From contig CAJWQD010000001.1 of the NCBI GenBank assembly GCA_913045135.1, forward strand, positions 62,001 to 126,000: 64,000 nucleotides of DNA. Reading direction: 5' to 3'. Below are positions 1 to 64,000 of the stretch, piece after piece. Every line of letters begins with the position of its first letter. The stretch's first letter is position 1. The DNA is from an uncultured Flammeovirgaceae bacterium (GTDB lineage Bacteria; Bacteroidota; Bacteroidia; Cytophagales; Cyclobacteriaceae). Under the pieces are notes generated by a model that worked only from the letters and a program-made list of their open reading frames with translations, was not told the origin of the DNA and ran no database searches. A program made the translations under genes and the position numbers.

Positions 1-683
1 CTGAGGTTTCCTGTAATTGTATTTTTAGGAAGAACCTCAAATCCATGACTCCGTAATTCCCGACGCATCATATCTCTCTGAATAATCAAGTCTTTTCCTA
101 CTTCAGCTAGATAAACAGTCTTTTCTCGTTTATTGATAATTTTCCCTTCATTTTTTTTTGATTTTAAAGACAAATATTTTGAAATATCAAAAGATAAATC
201 AATTAACTTCATCCAATAATTTTTTTCTGCCTCTGATCCAAAAAATCGATTTATTTCTCTCGGCATACCTGTCACGTTATCAATTTCATACAATTGATAA
301 TTATTTAAGTTCAATAATTCTGGAAAATTTTGAAAATTAAAAACTGTTTTGTGGACTACTAAGCATCTCTCTACTTCATCTTCAAACCCTTTTTGGGACG
401 AGATCATTTGCTTTATCCATGAAGAAATCATCTTATATCCTTTATTTTCAACCGTCAGAATAGGGCTTACCACCAATACCACGATAACATTTTTTTTTAA
501 CTCGCTTTTTTTAAGCTGACTTAAGCTACATGATTCAAGTAAAAGATCTTGATAATTCATATGCAGCAACAAAGAGGAGAGGAATTTAAAAAAATTAGTC
601 ACCCAACCCTTATCATCACCTTGAATTGCTAAATCATCTTCCTCTGAATGAACAATTAATATCTTTTCTATAGTATTCATCAT
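1..683 (-). CDS. TIR-like protein, N-terminal part (runs off the left edge of the window)
   Basis: Reverse strand is open from ATG at 683 to position 1 (227 codons, checked line by line, no stop). Reads MMNTIEKILIVHSEEDDLAIQGDDKGWVTNFFKFL...NVIVVLVVSPILT...KTVYLAEVGKDLIIQRDMMRRELRSHGFEVLPKNTITGN. The last stretch resembles the 'VYLAxxxxDLxxxRxxLxRELxxxGxxVLP' start of bacterial TIR-like domains. Not in the ORF track because it has no stop inside the window. Confidence 0.65.
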   Translation of the reverse strand, partial: MMNTIEKILIVHSEEDDLAIQGDDKGWVTNFFKFLSSLLLHMNYQDLLLESCSLSQLKKSELKKNVIVVLVVSPILTVENKGYKMISSWIKQMISSQKGFEDEVERCLVVHKTVFNFQNFPELLNLNNYQLYEIDNVTGMPREINRFFGSEAEKNYWMKLIDLSFDISKYLSLKSKKNEGKIINKREKTVYLAEVGKDLIIQRDMMRRELRSHGFEVLPKNTITGNL

Positions 684-705
684 TTAATTACAACTCGAGG
701 CAACA

Positions 706-3700
706 CTAATTAAATACACTGACATTCTCGTCTAATATACTCAAATCGAATGGATCTATTGAATCAGATTTTACAGATGTATCTATCAAATCAAGGAAAG
801 CTCTTAATATCTCACTATGAAGTGTCATCAAATCAAAAATTTCTTCTTTTGGTAAAATAAAGAAAGAGGTCTCCTCTTGAGCCACTGCTTGATAATTATA
901 CCTCTCAGAAAAGAGAATTACTTCTTCTCCCATAATATCTTTAGAACCCAATGACTTGAATACCGCACCTGACCGAATCAGATCAATCTTCCCCTCGATG
1001 ATCACGAATAAAGGTTGATCTACGCTGTCCCCTTCATTAATGAGTATAGTACCCTTATCGACCTTTTTTTGATTCATCGTATCTACCATTCTCGTAATAT
1101 TATCTCCTGGAATAGCTGCAAAACTTGGTATAGATTTTATAAACCTAACCCTATCAACCAATAACATTTTTCGATAATTTTCTTCTTCTTTATAGGCAAA
1201 AACAGGAGGTAAAATGATCTCATCTAATCTTAATTTAGAGTATGATTTAATCCTCTTTGTATGCGTTTGATAGGCCTTAGGCTCCATTTGATAGATAGAA
1301 TTTGCAGCACTTTGTAATAACAATACATCTGGATTAAATAAATTGGCAATTAAGGAATTGGAGACACGGGCATCAGGAAGTTGATGAAGCCTATTTATAG
1401 CTAAGGATTTTGTGTATCGTGTGATCCGATTAAAATCTCTATTAACGATTTGGGTAAGTAAATCCGAATAAGATTCAAAATGTTCGGGAGGAAAGAAATT
1501 CAATAATAATTCTAATCGCTCCTTATCCGTTATATCATCCAAAACAGGTAATAACATAGGCTTAATTTCGTCTTCTACAAAAACATCCAACATCTCAATA
1601 GCAAAAGTTACTGAATCCATTGAGCCATGGGTTAAGTTCTCCTTGACCAACTGCACATTATGTACGTCATAGATCATACCCAAAAGAATAAATAAATTAT
1701 TCAAGTTCACAACATTCTCCTCTCTTAATGCTCTTAGTAATTCGACGTCCAAAGGGTCAATTGGGTCTACTTGGGGGATATCTTGAATCGCTTTTATATT
1801 CCAAGCGATATCACATAAAAGATTTTCAATAATTAATTTAATCCGTGCCGACTGGAAATCTTTTGATTCAAAACCCAAGGTATTTAAAGATTTTAACAAC
1901 TCAGAGAGGACTTGCTTATCAGGAAATTCAATTTTTTTCCAAAGTAATTCTTTGGCTTGTTTTCCCCCAATAATTCCAAATAATTGAACCACTCTTACCA
2001 TCGTGGCTGTATGCTGGCCCGTTTTAAAAAAAGCAGCATCTGCAGAATGAAATACCCGATCACCCAAATAAATTAAGGCAGACATGGCTGTGTTACTATA
2101 GGTCGGAATATGTAGGTGATCGAGTATCGCCGCAAACATTTCAGGACGTTGTAACTTTCCCATAGACAAAAGTGCTGCAATACGAACCTCCGGATTAATA
2201 TCTCTCAATAGCTCCACTAAGTAAGGCAAATGCTTATCTTCCTCTAATCTAACCAAGAGTCTTGCTCCATACACTCTGTCTTGTTGTCTGGTCGATCGTG
2301 TATAAAGTCTTATAGACTCATCGTTCAACTCATAAGCCTGGAATTTCTGTAAAACTTTAATCGCTTTTCTTGCCATAAGCAACACTGATTTATTTTGCTC
2401 TTTTTTGGATTCTTGCTTTATAATTTCTAAAGTTTCATAAGCTTTGATCTCAGCCAACTTTGAATAAGCATAACTTCTAACATCCACACTAGATGAGGGC
2501 AACTGATCTAAAAGTGCAAAGGTTAATTTAATGGGATCTAACTGCTCGTATAATCGAAGGGCATTAAGTACCCTTATTTCATTTTCACTTTTAAGTTCAT
2601 TATTCAGTACTCTTAAGGCACTAAATTCATTAGTTTTTCCCTTATCTGCGATAAGATCTCTTTGACTTATCAATGTTTCCTTGAGTTTAATCTGATATTG
2701 ATTGTACAACTTTACAGACAAGTAAATAACACCAAGAGCAATAGCTATAATTAAATAAATAAAATGAATCAACTTCACAAAAACCAAACCAGCAACCAAA
2801 ATTTGTAATCCCCCAGCAAGAAAAGTCGCCAATTGTCCAATAACACCTTCTATCTTATTTTGAATATCAAATCTTATAGTTAAATTGAATGGTAAGAAAA
2901 ATAGTTTGAAAGCGGGTGATTCCAAGGCATCTCGCAATGAAGCTGTGAATGCCTTCCCACTGATAATAAACATGAAGAAAAATAAAAAATCTTCATTAAG
3001 TATCTCATAGCCAAAAAAATGGCCCGAAATAAGGCCTCCTATCATGAATAATATCAGAATAATTGGCATTGTCATCAAGGCCACTTTCAAGCCAAATCGA
3101 TTTAAAATAATATCATTAATAAAAGTTTGAATAATGAAGCTCATGATAATCACGGTCCCATTAAAAAATGACAAAAATCGATTTAATTTATCCTCTTCAG
3201 GATGATAAATTTCTATGGTTGCCAAAAAACTATATTCTACAAAAATTGCAGTCCCCATTGAGCAAACTATAAAAATTGATAATAAACGGGTGTAATCATT
3301 TTTGAAAATACCTAAGTAGCTTGTATTTTCTATATTTTCATCTTTTTTCAATGAATCAATAAGATCTACGTTATAATTTTTACAAATCAAAACAGTCAAC
3401 CATAGTATAATGATCATTGCAAAGCATGATATTAGAAGTAAATCATAAGTGTCATCTACAAAAGGGAGTTCTATTAAAAGGGGTATTGAGAAAAAGGCAA
3501 CAATAGTGGCAACTAATTGACCTGTATCTACACTTCCAATCAATCTTTTTGTTTGCCGAGTATCAAAAATTCTTCCAAATAATCCCCAAAAACCCAGAAG
3601 TAAAATGGAGGTCATTGGACCCATCATTACAAAAAGCAAAAAGGGTAATAAAGAAAATCCAGACTCTTTATCTCCCACCTCAAAAAACTCGAAAGCGAGC

Positions 3701-3996
3701 CTTAAACCACATACAAACAATGTGATAACAGCAGCGTTTCCGATGACTAACTGAGAAAATCTAACTTTTTTTTGAAGGTATACATAGGCTACCGAAGAAA
3801 TTATACCCAAAGCTCCAGTTATAAAGAAAGACTCAGCGAGATATTCCTCACCTAAAGATTGGATAAATAAAGATTCGGTGCCTACTTGATAACTCGCAAG
3901 GAAAAAACCCATAAAAGCGCCGACTCCAAGCAAAAACCACATTTGCCTTTCTTCACCATCTACCGCCCCAAGAAATTTTAGAAATTTGTTTAACAC
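706..3996 (-). CDS. Nucleotide-transporter/MFS-like membrane protein with HEAT repeats and C-terminal cyclic-nucleotide-binding domain
   Basis: 1096 aa, GTG start. About 12 hydrophobic segments in the N-terminal ~430 aa, then HEAT-like helical repeats (PEVRIAALLSMGKL), then a cNMP-binding-like module (GTILINEGDSVDQPLFVIIEGKIDLIRSGAVFKSLGSKDIMGEEVILFSERYNYQAVAQEETSFFILPKEE). Confidence 0.75.
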   Translation of the reverse strand: MLNKFLKFLGAVDGEERQMWFLLGVGAFMGFFLASYQVGTESLFIQSLGEEYLAESFFITGALGIISSVAYVYLQKKVRFSQLVIGNAAVITLFVCGLRLAFEFFEVGDKESGFSLLPFLLFVMMGPMTSILLLGFWGLFGRIFDTRQTKRLIGSVDTGQLVATIVAFFSIPLLIELPFVDDTYDLLLISCFAMIIILWLTVLICKNYNVDLIDSLKKDENIENTSYLGIFKNDYTRLLSIFIVCSMGTAIFVEYSFLATIEIYHPEEDKLNRFLSFFNGTVIIMSFIIQTFINDIILNRFGLKVALMTMPIILILFMIGGLISGHFFGYEILNEDFLFFFMFIISGKAFTASLRDALESPAFKLFFLPFNLTIRFDIQNKIEGVIGQLATFLAGGLQILVAGLVFVKLIHFIYLIIAIALGVIYLSVKLYNQYQIKLKETLISQRDLIADKGKTNEFSALRVLNNELKSENEIRVLNALRLYEQLDPIKLTFALLDQLPSSSVDVRSYAYSKLAEIKAYETLEIIKQESKKEQNKSVLLMARKAIKVLQKFQAYELNDESIRLYTRSTRQQDRVYGARLLVRLEEDKHLPYLVELLRDINPEVRIAALLSMGKLQRPEMFAAILDHLHIPTYSNTAMSALIYLGDRVFHSADAAFFKTGQHTATMVRVVQLFGIIGGKQAKELLWKKIEFPDKQVLSELLKSLNTLGFESKDFQSARIKLIIENLLCDIAWNIKAIQDIPQVDPIDPLDVELLRALREENVVNLNNLFILLGMIYDVHNVQLVKENLTHGSMDSVTFAIEMLDVFVEDEIKPMLLPVLDDITDKERLELLLNFFPPEHFESYSDLLTQIVNRDFNRITRYTKSLAINRLHQLPDARVSNSLIANLFNPDVLLLQSAANSIYQMEPKAYQTHTKRIKSYSKLRLDEIILPPVFAYKEEENYRKMLLVDRVRFIKSIPSFAAIPGDNITRMVDTMNQKKVDKGTILINEGDSVDQPLFVIIEGKIDLIRSGAVFKSLGSKDIMGEEVILFSERYNYQAVAQEETSFFILPKEEIFDLMTLHSEILRAFLDLIDTSVKSDSIDPFDLSILDENVSVFN

Positions 3997-4132
3997 AGTT
4001 TCAACAATTAATAGAGATTAAACTTATCGAATTTTACTATAATCGCTTTCAAATGATGTGCGAACACCTTTTTCTACACGCCATGTATAGCACAATACTA
4101 ATGGAAATAAGCAGAATATATAGCTATATCTT

Positions 4133-4930
4133 TTATCGAATTTTACGTTTTTTTGGTTTAATTGAACTACTACCTTTTCTTTTAAGTTGAGAATTATAAA
4201 AAAGCAGATACCCTACTGATACTGTGAGTGAATGATTGCGGTATTCAAAGTTCTCGTAATAAGAAAGCATATTTTCAAAATCACTACTCACCCCATTTAA
4301 ACCTAAATGAGAATGCGAGTAATTATACCTTAATTCAAAGAGCATCCGATCTCCTCCAAAAACATCCATGTAAAATCCAGCACCTGCGGACAAGCCATAT
4401 TGCAACCTGTTGGCATCTACAATTGATTTTTGGTTTTGTAAGGAATTGGCTTCATTAAACACAACCGTATAATCTATTGACTCACCCCCTGTATTATTAC
4501 CAATATCGGTTGTATACATAGTTCCAGAAGCTGCCAACCAATAGTTCAGTTTAATTCCGGCATTAGCGTAAAATGATAACGGAGAATTCGGAAAATTGAC
4601 TTGTAAAAGAATAGGAGTTGTTAAATAATGTGAAATAAAGATACTTGAAGCGGAATCCGACATGTTGGGTATATTAGTTAGTGCTCTTGATCTTCGCTCA
4701 TAATTTAATTCAGAGGTGACAGAAAATCTTTTTGAGGCAACATAAGTCATGATTGCACCAAAATGAAAATTATATCCATTATCTATGTTAAAACTATCTG
4801 TATAGGTTGCGTAGCGGTAATCGTGCATGATTAAGGAAGGGCCTCCTTTTATACCCATCCAATATTGAGCTTGAGCAATATTGGAAGTGACGCTTAATAC
4901 GAAAAATAAAAGAAAATGATGAAATTTCAT
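4133..4930 (-). CDS. Outer-membrane beta-barrel protein (PorT-like), secreted
   Basis: 265 aa with signal peptide MKFHHFLLFFVLSVTSNIAQAQ; GxKGGPSL start, alternating amphipathic strands, 'LQYGLSAGAGFYMDVFGGDRMLFELRYNYS' typical of Bacteroidota OM barrels. Confidence 0.65.
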   Translation of the reverse strand: MKFHHFLLFFVLSVTSNIAQAQYWMGIKGGPSLIMHDYRYATYTDSFNIDNGYNFHFGAIMTYVASKRFSVTSELNYERRSRALTNIPNMSDSASSIFISHYLTTPILLQVNFPNSPLSFYANAGIKLNYWLAASGTMYTTDIGNNTGGESIDYTVVFNEANSLQNQKSIVDANRLQYGLSAGAGFYMDVFGGDRMLFELRYNYSHSHLGLNGVSSDFENMLSYYENFEYRNHSLTVSVGYLLFYNSQLKRKGSSSIKPKKRKIR

Positions 4931-4948
4931 TCACGCGAATTTTGTCAG

Positions 4949-4956
4949 CAAATCTA
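4949..4956 (-). promoter_or_regulatory. Candidate -7 element TAGATTTG (TAnnTTTG)
   Basis: Exact match to the Bacteroidota TAnnTTTG consensus 18 nt upstream of the ATG at 4930; motif match only. Confidence 0.3.
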
Positions 4957-5128
4957 CAAAGAAATATGTATTTTTTTTTCAAAAAAACTAAGTTTGGTCC
5001 TCTTGCTTAAAAAAAAAAAAAAAATGATTACTTGACTCTTATTTGATAATTTTCTCTTTTTATTCTAAAAAATATTCTACATTTTTGGTCAACCTAAACA
5101 TTTGCAACCAAATGAATTCTCAGCTGAC

Positions 5129-6832
5129 ATGAAAAAAATACATTTACTGATTTTAGTACTTTGTTCTTTTTCTGTTTTTGCTCAACAACCAATCGTTTTT
5201 AATCAATTTTACATGAATCCTTATCTCTACAACCCTGCCTATGCTGGCGTTGAAGGGCACTCCGTCTTTTATGGTCTTTATCAGCAACAATGGTCGGGTA
5301 TAAACGGTGCTCCCACTACCATGCATGGTAGCTTTCATGCGCCATTACCAGGAGGTATAGGTATTGGATTTTCTGGTTACAATATTGAGGAAGGTGGGAT
5401 ATTAAGTACTACTGCCGGAAAAGCATCTATTTCCTATCTTCTGACCATGGATTTAAAACATAATTTAAGATTTGGCTTATCTTTTGGAGGAGGTAGCCAA
5501 ATTTTAAATTTTGGTGAATTAGATGATCCCTTTGATCCTGCATATGCGAACATCGCCAGTAACAGTACCTTTGCACTTGCTGATTTTGGTCTAACATATC
5601 ATGCAGGTCATTTTAATTTCGGATTTTCAATACCCAATTTGATTAGCTATGACAAATTTGTTGATAATGACAGTTCAAATCCAATAAGAGTTAAGCCACT
5701 AGATAATGTAATGCTTCAAACCTTTTTTCGAGGTCACCTATCGGATAATATCGCCATAGAGCCTCATGTAGTCTACCGATACAATAATTTTGGTACCAGC
5801 CAACTCGAAGGAACACTCCTTCTTCACCTATTCCATGTTATTTGGGTCAGTGGTACTTACAGAGAGGACATGAACATCGTTGGAACAGCTGGAGTAAAGT
5901 TGAAGGGAAAATTTGGTCTTGGTTACAGTTATGAAACCGGTAATTTAAATATTATGAATGATTTAGGGCCCTCTCATGAAATACATTTGGGCATTCACCT
6001 AGGTAAAAGAAAACCTCATGCAAAGCATACCTCATCATTCATTAACTCTAAAAGGCCAGAAAAAGAGGAAGAAGAGGAAGAACAAGTTGATACAGTCGTA
6101 ATAGAAAAAATAGACACAGTAATCATTGATAAAACAGATACCTTAGAATTAGATAAGCCATGGCAATTAGATGAAACGCGAGGAGAGGTTTTAAAAACAA
6201 GTGAAAATGGCCAAGAACAAAAGGCAATAGTAGTACAACATACATCAAAAGAGGGTACTATCGAGGAGGCAATTACTTGGGTTCCTACCGATGAATCATG
6301 GGAAATGATTGAGGATCGGACAAAAGAAACCCGAACCAATTCAGAGGGCAAAACTGAAATTGGTGTACAATATGTTAAAACAGACAAAGAAGGAAAATCA
6401 GACTCCTTAATTATCTGGGAACCTACTATGAGTAAAGAGGCCATAGATTCAATCATTGATAGAGCCACAATAAAACCAGAAGTTGAGGAAGAACCGATTA
6501 AGGAGATCCCTGAAGAAATAACATCTGATGAACTAATACAAGAAGTTGAGGAAGTTGTAAAAGGAAATCATTTATTAGAATTACCTGAAGGTGTATATCT
6601 CATCGCCGGCGTATTTGAATATTATGAAAACGCAAACAAATTCAGTGACCAATTATTCTTTAAGGGATATCACGAGGCACTAGTTGGTTTTGTAAGTGAA
6701 AAAGGATACTACTATGTTGTTATATACAGATCTGATAGTTTAGCTGAGGTAAAGGCTAAACTAATTCGGGAAAACAAAAAGAAAAATATGAATGAAATAT
6801 GGATTAAAATACTAAAAGTGAACAGCGAATGA
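5129..6832 (+). CDS. PorP/SprF family T9SS membrane protein with C-terminal SPOR-like domain
   Basis: ORF track starts at TTG 5102; ATG 5129 gives signal peptide MKKIHLLILVLCSFSVFAQQ, then 'PIVFNQFYMNPYLYNPAYAGVEGHSVFYGLYQQQWSGINGAPTTMHGSFHAPL', diagnostic of PorP/SprF. C-terminus 'EGVYLIAGVFEYYENANKFSDQLFFKGYHEALVGFVSEKGYYYVVIYRSDSLAEVKAKL' is SPOR-like. Confidence 0.85.
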   Translation: MKKIHLLILVLCSFSVFAQQPIVFNQFYMNPYLYNPAYAGVEGHSVFYGLYQQQWSGINGAPTTMHGSFHAPLPGGIGIGFSGYNIEEGGILSTTAGKASISYLLTMDLKHNLRFGLSFGGGSQILNFGELDDPFDPAYANIASNSTFALADFGLTYHAGHFNFGFSIPNLISYDKFVDNDSSNPIRVKPLDNVMLQTFFRGHLSDNIAIEPHVVYRYNNFGTSQLEGTLLLHLFHVIWVSGTYREDMNIVGTAGVKLKGKFGLGYSYETGNLNIMNDLGPSHEIHLGIHLGKRKPHAKHTSSFINSKRPEKEEEEEEQVDTVVIEKIDTVIIDKTDTLELDKPWQLDETRGEVLKTSENGQEQKAIVVQHTSKEGTIEEAITWVPTDESWEMIEDRTKETRTNSEGKTEIGVQYVKTDKEGKSDSLIIWEPTMSKEAIDSIIDRATIKPEVEEEPIKEIPEEITSDELIQEVEEVVKGNHLLELPEGVYLIAGVFEYYENANKFSDQLFFKGYHEALVGFVSEKGYYYVVIYRSDSLAEVKAKLIRENKKKNMNEIWIKILKVNSE

Positions 6833-9800
6833 TGAGAATATTCAGTGTTTTTAGTTTGTTTTTTATTATCTCTAGCCATGCTGTTGGACAAACCGTACCC
6901 TACATTAGTTCAGTTAGTCCGCTTTCAGCGACTCCAACAGAGATTGTTACCATTTCGGGATCCTCCCTTAATGGAAGTGAAGTCTTTTTCGGTACGGTAA
7001 AAGGAAACATTATATCCAATTCTGATGGGCTCATAGAGGTAGAAGTGCCTTCTGGTGCGAGTTATGGACCAGTATCCGTTCATAACAATAATGGGGTTGC
7101 TGTATCGTCCTCATATTTTCTACCCAATTGGGGTGGCAATATATCGAATACAACTGACTACCCCTTCAACGCAGTTAATAGCATAGCCGTAGGAGAACAA
7201 TACATTTATGATCTCTGTCTTTGTGATTTCGATGATGATGGAAAAAATGACTTTGTAGTTGCCTCAAAAGAAAATCTAGATGCTGCCTTTGCCAGTCGGG
7301 TAGTATATCGTAATACAACGGCTACTCCGGGAGCTACACCCTCTTTCACAAAATCACTTAGTCTTGGAGCTCAACCCGCATTTCACGTAGATTGTGGAGA
7401 TCTTGATGGAGATGGAAAGCCCGATCTAGTTGTAACACAAAGCGCTGAGGGTTCTGAGGCCAGAAATGTTGAAGTTTATTTGAACACTTCTTCACCAGGA
7501 AATATTAGTTTCGATATTAATAACATCCTTGAACTCATCTTAAACAGAAGAGATACATTAATTCGTCCACCAGCCGAAATTGCAATTGATGATTTAAATC
7601 AAGATGGAAAGCTAGATCTTGTGATTTCAAACGATCAATATAATGATATAGATATCTTTAAAAATACAAGTACGCAAGGGGCGTTAAGCTTTGAGAATCC
7701 CATTCTTCTAAATTTTACTCAATTATCAGCAGGAGAAGCAGCTCGAGGATTAAAAATTGCAGATCTCAATAACGATGATTTACCCGAAGTTATAGTAAGT
7801 TCTTTTGGGAAGTCTGACGTATTTTATTTTAACAATATAAGCACTGCTGATGCAATAAATTTTAATGAAGAAATACGCTTAATTTCAACAGAAGCTGATC
7901 AAATTCAAGCCATTGAAGTTGCAGATTTAGACAGTGATGGTTTCATGGAGATTATTGCCTCAGACGGAACTACGAATCTCGGTGAACTAATCATATTTCC
8001 GAATAATACGATAGAAGCTGGATCGGAAATAGTTATTGGTAGTCGATTAGAGTTTGAATCTAAACTATTCCCTTTCGGTCTTTCAGTAGGTGATATTAAT
8101 GGAGATGGTAAAGTAGATATTGCTATGGGTATCTTAGAAGCAGGTGAAACTAATATTGACCTTTTTTTGAATTCATCATCGGCTGAGGGATCCTTTACCT
8201 TTGAAAACCAAAGCTTGGATATGGGTCTCATAAATAATAGAAATTTAGAGATAGGGGATCTGAATATGGATGGAAAGCCAGATATTGCTGTTGTTTCAAA
8301 AAGCTCTATTGGTACCTTAAGTGAAATCTCCATTGCCGACAATGCTGGTTGTTTAACTCCTGTGATAAATCCTGTAAACTCTAGTTATTGTACAGGTGTG
8401 GAATTCTTCGTAACTGCGAGTCCAGCTACAGGCACCGTTTTTAATTGGGAGGTAAGTACGAATAATGGCACCAGTTTTTCACCAGACGCGAGCTCCACCT
8501 CAAACAGTCTAGATATTAGCGGATATAATGGTGACCTACAGGTAAGGGTTACTGCAGCCATTGGTGCCTGCAGTAAACTCTCGGAAATAGTAAATGTAGG
8601 CAGTAGTAATTCTGGAGATCCAGGGACGCCAAATATTGTTGTGACACCAACAACTGTTTGCTTAGGCAGTGACTTTGCTTTGAGCTCGAGTATTGTTGCC
8701 GATAATTACATTTGGAGTGGGCCAAATGACTTTAGCTCGACGGATGCCGCACCAAGCTTTGAAAACGCAAATTCTGTACTTGCAGGAACTTACTATTTGA
8801 CTATTGCTAATACTGGTGGATGCAGTGGTCAAACAACAAGTAAAATAATAGAAATAGACTTAGGACCTCCCAGTACAATTGTAAATAATGGAAACGATAA
8901 TTTCTGTGAGGGACTCACCACGGAGCTAGCAATATCTACATATGATGGGTTCACTTACCAATGGAATCTAAATGGTACTCCCATAAATGGAGCAACAGCA
9001 GGAACTTACCAAGCAAATACTACAGGAACTTATTCTGTATCGACTACAGAAACAGCAACGAGCTGTGTGGCTACAGGAAAAACTTATTCTGTTACGCAAA
9101 TAGCCAAACCTATATTTAATATCGATGGTGTCTCAGCAACTTGTGTAGATTTAAATCGAATATTTGAAGCTAGCGTTGATAGTACTAATACTACTTTTAC
9201 GAATACTTATTCATGGAGCTATGCTAATAGCGCAGGCACAACAACTGACAGTACCAGTCTAGCCACAACTGATACTTTAAGCTTTTCTCAAGCAGGTAAT
9301 TACGTTGTTAAACTAACTACTGGCTATGAGGAAATTATTAACTGTGAAAGCTCTACCACCAAAGCGGTAGTGGTGACAACAGTTCCAACTTTTACCATTG
9401 ACACACCAGAAGGTATTGAAAAATGTCCTAGTGATAGCCTTCTTTTAGAATTACCCAATAACCTTGCAAGTTATCTTTGGAGCGACAGCAGTACAAATTA
9501 TAACACTTATGGACAAATTGACCGTTACAATGATTCTAATCCAAAAGTTTATACTGTGACATGGACTGATTCTGCAGGTTGTTCAGACACTTCTTCGGTG
9601 ACCATCAACAACTATTATGATTCGAATATTGAGATCACCTCGAGTTTAGGTGATATTATTGAAGGTACACTAACAGTTCCAGAACCAACTGGATTTTTAA
9701 CTGCTATCCCTCTTACCGCCTCGGGTGGATCGAATTATTTATGGGGACCAACCAATATTGTTAGCGATACTAGCGCTACTGATGTGAAAATCTACCCTAA

Positions 9801-10161
9801 AACGATAAATGATGTGGTTAGCTTAACTGCATCTGATGCTAATAATTGTAATGAAACTATTACTGTCAACTTATTAATTGATTATGTTGCGCCTAGGAAA
9901 AGCTTCTCTCCCAATGGAGATGGTTTTGGATTTGATTGCTGGGAAATTCGTAATGCAGCTGATATGATTGATTGTACCATATATATTTTTAATGAGATGG
10001 GCAAGGAAATTTGGTCAGGTAGTGAGTTCGTTGATGATTGCATTTGGGATGGAAATACCTACACCAGTAGCGAAGCCCCAGAAGGCATCTATTATTATAC
10101 TATCTCTTGCGATGCCACATCTGTATTCCAACCCAGCGGTGCCATTCTTCTGGCAAGATGA
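6829..10161 (+). CDS. Secreted T9SS cargo: IPT/TIG domain, FG-GAP/VCBS repeats, Ig-like repeats, type-B T9SS C-terminal sorting domain
   Basis: 1110 aa, ATGA overlap with previous gene. Repeated Ca-binding-like motifs DFDDDGKND, DLDGDGKPD, DLNQDGKLD, DINGDGKVD, DLNMDGKPD; C-terminal 'PRKSFSPNGDGFGFDCWEIRNAADMIDCTIYIFNEMGKEIWSG...WDGNTYTSSEAPEGIYYYTISC'. Confidence 0.85.
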   Translation: MMRIFSVFSLFFIISSHAVGQTVPYISSVSPLSATPTEIVTISGSSLNGSEVFFGTVKGNIISNSDGLIEVEVPSGASYGPVSVHNNNGVAVSSSYFLPNWGGNISNTTDYPFNAVNSIAVGEQYIYDLCLCDFDDDGKNDFVVASKENLDAAFASRVVYRNTTATPGATPSFTKSLSLGAQPAFHVDCGDLDGDGKPDLVVTQSAEGSEARNVEVYLNTSSPGNISFDINNILELILNRRDTLIRPPAEIAIDDLNQDGKLDLVISNDQYNDIDIFKNTSTQGALSFENPILLNFTQLSAGEAARGLKIADLNNDDLPEVIVSSFGKSDVFYFNNISTADAINFNEEIRLISTEADQIQAIEVADLDSDGFMEIIASDGTTNLGELIIFPNNTIEAGSEIVIGSRLEFESKLFPFGLSVGDINGDGKVDIAMGILEAGETNIDLFLNSSSAEGSFTFENQSLDMGLINNRNLEIGDLNMDGKPDIAVVSKSSIGTLSEISIADNAGCLTPVINPVNSSYCTGVEFFVTASPATGTVFNWEVSTNNGTSFSPDASSTSNSLDISGYNGDLQVRVTAAIGACSKLSEIVNVGSSNSGDPGTPNIVVTPTTVCLGSDFALSSSIVADNYIWSGPNDFSSTDAAPSFENANSVLAGTYYLTIANTGGCSGQTTSKIIEIDLGPPSTIVNNGNDNFCEGLTTELAISTYDGFTYQWNLNGTPINGATAGTYQANTTGTYSVSTTETATSCVATGKTYSVTQIAKPIFNIDGVSATCVDLNRIFEASVDSTNTTFTNTYSWSYANSAGTTTDSTSLATTDTLSFSQAGNYVVKLTTGYEEIINCESSTTKAVVVTTVPTFTIDTPEGIEKCPSDSLLLELPNNLASYLWSDSSTNYNTYGQIDRYNDSNPKVYTVTWTDSAGCSDTSSVTINNYYDSNIEITSSLGDIIEGTLTVPEPTGFLTAIPLTASGGSNYLWGPTNIVSDTSATDVKIYPKTINDVVSLTASDANNCNETITVNLLIDYVAPRKSFSPNGDGFGFDCWEIRNAADMIDCTIYIFNEMGKEIWSGSEFVDDCIWDGNTYTSSEAPEGIYYYTISCDATSVFQPSGAILLAR

Positions 10162-10395
10162 ACCTATCAAATATTAAATGATTTGCTCTTTCTAATTTGG
10201 ATGTGAGAGAATATTTTCTAATCAAAAATTAATTTATAATTCAAATCCCCGTTAAATAATTACTTTTGACAAAAAAGTAATAAGTTCTACAGATAAAGTA
10301 TATTTTAAAATTATCGACTGGGTTACTTACCCATTTCAAATAGAATAAAAAAAATATATGTCTTAACACATTTAGTGAGTTATTTTAAAGTGCTT

Positions 10396-10403
10396 TACCT
10401 TTG
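10396..10403 (+). promoter_or_regulatory. Candidate -7 element TACCTTTG upstream of the giant adhesin
   Basis: Exact TAnnTTTG; 6 nt before ATG 10410. A second exact match TACTTTTG lies at 10261-10268. Confidence 0.3.
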
Positions 10404-10409
10404 TTAACA

Positions 10410-13400
10410 ATGGTTATTTTTGAAAAAAAAATTAAATACGCGAAACACTTTTCACGCTATTTATTTTTCATTTTTGTTTTATTTTTTTCCTACCAAGCCG
10501 CTGGACAAGATATTTGTCAAGGAGATGCCAATGACCTTTCGATTGATGATCTCAGTTTGACTTGGACATCAGCCTCTCAAACTGCGAATAGTCACGGCCA
10601 GCCTTTTGTAGCGGATCTAGATAACGATGGTATTCCAGAAGTCATCGTCACAAACAAGGAAAATGGTACTTTAAATATCATAGATGGAGTTGGGGACGGT
10701 ACTGGTTTCAATAATTATGATGCCATTGCAGCTAGTGCCGCTATCAATCTAGGATTTACTCCATACAATACAGTTGCCATAGCAAATCTTGGTATAGGAT
10801 CGCATGCCAGTATCGTTGTTGCGGGTTATGAAGGGTCACTTGCAACTCCTGATCATAAATTAAGTCTATGGAGCTTTAATGGTGCAATAATGGAAGAGTC
10901 TTGGAAAATTGATATTGAGTCTGTTACTGGATCCAATAAGTTTCCAGGAACGGTAGGCATTGCAGATTTTGGAGACGGTAATGCACGAATTTATTTTGCT
11001 AATGTCATATTAAACTCAAACGGTACAATTTATGCTCAAGGCACTGATACCGATTGGCCAGTAACAATTGGGCATGGATCTCTTGCTCTAGATGTCTTGG
11101 GTGATGCTAATTTGGAACTTATCACAGGCGGAAAAATATGGACTGTAAGCTCAGGCAACCTAACCTTAGCACAGGATGTAAATGGTGTTATTGACCAAGA
11201 TCCAAGTATAGTTGGCGATTATTACATCAAAACGTGGAGTAATGCTGGAATTATAGAATCAAGAGTAATGATTTCAGCTGCTGATTATGATCTTGACGGA
11301 GATATTGATTTAATATTTCCCGGAGCAATAGGTAGTAGTGGAACGGACGCGACGGGTGTATTTCTTTGGGATCCTACTGATAGCTTAATTGATGTATTCA
11401 AACCCACAAATAATCATTCCAGAGGCACCGGTAGGATTGCTATAGGAGACACTGATGGAGATGGCGAAATGAATGCCTTATTTGTTAGTGGTAACTCACT
11501 CTACAAACTGGATGAAAATTTACAGCAACAATGGATTTTTACCATCACAGAAGGTGACGGAACAGGTTACAGTGGGGTAACTTTATTTGACTTTAATGGA
11601 GATGGTGAATCAGAAATTCTCGTCAGAGATCGTGAATTCTTCAAAACTTTTCGAGACCTTGGCACAACGGCACAAACAATTTTAGAGGCTCCGTGTAAAT
11701 CCTTTACCATGGAGGAGTATCCCGTTGTTGCTGATGTTAATAATGACGGTCAGGCAGAAATTTGTTTCTCATGCCTTGCCGATGATGCCATAGATGCGAC
11801 GGATAACGATTTAGAAACTGTCAACACACCTTTAGGACATATCAGGGTATACGGCGCTTCGAGTGGATCTCGGTGGCAACCAACTCGAGGAGTTTGGAAT
11901 CAGCATGCTTATTTGAATGTTAATATAGGTGATGACTTATCCGTTCCTGCCGGTCAAAATTTACTCTCCACTGCCAGTACTGATTGTTATGACGGAATAA
12001 CTGGTACTCAAAATAAGCCGCTTAATATGTTTATGAGCCAAGCTCCCTTGAGAGGAGCCGACGGATGTCCTTCTTTTCTTCTACCCGATTTAACTATCGG
12101 TAGTCTCAGTGCCACCACCGCAGGATGCCCTGATACAGACTTAGACTTGACTTTTACCATAACAAATGAAGGTGACTTAACCGTCAGTGGTATTTTGCCT
12201 GTCACTTTTTATTCAAAAAATCCCACTGACGCCAGTGCTACGAGATTAAATACCAGCACTGTTCAAATCTCATCAATGGCCAAGAATGAGAGCGCCGACT
12301 TCACAAGGACGGTAACAGGTTTAGGTATCAACAATTTTGACTGGGATAATGATAATTTATTTGCTGTAATTAACGAAAGTGGAGCTATTCCTCCTATCTC
12401 CTATGCTGCTTCCCTGATACCAGAATGTGATGTTTCAAATAATGCAGCATCATTAAATGTAGATTACTCAAATTTTCAGTTGTCACCAGATACAACTATA
12501 GCATCTACACTTACTTTAATTAAGGTTTCGGACAATAACAAATGTGATGACGCAAAACCTAATAATGGAGAGGTTCAAGTTTACTATGATGGATCTATTG
12601 GTGGATCAATCGAAACGATATACAACGAAAATTTCGAAGACAACAGCATTAGTAATTTAAACTCAGCAAACTTATCTGACCCATCACGTAATTGGTCTGC
12701 ATCTGGAGGTAATACCAGCGCAATAACTGACCGTTGGGGAGTTGGCGCGGGCAGGCAAACAAGTGGCAAAACATTCATCGTTAATAACGGCACTAATGTT
12801 GTCACATTAGAGTCAAAATCAATTGATATAACTTCTTATACAGGAGTTACAATTGATATAGATGCTTACACCAATAATACATTAGAAGTAAGCGGTGCAG
12901 GACAAGATAAAATAGAAGTCTACTATTCAATAGATGGCGATAGTTATGTTAAAATTTCTACAGGAACCTCTTTAATCGGCTCTTTTTCATATAAGCACAT
13001 TAACCAGGCTGGATTGAGCGGTAGTACTTTGAGAGTCAAAATTGAAATCAGCAATAATGATGTTTCAGAATATACAGAGATTGATAATATTACCGTCACA
13101 GGATTTTCTCCTGCCGTCAACGCTCAACATACAGAAAGTTCTGGTTTTGAATTCCTATGGTATCCAGGTGATGTTGCATCGCAAGGAGCAAATTTTACCA
13201 ATAATGCTGTTGTTCATACGGGAAGCACCTTTACTGGGATGGCAGAGGGAACTTACACCGTTAGGGGCAGGTATCTAAGTGGAAGTTGTTTTTCTGATGC
13301 ATTGGACGTAGAAATAAACAAGACGTCAATTGCTAATTTTAGCCTTACAGGTTGGGAAGCAGCTCCACTCACAGATTGCTTAACTCCAGATGGAATTGCC

Positions 13401-16400
13401 CAGGCAGGAGTAGGACTCGACAGCTCAATAACCACTAATTATGATTTCACTTGGTATCTCAGCTCAGAGGGAGTAACACCACTTGGAAAAGGCGTTCAAT
13501 TGGCCAACCGGACAGATGGGGCATATAAGCTCGTAGGGGTAAGTACCATTACTGGATGTAGTCAGACCAAAGATAATATTAACATAACAACAGCCCAAAC
13601 ATTACCTGATCAACCTAATATCACAGTTACAAATGTTTTGAGTTGTGATGATCCCAATACTGGCCAACTTGTAGCCAGCATTCCACCAGACGGAAATGAT
13701 TACCGCTTCAGATGGTCTAGTGGTCGTTTAGCAAAGCCTACTGCCGATTATAACGAAGATATCAGTGTAGTTGGTGATACCTATGCTAACATACCCGCAG
13801 GGCCCTACACCGTGGTAACTGTTAATACGGTAACGGGCTGTGAGTCAAGACAACTTGTAACAGAGGTTGGTCCTCCGGATAACTACCCCACCCCGGAATT
13901 AATACTAAATAATGAAAACACAAGCTGTGCTGGAAATGGGCAAATTACTGCGAGATTTGGAGATGGATCTTCTGACTGGGATCTAGCCGCTCATACTTTT
14001 GAATTTTTTGATGCAAACAATACATTATTAGCCAGCAAGCTAGGTAGTGTAGGAGTTGCAGGATCATCTACAGACAATGTAGCAAGTGAATTATTAGATA
14101 GACTGCATACAGTCAAAGTGACCCACATAGCCTCAGGATGTATAGCTACAGATACAATTACCGTACCTGAAAACATCTCTTTGCCCGAATTTAATTTCTC
14201 CCAAGTTAACCAAGACACTGATGATAATAATGTCATTGACAGGTGTGAAAGCACCACAAATTTAGCATTAGCCGGCACCGCAACTGGGTCTTCGCAATCC
14301 AATACACCTGGGGATACTCCCTCAAAAGTGAATGATGGAACATTAATTGGTCATTTTCATTCTGGAACAATTAACACAATTGATGGAGAGGCTGTTCAAA
14401 AAACAAATGAGTGGGTCGAAATCGACCTGGGAACTGTCTCTAACATCTCTGATATATTGATATGGCCGTCAATGCACTGTGGTACTTGTCTAGGCAGAAT
14501 AGAAAATGTTGAAGTCATGATATCCTCTGAACCCTACACCGATGGAAATGGAGATCCTCTCGGGCGAGATGTAGCTGGATTTACCGCAGCGCGGCAGAAT
14601 TCATCATACAGCTATAATATTGGAAATGATTATAACAATGTGGCCTCTAATGCATTTGAAAGTATAATTACCATTGAAGCAGAGACCACAGGTCGATACG
14701 TTCGAGTACAAAAATCAGGTACTAACCCTAATGGAAACACATTAAATATAGTAGAAATACAAGTTTTTGAATCTTGTAACAATGGCATCGAGGCAGCTAC
14801 TATCCACAAATCCAGCTGTGCAGGTGCAGATAATAACGGAGCCATTGACTTAACAGCATTGGTAGATCCTACCTCAGGCACCATCTACAACTATTCACTC
14901 TATGATGGAAATGACACTTCCTCTCCGAGTGCCAATGTCACTGGAGCCACATCTGGTATTTTCACCGGACTTGATGCAGGCACTTATACTGTGGTAGCCC
15001 AAGAGCAAAATGGATCGTGTAGTACCTCACAAAGAGTCCTGACAATATTAGAAAAAGAGGATAAACCCTATTTACAAAATACATACATCCATGACTCAGG
15101 ATGTACTGATAGAGGCACTGGATCCGTTTTCGATATCACCGCTAGAATGATGGCTTCAGAAGAGCCAAGTTCATACACTTTTGAGCTCTTCAGTTCTACA
15201 GACAATAGTTTTTTGGAGGCAGACCGCATAGGCACGGCACAAACTATAACAGATGGTAGCGCTGGTTATTCTTTTGGTTCCCTAGTAGATGGTACTTACA
15301 CGCTACGGGTAACAAATGATGATAATGGCTGTGCCACGATCGAGTATGTGATAATCGATGATATTTCCGTCAATCCAATAATAGAAACAGACGAGTTGTC
15401 AGATAATACAGGTTGTAATCCTTACAACGGAACCGTTTTTATTTCGGAAGTTGATGGAAACACAGGAACTGATCTTCAAGATAACTATACCTTTTCATGG
15501 GTATCGAGTGATGGTACTGATGTAACTCCCGCAAGCAATACAAATGTACCAAGTAGCTTAATAGGCGATACTTACACAGTAACTGTTACCAGTGTTATCA
15601 CGGGATGTACGTTAGAAAAAGATTATGTTATAAGAGATAATGAAATATATCCGAGCCTAGATGTGGTGCAAATTAGACCCAATACCGCCTGCGTCATCAA
15701 TCAAGGGACTGGTATGCACTTCGATGGAAGTAACGATTATATTGCTCTTCCACAGCAATATAATACTCCACTAAATTCATTTACAGCAGAATGTTGGTTT
15801 AAAACTACTGATAATCGAGGAAGATGGTCCTCTAATTGGGCACTAATTGATTTTGATCGAAGTGAATTTTATAATGTTTTTGTAAGAAATGATGGACGTC
15901 TTGGATTTTCTTCAAGACAGGGAGGTTCTTGGAGAGATCTCGTTGGTTCAACAAGCAACCTTAATGATGGAAGGTGGCATCATGTGGCCGCTGTTTATGA
16001 TGGGACAGACAAAATTATTTACCTAGATGGCGTGGAGGATGCAAGACATGTAAATGCTCATGGTGGCCAGGCAATCGGAGTTGGAAAGCAAAATCGTTTT
16101 GGATTTTTAGGTGATGGCTCTGAGGCAAATAGATTTAATGGAAGAAGAAACCGTCAAATATATGGAGGAGCAATAGATGAAGTTCGAATTTGGAATACTG
16201 TAAGAACACCAGCTGAAATTCAAGAAAATTTGAATCAAACGGTAGCACCCTCTTCGGCTGGATTATGGGCCTACTACAGGTTAGATGAAGGAGTATCTGA
16301 AACCAACAATACACTGCTAGGCAATACGATTGTTGATAGTGGACCCAACGGATTCAACGGAACCCTCATAAACTCAGCTAAAAATGGATCTTTGAGTAAT

Positions 16401-19400
16401 TGGGTAGAAGGAAATATTGTGACCGAGGCCCTTGGAGATGGAATTGGCAGTGCTACAGTGACAGAAGATGGTGTCATTTATGATGGCTCCAGTGATAACT
16501 ACAACTTTACTTGGTATGGAGAAAATCCAGCTGCAAATCCCGGTACTCCGGTCATAAGAAATATTGGAAGACCAACGGATTTGGGAAATGCTGACTATTG
16601 GATCCAAGCAACCAATGCAGCAACAAGTTGTCAATCCACTGTTCGTCAGGTGACCATTGGTCATGTTCCTACTCCACCAGTCATTTCATTAAACGATAGT
16701 AGTTCCAACACAAGTTGCGATCCTTCAAATTGGACAGGCTCTATTACCGTAGACGTCACCTTAGATGGAATAGATGAAAATGAAGATGATTATACCTTTT
16801 TTTGGGAAGTAGATCTTCCCACAGATCTCAGCGCTGAAGGTTTTGTCCTACTGGGAGACTATACTGAGGATGATAAAACCCATAGGTATTTTCTCTACAC
16901 CAGAGGAATAGAGGAGTGGGAGAATGCAAGAGATCGTGCTGAGACGTTAGACGGATATATGTTTATCCCAAATTCCTGGGCTGAACAAGTCTGGGTGGCT
17001 GATAGAGTTAGTGCCGCAGGTGGTTTAAATGCCTGGATAGGACTCAATGATATGGTTATAGATGGAGAATGGGAGGATGTACTTGGTAACCCACTGGGAG
17101 TCGGTGCAGGTGGCGGTTTTGTTGCTGATCCAAGTATTGACCTTTCAAAATGGCCTAGAAATAATAGATTGGCTTGGAGTGGTAATAATGAACCAAATAA
17201 TCTAGGAAATGAAGACTTTGCCCATTTTTGGGGAAGTGGCAGAAGATATTGGAATGACATCGGGGGATCTAACGCAAGACATGGACGTCAGCGTTTGGTA
17301 TTGGAGATACCCGTCCCTACGGGTACTTCAAATAAACTAGATAGCATACCAGCTGGAAATTACACGGTTACAACGGTTGGTCCCAATGGTTGCGAGAGTG
17401 ATCCTTTTTCGGTAGAAATCCATGATGATTTACCCGTAATTGATGTAGGGTTTAGATATAAATTAGACCAAACTATTTGTGATAATACTAAAAATGGTAC
17501 TTATTCTGATAGAAATGGGGGTATTACAATTTTTCCAACCATTGACGGAGTTGGTGTTACCAACTGGGCTTTACCAGCCAATGGAGGAAGAATCTCCATG
17601 TCTTCCACAGTCGTTGGTAAAGAGGGACGATATGCAATAGATAATGATACCGATGGCGCATATGATATAGATTCGGTTGATATTGCAGAAACGGAGGGTA
17701 CCTCAGACCATGATTACATAGATATTATATTATCATCATCAAAATCTATCTCTGATATAGTGATATGGAACGTGGAGGATATGCACAGTCGGAGATTGGA
17801 AAATGTGCAAGTAATGATATCTAACAGTCCATTCCCGGCAGGAACTACCTTAGCTGATTTTGACGCAGCCAAGGCCAATAGTCTAACCATTGGTGGTCGG
17901 GCCGGTGGGCTGAATCTCAGTGATCTTGGTCCGGTAATACCTGAAAATATTCCTAACCCCGAGCAAGCTTTAGGGATTTCAAGATCTAACTACCGCAATG
18001 CGCAAATAGAGATTAATCAAACAGCTCAGTATATTAGAATTCAAAAATCTGGAACAAATCCTGGTGGAAACAAATTAAGCATTGCTGAAATTCAAGTTTA
18101 CGACACTCAGAGAAATTTTGAGTTTGAGGTTCAAACAGATGTCGGAGTAGTTTTAGATGCGAGAGGAATGTCAGGAGGTAACTATTCAAATGTCAGGTAT
18201 AAAACTAGAGGACCCATTACCACTGTAACAGGTTTACCGTCTGGTAGCTATAGAGTGAATCTCACAGATGCTGAAGTTTCTCTTTGTAGCAACCTATACC
18301 CCGAGATAGGTTCTTTTCAAATTCAATCAGATAATAGTGATGTACCTGTAATCGATGCAGTGGCGATGCAAGCAGCACATACCGCTAACACCTCATGTGC
18401 AACTCCAAACGGAGAGGCAGACGCAACTGAGTTTGTAAGAGGGGGTTATGGAAGCTTTAGCTATTCTTGGACTTATGCTGGAATTGAGGTAGACACAGAC
18501 GCCATTTTGGATGGTGTGGAAGGTGGTAATTATGGTCTTACGGTGACAGATCGATTAACTGGGTGCGAAGTAAGTACCAGCATCACAATTGATGATGATG
18601 CTGCGATAGTAGCCGCAGTGGAAAGTAACTTACAGCACAATACCGTTTGCGATCCGAATGAAAATGACCCAGCAGCCCCTGATGCGAATGGTAGTGTTAC
18701 CTTTAACCCAACGACCGATGGAAGCAGCTCTGGCGATTATAATTTCGAGCTTAAGACAGCCGCAGGATCTGTTACTACTACCAACGCAATAGGTTTAGAT
18801 GGTATAAATGACTATATGAGTACCAATCTTAAACTTAGCAATATGGCAAATTTTACTATGGAGGGTTGGGTATATCCTTATGTAGGTGGCTCGAGAAAAG
18901 GGTTTTTTGGTAATAATAATACTATTGAATTTGGATTTAATGGGAGTACAACAATAGCCGCTTGGACGCAAAAAAAGGGAACTATCTCATGGAATTTTAA
19001 TAATGCTACTTTCCCTTTAAGTGAGTGGCATCATGTTGCACTAGTTGGAACTCCGACTTCAACTAGGATGTATGTTGATGGAGTTCAAAGAGGCGCTAAA
19101 ACTTTTGGAAATATCGGAAATTATGGAAACGCGGGTTCAAGTTTTAATTTCAATATAGGGGGAGCAGTATGGGATGCAGGTGGTAATCATGTCAAACAAA
19201 AATTTGATGATGTGCGAGTTTGGAATGTCGCTAAAACGCAAGTGGAGCTACAAGCTGCGATGAATATGGAGCTAGTAGGAAACGAAGCTGGATTAATTGG
19301 ATATTGGAAATTTGATGAGGGAGCTGCGGGAGGTAATAACACGGGTTTACCTTCAAGCATTGAAGATAGTTCACCAAATGACAATACAGGTACTTTAGTC

Positions 19401-22400
19401 AACTCTGCAAAGAGCGGATCAAGTAGTAATTGGTTAGAAGGAAAAATACAGAGGAGCGTTGATCCAACCATTCCTGGCACAGGAGGAGATGAACAATACA
19501 GTGATGTAAGATATACCACCTCGGGACCAAGCACTACAGTTACAGGACTTCCTGAAGGAGATTATGTAATGACAGTGACCGATGCGGTTACCGGATGTAC
19601 CGATGAATATAATTTTACTATCCTGAGTCAACCCAATGTAAATTTTACCAATTTTGATTTAATAACTTCCATTACAACGACTCCAGACACCCAGTGTAAT
19701 GGAGATAATGGAAGCATTTCTTTAAATTTTGATGCCCTTAATGTTGCCCCAGTACTTGGATCCGGCAGTTACACAGTAAAATATTATGAAGGAAATACAG
19801 CAACCGCTCCTGCTGCTGGAGACACGAGTATGTCAGAAAACGGTATTGCCTTTGCCAATCTCTCCGGGAACGGAGATGGAGCAAGCGATGGGGTATATAC
19901 AGTAATAGTGTTCGATGATGAAACAGGCTGTGCTACCATGCAAAGAACACTCACCATTGAATTTGAACCAGATAGGCCCAACTTCACTCCAGTAGCCAAA
20001 GGTGATGCCTCAAGTCCTACTCATGATAATTCAGTTTGTGATATTACGTTGACTGGAGGAACTTATAACGGGCAAATTACCATCAATCCAGATTTAATTG
20101 GTACGGAAGCGGATTATACTTATGAGTGGTTCAATGGGGCTGGAACCTCTACCCCTACCACCTACACTGCTAACAATAATGTATTATCTAATGCACCTGG
20201 GGGTACCTATACTTTGAAAATAACAAGTTTACTCAATGACTGTGATACCACCATCAATTTTACCCTTGAGAACGATTTTACTTCAATGACTCTTAATGGA
20301 ACCGTATCAGATATGAGTGTTTGTGAGGGTAATGTCCTTTATCCAAATGGAGGCATAGATGTTGTCGTGGATGGTGGCTCTGGAAATTATACTTACAAAT
20401 GGTTTTACGGATCAGGTGCTGATAATACAAAACAACTTAATGATGCAGCCACAATATTTGCTCAAAAAGGTACAGCGGGTGTTTCTGCTCAAAACGTATC
20501 AGGATCTACTACAGCAAACATCTCATTCATAAACGGAAATGGTAATCCCGGAACAATGCAATATACTCTGCAAGTATTAGATGTTGACCGGGGTTGTTAT
20601 GAAACTGGGACCTATGCGGTGGGTGTAGAAGATCCAGGGCTTAGCGTTTCCGCAACGGTACTTGCTGATAATTTTTCTTGTGATGCGGCAAATCCAACAG
20701 GAAGTGTGGGTATTAGTTCAAGTTTAGGCGCTGTTACGCCCCAGTTTGAATGGTATATCGGTGTGGGAACGGGTGGAGGCCAAGTAGGTGCAACAGCAAT
20801 AGTTGAAGATTTAGCTGATGGCATATATACAGTTAAATATATTGATGGATCAACTAACTGCTTTGTTACTGATCAGGTAACTATCGGAGACTATACCCCA
20901 ACGGTATCTGCGAGCAGCACTAGTAATACCGCTCAAACCCAATGTAATCCAGCCAATGGCACAGCTACGGTGGTTCCAGCAATTAGTTTTATCAATAATG
21001 CTAATAGTGCCACGGAAAATCCCGACGATGGTTGGACTACTGGAGACTACACATATCAGTGGTATTTAGGACTTGATTTATCTACCCCCCTAGTCAATGG
21101 TGTAGACCCTGGCAATGGCAGCACACCCGCAAATGTGACTTTAGCTACAGCAACAGGGCTAGCAGAGGATAACTATACAGTAGAAATTACTGAAACAAAC
21201 AGTGGATGTAGTCAGCAAGTACTGGTCACCGTAGCAGATGGCATTTCAGCTGGAGCTCCTGATATCGCATTTCAAGTAGAAGATTTACCTGCATCGTGTG
21301 TAGCTGTTGGAGAATTTTCAACGAGGTTGGCATCTAACCCAACTGGCAATACTTTTGCTTTTGAATTTTATGAGGGTGCCCAAGATCATACTTTAGATGC
21401 GGTGGGAACAGGACTCACCACAGGGGACCAGCTGGTAGGAAATCCTGGTCAAGCCATCACAGTAGTTGCTAATAACATTGCAGCCATAAACGGAACATGG
21501 TCTGACAACTCCATTGCCGATGTTATGTCTAAACCTTATACTATCGTGGTTACAGATCAAACGACGGGATGTAGATATCAAGAGTATTTTAGCTTGGGCT
21601 ATGCCGGTCAACAAACTACTACAACTTTGACTGTGGAAAATGTTGATGAATGCCCAGACAACGGAGTAGCAAGAGTAGGATTAGCAGATTATGTAGATAG
21701 TACCAGTGTAGCATCTATTGCCTCCACCTCTGGTTTTAATGCTAATCAATTTGATGATATTAGTCAGTACATCCTTTACCTCTACTCAGGTACTGGTGTA
21801 CCAGCAGATCAAGAAGCTCCTTATGTGGTAGATGGTCTTACCTTCCCTTTCTTGTATGATGGATCCACTGGAATCGTAAGTGATGGTGATGGAAATGTCC
21901 TTGGAGGTCTTCAAGCAGGTCCTGGAGTAAGGCTCAACGCGGGAGAATCTGCAGAGTTTCGAGGATTACCTGCCGGCGATTATATCGCTATTGCAAGGGA
22001 AAAATTGAACGTAGCATGGCAAGTGGGAGTCACTGATAGATGCTGGTCCGCAGTATCTTTTGACAAGGAATTAATTGATCTCGCCTATGCGCCGATCCTA
22101 AATGCAGCACCTGTGATCACTTCAAACACAAATTGCGATGTAACTCTAGCAGATGGTGGTAACGGACAATTATCCATTACCGTAAAAGAAAATCCCGCTG
22201 AAAATCTAAATGATGCTGCAGACCAGCAGCCAGCCGGTTACATATTTACATGGAAAAACGCCAGTGATGTTACGGTGAAAACAGAAACAAAAAAAACAGA
22301 AATAGCTACCTCTACCACTGATGCCAATTTAGTGCCTGGCACCTATACAGTTACAATCGAAAGAGCATTGCAGGTTTACAATATGACTTATGTAGGTGTT

Positions 22401-25400
22401 TCTGGAACCTTCATAGCCGGTGAAAAAGTAAATATCACTGCAGGTGGCGCAGGAAGTGGCTATATCCAAAATATCCTCAGTGGAACAAATTTTTTATTTT
22501 ATCCCACTTCAGGAACATTTAATGGGGGTGTAACCTTTGAAGGAGTAACTTCAGGGGCAGTAGGAACACAAGCGGCTGGTCCTCCTGCATTAGGACCTTT
22601 CAGTGGAAATGGCTGTGAACTTGTAGAAACCATCATTCTTGATGATGATCCAGAGCTGCATGTAGTCAATCAAGCCACAATAGTTGACTATAATAATTGT
22701 GATGCACTTCCAGCAAGTACCATTACGATCAACGATAATGATGTCTTGGCCGACGGCGTAGGACAAAATGCTGCAGATTACACTTATCAATGGTTTAAGG
22801 CTGGAACTACACCAGGTGATGTAATAGCTGGTCAAACAGGATCAGTAATTGATCTCTCAGCACTGGCTACTGCAGATCCTAGCTTTATTATTGCTGATAG
22901 ATATTATGTAATAGCTACTAATAGCTCTAATGGATGTATTACTCCAAGTTTTGAAGTCGACGTCATTGATAACACTTCTTCACCAGTGGTAAGCATTTCA
23001 AGTTCTACACCCGACACATCATGTAAGCCAGGCAATCAAGGAGATGGAACGGTCACCTTCACTATATCTACTCCTCAATTGAACAGTGACTACACCTACC
23101 AATGGTATCCGGGAGTAGATACTTCAGGTACAGCACTTACCGATGGAGGAACAATATCTGGGTCTTCAGGCACAATCAACGGTCCTTTAAATGGTAGCTA
23201 TTCAGCTACTATTTCAGGATTGAATACAGGATCATACACCGTCCATGTTGTTGATGCTGCTGACCCTAATCACACGTGTTCCACTATATCGACAGTATTC
23301 ATTAACGAAGATATCACCAGACCAACCCTTGTGGCTAGTAACGTGATTATTCAAGATAATCAAAATTGTTCCGATCCCAATGGTTATTTTGAAATCACAT
23401 CGGTGAGTGAAAGAGGTGCTCCCAATAGAGTTTTGTCAGCCTATAGCTATACCTGGTTTGAAAGTGATGGCACAACTCCTATTAATGGTGTATTATCAAA
23501 TGTGGGAGCAGGAACGAATAATCGTGTTGATGGACTCATTGGTGGTACTTATTATGTAGAAATTACAAATACTGCATCCGAGTGTAAAGATGCTGTAGAA
23601 TTCATGATTGAAGATAATAGTGTCAATCCTATTATCAACTTAATCTCCAGCACTGACGATACTTACTGCAGCAACGCAGGATTCATTGGTGATGGTAGCA
23701 TTACCGTTGCCATTACCGACGATGGAGGTGCCGCAACATTGAGTGATTTTTCTGTAGAATGGTACCGAGGCAGACTTAATCAAAGAACCGCAAACGCAAC
23801 TGATTCAATTGAATTTCTATATGATGATGCTGGTACAACTCCAGCTACAGGAATTGCATTTGGAGTTCCTTATGACTTTTCTTCTACGCGCGGTGATGCT
23901 GCCATAGGTGCTAATATATTAACTCTCACAGGGCTCTCAGAAGGTGACTATACAATTTACGTCAGGAAGAATAACGGAGCAAATGATGCCACAGGAGATA
24001 ATTATGACTGTGAAACAATTGTTACCTACTCAGTAGGTAAGAATTCACCATTCCTAAGTGTCAAACATCCAGCAACCCCAGGTGATCTTACTAGCTATAC
24101 TTTAGTAGATAATTTGAATTGTAATCCTTTGACTGGATCTTTAACAGTATTCGAAGTTCTTGTAGATGGCGTTAATGTAAACCTTAATAATGCAAGTCCT
24201 TATACAATTAATTGGTTAGAAATAGGAACTGGTACCATTGCAACCTCTGATGCGGGAGTATCTATTGCAAACGATCAATTGACAGCTTTAGATTCTGGGA
24301 CCTACAAGTTCAACATAGCAAACAATAATACTAAATGTATCACGGATACGATTTCTGTTTTTGTAGATTCAGAAGTAGTCCTGCCTTTTTTGTCAGTTGA
24401 GGCAATTAAAGAGGATATTGTCTGTGATGATGCTACCTATGATCCTACTGGAGAAGCACACGCCAGTGTTCTTTTAAGGGCTGGAATTTTACCAGCAACC
24501 AATTTTTCATTTACGTGGTATACTGATCAGGCCGGTACAACTCTTCTGACTGAACCCGCAGGAAAAACCTATTTTTATGATTCATTGGGTAATGTGGTAA
24601 ATAATGGAGATCCCGGAGCCAAAGTAATAAAAAATGTTCCGGAAGGAATCTACTATGTACGAGCCACAGATATTGTCACACCTAACTTTGGCTGTGTCAG
24701 CACTCCAATGCAATCGGTCATCATACAACAATTTGAGAGTACAATATTCTTTGGAAGTACTCCCAACACGGATTTCATTGTTCAAAATTCTAATGATTGT
24801 GATCCTTCGAATGGATCTTTTGAAATATTAAGGGTCAGTGAAACACGTCCTATGGGTGAAGCAGATTTTGTGAGTACAACCATGACTGATTATAGATTTG
24901 ACTGGTACGAAAGTATTTATGATGAAGCAGATACCGTAAATCCAAGCTTATCACCATTGGGGACATTTACCACCACTGCAAGATTTCCATCTGGGGCTAC
25001 AGCAAATTCAGGTACTGATGGAGGACATAAAGCCATCAATTTACCCGTAGGCAGATATTTCATAAAAGCCACTAACATTTCAACCACAGGATGTGGTCAA
25101 TCCGATACGACGATGATGCGATTTATAATAACAGAGGAAACCGATGATCCCACAGTTCAATTTGATTCTACAACAAATACCATTGATTGCCTAAGACCTT
25201 GGAACGATGGAGATGGTACCGCTTCCATTAATCTTCCTGAAGATGAAAGTAGGTACTCTATTAATTGGTTTCGCGGAGATACTGTTGGGGTAATTTATGA
25301 CTCTACTTGGCTTTTTGGCTCTGATGTCGCTCCAGTAAATTGGAGATATGACAGGGATGTCTATGAATATGATTCGACAATAAGAAATACAAGACTTAGA

Positions 25401-28400
25401 GATTTAACGGCAATTTCAGATACAATAAGTGATTTAGGAGATACAATAATTGGAACGGCAGCTCCTAACGCCGGTTCTTATACCTCTTTGGTAGGTTTAT
25501 CAGAAGGATATTACTCAGTTTTAATTACCGATAAAGTCAGTCCCGGAAAAGGTTGCTACAACACTTTGACACTTCAAATTCTTAATAGCGAAGTAATCCC
25601 TTTTATCAATGTCCCAGAAGCTCAGATAACGGATAATATGAGATGCGACGAGCAAGGCACTGGAGCTATAATAATTAATAGTGCAGACATTACACTAACC
25701 ACAGGAAGTAGTAACGTGGATGACTTTAATTGGCTCTTAACTTATGACGATGGTGATAGTACCACAATCGGAATAGATACCATTCCAGTAGTGACGATTG
25801 GAGTGGGAGCAGCTTCACAAATTAATATTGACAGCCTTAATGCGGGAAGCTACACCTTTAGAGCATCATCTAAGATAACCTACTGTGAATCTGACTATAC
25901 CATTGACATATTGGGTCGTGGTGTAGCCCCAGTAATAAATGATTACACCATGTCACCCGATGCAGATTGTGCTGGCGTCTTACGTTTAGGAATCATTGAA
26001 ATTTTAAGAATTGACAGTATTGGACCTATCACGCCCAATTATACCTTTCAATGGTATGTGGGCACTGATACTTCAGGTGCAACAGTAGATATAGCCTTTG
26101 GAGTAGATGGTACAACAAGTGTGCTCTCTAGTGTACCAGCTGGAAATTATACGGTTAAAGTAATAAATACAGCGAATGGTAATTGTACCTCTACACATAC
26201 AATGACAATCGAGAATGAACCGATATACCCGATCGTCGAGAATATCTTCGTAAACAACAGTAACATATGCCCTCAAGTAGGTTATGCGCCAGGGAATGGA
26301 TTTTTTGAATTGGGCTCTGTACGTTTCGATGGTGCGTCTATAACCGACTCAGCCACTCTAGCCAATGACTTTACACTGGAGTATACCATGCTTGATTATG
26401 ATACCCTAACGCCGTTAAAAATAGATAGCCTTGGCCCGGGGACATACTCATTGTATGTGAGGAGTAATGCTTCGCAATGTAGATCCGAAGAAGTAACTAC
26501 ATTCATTATTGAGAATACTAAAGTTGATCCAATAATTATATTCAACCAAATCCAAGCAGACTCTACTTGCACTAGGGTATCTACCTTACCAAATGGTGAG
26601 CTAGTAGCAACAGCAGATGGCTCCTCAGGTCCAGGATTTAGCTTCCAATGGTCTTTATCAGGTTTAAATCTTGGAAGCAACGATACCTTATCTAACCTTT
26701 ATGCAGATACCTACGAATTGACAGTCACTGATTCAATCACAAAATGTAGTACTATAAGTACATATCCATTAACTAATGTTCCATTCGAATTTAATATTAT
26801 TGATTATAGCACGACCGATCCCGACTTCTGTGATCCCACAAATGGCATAATTGAAGTAGGAGACGTTGACCGCATAAGTAATAGAATAGGTGCCGCTCCT
26901 CTCACATATCAGTTTTATGAGGGAGAACCAAATAATGGTGGAATTATTCTTCAAGATAGTACGATTAATACCTATACTCAGGGTAGATCAAATACAACCT
27001 ATTTTTTCCAGGCAACAACTCCTGATTATGGATGTAATACAGAACTAATTGAAATATTCCTTTCCGACTCTTCTTTAGTATTCCCTGAAATTAACCTCGC
27101 TCTTAATAACAAAGGAGAATTGAATTCTTGGAATCAGTACTCGTGTGATCCAGTAAGACCAACGGGTCGACTTTCTGTTTCAGTTGATAGTGTCAATGAA
27201 AATCCAAATTTTACTTATGTTTGGACTAAGAAAATCTCTTCAGGAAGTATTGAAATAAATCAAGTTCTCGCCACAACCTCTTCCATAGCAGATAGCATTA
27301 CTGCGGGCAAATATGAAATTGAAGTTACCAATATTACCACTCAATGTTCAGATATTGCGACCTATACTATTGGAGATGAAATTCAAAATCCACTTGTAGT
27401 TGGTACCTCTTCATCATCTAATATTAATTGTGTTAACCCTAACGGGCAAATGGCCGCATCGGTCCTTAATATCGGTGACAATCGTGCTTATAAAACGGCT
27501 CTCGATGGATATACATATTACTGGTTCGATGGTCTTATTACCGAAGCTACCCCTGATGTAAGTTTGGCCATGTACACTGGAATGACCGTAGATTCAGTAG
27601 CAGCAGGAATTTATACAGTTTATGCTGTAGACAACACAACAGATTGTTTCACGTCCGATCCCACAGCACCCTCATCTATAGTTGAAGTCGAAGATGAAAG
27701 TACGTTACCAGATCTTGAAGTAAATGTAGTCAATGACTTGACCATTTGTGATCCAAGAATGGCAGATGGATTTGTCGAAATCGTGGATAGTGAGGATCAA
27801 ATTTTTATGTATTCGATAGCTTGGTATAGTGGCATAGATACCACACAAAGTGTTCCCTTCCAGTATGGCTCTTTTGCTGACTCGCTACTCGCTGGAGATT
27901 ATTTAGCAATGGTTACCAATAATATAACTGGATGTGTGCAGTTCGAAACCTTTAGCATACTAGATTTAACAGAGAGAGTTCCTGCACCTAATGCCGTGAT
28001 TATATCTGATAGAACTCATTGTGAATATCCCAATGGACATGCTTCAGCCAGTATATTGGGTGAAACAGAAATCTATGAGTTTACATGGCACTTAGAAGCA
28101 GATCCTCGCACAGTTTCATTTACCGGAAATGAAATAGATGAACTCGATACAGCGACTTATAGGGTAGTAGCACAAAATTTAATTACTACCTGTTATTCAG
28201 AACCAACTAAAGTTATTATTAATAATGGTATCTCTGATCCTGCCTACAGAGTAGAGGTGACCAATTCATTATGCGAGAGAACTGAAGATAAGTCTACTAA
28301 CCAATTCACAGGAGGCGCTTCTATTGTATTTGAGGAGTACCATACCCTTGATTCAATTTCTTGGATAAATGAACAAGGAGAAGAAATAAATTTTGGAGAT

Positions 28401-28787
28401 CCTAAGGCATTTGTACTCGGTAATGCTGCTCCTGGAAACTATACGGTTTATTTTAAGCCAGAAAATGGTTGCTTATATGAGTCTGAATTTACAATTGATG
28501 CCAGCATTACCATCTATAATGGTTTATCAGCCAATGACGACGGTAACAATGACTTCTTCCTTATTGATTGTGCTGACCTTTTTGAAAATAATAATGTCAA
28601 AATTTTCAATGTTGAGGGTGCCTTAGTCTATGAAGTGGATGGTTATGATAACCTCAACATTCGATTTGAGGGTTATGGAAATATAGGTAACAATACAGAT
28701 GAATTACCTGTAGGTTCTTACTATTATATCGTTGATAAAGGTGATGGGAGTAGAATTTCTGATGGATTTTTAGAATTAGTTAGGTAG
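10410..28787 (+). CDS. Giant (~6.1 kaa) T9SS-secreted SprB-repeat adhesin with FG-GAP, F5/8-type-C-like, LamG-like and C-type-lectin-like modules
   Basis: ORF track start TTG 10401; ATG 10410 gives MVIFEKKIKYAKHFSRYLFFIFVLFFSYQAAGQD signal peptide. N-terminal FG-GAP-like region (DLDNDGIPE, DYDLDGDID, DFNGDGESE), about 39 units of pattern C..NG...Y.F.W...GxYxVxxT...xC (SprB-like, counted by eye), C-terminal type-B CTD 'NGLSANDDGNNDFFLIDCADLFENNNVKIFNVEGALVYEVDGYDN...LPVGSYYYIVDKGDG'. Confidence 0.85.
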   Translation: MVIFEKKIKYAKHFSRYLFFIFVLFFSYQAAGQDICQGDANDLSIDDLSLTWTSASQTANSHGQPFVADLDNDGIPEVIVTNKENGTLNIIDGVGDGTGFNNYDAIAASAAINLGFTPYNTVAIANLGIGSHASIVVAGYEGSLATPDHKLSLWSFNGAIMEESWKIDIESVTGSNKFPGTVGIADFGDGNARIYFANVILNSNGTIYAQGTDTDWPVTIGHGSLALDVLGDANLELITGGKIWTVSSGNLTLAQDVNGVIDQDPSIVGDYYIKTWSNAGIIESRVMISAADYDLDGDIDLIFPGAIGSSGTDATGVFLWDPTDSLIDVFKPTNNHSRGTGRIAIGDTDGDGEMNALFVSGNSLYKLDENLQQQWIFTITEGDGTGYSGVTLFDFNGDGESEILVRDREFFKTFRDLGTTAQTILEAPCKSFTMEEYPVVADVNNDGQAEICFSCLADDAIDATDNDLETVNTPLGHIRVYGASSGSRWQPTRGVWNQHAYLNVNIGDDLSVPAGQNLLSTASTDCYDGITGTQNKPLNMFMSQAPLRGADGCPSFLLPDLTIGSLSATTAGCPDTDLDLTFTITNEGDLTVSGILPVTFYSKNPTDASATRLNTSTVQISSMAKNESADFTRTVTGLGINNFDWDNDNLFAVINESGAIPPISYAASLIPECDVSNNAASLNVDYSNFQLSPDTTIASTLTLIKVSDNNKCDDAKPNNGEVQVYYDGSIGGSIETIYNENFEDNSISNLNSANLSDPSRNWSASGGNTSAITDRWGVGAGRQTSGKTFIVNNGTNVVTLESKSIDITSYTGVTIDIDAYTNNTLEVSGAGQDKIEVYYSIDGDSYVKISTGTSLIGSFSYKHINQAGLSGSTLRVKIEISNNDVSEYTEIDNITVTGFSPAVNAQHTESSGFEFLWYPGDVASQGANFTNNAVVHTGSTFTGMAEGTYTVRGRYLSGSCFSDALDVEINKTSIANFSLTGWEAAPLTDCLTPDGIAQAGVGLDSSITTNYDFTWYLSSEGVTPLGKGVQLANRTDGAYKLVGVSTITGCSQTKDNINITTAQTLPDQPNITVTNVLSCDDPNTGQLVASIPPDGNDYRFRWSSGRLAKPTADYNEDISVVGDTYANIPAGPYTVVTVNTVTGCESRQLVTEVGPPDNYPTPELILNNENTSCAGNGQITARFGDGSSDWDLAAHTFEFFDANNTLLASKLGSVGVAGSSTDNVASELLDRLHTVKVTHIASGCIATDTITVPENISLPEFNFSQVNQDTDDNNVIDRCESTTNLALAGTATGSSQSNTPGDTPSKVNDGTLIGHFHSGTINTIDGEAVQKTNEWVEIDLGTVSNISDILIWPSMHCGTCLGRIENVEVMISSEPYTDGNGDPLGRDVAGFTAARQNSSYSYNIGNDYNNVASNAFESIITIEAETTGRYVRVQKSGTNPNGNTLNIVEIQVFESCNNGIEAATIHKSSCAGADNNGAIDLTALVDPTSGTIYNYSLYDGNDTSSPSANVTGATSGIFTGLDAGTYTVVAQEQNGSCSTSQRVLTILEKEDKPYLQNTYIHDSGCTDRGTGSVFDITARMMASEEPSSYTFELFSSTDNSFLEADRIGTAQTITDGSAGYSFGSLVDGTYTLRVTNDDNGCATIEYVIIDDISVNPIIETDELSDNTGCNPYNGTVFISEVDGNTGTDLQDNYTFSWVSSDGTDVTPASNTNVPSSLIGDTYTVTVTSVITGCTLEKDYVIRDNEIYPSLDVVQIRPNTACVINQGTGMHFDGSNDYIALPQQYNTPLNSFTAECWFKTTDNRGRWSSNWALIDFDRSEFYNVFVRNDGRLGFSSRQGGSWRDLVGSTSNLNDGRWHHVAAVYDGTDKIIYLDGVEDARHVNAHGGQAIGVGKQNRFGFLGDGSEANRFNGRRNRQIYGGAIDEVRIWNTVRTPAEIQENLNQTVAPSSAGLWAYYRLDEGVSETNNTLLGNTIVDSGPNGFNGTLINSAKNGSLSNWVEGNIVTEALGDGIGSATVTEDGVIYDGSSDNYNFTWYGENPAANPGTPVIRNIGRPTDLGNADYWIQATNAATSCQSTVRQVTIGHVPTPPVISLNDSSSNTSCDPSNWTGSITVDVTLDGIDENEDDYTFFWEVDLPTDLSAEGFVLLGDYTEDDKTHRYFLYTRGIEEWENARDRAETLDGYMFIPNSWAEQVWVADRVSAAGGLNAWIGLNDMVIDGEWEDVLGNPLGVGAGGGFVADPSIDLSKWPRNNRLAWSGNNEPNNLGNEDFAHFWGSGRRYWNDIGGSNARHGRQRLVLEIPVPTGTSNKLDSIPAGNYTVTTVGPNGCESDPFSVEIHDDLPVIDVGFRYKLDQTICDNTKNGTYSDRNGGITIFPTIDGVGVTNWALPANGGRISMSSTVVGKEGRYAIDNDTDGAYDIDSVDIAETEGTSDHDYIDIILSSSKSISDIVIWNVEDMHSRRLENVQVMISNSPFPAGTTLADFDAAKANSLTIGGRAGGLNLSDLGPVIPENIPNPEQALGISRSNYRNAQIEINQTAQYIRIQKSGTNPGGNKLSIAEIQVYDTQRNFEFEVQTDVGVVLDARGMSGGNYSNVRYKTRGPITTVTGLPSGSYRVNLTDAEVSLCSNLYPEIGSFQIQSDNSDVPVIDAVAMQAAHTANTSCATPNGEADATEFVRGGYGSFSYSWTYAGIEVDTDAILDGVEGGNYGLTVTDRLTGCEVSTSITIDDDAAIVAAVESNLQHNTVCDPNENDPAAPDANGSVTFNPTTDGSSSGDYNFELKTAAGSVTTTNAIGLDGINDYMSTNLKLSNMANFTMEGWVYPYVGGSRKGFFGNNNTIEFGFNGSTTIAAWTQKKGTISWNFNNATFPLSEWHHVALVGTPTSTRMYVDGVQRGAKTFGNIGNYGNAGSSFNFNIGGAVWDAGGNHVKQKFDDVRVWNVAKTQVELQAAMNMELVGNEAGLIGYWKFDEGAAGGNNTGLPSSIEDSSPNDNTGTLVNSAKSGSSSNWLEGKIQRSVDPTIPGTGGDEQYSDVRYTTSGPSTTVTGLPEGDYVMTVTDAVTGCTDEYNFTILSQPNVNFTNFDLITSITTTPDTQCNGDNGSISLNFDALNVAPVLGSGSYTVKYYEGNTATAPAAGDTSMSENGIAFANLSGNGDGASDGVYTVIVFDDETGCATMQRTLTIEFEPDRPNFTPVAKGDASSPTHDNSVCDITLTGGTYNGQITINPDLIGTEADYTYEWFNGAGTSTPTTYTANNNVLSNAPGGTYTLKITSLLNDCDTTINFTLENDFTSMTLNGTVSDMSVCEGNVLYPNGGIDVVVDGGSGNYTYKWFYGSGADNTKQLNDAATIFAQKGTAGVSAQNVSGSTTANISFINGNGNPGTMQYTLQVLDVDRGCYETGTYAVGVEDPGLSVSATVLADNFSCDAANPTGSVGISSSLGAVTPQFEWYIGVGTGGGQVGATAIVEDLADGIYTVKYIDGSTNCFVTDQVTIGDYTPTVSASSTSNTAQTQCNPANGTATVVPAISFINNANSATENPDDGWTTGDYTYQWYLGLDLSTPLVNGVDPGNGSTPANVTLATATGLAEDNYTVEITETNSGCSQQVLVTVADGISAGAPDIAFQVEDLPASCVAVGEFSTRLASNPTGNTFAFEFYEGAQDHTLDAVGTGLTTGDQLVGNPGQAITVVANNIAAINGTWSDNSIADVMSKPYTIVVTDQTTGCRYQEYFSLGYAGQQTTTTLTVENVDECPDNGVARVGLADYVDSTSVASIASTSGFNANQFDDISQYILYLYSGTGVPADQEAPYVVDGLTFPFLYDGSTGIVSDGDGNVLGGLQAGPGVRLNAGESAEFRGLPAGDYIAIAREKLNVAWQVGVTDRCWSAVSFDKELIDLAYAPILNAAPVITSNTNCDVTLADGGNGQLSITVKENPAENLNDAADQQPAGYIFTWKNASDVTVKTETKKTEIATSTTDANLVPGTYTVTIERALQVYNMTYVGVSGTFIAGEKVNITAGGAGSGYIQNILSGTNFLFYPTSGTFNGGVTFEGVTSGAVGTQAAGPPALGPFSGNGCELVETIILDDDPELHVVNQATIVDYNNCDALPASTITINDNDVLADGVGQNAADYTYQWFKAGTTPGDVIAGQTGSVIDLSALATADPSFIIADRYYVIATNSSNGCITPSFEVDVIDNTSSPVVSISSSTPDTSCKPGNQGDGTVTFTISTPQLNSDYTYQWYPGVDTSGTALTDGGTISGSSGTINGPLNGSYSATISGLNTGSYTVHVVDAADPNHTCSTISTVFINEDITRPTLVASNVIIQDNQNCSDPNGYFEITSVSERGAPNRVLSAYSYTWFESDGTTPINGVLSNVGAGTNNRVDGLIGGTYYVEITNTASECKDAVEFMIEDNSVNPIINLISSTDDTYCSNAGFIGDGSITVAITDDGGAATLSDFSVEWYRGRLNQRTANATDSIEFLYDDAGTTPATGIAFGVPYDFSSTRGDAAIGANILTLTGLSEGDYTIYVRKNNGANDATGDNYDCETIVTYSVGKNSPFLSVKHPATPGDLTSYTLVDNLNCNPLTGSLTVFEVLVDGVNVNLNNASPYTINWLEIGTGTIATSDAGVSIANDQLTALDSGTYKFNIANNNTKCITDTISVFVDSEVVLPFLSVEAIKEDIVCDDATYDPTGEAHASVLLRAGILPATNFSFTWYTDQAGTTLLTEPAGKTYFYDSLGNVVNNGDPGAKVIKNVPEGIYYVRATDIVTPNFGCVSTPMQSVIIQQFESTIFFGSTPNTDFIVQNSNDCDPSNGSFEILRVSETRPMGEADFVSTTMTDYRFDWYESIYDEADTVNPSLSPLGTFTTTARFPSGATANSGTDGGHKAINLPVGRYFIKATNISTTGCGQSDTTMMRFIITEETDDPTVQFDSTTNTIDCLRPWNDGDGTASINLPEDESRYSINWFRGDTVGVIYDSTWLFGSDVAPVNWRYDRDVYEYDSTIRNTRLRDLTAISDTISDLGDTIIGTAAPNAGSYTSLVGLSEGYYSVLITDKVSPGKGCYNTLTLQILNSEVIPFINVPEAQITDNMRCDEQGTGAIIINSADITLTTGSSNVDDFNWLLTYDDGDSTTIGIDTIPVVTIGVGAASQINIDSLNAGSYTFRASSKITYCESDYTIDILGRGVAPVINDYTMSPDADCAGVLRLGIIEILRIDSIGPITPNYTFQWYVGTDTSGATVDIAFGVDGTTSVLSSVPAGNYTVKVINTANGNCTSTHTMTIENEPIYPIVENIFVNNSNICPQVGYAPGNGFFELGSVRFDGASITDSATLANDFTLEYTMLDYDTLTPLKIDSLGPGTYSLYVRSNASQCRSEEVTTFIIENTKVDPIIIFNQIQADSTCTRVSTLPNGELVATADGSSGPGFSFQWSLSGLNLGSNDTLSNLYADTYELTVTDSITKCSTISTYPLTNVPFEFNIIDYSTTDPDFCDPTNGIIEVGDVDRISNRIGAAPLTYQFYEGEPNNGGIILQDSTINTYTQGRSNTTYFFQATTPDYGCNTELIEIFLSDSSLVFPEINLALNNKGELNSWNQYSCDPVRPTGRLSVSVDSVNENPNFTYVWTKKISSGSIEINQVLATTSSIADSITAGKYEIEVTNITTQCSDIATYTIGDEIQNPLVVGTSSSSNINCVNPNGQMAASVLNIGDNRAYKTALDGYTYYWFDGLITEATPDVSLAMYTGMTVDSVAAGIYTVYAVDNTTDCFTSDPTAPSSIVEVEDESTLPDLEVNVVNDLTICDPRMADGFVEIVDSEDQIFMYSIAWYSGIDTTQSVPFQYGSFADSLLAGDYLAMVTNNITGCVQFETFSILDLTERVPAPNAVIISDRTHCEYPNGHASASILGETEIYEFTWHLEADPRTVSFTGNEIDELDTATYRVVAQNLITTCYSEPTKVIINNGISDPAYRVEVTNSLCERTEDKSTNQFTGGASIVFEEYHTLDSISWINEQGEEINFGDPKAFVLGNAAPGNYTVYFKPENGCLYESEFTIDASITIYNGLSANDDGNNDFFLIDCADLFENNNVKIFNVEGALVYEVDGYDNLNIRFEGYGNIGNNTDELPVGSYYYIVDKGDGSRISDGFLELVR

Positions 28788-28804
28788 TTTTGTACGCTTT
28801 GGCA

Positions 28805-29728
28805 ATGAAAAAAATAGTTTTACATCTAATTTTGATGATATTTTGTTTGGTAACCCTCGCCCAACAAAGATCTACAACTACTACTTATCCTTACAATGGA
28901 CTCCTAATTAATCCAGCCTATGCCGGGAGCCTCAACTTACTATCAGTAATTGCCGTACACAGAAAACAATGGATTAATGTTGAGGGAGCTCCTACCTATA
29001 CAGCATTATCGGCTAATTCTTCCTTTGCCTCAAATAGAATAGGCTTCGGTGTTTTCGCCTCCAAGGCTTCTCAAAGTATTACTGATGATTATAGTTTATA
29101 CGGCAGCTATGCCTACAAAATAAATACCAAAATCGGAATACTAGCTATGGGCTTGCAAGGAGGATTCAATCAAAGAACTACCGATTACGAAAAATTAAAC
29201 TTATTGTCCACAGATCCATTAATGCAGGGTGCTCCCACACGGTTCTCGCCTAACTTCGGCACTGGTATTTATTTAGCTAACCCCGTTTATTACATCGGAG
29301 CTTCCGTTCCTTATATTTTAGAAAACATAATCTTGCAAAATTCTGAACTTACCAATTCTGATAATCTATCTATCGAAAAAAGACATTATTACCTCTCTGG
29401 AGGGTTTATATACTCAATCAATGATCATCTCAAAATCAGTCCTGGTTTTCTCTTGAAGGCACAGGAGGCCATCCCGCTATCTTGGAATGCCAATATCAAC
29501 CTCATCGTGGATGAAATTGCTTACATAGGACTTAATTATCGAAATGTGGGAGATTTTGGAATTCTTGGACAACTCATTCTAAACGAAAATCTTAGAGTTG
29601 GTTATGCTTATGACATAAATACCTCTGATGTCAGAATTAACGCTTCAGGTTCTCATGAGATTTTTATCAACTATAGAATAAAACTTAAAAATTATAAGAA
29701 GGATCCCCAATGTCCTGTTTATTTTTAA
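28805..29728 (+). CDS. PorP/SprF family T9SS membrane protein
   Basis: ATG 28805 (ORF track uses TTG 28790); signal peptide then 'QRSTTTTYPYNGLLINPAYAGSLNLLSVIAVHRKQWINVEGAPTYTALSANSSF'. Confidence 0.85.
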   Translation: MKKIVLHLILMIFCLVTLAQQRSTTTTYPYNGLLINPAYAGSLNLLSVIAVHRKQWINVEGAPTYTALSANSSFASNRIGFGVFASKASQSITDDYSLYGSYAYKINTKIGILAMGLQGGFNQRTTDYEKLNLLSTDPLMQGAPTRFSPNFGTGIYLANPVYYIGASVPYILENIILQNSELTNSDNLSIEKRHYYLSGGFIYSINDHLKISPGFLLKAQEAIPLSWNANINLIVDEIAYIGLNYRNVGDFGILGQLILNENLRVGYAYDINTSDVRINASGSHEIFINYRIKLKNYKKDPQCPVYF

Positions 29729-30069
29729 CTTCGAACTTTAATAATATCGAAAAGTAAAGTATTAATTAACGACAGCAATAAGCTAAATAGGAGAGCCCAA
29801 CCAAAACTTTCAATAATAAGTCCGCCGGCTAGCCCAGCAGCAATCCATATAATTAATGTATTAATTACCAAAAGGAAAAGACCCAAAGTAAGTAGCGTTA
29901 AAGGTATTGTAAGAATAATCAATAATGGCTTAATTGTATAGTTTAGGATTGATAATAACAAAGAAAACAATGCTGCTGACCAAAACCCTTTTACATAAAC
30001 ACCCTCCAATAAATAAGCAGATAACATTACTCCAACAGATGATAATAAAATTCTCGATAAAAATTTCAT
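29725..30069 (-). CDS. Small membrane protein of the phage-holin-4 (PF04020-like) family
   Basis: 114 aa, four hydrophobic segments, 'VYVKGFWSAALFSLLLSILNYTIKPLLIILTIPLTLLTLGLFLLVINTLIIWIAAGL'. Confidence 0.75.
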   Translation of the reverse strand: MKFLSRILLSSVGVMLSAYLLEGVYVKGFWSAALFSLLLSILNYTIKPLLIILTIPLTLLTLGLFLLVINTLIIWIAAGLAGGLIIESFGWALLFSLLLSLINTLLFDIIKVRS

Positions 30070-30596
30070 ATTTTATCTAATGAGTCGTCTTGAAACCAAC
30101 CTGCATATTTTTGATAATTACCGGCAATGCGCATCATCATTTCTTTATTTTCATCCGCTACATTTTTTATATATTTTGCAGGCACGCCTGCATAAATGGT
30201 CTGAGATTCAACTACAGTACCGGCCAGCACAACTGCGCCCGCAGCTATCATCGCTCCTGCTTTAATGAGAGCCCCATCCAAAATAATTGATCCTATACCA
30301 ATCAAAACATTATCTTCAATAGTGCAACCGTGAATAACTGCATTGTGTCCTATTGATACATTATGACCTATCATGGTAGCCGCAGTTTTATAAGTTCCAT
30401 GTATGGTCGCATTATCTTGAATATTTGTATTATCTCCTATTTTTATGGTATTCACATCTCCACGCAATACTGCTCCATACCATACAGTACACCCATTTCC
30501 TAAAATTACTTCCCCCAAGATTGCTGCATTATCTGCAAACCAACATTTTTCTCCATAAATAGGTGAAAATCCCCTTACTTTTTTTATTATCGCCAT
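30066..30596 (-). CDS. Gamma-carbonic-anhydrase family protein (left-handed beta-helix hexapeptide repeats)
   Basis: 'VWYGAVLRGDVNTIKIGDNTNIQDNATIHGT...IGHNVSIGHNAVIHGCTIEDNVLIGIGSIILDGALI...AGVPAKYIKNV'. Confidence 0.9.
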   Translation of the reverse strand: MAIIKKVRGFSPIYGEKCWFADNAAILGEVILGNGCTVWYGAVLRGDVNTIKIGDNTNIQDNATIHGTYKTAATMIGHNVSIGHNAVIHGCTIEDNVLIGIGSIILDGALIKAGAMIAAGAVVLAGTVVESQTIYAGVPAKYIKNVADENKEMMMRIAGNYQKYAGWFQDDSLDKI

Positions 30597-30639
30597 TCAA
30601 ATATTAGTTTGTTTGCCTTCTCAACTAAGATAGAATAAA

Positions 30640-31257
30640 ATGCGCTACTTCTGGTACTTTAATGTTTTATTGATACTATACTTTTCGTGTCAAAAGAAAC
30701 CAGTCGCTACCATTCCTAAGGTTGAAACTCCTGAATTCATTTTAATAGATAGTATCCAATCTATTTTAACTTGGGTCTTAGGTGATACAAAACCCATTTG
30801 GGACGGGACAATGCCTGTCAAAGGGCAACTACAATTGAAGGGAGATACTCTGATCGGATTAAATCTTATCCTATTAATACAAGAACTTCAAATTCAAACA
30901 AAAATTTCTACTCAGGAAAAGGTTATATTAAAGCAAAGTTGGCTAGATGAGACTGGCTTTAATATTGATAGCATTCCCGAAATAAAATTGATCATCCCTT
31001 TTGAGACTCAAACTCCTGAAGATAGTCTTGATCAACAAAAAAAAAATCTCTTATTTAAACCCTTCCCTGCTAAAATCTTGTTAGGAAAGGATCCCCGTGA
31101 TATTATAATAGAATCAAGTCTACTAAACACAAACAAACAAGAACTTTCAATTCGTTTCAAATTGGACAACAAAAATTGGAGCTATTTTAAAATGATAGAT
31201 AACAATTCTTCAGAAAAATATATAGATGTAAGAATTTTCCTCATCTTGAAAAAATAA
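30640..31257 (+). CDS. Putative lipoprotein, YceI-like
   Basis: Lipobox-like N-terminus 'LLILYFSCQKK'; 'IDSIQSILTWVLGDTKPIWDGTMPVKGQLQLKGDTLIGLNLIL' and 'GFNIDSIPEIKLIIPF' weakly match the YceI pattern. Confidence 0.5.
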   Translation: MRYFWYFNVLLILYFSCQKKPVATIPKVETPEFILIDSIQSILTWVLGDTKPIWDGTMPVKGQLQLKGDTLIGLNLILLIQELQIQTKISTQEKVILKQSWLDETGFNIDSIPEIKLIIPFETQTPEDSLDQQKKNLLFKPFPAKILLGKDPRDIIIESSLLNTNKQELSIRFKLDNKNWSYFKMIDNNSSEKYIDVRIFLILKK

Positions 31258-31305
31258 AATATCTTAAAGTACATGACATTATGACATGATTATGAATCGA
31301 ATAAC

Positions 31306-31313
31306 TATCTTTG
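31306..31313 (+). promoter_or_regulatory. Candidate -7 element TATCTTTG upstream of miaB
   Basis: Exact TAnnTTTG, 25 nt before ATG 31339. Confidence 0.35.
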
Positions 31314-31338
31314 TTAAAAATTAATGGTACCCTCTTAA

Positions 31339-32799
31339 ATGACGAATTTGATCACAGACATAGACATTGTTGATACCACCCAAAAACAAAATGATGCCAC
31401 ATGTGAGGTAAAAATTACCCAAAATAGTGGACTTTCGGGTAGAAAACTGTATATCGAATCTTATGGATGTCAAATGAATTTCTCTGATAGCGAGATTGTC
31501 AGCTCAATACTGCAAAAAGATGGATTCAATACTACCGATGACATTGAACAAGCAGATTTAATACTACTTAATACTTGTTCAATAAGAGAAAAAGCAGAAC
31601 TGACAATAAGAAAAAGGCTTACTACATTTAATGAAATTAAAAAAAATAAGCCTGAAATGACCATCGGTATATTGGGTTGCATGGCAGAGCGTTTGAAATC
31701 ACAATTGCTAGATGAAGAAAAAATAGTAGACTTAGTAGTTGGACCTGATGCCTACCGAGATCTACCAAACCTTGTGAAAATAGCTGAAGAGGGTGAAAAA
31801 GGAGTCAATACCTTTCTATCACGAGAAGAAACCTATGCCGATATATCACCTGTTAGGTTAAATTCAAATGGAGTGACTGCTTTTATTTCCATAATGAGAG
31901 GTTGTGATAATATGTGCTCCTTCTGTGTAGTTCCGTTTACAAGAGGTCGAGAAAGAAGTAGAGACCCCCACTCAATAGTCTCAGAGGCACAGAACCTATT
32001 TGATCAAGGTTATAGAGAAGTCACGCTTCTTGGACAAAATGTTGACTCATACAAATGGTCTTCACAGGAGAACAACAAGGCTCGACTCAATAAGCTAACA
32101 AATTCTGAAGTCATTAATTTTGCGAATTTATTAGAACTTGTGGCACAAATTAATCCTGATTTAAGGGTACGATTTTCAACCTCTCACCCCAAAGACATTA
32201 CGAACGAAGTATTAGTGACGATGAAAGCTTATGAAAATATTTGTAAGTACATACACTTACCTGCGCAAAGTGGTAACAGTAGAATTTTAAAATTAATGAA
32301 CAGAACATATTCACGCGAATGGTACATCAATAGAATAGATACCATCAGAGATATTTTAGGTCAGGAATGTGGAATAAGTTCAGATATGATCACCGGATTT
32401 TGTTCAGAAACCGAAGAAGAACATCGAGATACTTTAAGCCTGATGGATTATGTCAAATATGACTTTTCATATATGTTCTATTATTCAGAACGCCCAGGTA
32501 CGCTTGCAGCAAAAAAATATGAAGATGACATTTCGTTAAAAGTCAAGAAAAAAAGGCTTCAAGAAATCATTGCAAAGCAAAGCCAAAACTCTCTTGAGCG
32601 TAACCAGCAGGATTTAGGAAAGGTCTTCAAAGTATTGATAGAAGGGTTTAGTAAAAGGTCACAAGAAGATTTGCAAGGTAGAACTAGTTCAAATAAAGTT
32701 GTAATTTTTAAAAATCAAGGATTTAAAAAAGGGACTTATATAAATGTGAAAATAAATAGTTGTACCTCGGCAACTCTCCTGGGCATAATTGTAAAATAA
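31339..32799 (+). CDS. miaB: tRNA-2-methylthio-N6-dimethylallyladenosine synthase MiaB
   Basis: '[19 protein letters not shown]', radical-SAM motif '[26 protein letters not shown]', 'LLGQNVDSY', C-terminal TRAM region. Confidence 0.95.
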
Positions 32800-32809
32800 A
32801 TTAAATTAA

Positions 32810-34087
32810 ATGGATTACCGAGAAGAAGCTGAAGTACAAAACATCAAGCAGCGATTTGGAATCATAGGGATTTCGGCTAAGATCAACAATGCCATTCGAA
32901 CCGCTATTCAAGTAGCTCCGACTGATATGAGTGTACTCATTAGTGGTGAAAGCGGTGTGGGTAAAGAATCATTTTCTAAGATAATTCACAGTCTTTCCCG
33001 TAGAAAACATGGCCAGTTCATTGCGGTGAACTGTGGAGCTATCCCAGAAGGTACCATTGACTCAGAACTTTTTGGACACGAAAAAGGAGCATTCACAGGT
33101 GCTGTTGATAACAGAAAAGGTTACTTCGAAAGTACCAACGGAGGAACTATATTTTTGGATGAAATCGGTGAGATGCCTCTAGGCACACAGGCCCGTTTGT
33201 TAAGAGTACTTGAAAATGGTGAATTTATTAAAGTAGGATCAAGCAAGGTACTCAAGACAGAAGTCCGAGTCATAGCAGCCTCAAATGTTAATCTAGAAAA
33301 TGCAGTAGCCCAAAATAAATTCAGAGAAGACCTTTATTATCGCCTCAATACTGTTCCCATTCTGGTTCCTGCACTAAGAGAAAGAGGAAAAGACATTTTA
33401 CTCCTTTTTAGAAAATTTGCAGCTGATTTTTCGGAGAAATATCGCAACAAAGAAGCTTTGCTCGATCCAGACGCTCAAGAATTGATTGTCAAGCATCCTT
33501 TTCCAGGTAATATTAGACAATTGAAAAATTTAGCAGAACAAATGAGTGTTCTAGAGCTAGATCGACATATCAGTGCGGATAAATTAGCTGGATATCTACC
33601 CAAAATAAAACCAAATCTGCCCGCATTGATAGGCACCAAACATGAAAATTTAGATAATTTGTCGGAAAGAGATATTCTCTATAAAATCATGTTTGAGATG
33701 AAGCGAGATGTTTCCGAGATGAAAAAACTCATTTTAAAAGTGCTGCAAGGAAAAACCAATCGGGAAGAACTTCTCGAAAGACATGAAAGTTTATTTGAAG
33801 ATATACCTCAATTTTCACCCGATCAAAATAAATTACTGGAAGAAACTACGCCTAAAATCATTGATGCAAAGGAACAAAATATTGATTCTTATGAAGTAGT
33901 AACAGAAGATATTGCACTTGAATTTGAAAATGACGACTCACTATCTTTAGACAAAAAAGAACGAGAAATGATCTTAAAAGCCTTGAAAAAAAATAAAAAT
34001 AAGAGAAAATATGCTGCTCAAGATCTGGGAATATCAGAACGAACTCTTTACCGAAAAATTAAAAACTATGAAATCGATAGTCTTTAA
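32810..34087 (+). CDS. Sigma54-dependent transcriptional activator (AAA+ with Fis-type HTH)
   Basis: Walker A 'GESGVGKE', 'ELFGHEKGAFTGAVDNRKGYFE' (GAFTGA), C-terminal HTH 'RKYAAQDLGISERTLYRKIKNYEI'; no receiver domain seen. Confidence 0.95.
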   Translation: MDYREEAEVQNIKQRFGIIGISAKINNAIRTAIQVAPTDMSVLISGESGVGKESFSKIIHSLSRRKHGQFIAVNCGAIPEGTIDSELFGHEKGAFTGAVDNRKGYFESTNGGTIFLDEIGEMPLGTQARLLRVLENGEFIKVGSSKVLKTEVRVIAASNVNLENAVAQNKFREDLYYRLNTVPILVPALRERGKDILLLFRKFAADFSEKYRNKEALLDPDAQELIVKHPFPGNIRQLKNLAEQMSVLELDRHISADKLAGYLPKIKPNLPALIGTKHENLDNLSERDILYKIMFEMKRDVSEMKKLILKVLQGKTNREELLERHESLFEDIPQFSPDQNKLLEETTPKIIDAKEQNIDSYEVVTEDIALEFENDDSLSLDKKEREMILKALKKNKNKRKYAAQDLGISERTLYRKIKNYEIDSL

Positions 34088-34592
34088 TAGCTCCAGCTTA
34101 TTTTTTCTTTTATTGACAAATTGTGGTATTTATTCATTCACAGGGGCGTCCATCTCTCCTGATGTTAAAACAATATCAATACAAACATTTTTCAATAATG
34201 CTCAATTGGGACCTGCCAATATGAGTATCCTATTTACCGAAGGACTCAAAGATTATTTTCAACAAAATACTAGTCTAACCATGGTAGATAATGAAGGGCA
34301 CCTACAATTTGATGGCTATATAGACAATTACACATTAACACCTGTGGGGTCAGGATCTTCAGGTCGATCAGATCAAATAGACTATGCGCAGCTGACACGT
34401 ATTACCATTGTAGTATATGCCACATATATCAACGTTATTGATGACACCTTTAATTATGAAAAAAAATTTAGTTTTTTTAAAGATTTTGATCAAGAAGAAG
34501 TTGATTTAAGTAGTCTTGAGGAAGAGTTTGTACAAGAGATTTTTGATCAAATAATTATTGATATGTTCAACGAATCGGTTGCAAATTGGTAA
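34068..34592 (+). CDS. lptE: LptE-family LPS-assembly lipoprotein
   Basis: ATG 34068 gives MKSIVFNSSSLFFLLLTNCGIYSFTGASISPDVKTISIQTFFNNAQLGPANMSILFTEGLKDYFQQNTSL; ORF-track start 34011 would overlap the bEBP deeply. Family and gene order typical for Bacteroidota. Confidence 0.8.
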   Translation: MKSIVFNSSSLFFLLLTNCGIYSFTGASISPDVKTISIQTFFNNAQLGPANMSILFTEGLKDYFQQNTSLTMVDNEGHLQFDGYIDNYTLTPVGSGSSGRSDQIDYAQLTRITIVVYATYINVIDDTFNYEKKFSFFKDFDQEEVDLSSLEEEFVQEIFDQIIIDMFNESVANW

Positions 34593-34631
34593 TTTTTCTT
34601 AACTTTAGGCACTTTTAAATTTTTCTTAATC

Positions 34632-35789
34632 TTGCAGAAAACAAAATTTATCGAAAAACTCAAAAATACCACCGTTACCAAATTGGATAACGATTCAGAC
34701 GAATTAGAAACTTTAGTTAAAGACTATCCTTATTTTCAGTCTGGAAGAGCCCTCCTTGCAAGGGAAAAATATGCCCATAATGCCATAAACATTGAAAAAT
34801 ATATTGTCGAAGCTGCGATTCACACTACTGACAGACGTTTGCTTAAGAAGTATATCGAACAAGAGATTCAAACCATTAATGAAGAAAATAACTTCATCTT
34901 AGAAGAAGATCCTATCAAAGAATTTCAGGAAAATCAAAGAGATGAAACTGTTGAGAAAAGACTAGACCTAGAAAAAAGCGAAGTTACTTCAGTAGAGGAT
35001 CAAAGTGAGGAAGATAGACTCATAAAAGAAAAAATTGCAAAATATAGATCAGAGTTAGATGATTCCAAAGCAGATACACCGACGAATTCAATAATACCTT
35101 TAAAGGAAGAGACTTCCTCTCCCTTAGTTGAAGAGCCCCTTTTGAGAAAAGAAGAAAGTATTCTTGACCTAAACACTACTCCCTCACAGCTTACAAGTCA
35201 GAATGCTGATTCGAATGCATCGACATCTCGCATTGACCGTATAATTTCAGAAGTAAAACAAGATATGGAAGATTTGAAAGCTTCTAAGCTAAGATTTCAA
35301 GCAGTAATGAATAAAATAGATAAAGAAGAAGAAAATGAAAAAAGTTCTCCTAATCAAACGGTAAAGCCTAAGGGTAAAAAAATAAGCCCTTTACCAAAAA
35401 AAAAAAAAATAAATCAAAAAAAAGTAAGTGACACAACAACCAAAAAAGTAAGATCTGCACCCAAAGAAAAAAACACTAAATCCAAAGTAAATAAGACTAA
35501 AAAATCTCAAAAAAAACAACAAGATCAAAAAATAATCATTGACGAATTCATCGGCAGTAATCCAAAAATAAAACCAATAAAATCAGTAGACATAAAAAGC
35601 CCAACTGAAGATTTATCCGCAAAAAGCACTGAATTCAAACCCGATTCAAGTAGCGAATATCTAGCTAGTATTTATATTGAACAAAATAAAATAAACAAAG
35701 CAATTGCGATATACGAGAGCCTAAGTTTGAAATTCCCTGAAAAAAAATCTTACTTTGCAGAGCTGATCAAAAAATTAAAATCAAAATAA
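34632..35789 (+). CDS. Conserved Bacteroidota hypothetical protein with Lys-rich linker and TPR-like C-terminus
   Basis: TTG start; between lptE and secG; C-terminus 'SSEYLASIYIEQNKINKAIAIYESLSLKFPEKKSYFAELIKKL'; low-complexity KKKK linker with an A14 run. Confidence 0.7.
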   Translation: MQKTKFIEKLKNTTVTKLDNDSDELETLVKDYPYFQSGRALLAREKYAHNAINIEKYIVEAAIHTTDRRLLKKYIEQEIQTINEENNFILEEDPIKEFQENQRDETVEKRLDLEKSEVTSVEDQSEEDRLIKEKIAKYRSELDDSKADTPTNSIIPLKEETSSPLVEEPLLRKEESILDLNTTPSQLTSQNADSNASTSRIDRIISEVKQDMEDLKASKLRFQAVMNKIDKEEENEKSSPNQTVKPKGKKISPLPKKKKINQKKVSDTTTKKVRSAPKEKNTKSKVNKTKKSQKKQQDQKIIIDEFIGSNPKIKPIKSVDIKSPTEDLSAKSTEFKPDSSSEYLASIYIEQNKINKAIAIYESLSLKFPEKKSYFAELIKKLKSK

Positions 35790-36158
35790 ATGTATACACT
35801 TATCATTGGAGTCATCATTTTCTTATCCATTCTGCTTATATTAGTGGTTTTAGCACAGAACCCAAAAGGTGGAGGTTTGTCTAGCCAATTTGGGGGCGCA
35901 GGCGTTTCACAAGTCATGGGTGTAAAGAAAACAGGAGATTTATTAGAAAAACTCACATGGGGATTTTCAATTACCATATTATCGTTGACTTTATTGTCTA
36001 ATCTGTTTATCGAAGAAAACCAAAACTTTATTGAAAGTCCTAATATTGATAATGTACAAGGTCAAGCACCTTTACCTAATTTACAGGAATCCATTGATCC
36101 AAATGCTTTAGCTCCGGAACTAAATGATCTCAATATAAATATAGATTCAGCCAACTAA
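35790..36158 (+). CDS. secG: Preprotein translocase subunit SecG
   Basis: 'LVVLAQNPKGGGLSSQFGGAGVSQVMGVKKTGDLLEKLTW'. Confidence 0.93.
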   Translation: MYTLIIGVIIFLSILLILVVLAQNPKGGGLSSQFGGAGVSQVMGVKKTGDLLEKLTWGFSITILSLTLLSNLFIEENQNFIESPNIDNVQGQAPLPNLQESIDPNALAPELNDLNINIDSAN

Positions 36159-36281
36159 ATTTTTCTTAATTTTACTGACAATATGAACATTAAAAAAGGT
36201 AAATCTATCCTTACCTGACAAGTTTTCTTTTACTAACTGAAAAAATGTCATGATTTTACGTTGATTACGTCATTAAAAAAA

Positions 36282-36298
36282 TTGGCATATTATATGCT
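36282..36298 (+). promoter_or_regulatory. Sigma54-like -24/-12 element or 13-bp palindromic operator upstream of groES
   Basis: TTGGCATATTATATGCT fits YTGGCA-N8-TGCW with correct GG-GC spacing (12); overlaps perfect palindrome GCATAT-T-ATATGC (36285-36297). Confidence 0.35.
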
Positions 36299-36348
36299 CT
36301 GTAAATAACATCTTGTAAAATTTCTAGATAATTAAACGTTAAATAAAA

Positions 36349-36627
36349 ATGTCAAAAGTAAATTTCATACCCAACGAAGATAGAATTCTCGTTGAATCAG
36401 CTGCTGCTGAAGAAAAAACGGCCTCAGGTATTATTATTCCTGATACTGCAAAAGAAAAACCTCAAGAAGGTACAGTTGTAGCCGTCGGTCAAGGTACGGA
36501 CGAAAAGCCCGTGACATTGAAAGTGGGAGACCGCGTATTGTATGGTAAATATTCTGGAACAGAAATTACGATAGGCGGAATCGAATATCTAATTATGAAA
36601 AATTCCGACGTGTTTGGAACTATCTAA
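36349..36627 (+). CDS. groES: Co-chaperonin GroES
   Basis: '[40 protein letters not shown]...[21 protein letters not shown]'. Confidence 0.96.
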
Positions 36628-36654
36628 TCAAAATAATTTTTTAAACAAATTTAA

Positions 36655-38322
<1,668 letters not shown>

Positions 38323-38337
38323 TTTTAAACTTTTTAA

Positions 38338-38371
38338 AATACCCTTACGCAAAACGTAAGGGTATTTTTTT
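38338..38371 (+). terminator. Rho-independent terminator after groEL
   Basis: Perfect 12-bp stem AATACCCTTACG / CGTAAGGGTATT, 5-nt loop, followed by a T run; may also serve the convergent gene. Confidence 0.9.
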
Positions 38372-38407
38372 ACCCTTTTGTTTCAAAGAATCCTTTAATG
38401 TCATAAC

Positions 38408-39088
38408 TCAACCAGTAGACAACTTTAGAACATTTAACATGCGCTTGAATTCATATTGCAGACTTGCGTGAATTTCAATTGCTTCTCCCTCCCATTCGAA
38501 ACCTAATGTTGATGCATGAAGTAGCATTGTCATCATATCAAATTTTTCTTTAAAAATTTTATTCTGCTTATTACACCCGTAGGGTCGATCTGCGATAATA
38601 GGGTGCATTATATGAGCCATATGCTTTCTGATTTGATGCATCCTACCTGTATACGGAAATAATCGGACTAGAGAATACCTACTGGTAGGATGACAGGCAG
38701 AAGGATAATTCAATTCTGTTTTCGACACAGTTTGATAATAAGTGATGGCCTCTTGAATTTTACCAGATTCATTTTTTAAAGGATAATCTATAATACCTTT
38801 GATATTAGTTAAACCTCTTACAATGGCTAAATATGATTTCAGCACCGTACGAGACTGAAATTGATTTGATATTAAGGTTAATGCCCTTCTTGACTTCCCA
38901 AAAAGCAAAACGCCTCCTGTTTTTCGATCCAACCTATGGGTAGGATGTACAGGATATCCTAATTGATCTCGCAATAGCTGAAGTGCACATTCTTGGACAT
39001 CTTTAGCTATAGAAGTTCTGTGAACCAAAAGGTTATGAGGCTTATTGATCGCAATAAAGTCTTTATTATTATAAACGATTTGCAACAC
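38408..39088 (-). CDS. RluA/TruC-family pseudouridine synthase
   Basis: 'PTHRLDRKTGGVLLFGKSRRA', 'SRYSLVRLFPYTGRMHQIRKHMAHI'. Confidence 0.93.
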   Translation of the reverse strand: MLQIVYNNKDFIAINKPHNLLVHRTSIAKDVQECALQLLRDQLGYPVHPTHRLDRKTGGVLLFGKSRRALTLISNQFQSRTVLKSYLAIVRGLTNIKGIIDYPLKNESGKIQEAITYYQTVSKTELNYPSACHPTSRYSLVRLFPYTGRMHQIRKHMAHIMHPIIADRPYGCNKQNKIFKEKFDMMTMLLHASTLGFEWEGEAIEIHASLQYEFKRMLNVLKLSTG

Positions 39089-39255
39089 AGCTTGAAAAAA
39101 AATATTAATCGAAAAGAAATTAAATACAATATCATCATTTGAAACTATATAGTTCTTAAATCATTTAAAAAATTCCTTTTTTTATGAAATATTTATTGAT
39201 GACATAAAATATTTGTCATTATTAAAAAGTTAAGATTCGTTAACAACCTTACATA

Positions 39256-40035
39256 TTGAATGTGAACTTGTATTTTTACATTGTGAAATCATTGATCTTT
39301 ATTTTTAGTCTACTCCTTTTAAGGAATGCATCGGGTCAAGAACTCCAAGGTATAGTGTTGAATGAAAATCAATCACCCATGCCTTATGTATATATAGTTA
39401 ATCTCACGCAACAAGTAGGTTCTTTATCGGCAGATAATGGCGTTTTCATGATTAAAGCTTCTCCAAATGATACAATAAGGATGACCTTCATAGGCTATAA
39501 GCCCCTCGAAATTATTATAGATAAAAATATCATTCTTAAGCAAATAACCAGTACTATGGCTCCCCTAGATATTATTCTGAGCTCTGTTTGGGTTTTTTCT
39601 AATACCGATTACCGCATTCCCAAAAGATACAAAGGGATTCCTATGAAAATCCCAGGTATCGCTGAGCCAGGCACAGAGCCTACCCCTCAAGTATCCTTCT
39701 CACCTATGATGAGTGAGAATTATGCTCCAGGCGTCGTCATTAGTGGTGCCCTCAGCTATTTTACTAAGGAAAATATTGAAAAGCGAAAAGCCATAGAGGC
39801 AAAGATTCAAACTGAAAAATTCATTACTTATGCCAAATTGATAGAGCTTGAAACCATACGCAGTGAACTTAAAAATAAATTTAATTTATCCAATTCAGAA
39901 TTAGACCGACTCCTGATCGTCATGAACCTCAATAAGCCTCAAATACAAGAATTAAGAGGGAAAAAAAGTATTATGTCAGAAGTCACTGCCTTCCTAAGCT
40001 CTAGAACACAAAGCTCAGTAAATTATGAATATTGA
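39256..40035 (+). CDS. Secreted protein with carboxypeptidase-D regulatory-like domain
   Basis: Signal peptide ending NASGQ; 'ELQGIVLNENQSPMPYVYIVNLTQQVGSLSADNGVFMIKASPNDTIRMTFIGYKPLEI'. A GTG start at 39283 is an alternative. Confidence 0.75.
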   Translation: MNVNLYFYIVKSLIFIFSLLLLRNASGQELQGIVLNENQSPMPYVYIVNLTQQVGSLSADNGVFMIKASPNDTIRMTFIGYKPLEIIIDKNIILKQITSTMAPLDIILSSVWVFSNTDYRIPKRYKGIPMKIPGIAEPGTEPTPQVSFSPMMSENYAPGVVISGALSYFTKENIEKRKAIEAKIQTEKFITYAKLIELETIRSELKNKFNLSNSELDRLLIVMNLNKPQIQELRGKKSIMSEVTAFLSSRTQSSVNYEY

Positions 40036-40989
40036 TTTATAAGTAATTGGTCAATATAATTATTCATGAAATAATAAAACTCTAATTAAAACCTGCATAA
40101 TAAAGGATACAGTCTTGTAAAGATGAATGTTTTGATATATTATATTTCACATAACTCCATCCCTTGAATTTGAATTAATAGCTAAATCATGAGGACAAAA
40201 CCTATTTACAAATCATACATTTGATCCCAATGATCTTGAAATATTAAATTTTGACAATCTGAATGAATTTGAATTTTCATTACCTTAAGAGAATTAATAT
40301 GATATCATTGACTAAAAAACATTTGTTGAAAATAAAATTATTAACGGAAAGTTTATATTGCTCAAAAAGTATTTTTGAACTTTACATTGATACTCTAAGG
40401 TTAAATGGAAGATGTTGTAGATACAGCAAATACAAAAAAAAATAGGATAGAGAATGCCACATTCTAATTACTGAAAATAAGTCGAATTTATAGAATATTA
40501 TTTTTTGTAAAATTTAAAGATCCAGACATTGTTGATTGCAAATAGTTTATCCAATGTAATATATTTTATTTCTTTAGTTTCTTAAATCAAGATAACTATT
40601 CAGTGCATTGTTCACCTTACAATCTTTAATCTCAATCATATAATACACTAAGATCACCATCCTTCCCATTTTGCACGATTTTTGCCTGTAATGAAATCTA
40701 ACGTTGGATTGAAAAGGTATAACTGTTTAAAAACGAGAAAATTAATTATTTATCTTTCATTATAAAAAATATATAAGATTTAATTGTATGATTTTTAATT
40801 TTCAAAGTTGTGAAGTATTCCAAGTAATTTTGTATTTTTTTGTTTTGAATTTCTTTATTCCATTTTTCCTATTTATTTCATCTAACTCAGAATAGAAGTC
40901 CGTATTTTCGTAAATATAAAATTATGTATTAACCCTTTTTGTGGAATCTTATAAATTTTGCAAATAAAAAGTTTAAAAATTTTCAATTG

Positions 40990-42237
40990 ATGTCAGTAAA
41001 AGCCGAAATAATTTCTATTGGGGATGAGCTCCTTTATGGTCAAACTCTTGATACCAATGCACATTGGATGAGCAATAAATTAGATGAGAATAACATTAAA
41101 GTTTTTCAAAGAACAACCATTGGTGATGATGAGCAGCAAATTTTAAATGCATTAAAAGTAGCAGAGAATAGAGTTGATGTAGTATTGATTACAGGAGGTC
41201 TTGGCCCCACCAAAGATGATCTAACTAAACCTCTTTTGGCTAAATATTTCGGAGTGGAAATGGTACATAACGAAGAAGTTATAAACGATATCACCCTACT
41301 CTTCACTAAGGCAAATAGAGAAGTAACCGCCCTCAACGCTAAACAAGCTGAGTTACCTGCTAACTGTGAGAAAATCACCAATCCTGTGGGTACAGCCCCA
41401 GGTATGTGGTTCCACGTAAACAATACCGTTTTTGTGGCTATGCCAGGAGTACCTTATGAAATGAAAAGTATCATGACCCAGGGTATTCTCCCTAAACTTC
41501 ATAAAATGTTTAGTAAAGGGGTACTACATCATCATATCATAAAAACCATCGGAATCACTGAATCAAGTTTATCTGATTTAATTGAAGACTGGGAATTGAA
41601 CTTACCTCAACATATAAAATTAGCCTATCTGCCAACGAAAGGACAAGTCAAGCTGAGACTGACTGGATCAGGTGATGACCTCAATACCCTTGAGCAAGAA
41701 ATTGCAGTGCTACAGAAGGCAATTATGCCCAAAATTGAAAAGTATGTGTATGGATTTGGGACAGATCAACTTGAAGGGATCATTGGTCAATTACTGAATA
41801 AAAACAACCTTACCTTAGCTACCGCAGAAAGCTGTACTGGTGGCTATTTAGCGCATATGATCACCAGTGTATCGGGTAGTTCAAAGTATTTTAAAGGGAG
41901 TATAATTGCTTATTCGAATAATATCAAAACAGCGCATTTAGGTGTAAGTACAGAAGATCTTCGAAAACATGGCGCGGTTAGCGAAAAGGTTGCTAAAGCT
42001 ATGGCAGAAGGTGTAAGAAGAGAACTCAATACCGATATTGGCATCGCAACAACAGGTATCGCGGGACCAGATGGCGGTACAATAGAAAAACCGGTAGGGA
42101 CAGTTTGGATTGCCTACTCAGACCAATATAAAACCTTCTCAAAAAAATTTAACTTTTCACGAAATCGCACCTTTGTTATCCATTGGTCTGCCTTGGCAGC
42201 ATTAAATATGATCCGACTAAATGTTGGAGTAAAATAG
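40990..42237 (+). CDS. cinA: CinA family nicotinamide-nucleotide amidohydrolase
   Basis: ATG 40990 (ORF track 40939); 'AEIISIGDELLYGQTLDTNAHWMS', 'LITGGLGPTKDDLTK', 'ATAESCTGGYLAHMITSVSGSSKYFKGSIIAYSN', 'TGIAGPDGG'. Confidence 0.96.
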   Translation: MSVKAEIISIGDELLYGQTLDTNAHWMSNKLDENNIKVFQRTTIGDDEQQILNALKVAENRVDVVLITGGLGPTKDDLTKPLLAKYFGVEMVHNEEVINDITLLFTKANREVTALNAKQAELPANCEKITNPVGTAPGMWFHVNNTVFVAMPGVPYEMKSIMTQGILPKLHKMFSKGVLHHHIIKTIGITESSLSDLIEDWELNLPQHIKLAYLPTKGQVKLRLTGSGDDLNTLEQEIAVLQKAIMPKIEKYVYGFGTDQLEGIIGQLLNKNNLTLATAESCTGGYLAHMITSVSGSSKYFKGSIIAYSNNIKTAHLGVSTEDLRKHGAVSEKVAKAMAEGVRRELNTDIGIATTGIAGPDGGTIEKPVGTVWIAYSDQYKTFSKKFNFSRNRTFVIHWSALAALNMIRLNVGVK

Positions 42238-42247
42238 CAAAATTCTT

Positions 42248-42255
42248 TATATTTG
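42248..42255 (+). promoter_or_regulatory. Candidate -7 element TATATTTG upstream of E2 gene
   Basis: Exact TAnnTTTG with TTG 21 nt upstream (42224-42226), 26 nt before ATG 42282. Confidence 0.35.
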
Positions 42256-42281
42256 TATGATTTTAATTAATTTCCTAAAAT

Positions 42282-43574
42282 ATGGCTTCTATTGAAATGA
42301 CGTTGCCCAAAATGGGTGAAAGTGTAATGGAAGGTACTATTTTATCATGGTTAAAGAGCGTTGGTGACTCTATAGAAGAAGATGAATCTGTTCTCGAAGT
42401 TGCCACTGACAAAGTAGATACAGAAATCCCCTCTACCCATGCAGGTATTCTCAAAAAAATACTAGCAGAAGAGGGAGATATAATTCAAGTAGGCAAGCCT
42501 ATAGCCATCATTGAAACATTGGGTGATAGAGAAGAGCCCCTCAATATCCAACCCATTGAAATAGCCGCGTCAGAGAAGCAAAAAGGTATTATTGACATTG
42601 GTCAGACCATGAATGAGGTAAGTCATGACACCTCCGCGACAAGTTCCCATCAACGTCGATTCTATTCTCCATTAATACGTAATATCGCAAAGCAAGAGCA
42701 AATAGATCTTAGCGAATTTCAAAATATAGCTGGATCAGGTAAGGAAGGCCGACTAAATAAGCAAGATGTATTGAATTACTTAAATTCAAGAAAATCGCAA
42801 TCAAATCCCATTGTTAATGGAATACAAAAAAGGTCAACAAATGAAATGCCTCTGAACAAATCAGGTCAAAATGAAATAATAGTAATGGATCGGATGCGAA
42901 AAATAATCTCTTCTCGCATGATTGAATCTAAATCGATCTCTGCACATGTGACTTCTTTTGTTGAGGCTGACATGAGCACCATAGTATCGTGGAGAAATAA
43001 ATTAAAGGAAAAATTCAAGACATCATCGGGCCAGTCGTTGACTTTTACTCCAATTATTATTGAGGCAGTCGTAAAAGCCATTAAAGATCATCCCATGATC
43101 AATATCCAAGTTCAAGGGGATAAAATTATTAAAAAAAGTAATATTAATATAGGACTAGCCGTAGCACTTCCCTCAGGAAACCTAATTGTACCTGTTATCA
43201 AGAATTCAGGACTACTTGATCTTAAATCCTTGGTGGTCGCAGTGAATGATTTAGCTCATAGAGCAAGAACTAATGCGCTCAATCCAGATGAATTAAAAGA
43301 TGGTACATTTACCGTTTCTAACGTGGGCTCATTTGGAAACGTCATGGGGACACCCATTATCGTACAACCTCAGGTTGCCATTATGGCCATAGGCGCCATA
43401 CAAAAAAAACCTGCTGTAATCGAAACTCCGGAAGGTGATTTTATAGGAATACGTCACAAAATGTTTTTATCCCATACCTATGACCACAGGGTCGTCGATG
43501 GTTCATTAGGTGGCCGCTTTGTAAGAAGTGTCGCTGACTATCTTGAAAAATTTGATCCCAATAGGCCTATTTAA
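42282..43574 (+). CDS. 2-oxo acid dehydrogenase E2 component (dihydrolipoamide acyltransferase)
   Basis: Lipoyl domain 'EVATDKVDTEIPSTHAGILKKILAEEGD', peripheral-subunit-binding 'FYSPLIRNIAKQEQIDLSEFQNIAGSGKEGRLNKQDVLNYL', catalytic 'SHTYDHRVVDGSLGGRF'. Confidence 0.95.
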   Translation: MASIEMTLPKMGESVMEGTILSWLKSVGDSIEEDESVLEVATDKVDTEIPSTHAGILKKILAEEGDIIQVGKPIAIIETLGDREEPLNIQPIEIAASEKQKGIIDIGQTMNEVSHDTSATSSHQRRFYSPLIRNIAKQEQIDLSEFQNIAGSGKEGRLNKQDVLNYLNSRKSQSNPIVNGIQKRSTNEMPLNKSGQNEIIVMDRMRKIISSRMIESKSISAHVTSFVEADMSTIVSWRNKLKEKFKTSSGQSLTFTPIIIEAVVKAIKDHPMINIQVQGDKIIKKSNINIGLAVALPSGNLIVPVIKNSGLLDLKSLVVAVNDLAHRARTNALNPDELKDGTFTVSNVGSFGNVMGTPIIVQPQVAIMAIGAIQKKPAVIETPEGDFIGIRHKMFLSHTYDHRVVDGSLGGRFVRSVADYLEKFDPNRPI

Positions 43575-43697
43575 GCCATATTCATTGATAATCACTGGTT
43601 GTAATCTACCCAATGTGTGTAAATTTACAAGAATGTATACCATTTTTTGAGAATAAGAATATTTGGACAATATACAATAGATGGCCTCCCCCTTTTA

Positions 43698-43726
43698 TTT
43701 GTAAAAATAAAACCCACCTATCTTTG
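43698..43726 (+). promoter_or_regulatory. Candidate Bacteroidota promoter TTTG-N17-TATCTTTG
   Basis: Both boxes exact; ends 5 nt before ATG 43732. Confidence 0.4.
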
Positions 43727-43731
43727 ATCTA

Positions 43732-44673
43732 ATGTACAAATTGATTTGGTTTTGCATATTCTTTCTAGCGTCATGCTTCATTAAAGCGCAAGACACATTA
43801 AACATATATACCAAAGAATTAAGGTTAACTATTGACAACGATGTCTTCACCGACTTTGACAGAGACCAGTACTATAGCTCTGGTCTTTATCTTGACTACC
43901 GGTGGTTCAGTAAAAAAAGAGTCAATAAAAATAAAATCATTCATTCTATCTCCTTTCATCAACGTATTTATACCCCTCGGAGAGTATCTTGGAATGACCC
44001 TGGAGACTTTGACCGACCTTATGCGGGACTCCTAGGATTGAGTTTCAATAAAGAATTTTATTTCAAAAAGAAAGATTACTTAAAAACAAGTTTTGAACTT
44101 GGTTTAATCGGACCAAATACGCAGACCGATAACTTTCAAATTACCTGGCATACAAAATTGAATATTCCCATACCTGCTGGTTGGGAATACCAAATCGCTA
44201 ATAGTCCCATAATTAATTTTCATGCTATCTATGCCCGAAAACTGTTGGGCAATGAAACCTTAGATCTCTATTCCGAATCCCGTCTATCCATAGGTACCGT
44301 TTTCAATCAATTTTCCCACGAGGTGCTGATGAAATTTAGTTTATTGAAAAATTCGGCTTCATCGATATTCTTTGGAGGGCATTTAGGTAGCCCATTGCCA
44401 TCAAAAAGTAATAAAAAAATCATAGAATTTTATTTTTTCTATGCTCCGGGATTAATCTATAATGCCTACAATGCTACTATTGAAGGAAACTTTGTTGGAC
44501 CTCAAAGTCCTCATACTGAAATAGCTAAATCGTGGTTAATTCAAAATAGATTCGGATTTTCCTTGAGTTGGAAAAGATTTGACCTTCTCACTACTTATTA
44601 TTTTAAAACCAAAGAAACACTTGATGCAGAGGCTCACCAATATGTAGGCATTACACTCAATAGTCGGTTCTAA
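43732..44673 (+). CDS. Lipid A deacylase LpxR-like (DUF2219) outer-membrane protein
   Basis: Signal peptide; 'LRLTIDNDVFTDFDRDQYYSSGLYLDYRWF', 'RPYAGLLGLSFNKEF', 'GLIGPNTQTDNFQITWH'. Confidence 0.75.
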   Translation: MYKLIWFCIFFLASCFIKAQDTLNIYTKELRLTIDNDVFTDFDRDQYYSSGLYLDYRWFSKKRVNKNKIIHSISFHQRIYTPRRVSWNDPGDFDRPYAGLLGLSFNKEFYFKKKDYLKTSFELGLIGPNTQTDNFQITWHTKLNIPIPAGWEYQIANSPIINFHAIYARKLLGNETLDLYSESRLSIGTVFNQFSHEVLMKFSLLKNSASSIFFGGHLGSPLPSKSNKKIIEFYFFYAPGLIYNAYNATIEGNFVGPQSPHTEIAKSWLIQNRFGFSLSWKRFDLLTTYYFKTKETLDAEAHQYVGITLNSRF

Positions 44674-47570
44674 TGAAAAGAATACATCTTATCGTTTCTT
44701 TTATTTTAATTGCCGATGTATCGATAGGACAATCTTATAATATAGGACTTAATCCTCCCTCCATTCAATGGAAATTTATAGAAAATGATGCGGTAAAAAT
44801 CATCTATCCCGAGGGTATATATGGCCAGGCCGCACGTATTGCTAATATCATTCAAAAACTGAGTGACAGCAGTTACTTCTCCCTAGGTCTTAAAAAAGAA
44901 CAGATAAGTATAATTCTTCAAAATCAATCCATCACCCCCAATGCGTTTGTAGGTGTGGGTCCTTTTCGTTCAGAGTTCTATACCAATCCACCACAAAACA
45001 ATTTTGGCGGAGCTATCGACTGGAATGACCTTTTGGCCATTCACGAATATCGACATGTTCAGCAATTACAGAACGCAAGAATCGGAATCGTAAAGACAGC
45101 CTATACAGTCTTTGGTGATTATTTTTGGAGTTCGCTGGCACATTTAATTTTACCTCCTTGGTTTTTTGAAGGAGATGCGGTTTTCACTGAGACCGTTTTA
45201 AGTAATGGAGGACGCGGCAGAATGCCTTATTTCGAAGGGGAGTATCGTGCCCTTTTACTGACTGGAACTTCCTTGAATTATGAAAAAAACAGTGCTGGAT
45301 CCTATAAAAACCTAATTCCCAATATTTACAATATGGGTTATCATCTCACGGCATCTCTGAATCGAAATTACGGTGAGAACATCATGGGAGACCTTTTACA
45401 GGAGACTGTAAAATCAAGTTTTATTAACATCTATCCATTTAGTAAAAGCTTACAAAAACATACGGGCATGCGCACTCCTGAATATTATCAAACTTCCTTT
45501 TCCAAATTAAAAAAGGAATGGGAGCAAAAAGCAACTAAAATTGAACTTACAGAGTCTAAAAAAGTAAATAGCAAAATAAAAAAAACTTTTACCAGCTATA
45601 CTCATCCCAATTATCTTGATACAAAAACCCTTATTGCGGAAAAAGCGGGTTTTAATGAAATTCCAACATTTTACCTTATCCAACCAGATGGATCAGAAAA
45701 GCGTATAACAAGCCCTGGATTTTATTCCCCATCTAACGCTAATATAAGTCTTGGTAAAGATTATCTTGTTTGGACCGAAAAAGCCTATGATTCCCGATGG
45801 AGAAATGTTGAATACAATAATGTAATCAAATTTGATTGTACCCAGAAATTAAAAAAACAACTCACTTTTAAAGCCCGCTATTTCGCCCCAGAAATTAACA
45901 AAAATGGAGATAAAATTATCGCAGTACATGCTCCTGCCAACCAAAAATATGAACTTCATATTCTCAATGCTCAAAGCGGTAATCTGGATAAAAAAGTTAG
46001 CAATAAAGAGGAATATCAATATGCTTTCCCCACTTGGGTAGATGGAAAAAGTATTGCTACAGTCGTACGAAAATTCGGGAAAAATGCCATTCAAATCATC
46101 GATCTTGGTACGGGAGAAAGTCGCCTCATTACTCCTTGGTGGAACGAAAAAATAGCCCATTTAAAATCCCATCAAAATTATATATTCTTTGATGGAATCT
46201 TTGATGGTATAGATAATATTTATGCCCTTTCAACTGATGACCAGCGAGTTTATCAAGTAACCTCCACTTTATATGGTGCCGTCCAACCTGATATTTCTCC
46301 AGATGGAAAAATACTCGTCTACAGCGGATATTCCTATATGGGTTATGATATCCAAACCACTCCACTGATCATTGAAAACTGGAAGCCTATAGAAAGCATA
46401 AAAACTTCATTAATTGATTATTTTGAACCTATGTTCACTGGTAGTGTTCTTGATAATATTCCCGAGCAATCTTATGAAATAAAATCTTATCCAACTACCG
46501 ATCGAATTCAACTACACAGCCGATTATTGACTTATACACCTCCCAATTTGATATTTAACATATACGCAGACAACAAGATGAGTAATATATCTGGTTTGGG
46601 TAGCTATCAATTTAATTTAAATGAAAAGAGTAGCTCGTGGTCGTCAGATTTACAATGGGCAAAATATTTTCCCATTTTAACATTAGAAACGGCTCGAAAA
46701 AATAGAATCAGCTATGTTCCAGTTTATTTCGAAACCGAAGAGAATGATGAAATCACTGCTAATCTAGAAACAAGAAATCAAACCTGGACTGAAAATAACT
46801 TAGGCCTTGGTGTGAAATTACCCCTCAATTTAACGCTAGGTAATTTTTATAATTTCGTCGAACTCAACCAAAGTATGCGCCAAAATTGGATAAACTATGA
46901 TCTAAAAAGAACAGGAAAAAGTGAATCTTTTATAAGCTATGAATTAGATTTTCAAATGCGTTTTACCTTAAGGCAGGCTTATCAGCACCTCTATCCAAGA
47001 TTGGGCTTTTTATTTCAATCAAATTACCAAAAAAGTATGGGCACAAATTCAAATGCATCCCATGCTTTTTTAGTCAACAGTAGGCTCTATCTACCTGGAT
47101 TGATTAAAAATCATAGCTTCTTTACCGAAATAAGTCATCATTCAGAACCTTTTACTGCCCAATATAAGTTTTTAGATAATTTCAAATACCCAAGGGGTTA
47201 CGGCAAACTTATTCATGATCAAATCCATCGAATCGGTCTCAATTATGCTTTCCCTATTTGTTATCCTGATTTAGCACTAGGCCCGTTATTTTTTATTAAA
47301 AGAGTTAAAGCAAACTTATTTTATGATTACGCAAGAGCGATTTTAAATAATACTGCCATCGAGGCATTTACCCCTCTCACATCAGTTACATTTGACGGAA
47401 TTGTGCCCTACTCAGAAGAAATCTACGAATCCTTAGGTATTGAATTAAACTTTGATATTCGAACACTTCGTTTAGTTGATCTTGATGTGGGTATCAGGTT
47501 CTCGAATCCATTGAACACCAATGAACATAGCCCTGCAGTCGAGTTTATCATAAATTCAATTAATTTTTAA
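44673..47570 (+). CDS. Secreted protein with HEXXH metallopeptidase-like domain, TolB/WD40-like beta-propeller and C-terminal OM-barrel-like region
   Basis: 965 aa, TAATG overlap with previous gene. 'LLAIHEYRHVQQLQNARIG...PPWFFEGDAVFTETVLSNGGRG' (HEYRH with downstream E), repeated TolB-like strands ('QPDISPDGKILVYSGYS'), C-terminal strand-rich 'RGYGKLIHDQIHRIGLNYAFP'. Confidence 0.75.
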   Translation: MKRIHLIVSFILIADVSIGQSYNIGLNPPSIQWKFIENDAVKIIYPEGIYGQAARIANIIQKLSDSSYFSLGLKKEQISIILQNQSITPNAFVGVGPFRSEFYTNPPQNNFGGAIDWNDLLAIHEYRHVQQLQNARIGIVKTAYTVFGDYFWSSLAHLILPPWFFEGDAVFTETVLSNGGRGRMPYFEGEYRALLLTGTSLNYEKNSAGSYKNLIPNIYNMGYHLTASLNRNYGENIMGDLLQETVKSSFINIYPFSKSLQKHTGMRTPEYYQTSFSKLKKEWEQKATKIELTESKKVNSKIKKTFTSYTHPNYLDTKTLIAEKAGFNEIPTFYLIQPDGSEKRITSPGFYSPSNANISLGKDYLVWTEKAYDSRWRNVEYNNVIKFDCTQKLKKQLTFKARYFAPEINKNGDKIIAVHAPANQKYELHILNAQSGNLDKKVSNKEEYQYAFPTWVDGKSIATVVRKFGKNAIQIIDLGTGESRLITPWWNEKIAHLKSHQNYIFFDGIFDGIDNIYALSTDDQRVYQVTSTLYGAVQPDISPDGKILVYSGYSYMGYDIQTTPLIIENWKPIESIKTSLIDYFEPMFTGSVLDNIPEQSYEIKSYPTTDRIQLHSRLLTYTPPNLIFNIYADNKMSNISGLGSYQFNLNEKSSSWSSDLQWAKYFPILTLETARKNRISYVPVYFETEENDEITANLETRNQTWTENNLGLGVKLPLNLTLGNFYNFVELNQSMRQNWINYDLKRTGKSESFISYELDFQMRFTLRQAYQHLYPRLGFLFQSNYQKSMGTNSNASHAFLVNSRLYLPGLIKNHSFFTEISHHSEPFTAQYKFLDNFKYPRGYGKLIHDQIHRIGLNYAFPICYPDLALGPLFFIKRVKANLFYDYARAILNNTAIEAFTPLTSVTFDGIVPYSEEIYESLGIELNFDIRTLRLVDLDVGIRFSNPLNTNEHSPAVEFIINSINF

Positions 47571-47613
47571 TGAATGATTAAAATATATAACTATCACCGG
47601 CAATATTTAATAA

Positions 47614-48039
47614 TATGGATTGCCCAATAAAATTCTAGCTTTAGAACTTAGTATTTATGGCTTTAGTCCAATTAGGCGTGAAGATTTGGTCCTTTTTCTG
47701 CTAAACCGTATATTTTGAAATAAAGTCAAATGGACTGAAGAAGGAGCAATAATCCAAAATGCTTTAAAATTTTTAAAAATCCGCGCAAACAAAAAGATAA
47801 ATAAAGGCTTTTAAAGATTCTCAAACTATGCCAATGATAAGATAAGAAAGCACTCTATTTTTGAAAAATTCTGTTTTTTTATAGTTACCATGAATTAATT
47901 CATATTAGGAAGCATTGATTCAAGGATCATTTCAATAGATTCATGGAAAGCTTTTCTATCACAATTCCAAGCATTTAAACCAAATTTTATTAGGCTAAAT
48001 AAAAAATATGGAGTTGTAATATTTATGAATTTAAAATAA
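47614..48039 (+). pseudogene. Possible decayed coding remnant
   Basis: One frame holds ~141 codons with only three stops (TGA 47716, TAA 47812, TAA 47896), e.g. YGLPNKILALELSIYGFSPIRREDLVLFLLNRIF*NKVKWTEEGAIIQNALKFLKI. Not in ORF track. Confidence 0.3.
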
Positions 48040-48167
48040 ATCTAAGTTATATGAGGTATATTCTGATTATTTAAAATATTCTAAATGAATTCTCTTTGGG
48101 ACTTAACGTTAATTCCACAAAAAAAGAACAGTTGAATGGGGTATTGAAAGAAATACGAGCTTCATGT

Positions 48168-49907
48168 TTAATAAATAATCAAGTCTTCGGTCATTCGTGC
48201 TTGAATCCCCTTCGTCTTTTGTAATTCTTTTATTTGCTTTAGGTAGGGAACCATTACCTCATTGCTCATCGGATTATATGTCAGTATTTCATCAGTTACC
48301 GATCCCAGTAATATTTCAAACATAGATTTCTGTTCAGGATAGTTTACCATTCGGTAGGCCCCTTCGGTTCCACTCATGATCGCTGCTAAATCGACAGCAT
48401 CATCAAAATTGCCTATGATGTCAACCAAGCCATTATCCAATGCCTGTAACCCAGACCAAACACGACCGCTACCAACCCTATCAATATCTTCGGGAGTCAC
48501 TCCCCTACCATTAGCTGCTTTGGTAATAAATGTTTGATATCCTTTGTCAACACCTTTTTGAATGACTCTACGCTCAAAATCAGTAAGGTTACGAGTAGCC
48601 GTATACAAATCTGAGTGAGCTCCTGTCTTGACTACATCATGAGTTATTCCAAATTTATTTTCAAGTAATTGCTCAAAATTGAACCACATACCAAAGATAC
48701 CTATCGATCCGGTGATAGTATTTGGCTGTGCTATTATAGTATCGCAAGCCATAGCAATGTAATAACCCCCTGAGGCGGCTACATCAGCCATTGATGCGAT
48801 TATGGGTTTAACGCCTTTAGTCAAGGACACTTCATGCCAAATAAGATCTGAAGCTACCAAGCTTCCCCCTGGTGAATTAATTCTCAATACGATGGCTTTT
48901 ATCGATTTATTTTCACGTGCTTTCCTAATTTCTTTGGCCAATTTATAACCTACGACTTGGGTATCATCTCCAGCCATTACAATAGGCCCATTAGCATAGA
49001 TTACAGCAATTTTATCCTTTGCATATTTTTTTTTGTATGATTTTTTATAATTCTTATAAGAAATAAAATTGAGATCAGATACCTCTGCTATTCCTAAATC
49101 AGCTGCGATAAATGATCTAAGTTCATCCTTGTATCCCAAAGAATCTACCAACTTCAAGCGATATGCATCTTCGGGAACTTGAACTTGCAACTCTTTTGAA
49201 TATCTTGAGAGATCACCTTTTTGAACATCTCGAGATTGGGATACATCATTTAAATAAATATCATAGATATTGTTTAATAGAGAAGTGTATTGAAGCCGAT
49301 TCTCCGAGCTCATATTTTTTCTTAAATACGGCTCAACGGCACTTTTAAAAGCACCAACTCTAAATATTTCAGGCTTTATCTCCAACTTTTCAAAAAGGCC
49401 CTTAAAAAAAGTAATATTGGCCATCAGACCATTAAATTCCAAAGATCCTTCTGGATGCAGAAAAAAAACGTCTGCTGCCGATGCCAAATAATAATCTCCT
49501 TCGCTTATATATTCTCCGTAAGCATAGATAGTCTTACCTGAACTTTTGAAATCAACCAAAATATCCCTAATTTCTTTCAAAGAAGCAAATCCACCACTTA
49601 ATAACTTATGGTCAAGGTAAATACCTTCAATTCGCTCATCCTCTTTACTATGCCGGATAGTGGAAACCAAATCATGTAATCCAATTTCCGAAATTGCAAC
49701 CTCAGGAAAAAGGTCTTTCAAAGGATCTTCCGTCGTACGCTCTTGCAAGACACCACTCAACCTTATGTATAGGATAGATGAGGGCTCCACATTGACAGTT
49801 TTTTCACCCTCTCCTGCAGCGGCTATTCCTATTAGGATTAGGAAAAAAAGGAAAGAAAAAATAATCAATCCCAGCAGAGAAGCAAGCACATTTTTAAAGA
49901 AATTCAT
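48168..49907 (-). CDS. sppA: Signal peptide peptidase SppA (67K type)
   Basis: 'VLRINSPGGSLVASDLIWHEV', 'MADVAASGGYYIAMACDTIIAQPNTITGSIGIFG'; N-terminal TM. Confidence 0.94.
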   Translation of the reverse strand: MNFFKNVLASLLGLIIFSFLFFLILIGIAAAGEGEKTVNVEPSSILYIRLSGVLQERTTEDPLKDLFPEVAISEIGLHDLVSTIRHSKEDERIEGIYLDHKLLSGGFASLKEIRDILVDFKSSGKTIYAYGEYISEGDYYLASAADVFFLHPEGSLEFNGLMANITFFKGLFEKLEIKPEIFRVGAFKSAVEPYLRKNMSSENRLQYTSLLNNIYDIYLNDVSQSRDVQKGDLSRYSKELQVQVPEDAYRLKLVDSLGYKDELRSFIAADLGIAEVSDLNFISYKNYKKSYKKKYAKDKIAVIYANGPIVMAGDDTQVVGYKLAKEIRKARENKSIKAIVLRINSPGGSLVASDLIWHEVSLTKGVKPIIASMADVAASGGYYIAMACDTIIAQPNTITGSIGIFGMWFNFEQLLENKFGITHDVVKTGAHSDLYTATRNLTDFERRVIQKGVDKGYQTFITKAANGRGVTPEDIDRVGSGRVWSGLQALDNGLVDIIGNFDDAVDLAAIMSGTEGAYRMVNYPEQKSMFEILLGSVTDEILTYNPMSNEVMVPYLKQIKELQKTKGIQARMTEDLIIY

Positions 49908-49967
49908 ACATATGTCATTAATTTAATGCTAAAATAGTTGTTAAAAAATTATTAACCTGATCATCTT

Positions 49968-49975
49968 TATATTTG
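49968..49975 (+). promoter_or_regulatory. Candidate -7 element TATATTTG upstream of folK
   Basis: Exact TAnnTTTG, 12 nt before ATG 49988. Confidence 0.3.
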
Positions 49976-49987
49976 TTTGAGGACAGC

Positions 49988-50494
49988 ATGAAAAAAATAT
50001 TTTTGTCATTGGGTACTAACCAAGGATTTAGACTTGAAAACTTACAAACGGCATGTATAGAACTTTCCAATTATGCAATAAAAATAAAAGCATCATCTCC
50101 CATCTACGAAACAGCCCCATGGGGTAAATCCGATCAGCCTTGGTTTTATAATACTGTATTAGAAATTGACTGTCCTTATGAGCCTAAGCAACTTTTAAAC
50201 ATTTGTCTGGAAACTGAGAAAAAATTAGGTCGGATACGGAAAATCAAATGGGATCAGAGAATCATTGATATTGACATATTGTATTATTATGATTTGATTG
50301 TAGAAAATAAATACTTAAAAATTCCCCATCCTGAAATACAGAATCGGCGATTTAATTTATTGCCATTGGTTCTTCTAGATCCTCTTTTAATTCATCCTCT
50401 ATTGCATAAAACCCAAAAAGAACTATTAGCCCATTGTAAGGATAATTTAGAATGCTATCTCACTTCTGAAAAACTTAATCATGACCTTCTATGA
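49988..50494 (+). CDS. folK: 2-amino-4-hydroxy-6-hydroxymethyldihydropteridine pyrophosphokinase
   Basis: ATG 49988 (ORF track 49973); 'KIFLSLGTNQGFRLENLQ', 'SSPIYETAPWG', 'WDQRIIDIDILYY', 'IPHPEIQNRRFNLLPL'. Confidence 0.94.
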   Translation: MKKIFLSLGTNQGFRLENLQTACIELSNYAIKIKASSPIYETAPWGKSDQPWFYNTVLEIDCPYEPKQLLNICLETEKKLGRIRKIKWDQRIIDIDILYYYDLIVENKYLKIPHPEIQNRRFNLLPLVLLDPLLIHPLLHKTQKELLAHCKDNLECYLTSEKLNHDLL

Positions 50495-51233
50495 ATATAT
50501 ATTATTGATAAGTGCCGGTATTGCTGCAGGCTTTATCAATACTGTGGCTGGAGGAGGTTCTTTATTGACACTACCATTACTAATTTTCATGGGACTCCCC
50601 GCAGTAGAAGCTAATGGATCAAACAGGGTAGCGCTTTTCATTCAAAATATATTTGCTGTCAGAGGTTTTAAAAGTAAGGGTATCGTAGTATTTCCCTTCG
50701 CCTATTGGATTAGCATCTCTGCTGCTTTAGGTTCGTTAATAGGGGCTTATTTTGCAACTGAAATCAGTAATTCTACCTTCAATAAAATCTTATCCATCAT
50801 CATGGTTGCCGTTATGGCAGTTACCCTTTTAAAACCGTATTTAGAGAAAAAAGAGGTCCAAGAACGCTTTACTAAAAAGCGCAATCTTGTTTCTATTTTT
50901 CTTTTTTTTAGCATTGGTATTTATGGAGGTTTTATTCAAGCAGGTGTCGGTTTTATCATGATAGCAGCCCTCACTGGTATCTATAACTTAAATTTGGTCA
51001 AAACTAATAGTATTAAAGTCTTTGTCATATTGTGTTACACGCCTGTAGCATTATTAGTTTTTTTATACAATGGGAATGTACTTTGGGACTATGGATTGTT
51101 ATTAGCCATAGGTAATGCCATTGGAGGATGGGTTGCGAGTAGGTGGTCGGCAGGAGTAAATGAAAAATGGATAAGACTTATCCTTACCTTTACACTATCA
51201 GCCCTCGCAATAAAATTATGGCTCAATAAATGA
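50481..51233 (+). CDS. TauE/SafE family sulfite-exporter-like membrane protein
   Basis: 'GIAAGFINTVAGGGSLLTLPLLIFMGLPAVEANGSNRVALF', multiple TM segments. Confidence 0.9.
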   Translation: MTFYEYILLISAGIAAGFINTVAGGGSLLTLPLLIFMGLPAVEANGSNRVALFIQNIFAVRGFKSKGIVVFPFAYWISISAALGSLIGAYFATEISNSTFNKILSIIMVAVMAVTLLKPYLEKKEVQERFTKKRNLVSIFLFFSIGIYGGFIQAGVGFIMIAALTGIYNLNLVKTNSIKVFVILCYTPVALLVFLYNGNVLWDYGLLLAIGNAIGGWVASRWSAGVNEKWIRLILTFTLSALAIKLWLNK

Positions 51234-51556
51234 GTGATAAAATTAGCCTCATAATGAAATGAATGCCTCCAAACAAACCTATTAAGAATTCAAATCAACA
51301 TCAGCATATTACACCTTAAATGAGCATAATCTTAACTATAAAAAAGAAATGATGTAATAATCTTTTTAAAAAGCAAGTTATCATATTATAACAAAAAAAA
51401 TACCCTTTTTTATTAACGAATTAAAATATGATATTGTAAGGCTGAAGAAGGTAATTGACATACTGACATCATAACCAACCCCATGTTTCCAGTGATAAAC
51501 AAAAAAAAATTCTTATAACATTCAAAATTCTATGGTTTAACTAAAATTATTTTTGT

Positions 51557-52984
51557 TTAATCTAAAGTGGGAGGTCCGGGTAATATTCTAGGATCATATT
51601 TATCATACTTTCTATTTTCTAAAAAATCACTTTTTACATTTTCTACAAGTAAAGGTGACTTATACAAATCAGCCATTGTCATCGATAAAGCCTTTGAGGC
51701 ATAGATCATACCCTTATGCCCTATGGACATTCCTGTACACGCAACAACAGCCCAAGAATGCCAAGGACCTCCACTTGCAGCGGTGGTTGCTTTCATCCTT
51801 ATCACAGGAACTACCTGGCTAACATCTCCAACATCAGTGGAACCTCCTTGAGCAGGTAAAGTCACTTTCAAAGGATAAACTTTCCCGTCAATACCATTTT
51901 CAGGCTTCCCTGTCTCCCTTAGAATAGTATTAGCGTATTTTATCTCACTTTCAGTATATTTAATTTCACCTAAAGAATTTAAATTTTCTTGCATAATTTT
52001 TGCTCCTGTCCTATTTACCTGAATTTCATATATGCCGGAAATTAATTTTATTTCATAATCCGTATCTGTCATTAATGCAGCTCCCTTTGCTATATTCAAT
52101 GCTCTTTTATAAAGGATATCAACATTTGCTTTATCATTTTCACGAAGTCGAGTCCAAATCTGTGCAAAATCTGGAACTACGTTTACAACATCTCCAGCCT
52201 TTTCAATCTGATAATGGATGCGTGAAGTTGGCTTAATATGTTCTCGGTAATAATTTAATCCATTAGCATAAAGTTCCATTGCATCAACTGCACTTTTCCC
52301 GTTCCATGGGTCAGATGATGCATGAGAAGAATTTCCATAAAATTTTATCCTAAAATCAACGAGTGCTTTTGAGCTTTGAGTACCTGATTCTATGTTGTCA
52401 CCAGGATGCCAATCCAAACATATATCTAAGTCGTCAAACAAGCCCTCTCTAACCATCCAAACCTTTGCAAAAATTGTTTCCTCAGCAGGTGTTCCATAAA
52501 ATACAATAGTACCTTTAATATTTCCTTTTTCAATTTGCTCCTTTATCGCAACCGCAGCACCCAAACTAGCACTTCCATATAAATTATGTCCACAGCCATG
52601 ACCAGCAGCCCCGTGAATTCTTGCCTCTTTAACTGGTTTTAACTTTTGTGAGATACCTGCATTTGCGTCAAATTCTCCTAAAATACCTATTATAGGCCTA
52701 CCTTGACCATATGAAGCTGTAAAAGCTGTTTCGATTCCAGCCACTCCCAATGAGACCTTAAAACCATTTTTACGAGCATAATCCATTAAAGTTTTAGATG
52801 ATTCAAATTCTAATAATGATGTTTCAGCAAATTCCCATATTGCATCACTAGTATTAATAAGATTTACTTTTTGTCTTTCAATAGATTGTTTAATTTCTTT
52901 TTTTATGTCATCAATATTTTGAGCCTGGATAACAAAATGAAATAAAAAAAATGATAAAATTGAAATAATATATCTATTTAACAT
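51557..52984 (-). CDS. Secreted M20-family amidohydrolase (AbgB-like)
   Basis: Signal peptide ending IQAQN; 'GAAGHGCGHNLYGSASLGAAVAIKEQIE', 'GTPAEE', 'GNSSHASSDPWNGKSAVDAMEL'. Confidence 0.9.
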   Translation of the reverse strand: MLNRYIISILSFFLFHFVIQAQNIDDIKKEIKQSIERQKVNLINTSDAIWEFAETSLLEFESSKTLMDYARKNGFKVSLGVAGIETAFTASYGQGRPIIGILGEFDANAGISQKLKPVKEARIHGAAGHGCGHNLYGSASLGAAVAIKEQIEKGNIKGTIVFYGTPAEETIFAKVWMVREGLFDDLDICLDWHPGDNIESGTQSSKALVDFRIKFYGNSSHASSDPWNGKSAVDAMELYANGLNYYREHIKPTSRIHYQIEKAGDVVNVVPDFAQIWTRLRENDKANVDILYKRALNIAKGAALMTDTDYEIKLISGIYEIQVNRTGAKIMQENLNSLGEIKYTESEIKYANTILRETGKPENGIDGKVYPLKVTLPAQGGSTDVGDVSQVVPVIRMKATTAASGGPWHSWAVVACTGMSIGHKGMIYASKALSMTMADLYKSPLLVENVKSDFLENRKYDKYDPRILPGPPTLD

Positions 52985-53253
52985 GGTAAAAAAGCCTACA
53001 ATTTATTTTCAACATTAAAAATAATTTAATTATTTGAAATATTTGTTTTATTAATCAAAGTAATAACAAATGCAAATTATTCTATTTTTAACTTTATTAA
53101 TTAGCCAAAAAAAAATTATTTACAAAATATTTCAAATACTATGCTTTTCCTTTCTTAGCGGATTTTTAAATAACCTCATTTATATGTGGTTATTTTATTT
53201 TTGCAGGGTTTTAGAGGGACTATTTAAATAGATATGAAGAAGGATGAATATAG

Positions 53254-53439
53254 AATAAATTATATTTAAATAAGGTTGCGGTTGGCGGTTTTAATACTTT
53301 TAGCTTTTATTAGAGTAGTTCGGAGTATACAAGTAATAGCCAACTAGCGTGGCAGCAAAATTTCGGTGGAGGCCAACTGGAGTATACAGGTAAATCTTAT
53401 ACTTCCCAGAAAGAAGTTCGTACCGTTCGTTCTTTTTAA
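53254..53439 (+). pseudogene. Possible C-terminal remnant of an unidentified gene
   Basis: Frame reads NKLYLNKVAVGGFNTFSFY*SSSEYTSNSQLAWQQNFGGGQLEYTGKSYTSQKEVRTVRSF* with one internal TAG (53311); in a ~770-bp gap without ORFs in the track. Confidence 0.3.
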
Positions 53440-53756
53440 CTATTTATCAACTTTAAAATCGTTTCTTCCAACATAGTCTTTGGCATCTTTGTAGAAAGGG
53501 GATGATAACTAATAATCTAAATGTTGCGGAATAAAATTTGTTAAGCGGAAGTCTAAAAGAAAGAAGGGAAAAAGATGACATATCATAGCACTAAAAATGG
53601 GAGTAATTTGAGTAGATTTTGATGTTAAAATTTGATGCAAATTTTTCTTCTACCAATCTTCTACCGAGACTTTTTTTGTCTCAAAAAGTCCTTATTTTAG
53701 CTCTAAAGAGGGGTTTTTTATAAGATGAATATATGATGTAATTTCACAATTTAATT

Positions 53757-55241
53757 ATGGGAATAGTCATTCGTCAAAGTTTACTGAGTAGTGCTGCGTC
53801 TTACCTCGGCGTAATCATTGGATTTGTAAATGCCGTCATCTTAATGCCTAAATTCATGACACCTGATCAAATAGGACTTTTTAGGACTTTGTTAAGTGCC
53901 GCACTGCTCTTATCTTGCTTTGGTAGGTTTGGTGTCAATTCAGGATTGGTTCGATATAAATCTTTGTTGAAAAATCCTAAAAAAGAACTTAAATCTTTAT
54001 ATGGAATGGGTGTTATAATAGTGTTCTTCGCTTCACTATTTTTCTTAATTATACTAATTATTTTTCGCAATTCGTGGGCTGATTTTTATGCTGAAAAATC
54101 AGCCGATGTCAATAAGTATTTCATCTTACTAATTGTACTGACTTTAGAGCTCATTGTCTTTCAATTTTTACAGACTCTAGCCAATATAAACAAAAATATT
54201 TTTGTGGCTAACTTACTCAAGGATTTGATATACAAATCCTTGAATATGGGAGGCATCTTGCTATTTGCTGCCTCTATAATCTCCTTTCATACTTTTATCA
54301 ACTTTCATATTGGCTTTTATATTGTTATGATTGGTATTTTGTTTTTTGAATCCATTTATAAACATAAAATAAAAATTTCTTTTAAACTCCTCCCTCCCAA
54401 AATAACTCGTGAATTAATTTATTACTGTGGGACCTTATTTATTTCAGGTCTAGGCTTAAGCTTTTTAAATTTAGCTGACCAACAATTGGTCAGTCGGTAC
54501 TTGGGTCTTGAGGCGAGCGGCATCTACATGACAGCTATTTTTATGGTGATGGTAATTGAAATACCAAGAAGGTTTGTAGGAGAAATTTCCATACCCATTA
54601 TTGCTCAAGCTTTTGGTTCGAATAATTTAGACAGCATTAATGAACATTACAAAAAAGCATCTATTAATCTCTTCCTTATGGGTGGTCTCATTTACCTATT
54701 AATTATTACAAATTTAGATAATATCTATCTCATCATGCCAGAAGGTCAAATCTATGCAGCGGGTAGAAATGTCGTTATTTTGACAGGTCTTGCAAAACTT
54801 ATTAATCTCCTATTCAGTCTTAATGATGGAATTATATCCATGTCTAAATATTATCATTTTAATATGGTCCTTACCTTATTTTTGGGTTTAATTATGATCG
54901 GCTCTGATACTATATTGATACCTCGTTATGGATTGATCGGTGCTGCAACCGCGTTACTTGTAGTATTTACCTTTCATGGATTATTTAAATTAATACTTCT
55001 TAAAATAACTTACAATTTTTTCCCTTTCACCGGCAAAACTCTTTTAGGGGCACTAACTATTTTAGGAGTATTTTTGATTAATTATTTTATCCCAATATTA
55101 GTTAATCCATTTATTGATTTACTACTTCGATCGGGATTTATTATTATAATTTTTTTGATATCAATTTACAAAATGAAGTTGTCTCTTGAGATCAATCAAA
55201 TAATAAATGACCTAGCAAATAGATTGAATATAAATATATGA
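53757..55241 (+). CDS. Polysaccharide flippase (Wzx/MATE-like)
   Basis: ~12-14 TM; 'LLSSAASYLGVIIGFVNAVILMPKFMTPDQIGLFRTLLSAALLLS'. Confidence 0.85.
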   Translation: MGIVIRQSLLSSAASYLGVIIGFVNAVILMPKFMTPDQIGLFRTLLSAALLLSCFGRFGVNSGLVRYKSLLKNPKKELKSLYGMGVIIVFFASLFFLIILIIFRNSWADFYAEKSADVNKYFILLIVLTLELIVFQFLQTLANINKNIFVANLLKDLIYKSLNMGGILLFAASIISFHTFINFHIGFYIVMIGILFFESIYKHKIKISFKLLPPKITRELIYYCGTLFISGLGLSFLNLADQQLVSRYLGLEASGIYMTAIFMVMVIEIPRRFVGEISIPIIAQAFGSNNLDSINEHYKKASINLFLMGGLIYLLIITNLDNIYLIMPEGQIYAAGRNVVILTGLAKLINLLFSLNDGIISMSKYYHFNMVLTLFLGLIMIGSDTILIPRYGLIGAATALLVVFTFHGLFKLILLKITYNFFPFTGKTLLGALTILGVFLINYFIPILVNPFIDLLLRSGFIIIIFLISIYKMKLSLEINQIINDLANRLNINI

Positions 55242-57685
55242 AAACGAAAAAAATATTAAAAGTAATACAACCTCATACAATATTCATAACCTTAGGTTTT
55301 TTGTTGGTAATAGCCTTTTTCCATCCATTATTTATAGAGAATAAAAGCATGAATCAAAATGACGTCTTCCAAGGAATTGGTTCAGGGCAAGAAGCTAGCA
55401 ATTTTAGACAGGAAACGGGAGAAGAAGCCTTATGGACTAACAGTATGTTCAGTGGCATGCCAGCCTATCTGATCAATATCTCTTGGAGTGGTGATTTGAT
55501 AAAATATGTTCAGCACATCATTACATTAAAATTCCCATCCGCTGCCCAAGTTACCATTTTGGGTTTTCTTTCTTGCTATTTTATGCTCCTAATCTTTAAA
55601 GTACGACCTTGGCTAGCTTTCATAGGCGCCATTGCCTTTAGTTTCAATACCTTCAGTATAATTAGTATTGAAGCGGGACATATCTGGAAAGTACGTGCTA
55701 TTGCCTACATGCCTCTAGTAATGGGTTCTGTACATATGTTAGTTACTCAAAAAAAGAAGCTGTTACCTCTGGGCTTATTGAGTTTAGCCGTTGCATTAGA
55801 AATTCAATCAAATCATCTCCAAATTACTTATTACTTGCTGTTAATGCTCATTATTTACAGTTTGTTTTATCTAGTTGAGATGCTAAAATCAAAGCAATAT
55901 TCGAAACTAAAAAATCATATTATCCTCTTAATTTTAGCAGGAATTCTGGGTGTTGGTGCTAATACGGGTCGTATCTGGACCACTTTAGAGTACAGTAAAT
56001 ACTCAACAAGGGGTCCTTCAGAGCTCATTAGCAAAGCTGAGGATGGAGGAGATAATGGGTTAGATAAAGATTATGTCTTTAATTGGAGCTATGGAATATT
56101 AGAATCTTTCACATTTCTGATTCCTAATTTCTCTGGCGGTGCTAGTCAACAAATTCTTGCAGTTGACTCCAATTTAGGCAAGGCATTAAGTCAAAGTGGC
56201 ATGAATCGAGAACAGGTGAAGAATCAGTTAAAAACAGCACCTACCTATTGGGGAGATCAACCCATCACTGCAGGACCAACATATGCCGGTGCGATAATGT
56301 GTTTTCTTTTTGTTTTGGGCATAATAATCTTAGAACCTAAAATCAGAAATTGGATTTTGGTTGCTTGTGTGTTTTCTATTCTACTCGCCTGGGGTAAAAA
56401 TCTCGAATGGTTCAATTATGCTCTATTTGATTATTTCCCGGGTTATGATAAATTTCGATCAGTAAGTATGGCAATTGTTATTTTTCTTGTTGGTATCCCT
56501 CTAATGTCTATGTTAGCTTTAGAAACCCTCTTAAATAGGTCAAAAAATCAAATGTTGAAACCCCTGATAATAAGTGCTGCCATCTCAGGTGGCATAGCCT
56601 TAACTTTCTTAGTTGTTAGTAGTTTATTTGACTACAAGGGTGCGGTAGATATACAATTGGCCAATGTCCCAAATTGGTTTTTAGAAGCGCTGAGAGCCGA
56701 TAGACAATCTATGTTAGAAAGAGACGCCCTACGTACATTCGTATTAATTGGAATTGCATTTATATTGATCTTAGGGTTAATTAAAGAAAAGATTAAATTA
56801 CCTATTTCTCTATTAGGTATTTCAGTATTAGTTGTATTTGATTTTTGGAGTGTAAATCGGCGATATATCAATGATGAAAATTATCAAAAACAGGCCATCA
56901 TCAACTTTATCGATCCAAGTCCAGCAGATCAGTTCATTAAAAATAATGCAAGTCAGCATTATCGGGTTTTGAATTTAAATAACCCCTTCAATGAAGCCAA
57001 AACCTCTGCTAATCATAGTTCTTTAGGAGGCTATCATGGAGCTAAAATAAAGCGATATCAGGAATTAATTGAAAACTGCCTCTCAAAAAATTTAACTGAC
57101 ATGATTATTGTTCTTCAAAATGGATCCAAAGATTTATCGAAATTCATAGCCGTCAATATGCTCAATGCTCAATATTTAAAATTCGGTGATCAAACCAATA
57201 ACATACTTCACAATGAACATGCATTTGGCAATGCCTGGTTTACTGAAAATATAATCTCTGTAGAGAGCCCTGAAGAAGAATTAGCTGCTATATGCAGCAT
57301 TGTGAATAAAAATACCACTGTAATGAATACGAAAAAATATAATCTTTTACAGTCCAACTATGATGCAGCCGCAACAATTACTCTGAAAACCTATCAGCCG
57401 AACTTTTTAAAATATAGCGTAAATAATCAAAATGCGGGCTTTGCTGTATTTTCCGAAATTTATTATCCCTTGGGGTGGCAGGCTACTGTAGATGGCGTTC
57501 CTACTGAGATCAAACAAGTCAATTACGTCCTAAGAGGTTTAGATATTCCGGCAAATTCAAAAGAAGTCATTTTTAAATTCAAGCCTGCTTCATATTTCAT
57601 TGGAAATAAAATAATGGCTGCGTTTTCTGCAACTGTTTTATTAATTTTAATATTTGGCCTATTCAAAACTATCACAAAGAAATAA
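55238..57685 (+). CDS. YfhO-family membrane protein
   Basis: 815 aa polytopic; 'FSGMPAYLINI', 'FSFNTFSIISIEAGHIWKVRAIAYMPLVMG', C-terminal 'YYPLGWQATVDGVPTEIKQVNYVLRGLDIPANSKEVIFKFKP'. Confidence 0.9.
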   Translation: MKTKKILKVIQPHTIFITLGFLLVIAFFHPLFIENKSMNQNDVFQGIGSGQEASNFRQETGEEALWTNSMFSGMPAYLINISWSGDLIKYVQHIITLKFPSAAQVTILGFLSCYFMLLIFKVRPWLAFIGAIAFSFNTFSIISIEAGHIWKVRAIAYMPLVMGSVHMLVTQKKKLLPLGLLSLAVALEIQSNHLQITYYLLLMLIIYSLFYLVEMLKSKQYSKLKNHIILLILAGILGVGANTGRIWTTLEYSKYSTRGPSELISKAEDGGDNGLDKDYVFNWSYGILESFTFLIPNFSGGASQQILAVDSNLGKALSQSGMNREQVKNQLKTAPTYWGDQPITAGPTYAGAIMCFLFVLGIIILEPKIRNWILVACVFSILLAWGKNLEWFNYALFDYFPGYDKFRSVSMAIVIFLVGIPLMSMLALETLLNRSKNQMLKPLIISAAISGGIALTFLVVSSLFDYKGAVDIQLANVPNWFLEALRADRQSMLERDALRTFVLIGIAFILILGLIKEKIKLPISLLGISVLVVFDFWSVNRRYINDENYQKQAIINFIDPSPADQFIKNNASQHYRVLNLNNPFNEAKTSANHSSLGGYHGAKIKRYQELIENCLSKNLTDMIIVLQNGSKDLSKFIAVNMLNAQYLKFGDQTNNILHNEHAFGNAWFTENIISVESPEEELAAICSIVNKNTTVMNTKKYNLLQSNYDAAATITLKTYQPNFLKYSVNNQNAGFAVFSEIYYPLGWQATVDGVPTEIKQVNYVLRGLDIPANSKEVIFKFKPASYFIGNKIMAAFSATVLLILIFGLFKTITKK

Positions 57686-57689
57686 CGCC

Positions 57690-58589
57690 TTGGTTTCTGT
57701 AATCGTATGCACATTCAATAGAGTAAAATACTTACGTATTTGTCTCGAAAAGTTAGCAAATCAAACTGTAAATTCTTCCGAATACGAAATTATTGTCATA
57801 GATAATGATAGTAAAGATGGATCTGGAATGGCGTGCCAGTCGTTCATGAAGATTCATAAAAAACTTAATATACATTATTTTTTGGAACTACGGCAAGGAC
57901 ATACTTTTTCAAGAAATAGAGGAATTGTAGAGTCAAAAGGTGAATACCTTGCTTTCATTGATGATGATGCTTTTGTAGCTAATGACTATATTGAAAACAT
58001 TTATAAAGCATTTTCAACTTTTAAAATTGCGGCATTAGGAGGTAAAATAACTCCTCATTATGAATCAGGAATTCCTCCGGTATGGATGACTAAATATTTA
58101 TTACCTCTTGTCGCAGCATTAGATATGGGACCAAATAAAAAGTATTTCAGAAAAGAAAATTATCCCCTTGGGGCCAATATGGCTTTTAGAAAAAATGTGT
58201 TTCGAGATTTAGGATTGTTCAATATTGAGCTTGGCCGAAGAGGCTCAAAAGGATTAGAGGGTGGAGATGAAAAAGATATATTTTTAAAATTGCATAAGAC
58301 TGGAGCGAAAATATTATATGATCCTGATATCAAGGTCACTCATTTTATTCCAGAGAGTAGACTTCAATTGACCTATATTAAAGGACTTGCCGTTGGAGTG
58401 GGGAGCAGTGAACGAAAAAGATTAAAAAACTCTGGATTTTATCAAAAAACTAACAAAATTTTATCTGAATTAATTAAAATAGCAGGAACAGCGATTTTAT
58501 TTTTTTCTTTCCTCTTTAAAAGAAAAGTTGCTGCAGCCAAAATGCTCGTGGCATTTAGGTTTTGGGTAATAACAGGATATTTCAAATGA
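57690..58589 (+). CDS. Family 2 glycosyltransferase
   Basis: 'LVSVIVCTFNRVKYLRICLEKLANQ...EIIVIDNDSKDGS...SRNRGIVESKGEYLAFIDDDAFV'. TTG 57690 lies just after the upstream stop; the ORF track start 57654 would overlap it. Confidence 0.9.
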   Translation: MVSVIVCTFNRVKYLRICLEKLANQTVNSSEYEIIVIDNDSKDGSGMACQSFMKIHKKLNIHYFLELRQGHTFSRNRGIVESKGEYLAFIDDDAFVANDYIENIYKAFSTFKIAALGGKITPHYESGIPPVWMTKYLLPLVAALDMGPNKKYFRKENYPLGANMAFRKNVFRDLGLFNIELGRRGSKGLEGGDEKDIFLKLHKTGAKILYDPDIKVTHFIPESRLQLTYIKGLAVGVGSSERKRLKNSGFYQKTNKILSELIKIAGTAILFFSFLFKRKVAAAKMLVAFRFWVITGYFK

Positions 58590-59497
58590 TCATAAAAATA
58601 CAACTATTCATCTTTCAACTAATCCGAAGTTTCCTCTCGATTCTAAAAGTTATCTTATTATCTGATCTTTTCATAAAAAAAATTAAAATAAAAAGTAAAT
58701 GTGACGAAGCATTAATTTTAGGTAATGGCCCCTCTCTTAAAAAATTTTTTAAAAAAGAAATTGCATTCATGGAAAATAAAACAATTTTTGCTGTGAACTA
58801 TTTCGCAAGAACTTCGGAATATAAAAAAGTTAAACCTGAGTTTTACGTGATTACCTCGCCTGAATACTTTCTTAAAGAACGAAAAGAAGATTTTGCAAAT
58901 GAGAGAATTATAACCTTAAAAACAATATTTAAGCAAACTTTTTGGCCAATGGTTCTAATTATCCCTGTAATAGCAAAGAAAAATATCCATTGGCAATCTC
59001 ATCTTGTCAATAATGAAATGATTCATGTTCACTATATGAACACAACCCCAATTGAAGGATTTGAGAACATATCTTTTCACTTAATTTCAAGACAATTAGG
59101 AATGCCAAGACCTCATAATGTATTGATTCCATCTATTTTACATGCAATTAATTTTGATTTCAAAAATATTTATTTGGTCGGAGCAGATCATTCATGGTTA
59201 GCAGAAATATTCGTTTCGGAATCAAATGAGGTTTTTCTCAGTCAAAAACATTATTACGATGATCAAACAGAAAAACAAAATCATTCAGTTAATAAACCTA
59301 TTCCTAAACCTATGTACCACGGAATAAGTAAAGATCAACGTAAATTACACGAGGTACTGGAGAAATTTGCAATCTCATTTAAATCATATTGGATCTTAAA
59401 TGCATTTGCTAAATATAAAAATGTGAAAATATGGAATTGTACAGAAAATTCATTTATCGATGCTTTTGAAAAAACCTCTATAAAGGATGAAAAATAA
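58586..59497 (+). CDS. DUF115/GT42-like 'GNGPSL' protein, candidate sialyl/nonulosonyl-type transferase
   Basis: ATG 58586 (ATGA overlap). 'CDEALILGNGPSLKKF...IFAVNYFARTSEYKKVKPEFYVITSPEYF' and 'PRPHNVLIPSILHAINFDFKNIYLVGADHSW' are similar to the GNGPSLK/..NQF../..ALGYKEIYLSGID pattern of this superfamily. Confidence 0.5.
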   Translation: MIIKIQLFIFQLIRSFLSILKVILLSDLFIKKIKIKSKCDEALILGNGPSLKKFFKKEIAFMENKTIFAVNYFARTSEYKKVKPEFYVITSPEYFLKERKEDFANERIITLKTIFKQTFWPMVLIIPVIAKKNIHWQSHLVNNEMIHVHYMNTTPIEGFENISFHLISRQLGMPRPHNVLIPSILHAINFDFKNIYLVGADHSWLAEIFVSESNEVFLSQKHYYDDQTEKQNHSVNKPIPKPMYHGISKDQRKLHEVLEKFAISFKSYWILNAFAKYKNVKIWNCTENSFIDAFEKTSIKDEK

Positions 59498-60038
59498 CCA
59501 ATTAAGAAAACATTTAAAATTTGAAAATGTTCACAAAGAAAGACTTTCTCACTATAAAAAAATTTTGGGTAAATGTGGTGATCATGTTTTTTTTGATAAA
59601 AACATCGAGGTCATGCGTTACCCTAAAAATATTTTTATCGGAGATAACGTGGTTATTAAAGAAGGCACAAAAATTTGTACTTGCAATGAGAATGCCAAAA
59701 TCTACATTGGAAACAATACAACAATAGGTTATCATACTTTTATTTTTGCCAGTGATTGCATTACGATTGGGAATGACTGCTTAGTGGCTCCTTTCGTTTA
59801 CATCGTTGATAGTGATCATACCATTGAAAAAAAATCACTAATCAATGAACAACCAAATATGAGTATGCCAGTAAATATAAAATCTGACGTATGGCTGGCC
59901 ACTGGGGCTAAAATTCTAAAAGGGGTAAACATAGGACAAGGTGGAATTGTTGCAGCCGGTGCTGTTTTATCAAGTAACGTAGCACCTTATCAAATTTTCG
60001 GAGGTATTCCAGCAAAAAAAATTTCTGAACGTAAATGA
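59487..60038 (+). CDS. Hexapeptide-repeat acyltransferase
   Basis: 'IYIGNNTTIGYHTFIFASDCITIGNDCLVAPFVYIVDSDH...GAKILKGVNIGQGGIVAAGAVLSSNVAPYQIFGGIPAKKI'. Confidence 0.92.
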   Translation: MKNNQLRKHLKFENVHKERLSHYKKILGKCGDHVFFDKNIEVMRYPKNIFIGDNVVIKEGTKICTCNENAKIYIGNNTTIGYHTFIFASDCITIGNDCLVAPFVYIVDSDHTIEKKSLINEQPNMSMPVNIKSDVWLATGAKILKGVNIGQGGIVAAGAVLSSNVAPYQIFGGIPAKKISERK

Positions 60039-60724
60039 ATATTGGGATAATCGTTCTATGTAGGTTCAAATCTTCTAGATTACCTGGAAAAATATTTAGT
60101 CAAATAAATGGAAAGCCGCTAATTACCTATATTTTAGAGCGTATCTCTAGATCGAAGTACAATGCAAACATTGTAATTGCAACATCGCGTAATCACACTG
60201 ATCAGCCTATTAAAGACTATTGCATTAAAAATAATGTCGCCTGCTACCGAGGATCTTTAGAAAATGTAAGTGAACGATTTTTGAATTGTGCCACTCACCA
60301 TCGATTTGATTATGCGGTAAGAATAAATGGTGATAATTTATTTACGGATCCTTCTCTAATCGATAATTATTGTGATTTAGCATCAAGTGGTACCTTTGAT
60401 TTAATATCAAATGTGCCCAATCGAACCTACCCATCTGGCATGAGTGTTGAAGTGATAAAAATTTCATTTATGCGAAAGACTATTTCAAATTTTAACAAAA
60501 ACAAGTATAAAGAACATATTACCTTATATTATTATGAAAATTTAAGTTCTGGTAATTTCAAGTTTCTTGAAAATAATGACTTACCCGAAGCAAAAGGCTT
60601 AAAACTGGCCATAGATCATTTATTTGATCTAAATTTGGTCACAAATCTTATAAATAAGATGGAGAAAAATCATATCCACTACAATTGGAAAGAAATAGTC
60701 AATTTATACCTAAAGTATGAATGA
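60035..60724 (+). CDS. SpsF-like cytidylyltransferase
   Basis: 'IGIIVLCRFKSSRLPGKIFSQINGKPLITYILERI...VAVRINGDNLFTDPSLID' (read as FDYAVRINGDN). Confidence 0.85.
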   Translation: MNIGIIVLCRFKSSRLPGKIFSQINGKPLITYILERISRSKYNANIVIATSRNHTDQPIKDYCIKNNVACYRGSLENVSERFLNCATHHRFDYAVRINGDNLFTDPSLIDNYCDLASSGTFDLISNVPNRTYPSGMSVEVIKISFMRKTISNFNKNKYKEHITLYYYENLSSGNFKFLENNDLPEAKGLKLAIDHLFDLNLVTNLINKMEKNHIHYNWKEIVNLYLKYE

Positions 60725-61760
60725 ATCAATTTGGAAGGGTAAGCACGGTCCACTATTAATAGCAGAAATTGGTGGAAATCATGAAGGTGATTTTGAATAT
60801 GCAAAAAAGCTGACAAAACTTGCTATTGAAGCTGACGTTGACTTTATTAAATTTCAATTATATACTGGAGACGGTTTGGTAAATCCTTTAGAAAGTGCAC
60901 GAAGAAATCAACATTTTAAGAATTTTGAACTATCGAAAGAAAATCATCTTGAATTAGCTGAATTGTGCAAAAAAAATTTTATTGGTTATGCGGCATCGGT
61001 TTGGCATGAAGATTTTTTTTCATGGATTAATGACTCTTTAGATTTTTACAAAATTGGCTCTGGAGATCTTACTGCTTATCCAATGTTGAAAAGGATAGCT
61101 AGAATTGGTAAACCAATATTACTTTCTACTGGCCTTGCAACAGAAGATGAGGTAATAGAAAGTATTAAATTTATAAAAAAAATTAATTCGGATTATTCGA
61201 AAAAGGGTATGCTTGCCCTACTTCAATGCACAAGTATGTATCCTATTAATTATTCAGATGCACACCTAAATGTTATGGATAGACTTAGAGAAATCACAAA
61301 TATTAGTGATGTGGGATTCTCAGATCATACCGTCGGTATTGATGCATTGAAATATGCCTATGCCATGAGGGCTAATATTTTAGAGTTTCATTTTACAGAT
61401 AATCGACTGAACAGGAGCTTTCGAGATCACACAGTTTCCTTGACTAAAATAGATGTTGAACAACTAATTGGCGAAATTCAAAAAATCAATAACTTAAAGG
61501 GTAATTATAGAAAAATTCAATTAAAAATAGAATTAGAAAATAATCATATCAATACCTTTAGAAGAGCTCTATATTTGAAACACGACTTACCAAAAGGATC
61601 AACTATTAAGGAGAGTGATTTAATTGCATTAAGACCCAAGCACGGTATTTGTTCTTCGCAATCAGAAAATTTGATAGGAAAAATCACAAATAAAGATATT
61701 AAAGCATACGAAATATTAAAATGGGAATATATAAAAAAATATAAAAATGAAGTGGGATAG
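60717..61760 (+). CDS. NeuB/SpsE-like N-acetylneuraminate (nonulosonate) synthase
   Basis: 'PLLIAEIGGNHEGDFEYAKKLTKLAIEADVDFIKFQLY', 'FYKIGSGDLTAYPML', 'LLSTGLATEDEV', C-terminal SAF-like 'FRRALYLKHDLPKGSTIKESDLIALRPKHGI'. Confidence 0.92.
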   Translation: MNESIWKGKHGPLLIAEIGGNHEGDFEYAKKLTKLAIEADVDFIKFQLYTGDGLVNPLESARRNQHFKNFELSKENHLELAELCKKNFIGYAASVWHEDFFSWINDSLDFYKIGSGDLTAYPMLKRIARIGKPILLSTGLATEDEVIESIKFIKKINSDYSKKGMLALLQCTSMYPINYSDAHLNVMDRLREITNISDVGFSDHTVGIDALKYAYAMRANILEFHFTDNRLNRSFRDHTVSLTKIDVEQLIGEIQKINNLKGNYRKIQLKIELENNHINTFRRALYLKHDLPKGSTIKESDLIALRPKHGICSSQSENLIGKITNKDIKAYEILKWEYIKKYKNEVG

Positions 61761-62859
61761 AGAGTTACCAATGTCCACATTTGGTAAAGAAAGCAGAGAA
61801 AACTGGATCAGAACTGAAAACAATAAAAAAATAAAATATGAAGTAGATGTGAAACTTGGTAAGAAAACGGACTTACTTAAGCTGAAAAGTAATATCGTCA
61901 GTTCACTAAAAGAAAAACAAAAATACTATAAAGAAAGCCGTGAAAAAATTTACTTGGAGTCCAACACCCAACCTGTTACAAAGTGCCCAGTTTGTGAACA
62001 TTCGAGTGAAAATTCAGAAAAAAAAATAAATATCTATGGAGCGAATTATTCAAGTTGTAACAACTGTACCCACATTTATGTCAATTATAGACCTACCAAA
62101 TCAGCTATAGACGGTTTTTACCTTAATGATGTGACCTATGCCGCTACTTATACAGATAAGAAATCGGCTGAAGCGAGATTAAATGCTATCGCAATTCCAT
62201 GGGTAAAATGGACTGTAGCATGCTATCAAAAAGCACATAATCGAAAACCTCTAAAAATTCTAGATGTTGGATCAGGTGCTGGTCATTTTGTTGCTGCCTG
62301 CCGAAGGTCTGGGATACATTGTGATGGGATTGAATTGAGTGAATCAAGTCGCATGTTTTCAAAAGAAATTTGGGATATTGAACTGGACGGAAGAGACTTC
62401 AACAAAGCAGCAAAAGATTATTTGGGCTATGATATCGTCACCTTTTGGGGACTCCTTGAACATACACCCAATCCATCAACTATTTTGAAATCAGCATACA
62501 AAATAGTCTCTAAAAGTGGATTTGGCATGGTTATTTCTAAAGTACCAAGATGGGATTCGTTAAGTGCAGCTATTCAAAGAGTAAAATCAGATACAGTTAT
62601 TAGACACTTAGATCCAATGGGACATATTATGTGTTTCACAGATGCATCAACCGCAGAAATTTATCATAAGAATAATCTTGCTCCCACCTCAGCTTGGTAT
62701 TATGGAATGGATGTTTATGAAACATTAATGCAAGTTGGTAACAAAATTGATCAATACGATGTACTAACCCAAACAGGTTCCATACAAACAGATTTACAAC
62801 AATTTATAGATGAGTCTCGATTTTCTGATGGCTTAACTTTAGCAGGTATACCCTTTTAA
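61747..62859 (+). CDS. Class I SAM-dependent methyltransferase with N-terminal zinc-ribbon-like CxxC motifs
   Basis: 'TKCPVCEHSSENSEKKINIYGANYSSCNNCTHIYVNY', 'KILDVGSGAGHFVAACRRSGIHCDGIELSESS', 'FWGLLEHTPNPSTILKSAYKIV'. Confidence 0.88.
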   Translation: MKWDRELPMSTFGKESRENWIRTENNKKIKYEVDVKLGKKTDLLKLKSNIVSSLKEKQKYYKESREKIYLESNTQPVTKCPVCEHSSENSEKKINIYGANYSSCNNCTHIYVNYRPTKSAIDGFYLNDVTYAATYTDKKSAEARLNAIAIPWVKWTVACYQKAHNRKPLKILDVGSGAGHFVAACRRSGIHCDGIELSESSRMFSKEIWDIELDGRDFNKAAKDYLGYDIVTFWGLLEHTPNPSTILKSAYKIVSKSGFGMVISKVPRWDSLSAAIQRVKSDTVIRHLDPMGHIMCFTDASTAEIYHKNNLAPTSAWYYGMDVYETLMQVGNKIDQYDVLTQTGSIQTDLQQFIDESRFSDGLTLAGIPF

Positions 62860-62860
62860 A

Positions 62861-64000
62861 ATGTCTCCACTAATAACCGTTTACATAACAAACTACAATT
62901 ACGCAAGGTTTTTAAAAAAAGCAATCGATAGTGTGCTTTTACAATCATTTAGTGATTTTGAGCTGCTTATTATCGATGATGGATCAACCGATGATTCAAA
63001 AAAAATAATTGAAAGTTATAGTTCAAACCTCAAAATAAAAATAATTTATCAGCACAATAAAGGGCTCAATGTAACTAATAATATTGCTGCTCGAGCGGCA
63101 ACAGGAAAATATATCATTCGACTCGATGCTGATGACTATTTTGCAACAAATGCACTAGAACAAATGAGTGGAAAACTTGAGACCAACCCTAAATTAGGAA
63201 TGGTATTTCCAAATTATTATTATATTGATGAAAATGATCGAATAATTGGAGAGGAAATTCGACACAACTTCGATACCAATGAGGTCAGCTTGCTAGACCA
63301 ACCAGCTCATGGTGCATGTACCATGATCAGAACTGCTTTTTTAAATGAAATCGGTGGATATGATGAATCATTTAATTGCCAAGACGGATATGAACTCTGG
63401 ATAAAATTTACGCAACGATTCAAAGTTTCAAACTTAAAGGAGCCTCTTTTTTATTATAGAAAACATGGATCAAATCTCACCTCGAACGAAGAATTAATAC
63501 TCAAAACGAGGGCTAAAATAAATCAAAAATATATCAATGAACGTCAAACTGATAACAGTACCCTCGTTGTTGTCCCAATTCGTGGGGGTGATAAAGACTT
63601 AGCTTTTCAAGCAATCAATGGAATAAATATTTTAACTTCAAAAATTAATATGCTACTTAAATCAAGACATGTTAAAAAAATTGTTGTTAGTTCACCTGAT
63701 TCAAGAATTGAAAAGTATATTAAGCTATATGAAACCAAAAAAAATGTTCTATTTCATTTGCGTAATGAGAGTAAAGCAAGAATTAACTATAATTTAAATG
63801 CTACAGCACATGAAATTAGTAATAAGTTTGGTAGCAACTCCGCCAATCTTGCCATCATTACGCTCGAATACCCCTTGATAAGACCAGAACATATTGATGA
63901 TGCTATTAATACCATGTCTCTTTTCGGTACTGATTCGATTATTTCAGTAAGACCTGATAATTCCATTTTTTTCCAACACCACGGAGATGGACTTCATCCT
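62861..64000 (+). CDS. Family 2 glycosyltransferase fused to a NeuA-like (CMP-sialate synthetase-like) domain; runs off the right edge
   Basis: Open from ATG 62861 to 64000 (380 codons, read codon by codon without stop); not in ORF track. N-terminal 'PLITVYITNYNYARFLKKAIDSVLLQSFSDFELLIIDDGSTDDSKK...IRLDADDYF'; C-terminal 'TLVVVPIRGGDKDL...VKKIVVSSPDSRIEKYIKLYE...LAIITLEYPLIRPEHIDDAINTMSLFGTDSIISVRPD'. Confidence 0.8.
   Translation, partial: MSPLITVYITNYNYARFLKKAIDSVLLQSFSDFELLIIDDGSTDDSKKIIESYSSNLKIKIIYQHNKGLNVTNNIAARAATGKYIIRLDADDYFATNALEQMSGKLETNPKLGMVFPNYYYIDENDRIIGEEIRHNFDTNEVSLLDQPAHGACTMIRTAFLNEIGGYDESFNCQDGYELWIKFTQRFKVSNLKEPLFYYRKHGSNLTSNEELILKTRAKINQKYINERQTDNSTLVVVPIRGGDKDLAFQAINGINILTSKINMLLKSRHVKKIVVSSPDSRIEKYIKLYETKKNVLFHLRNESKARINYNLNATAHEISNKFGSNSANLAIITLEYPLIRPEHIDDAINTMSLFGTDSIISVRPDNSIFFQHHGDGLHP

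What the first reader, a model, noticed from the sequence alone, without database searches (positions are those of the whole stretch)
1..3996. TIR-like protein directly downstream of a nucleotide-transporter/HEAT/cNMP-binding protein: candidate nucleotide-signalling or defence pair
Seen: two minus-strand genes 22 bp apart. The upstream protein combines a polytopic domain, HEAT repeats and a cNMP-binding-like domain; the downstream ORF is TIR-like, possibly with two TIR-fold halves (VHSEEDD... and VYLAEVGKDL...). Known: bacterial TIR domains cleave NAD and can make cyclic ADP-ribose-type signals sensed by separate effectors. Inference: the pair could be a sensor/effector module where the membrane protein responds to a nucleotide signal. 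The TIR ORF is truncated and absent from the supplied ORF track.
Basis: partly seen in the sequence, partly recalled or inferred. Interest (0 to 1): 0.6.

Follow-up and report, generated by a model that had tools for sequence, protein, structure and literature searches.

The report
Envelope-spanning STAND/TIR operon of Cytophagales
The two neighbouring genes are the first half of a widely conserved five- to six-gene operon that probably builds a signalling or anchoring complex across the whole cell envelope of Cytophagales bacteria; sister copies sit inside phage-tail-like injection-machine gene clusters, and the TIR-like part looks catalytically dead, so it is not a simple TIR defence pair.

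Summary
The gene at 706-3996 (-) is an NTT-like membrane domain fused to HEAT repeats and a cNMP-binding fold. 22 bp downstream lies an ORF whose complete form, recovered from the parent contig, is 502 aa with three TIR/flavodoxin-like domains; the middle one is DUF4062-like. The interpretation fits only partly. The pair starts a tight operon: NTT-HEAT-cNBD, triple TIR-like, nSTAND1-TM-WD40, outer-membrane barrel, lipoprotein propeller, and usually a giant T9SS-sorted surface protein. NTT-TIR-STAND order holds in 72 of 80 named loci (nearly all exceptions are contig ends) and across 12 families of the order. The catalytic Glu is missing in all three TIR-like domains of the window protein and in most relatives, and the cNMP domain lacks the phosphate-binding Arg in 25/25. 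NADase or cyclic-nucleotide signalling is therefore unlikely for this copy. Every STAND tested has one TM segment with the positive side on the NTPase, placing WD40 in the periplasm. A sister subfamily of the module sits beside or inside contractile-injection-system clusters in three families, and a more distant NTT/STAND/OMP set does so in Flammeovirga-like genomes. Best reading: a trans-envelope STAND sensing/anchoring module with a pseudo-TIR scaffold, apparently undescribed. Mechanism is inferred.

The parts
1..683 (-). triple TIR-like protein, 5' 227 codons in the window (domain 1 about 162-683; start of domain 2 at 1-119); complete 502-aa ORF is G000:C1:61175-62683
   Evidence: fold; DUF4062 in orthologues; catalytic Glu absent
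706..3996 (-). NTT-like polytopic membrane domain + HEAT repeats + degenerate cNMP-binding domain (1096 aa)
2647..3819 (-). NTT (ADP/ATP-carrier type) membrane domain, about residues 60-450
   Evidence: profile vs PDB 9j3n/9j3j, E 6e-21 and 1e-19; hydrophobic segments
2071..2295 (-). HEAT repeats (residues 568-642)
   Evidence: Pfam HEAT_2 1.4e-10
826..1068 (-). cNMP-binding fold (residues 977-1057) without the canonical phosphate-binding Arg
   Evidence: Pfam PF00027 1.4e-11; cassette alignment
4133..4930 (-). outer-membrane beta-barrel gene upstream of the operon, same strand, 136 bp away; kept next to the operon in two genus-mates; membership uncertain
   Evidence: Pfam OMP_b-brl_2 1.4e-12
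5102..6832 (+). PorP/SprF-family T9SS protein, divergent neighbour kept in two genus-mates; possible partner, not shown
   Evidence: Pfam PF11751 2.8e-53
6829..10161 (+). FG-GAP surface protein with CHU_C (T9SS) sorting domain, divergent neighbour kept in two genus-mates
   Evidence: Pfam

Best explanation
The pair is the promoter-proximal half of an operon that encodes an envelope-spanning STAND-NTPase signalling/anchoring complex. SHOWN from sequence: gene order; families; one conserved TM segment in STAND with positive-inside charge; signal peptides or lipobox on the OMP and lipoprotein; T9SS sorting tail on the sixth protein in relatives; loss of the TIR Glu and cNMP Arg; a sister copy in contractile injection system (CIS) clusters. 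INFERRED: the STAND NTPase sits in the cytoplasm with its coiled coil and WD40 propeller in the periplasm, touching the periplasmic N-terminal domain of the OM barrel and the lipoprotein. A surface event (giant T9SS protein here, the injection machine in the sister systems) is passed through them and makes STAND switch nucleotide state and oligomerise. The triple TIR-like protein acts as a non-enzymatic cytoplasmic scaffold linking the STAND ring to the HEAT/cNBD tail of the NTT-like membrane protein, whose gating or anchoring is the output.
For: Operon: gaps of 22, -4, 5 and -4 bp in the window genome. NTT-TIR-STAND contiguous in 72/80 named loci, exceptions nearly all contig ends, and in 12 families of the order. 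NTT, STAND and TIR trees give the same two subfamilies, so the genes move together. STAND: nSTAND1 1.4e-95 plus WD40, Walker A in 107/108, a TM in 100/100 near residue 507, more K/R on the N side in 100/100. OMP: barrel with conserved N-terminal domain. Lipoprotein: Cys20 invariant in 22 sequences. Sixth protein: Por_Secre_tail 1.3e-11 in a 2394-aa example, 1.5-5.2 kaa in five loci. Catalytic residues absent. Sister copies with CIS genes.
Against: No experiment; no physical interaction is shown. The window genome lacks the giant sixth gene at this spot; a divergent T9SS-sorted gene lies nearby instead. A minority of family members keep a Glu (7/37 in domain 1, 6/37 in the DUF4062-like domain), so some could be enzymes. 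The module is patchy: 42/195 genomes of the order and 5/10 of the genus. Flammeovirga-like loci have TIR-STAND-OMP without an adjacent NTT gene.
Confidence: 0.5

Rival explanations
1. CIS-derived module: the operon is the membrane anchor/firing-trigger part of a contractile injection system; the window lineage kept it after losing, or never joining, the injection machine and uses it for another surface apparatus.
For: In three families (four genera) NTT/TIR/STAND/OMP sit next to or inside clusters with sheath, tube, gp25, VgrG and tape-measure genes; in Flammeovirga-like genomes a distant NTT/STAND/OMP set is interspersed among baseplate genes. NTT, STAND and TIR trees all separate a mostly CIS-linked clade from the window clade.
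Against: No CIS tape-measure gene in the window genome (81.7% complete). About 100 window-clade loci carry no CIS gene in the fetched flanks apart from one weak hit. The direction of change is not known.
Confidence: 0.2
2. T9SS/gliding accessory: the operon helps secrete, anchor or read out giant T9SS-sorted surface proteins.
For: The sixth gene in relatives is a giant protein with a Por_Secre_tail-type end; in the window genus PorP/SprF plus CHU_C protein genes lie divergently beside the operon; the OMP has a weak PorG match (E 0.0013).
Against: The sister subfamily pairs with CIS instead; the PorG match is far below cut-off; T9SS-sorted proteins are abundant in this order, so proximity is weak evidence.
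Confidence: 0.15
3. TIR/STAND antiphage defence (Swarozyc-, Avs- or Pycsar-like): infection is sensed, TIR depletes NAD or makes a signal sensed by the cNMP domain.
For: DUF4062 is reported as a TIR-like NADase used in antiphage defence (PMC13174449); STAND NTPases are common in defence; patchy distribution; some members keep a Glu.
Against: Catalytic Glu missing in the window protein and most relatives; cNMP Arg missing; no convincing PADLOC model for the TIR protein; OM barrel, OM lipoprotein and secreted giant protein do not fit cytoplasmic defence; fixed chromosomal location within a family.
Confidence: 0.1

Closest known systems
NTT-HEAT-cNBD fusion proteins (Major et al. 2017, PMC5381601)
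   Same: Same three-domain order; that paper describes the NTT-HEAT(-cNBD) fusion as monophyletic, broadly distributed and uncharacterised.
   Different: That paper's text has no TIR mention; here the gene belongs to an operon, and its cNBD lacks the phosphate-binding Arg.
DUF4062 TIR-like NADases: Swarozyc and TEP1/NWD1/NPHP3 (PMC13174449, preprint)
   Same: DUF4062 fold in the middle domain; TEP1/NWD1-type proteins join DUF4062 to a STAND ATPase and WD40, as here across two genes.
   Different: Gln replaces the catalytic Glu in 31/37; TIR array and STAND are separate proteins; STAND spans the membrane; OM partners present.
nSTAND1-WD40 proteins (Pfam PF20703)
   Same: E 1.4e-95, Walker A intact.
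   Different: Fixed partner set of NTT, TIR array, OMP and lipoprotein.
Contractile injection systems (e.g. AlgoCIS PMC8894135, BIS PMC7394362, thylakoid-anchored CIS PMC8894136)
   Same: Sister copies of the module lie in Cytophagales CIS clusters.
   Different: Keyword searches in AlgoCIS, BIS, tCIS and the eCIS survey found no mention of WD40 proteins or of such a module; the window locus has no CIS genes.
Pycsar PycTIR effectors
   Same: cNMP-binding fold plus TIR-type fold in one system; the cNBD profile matches PycTIR and PADLOC PycTIR by its cNBD only.
   Different: Separate proteins, no cyclase in the operon, both key residues missing.

Membership tests
Catalytic TIR / DUF4062 NADase | TIR-type alpha/beta fold | tested here: met
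   AlphaFold pLDDT 80-82; Foldseek TIR hits prob 0.97-1.0, target TM 0.51-0.60, alongside flavodoxins; DUF4062 over cut-off in orthologues
Catalytic TIR / DUF4062 NADase | catalytic Glu | tested here: not met
   domain 1: Met in window, Glu in 7/37; DUF4062-like domain: Gln in window and 31/37; no Glu in the aligned W..K motif of domain 3
Catalytic TIR / DUF4062 NADase | NAD cleavage | not testable with these tools
   needs an assay
Canonical cyclic-nucleotide-binding domain | Pfam cNMP_binding fold | tested here: met
   1.4e-11
Canonical cyclic-nucleotide-binding domain | phosphate-cassette Arg (G-E...R-A) | tested here: not met
   absent in 25/25
NTT nucleotide transporters | homology to ADP,ATP carriers | tested here: met
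   profile E 6e-21
NTT nucleotide transporters | Pfam TLC hit and nucleotide-contacting residues | tested here: inconclusive
   no TLC hit at E<1; the carriers' VEVTWKSK stretch aligns to VEYSFLS-type sequence; role of each residue not tested
STAND NTPase (nSTAND1-WD40) | nSTAND1 domain, Walker A, WD40 repeats | tested here: met
Contractile injection system | sheath, tube, baseplate, tape measure at the locus | tested here: not met
   own genome negative for tape measure; about 100 window-clade loci essentially negative; sister subfamily positive
Known antiphage defence system | PADLOC model match of signature proteins | tested here: not met

The most novel reading that the evidence does not exclude
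A previously unrecognised trans-envelope signalling machine in Cytophagales: a membrane-anchored STAND NTPase with a periplasmic WD40 propeller, a pseudo-TIR scaffold and an NTT-derived membrane subunit. It forms one module used in two settings, as the anchor or trigger of contractile injection systems and as reader or anchor of giant T9SS surface proteins.
Probability: 0.35. Interest if true: 0.85.

Novelty: new variant of a known kind. Interest (0 to 1): 0.6.

Why it matters
It gives the uncharacterised NTT-HEAT-cNBD proteins a testable operon partner set. It shows a TIR/DUF4062 family that has mostly lost its catalytic Glu but stays tied to a STAND NTPase, parallel to adaptor TIRs and to TEP1/NWD1 architectures. 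It also points to candidate membrane-anchor or trigger genes for Cytophagales contractile injection systems.

Tried and rejected
Viral-contig search with the TIR protein: nothing. Defence reading rejected for this copy. Pfam near-hits Dbr1_C, NapE and GCR1_C and the phmmer hits to NSA2 and kinesin are sub-threshold noise. Whole-protein Foldseek tops (acyl-CoA synthetases) are tandem Rossmann-type matches with TM 0.28 and were not used. rpoB against operon trees agree mainly at family level: 12 of 22 splits, Spearman 0.45; the window copy groups with small genomes of other families, so some lateral transfer or fast evolution cannot be excluded. Keyword searches for a published description of the operon found none (open-access papers only).

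Full report
OBSERVATION. The window lies at G000:C1:62001-126000. Reading left of it completes the second ORF to 502 aa. It is followed, on the same strand and with gaps of -4, 5 and -4 bp, by a 1106-aa nSTAND1-WD40 protein (nSTAND1 E 1.4e-95), a 385-aa protein that in homologues is an outer-membrane beta-barrel, and a 450-aa lipoprotein. So the pair is the first part of an operon of at least five genes.

CONSERVATION. The TIR-like protein was found in 42 of 195 sampled genomes of the order, and hardly outside it in a phylum sample. In the fetched loci the order NTT / TIR / STAND / OMP / lipoprotein recurs across 12 family labels. A search of public genomes gave 80 named loci, mostly titled as Cytophagales lineages (Ohtaekwangia, Chryseolinea, Fulvivirga and many MAGs). 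In 72 of them TIR is flanked directly by NTT and STAND, and nearly all the rest end at a contig edge. Many loci of one family share the same upstream chromosomal neighbours, two arrangements covering 55 of 61 loci. A sixth gene usually follows: a secreted protein of roughly 1,500 to 5,200 residues in five complete examples, with a T9SS sorting domain in the one scanned. Within the window's genus 5 of 10 genomes carry the operon; there the giant gene is missing and a divergent PorP/SprF plus CHU_C pair lies next door.

DOMAINS. (a) NTT-HEAT-cNBD: the membrane part matches solved ADP,ATP carriers (E 6e-21) and the C-terminus matches cNMP_binding, but the phosphate-cassette Arg is absent in all 25 members aligned. 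(b) TIR-like protein: AlphaFold shows three alpha/beta domains (about 1-173, 188-341, 352-480 in the Ohtaekwangia protein; mean pLDDT 80). Foldseek gives SNC1 TIR (prob 1.0, target TM 0.58), MyD88 and TLR1. For the window's own fragment it gives TIRAP (prob 0.99, target TM 0.60) beside flavodoxins. The middle domain is DUF4062: several orthologues pass Pfam's cut-off, and hhalign aligns it over 149 columns (E 0.0015 for that single comparison). A 2026 preprint reports DUF4062 as a TIR-like NADase whose Glu is needed for antiphage defence (PMC13174449). Here that position is Gln in 31 of 37, and the domain-1 Glu is present in only 7 of 37, Met in the window. (c) STAND: Walker A in 107/108; a TM segment near residue 507 in 100/100; more Lys/Arg on the NTPase side in 100/100. 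By the positive-inside rule the NTPase is cytoplasmic and the coiled coil plus WD40 periplasmic.

LINK TO CONTRACTILE INJECTION. Searching for the CIS tape-measure family in the same 195 genomes and reading the loci shows a sister form of the module beside or inside CIS clusters. Four genomes of one genus (g68) have NTT and tape measure about 23.5 kb apart, with NTT-TIR-STAND-OMP running into GH18, sheath, tube, VgrG, gp25 and other baseplate genes in the one read end to end. In g43 TIR-NTT and STAND-OMP are interspersed with CIS genes. G056 has NTT-TIR-STAND-OMP-lipoprotein followed by baseplate, sheath and tube genes. G097 has tape measure 3 kb from TIR-STAND-OMP. In Flammeovirga-like g39 genomes (genus name is my inference from genome size) more distant NTT (322 bits), STAND (739 bits) and OMP (221 bits) homologues lie among baseplate genes, without TIR. 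NTT, STAND and TIR trees each put the CIS-linked sequences with TIR, plus G004b and G062b, apart from the window clade, so the module seems to have diverged as a unit. About 100 window-clade loci show no CIS gene in the fetched flanks except one weak hit, and the window genome has no tape measure (genome 81.7% complete).

MECHANISM. Best-supported reading: a trans-envelope STAND complex. Order, families, topology signals and residue losses are shown; contacts and signal flow are inferred. A surface-exposed partner (giant T9SS protein or injection machine) would act through the OM barrel and lipoprotein on the periplasmic WD40. STAND would switch and oligomerise, and the pseudo-TIR array would dock it to the HEAT/cNBD tail of the NTT-like membrane protein. 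In four loci from two family labels a gene lies between NTT and TIR; in the two scanned it is a HAMP-SpoIIE phosphatase, in keeping with a signalling role.

NOVELTY. Every part belongs to a known family; the assembly and its two contexts were not found described. Keyword searches of open-access papers and of four CIS papers gave nothing; subscription papers were not searchable. I file it as a new variant of STAND-based systems and hold a probability of 0.35 for the stronger claim.

Noticed in passing
L163, L164, L179 (G131:C2 about 1.754-1.790 Mb; G090:C1 about 1.457-1.476 Mb): Contractile injection cluster with NTT-HEAT-cNBD, nSTAND1-WD40 and OMP homologues interspersed among baseplate genes, without a TIR gene.
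   Followed up: partly
L281 (G585:C53, near 29 kb): A 711-aa protein that appears to fuse a class III nucleotide cyclase-like domain (read by eye) to the TIR-like array (82.8 bits), with an nSTAND1-like ORF next to it.
   Followed up: no
L051:6036-7985, L057:9531-11561 (similar insert in L055, L068): HAMP-SpoIIE (PP2C-type) phosphatase gene inserted between NTT and TIR.
   Followed up: partly
L153-L157: Second, TIR-less copy of NTT-STAND-OMP-lipoprotein-giant gene in genomes of the window's family.
   Followed up: partly
L158-L160: Variant in which the OMP N-terminal domain is fused to a TonB-dependent receptor barrel, with STAS-like, RsbW-like and hybrid histidine-kinase-like genes nearby.
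   Followed up: partly
window 5102-10161: PorP/SprF gene overlapping an FG-GAP protein with a CHU_C sorting domain, divergent from the operon and conserved in two genus-mates.
   Followed up: partly
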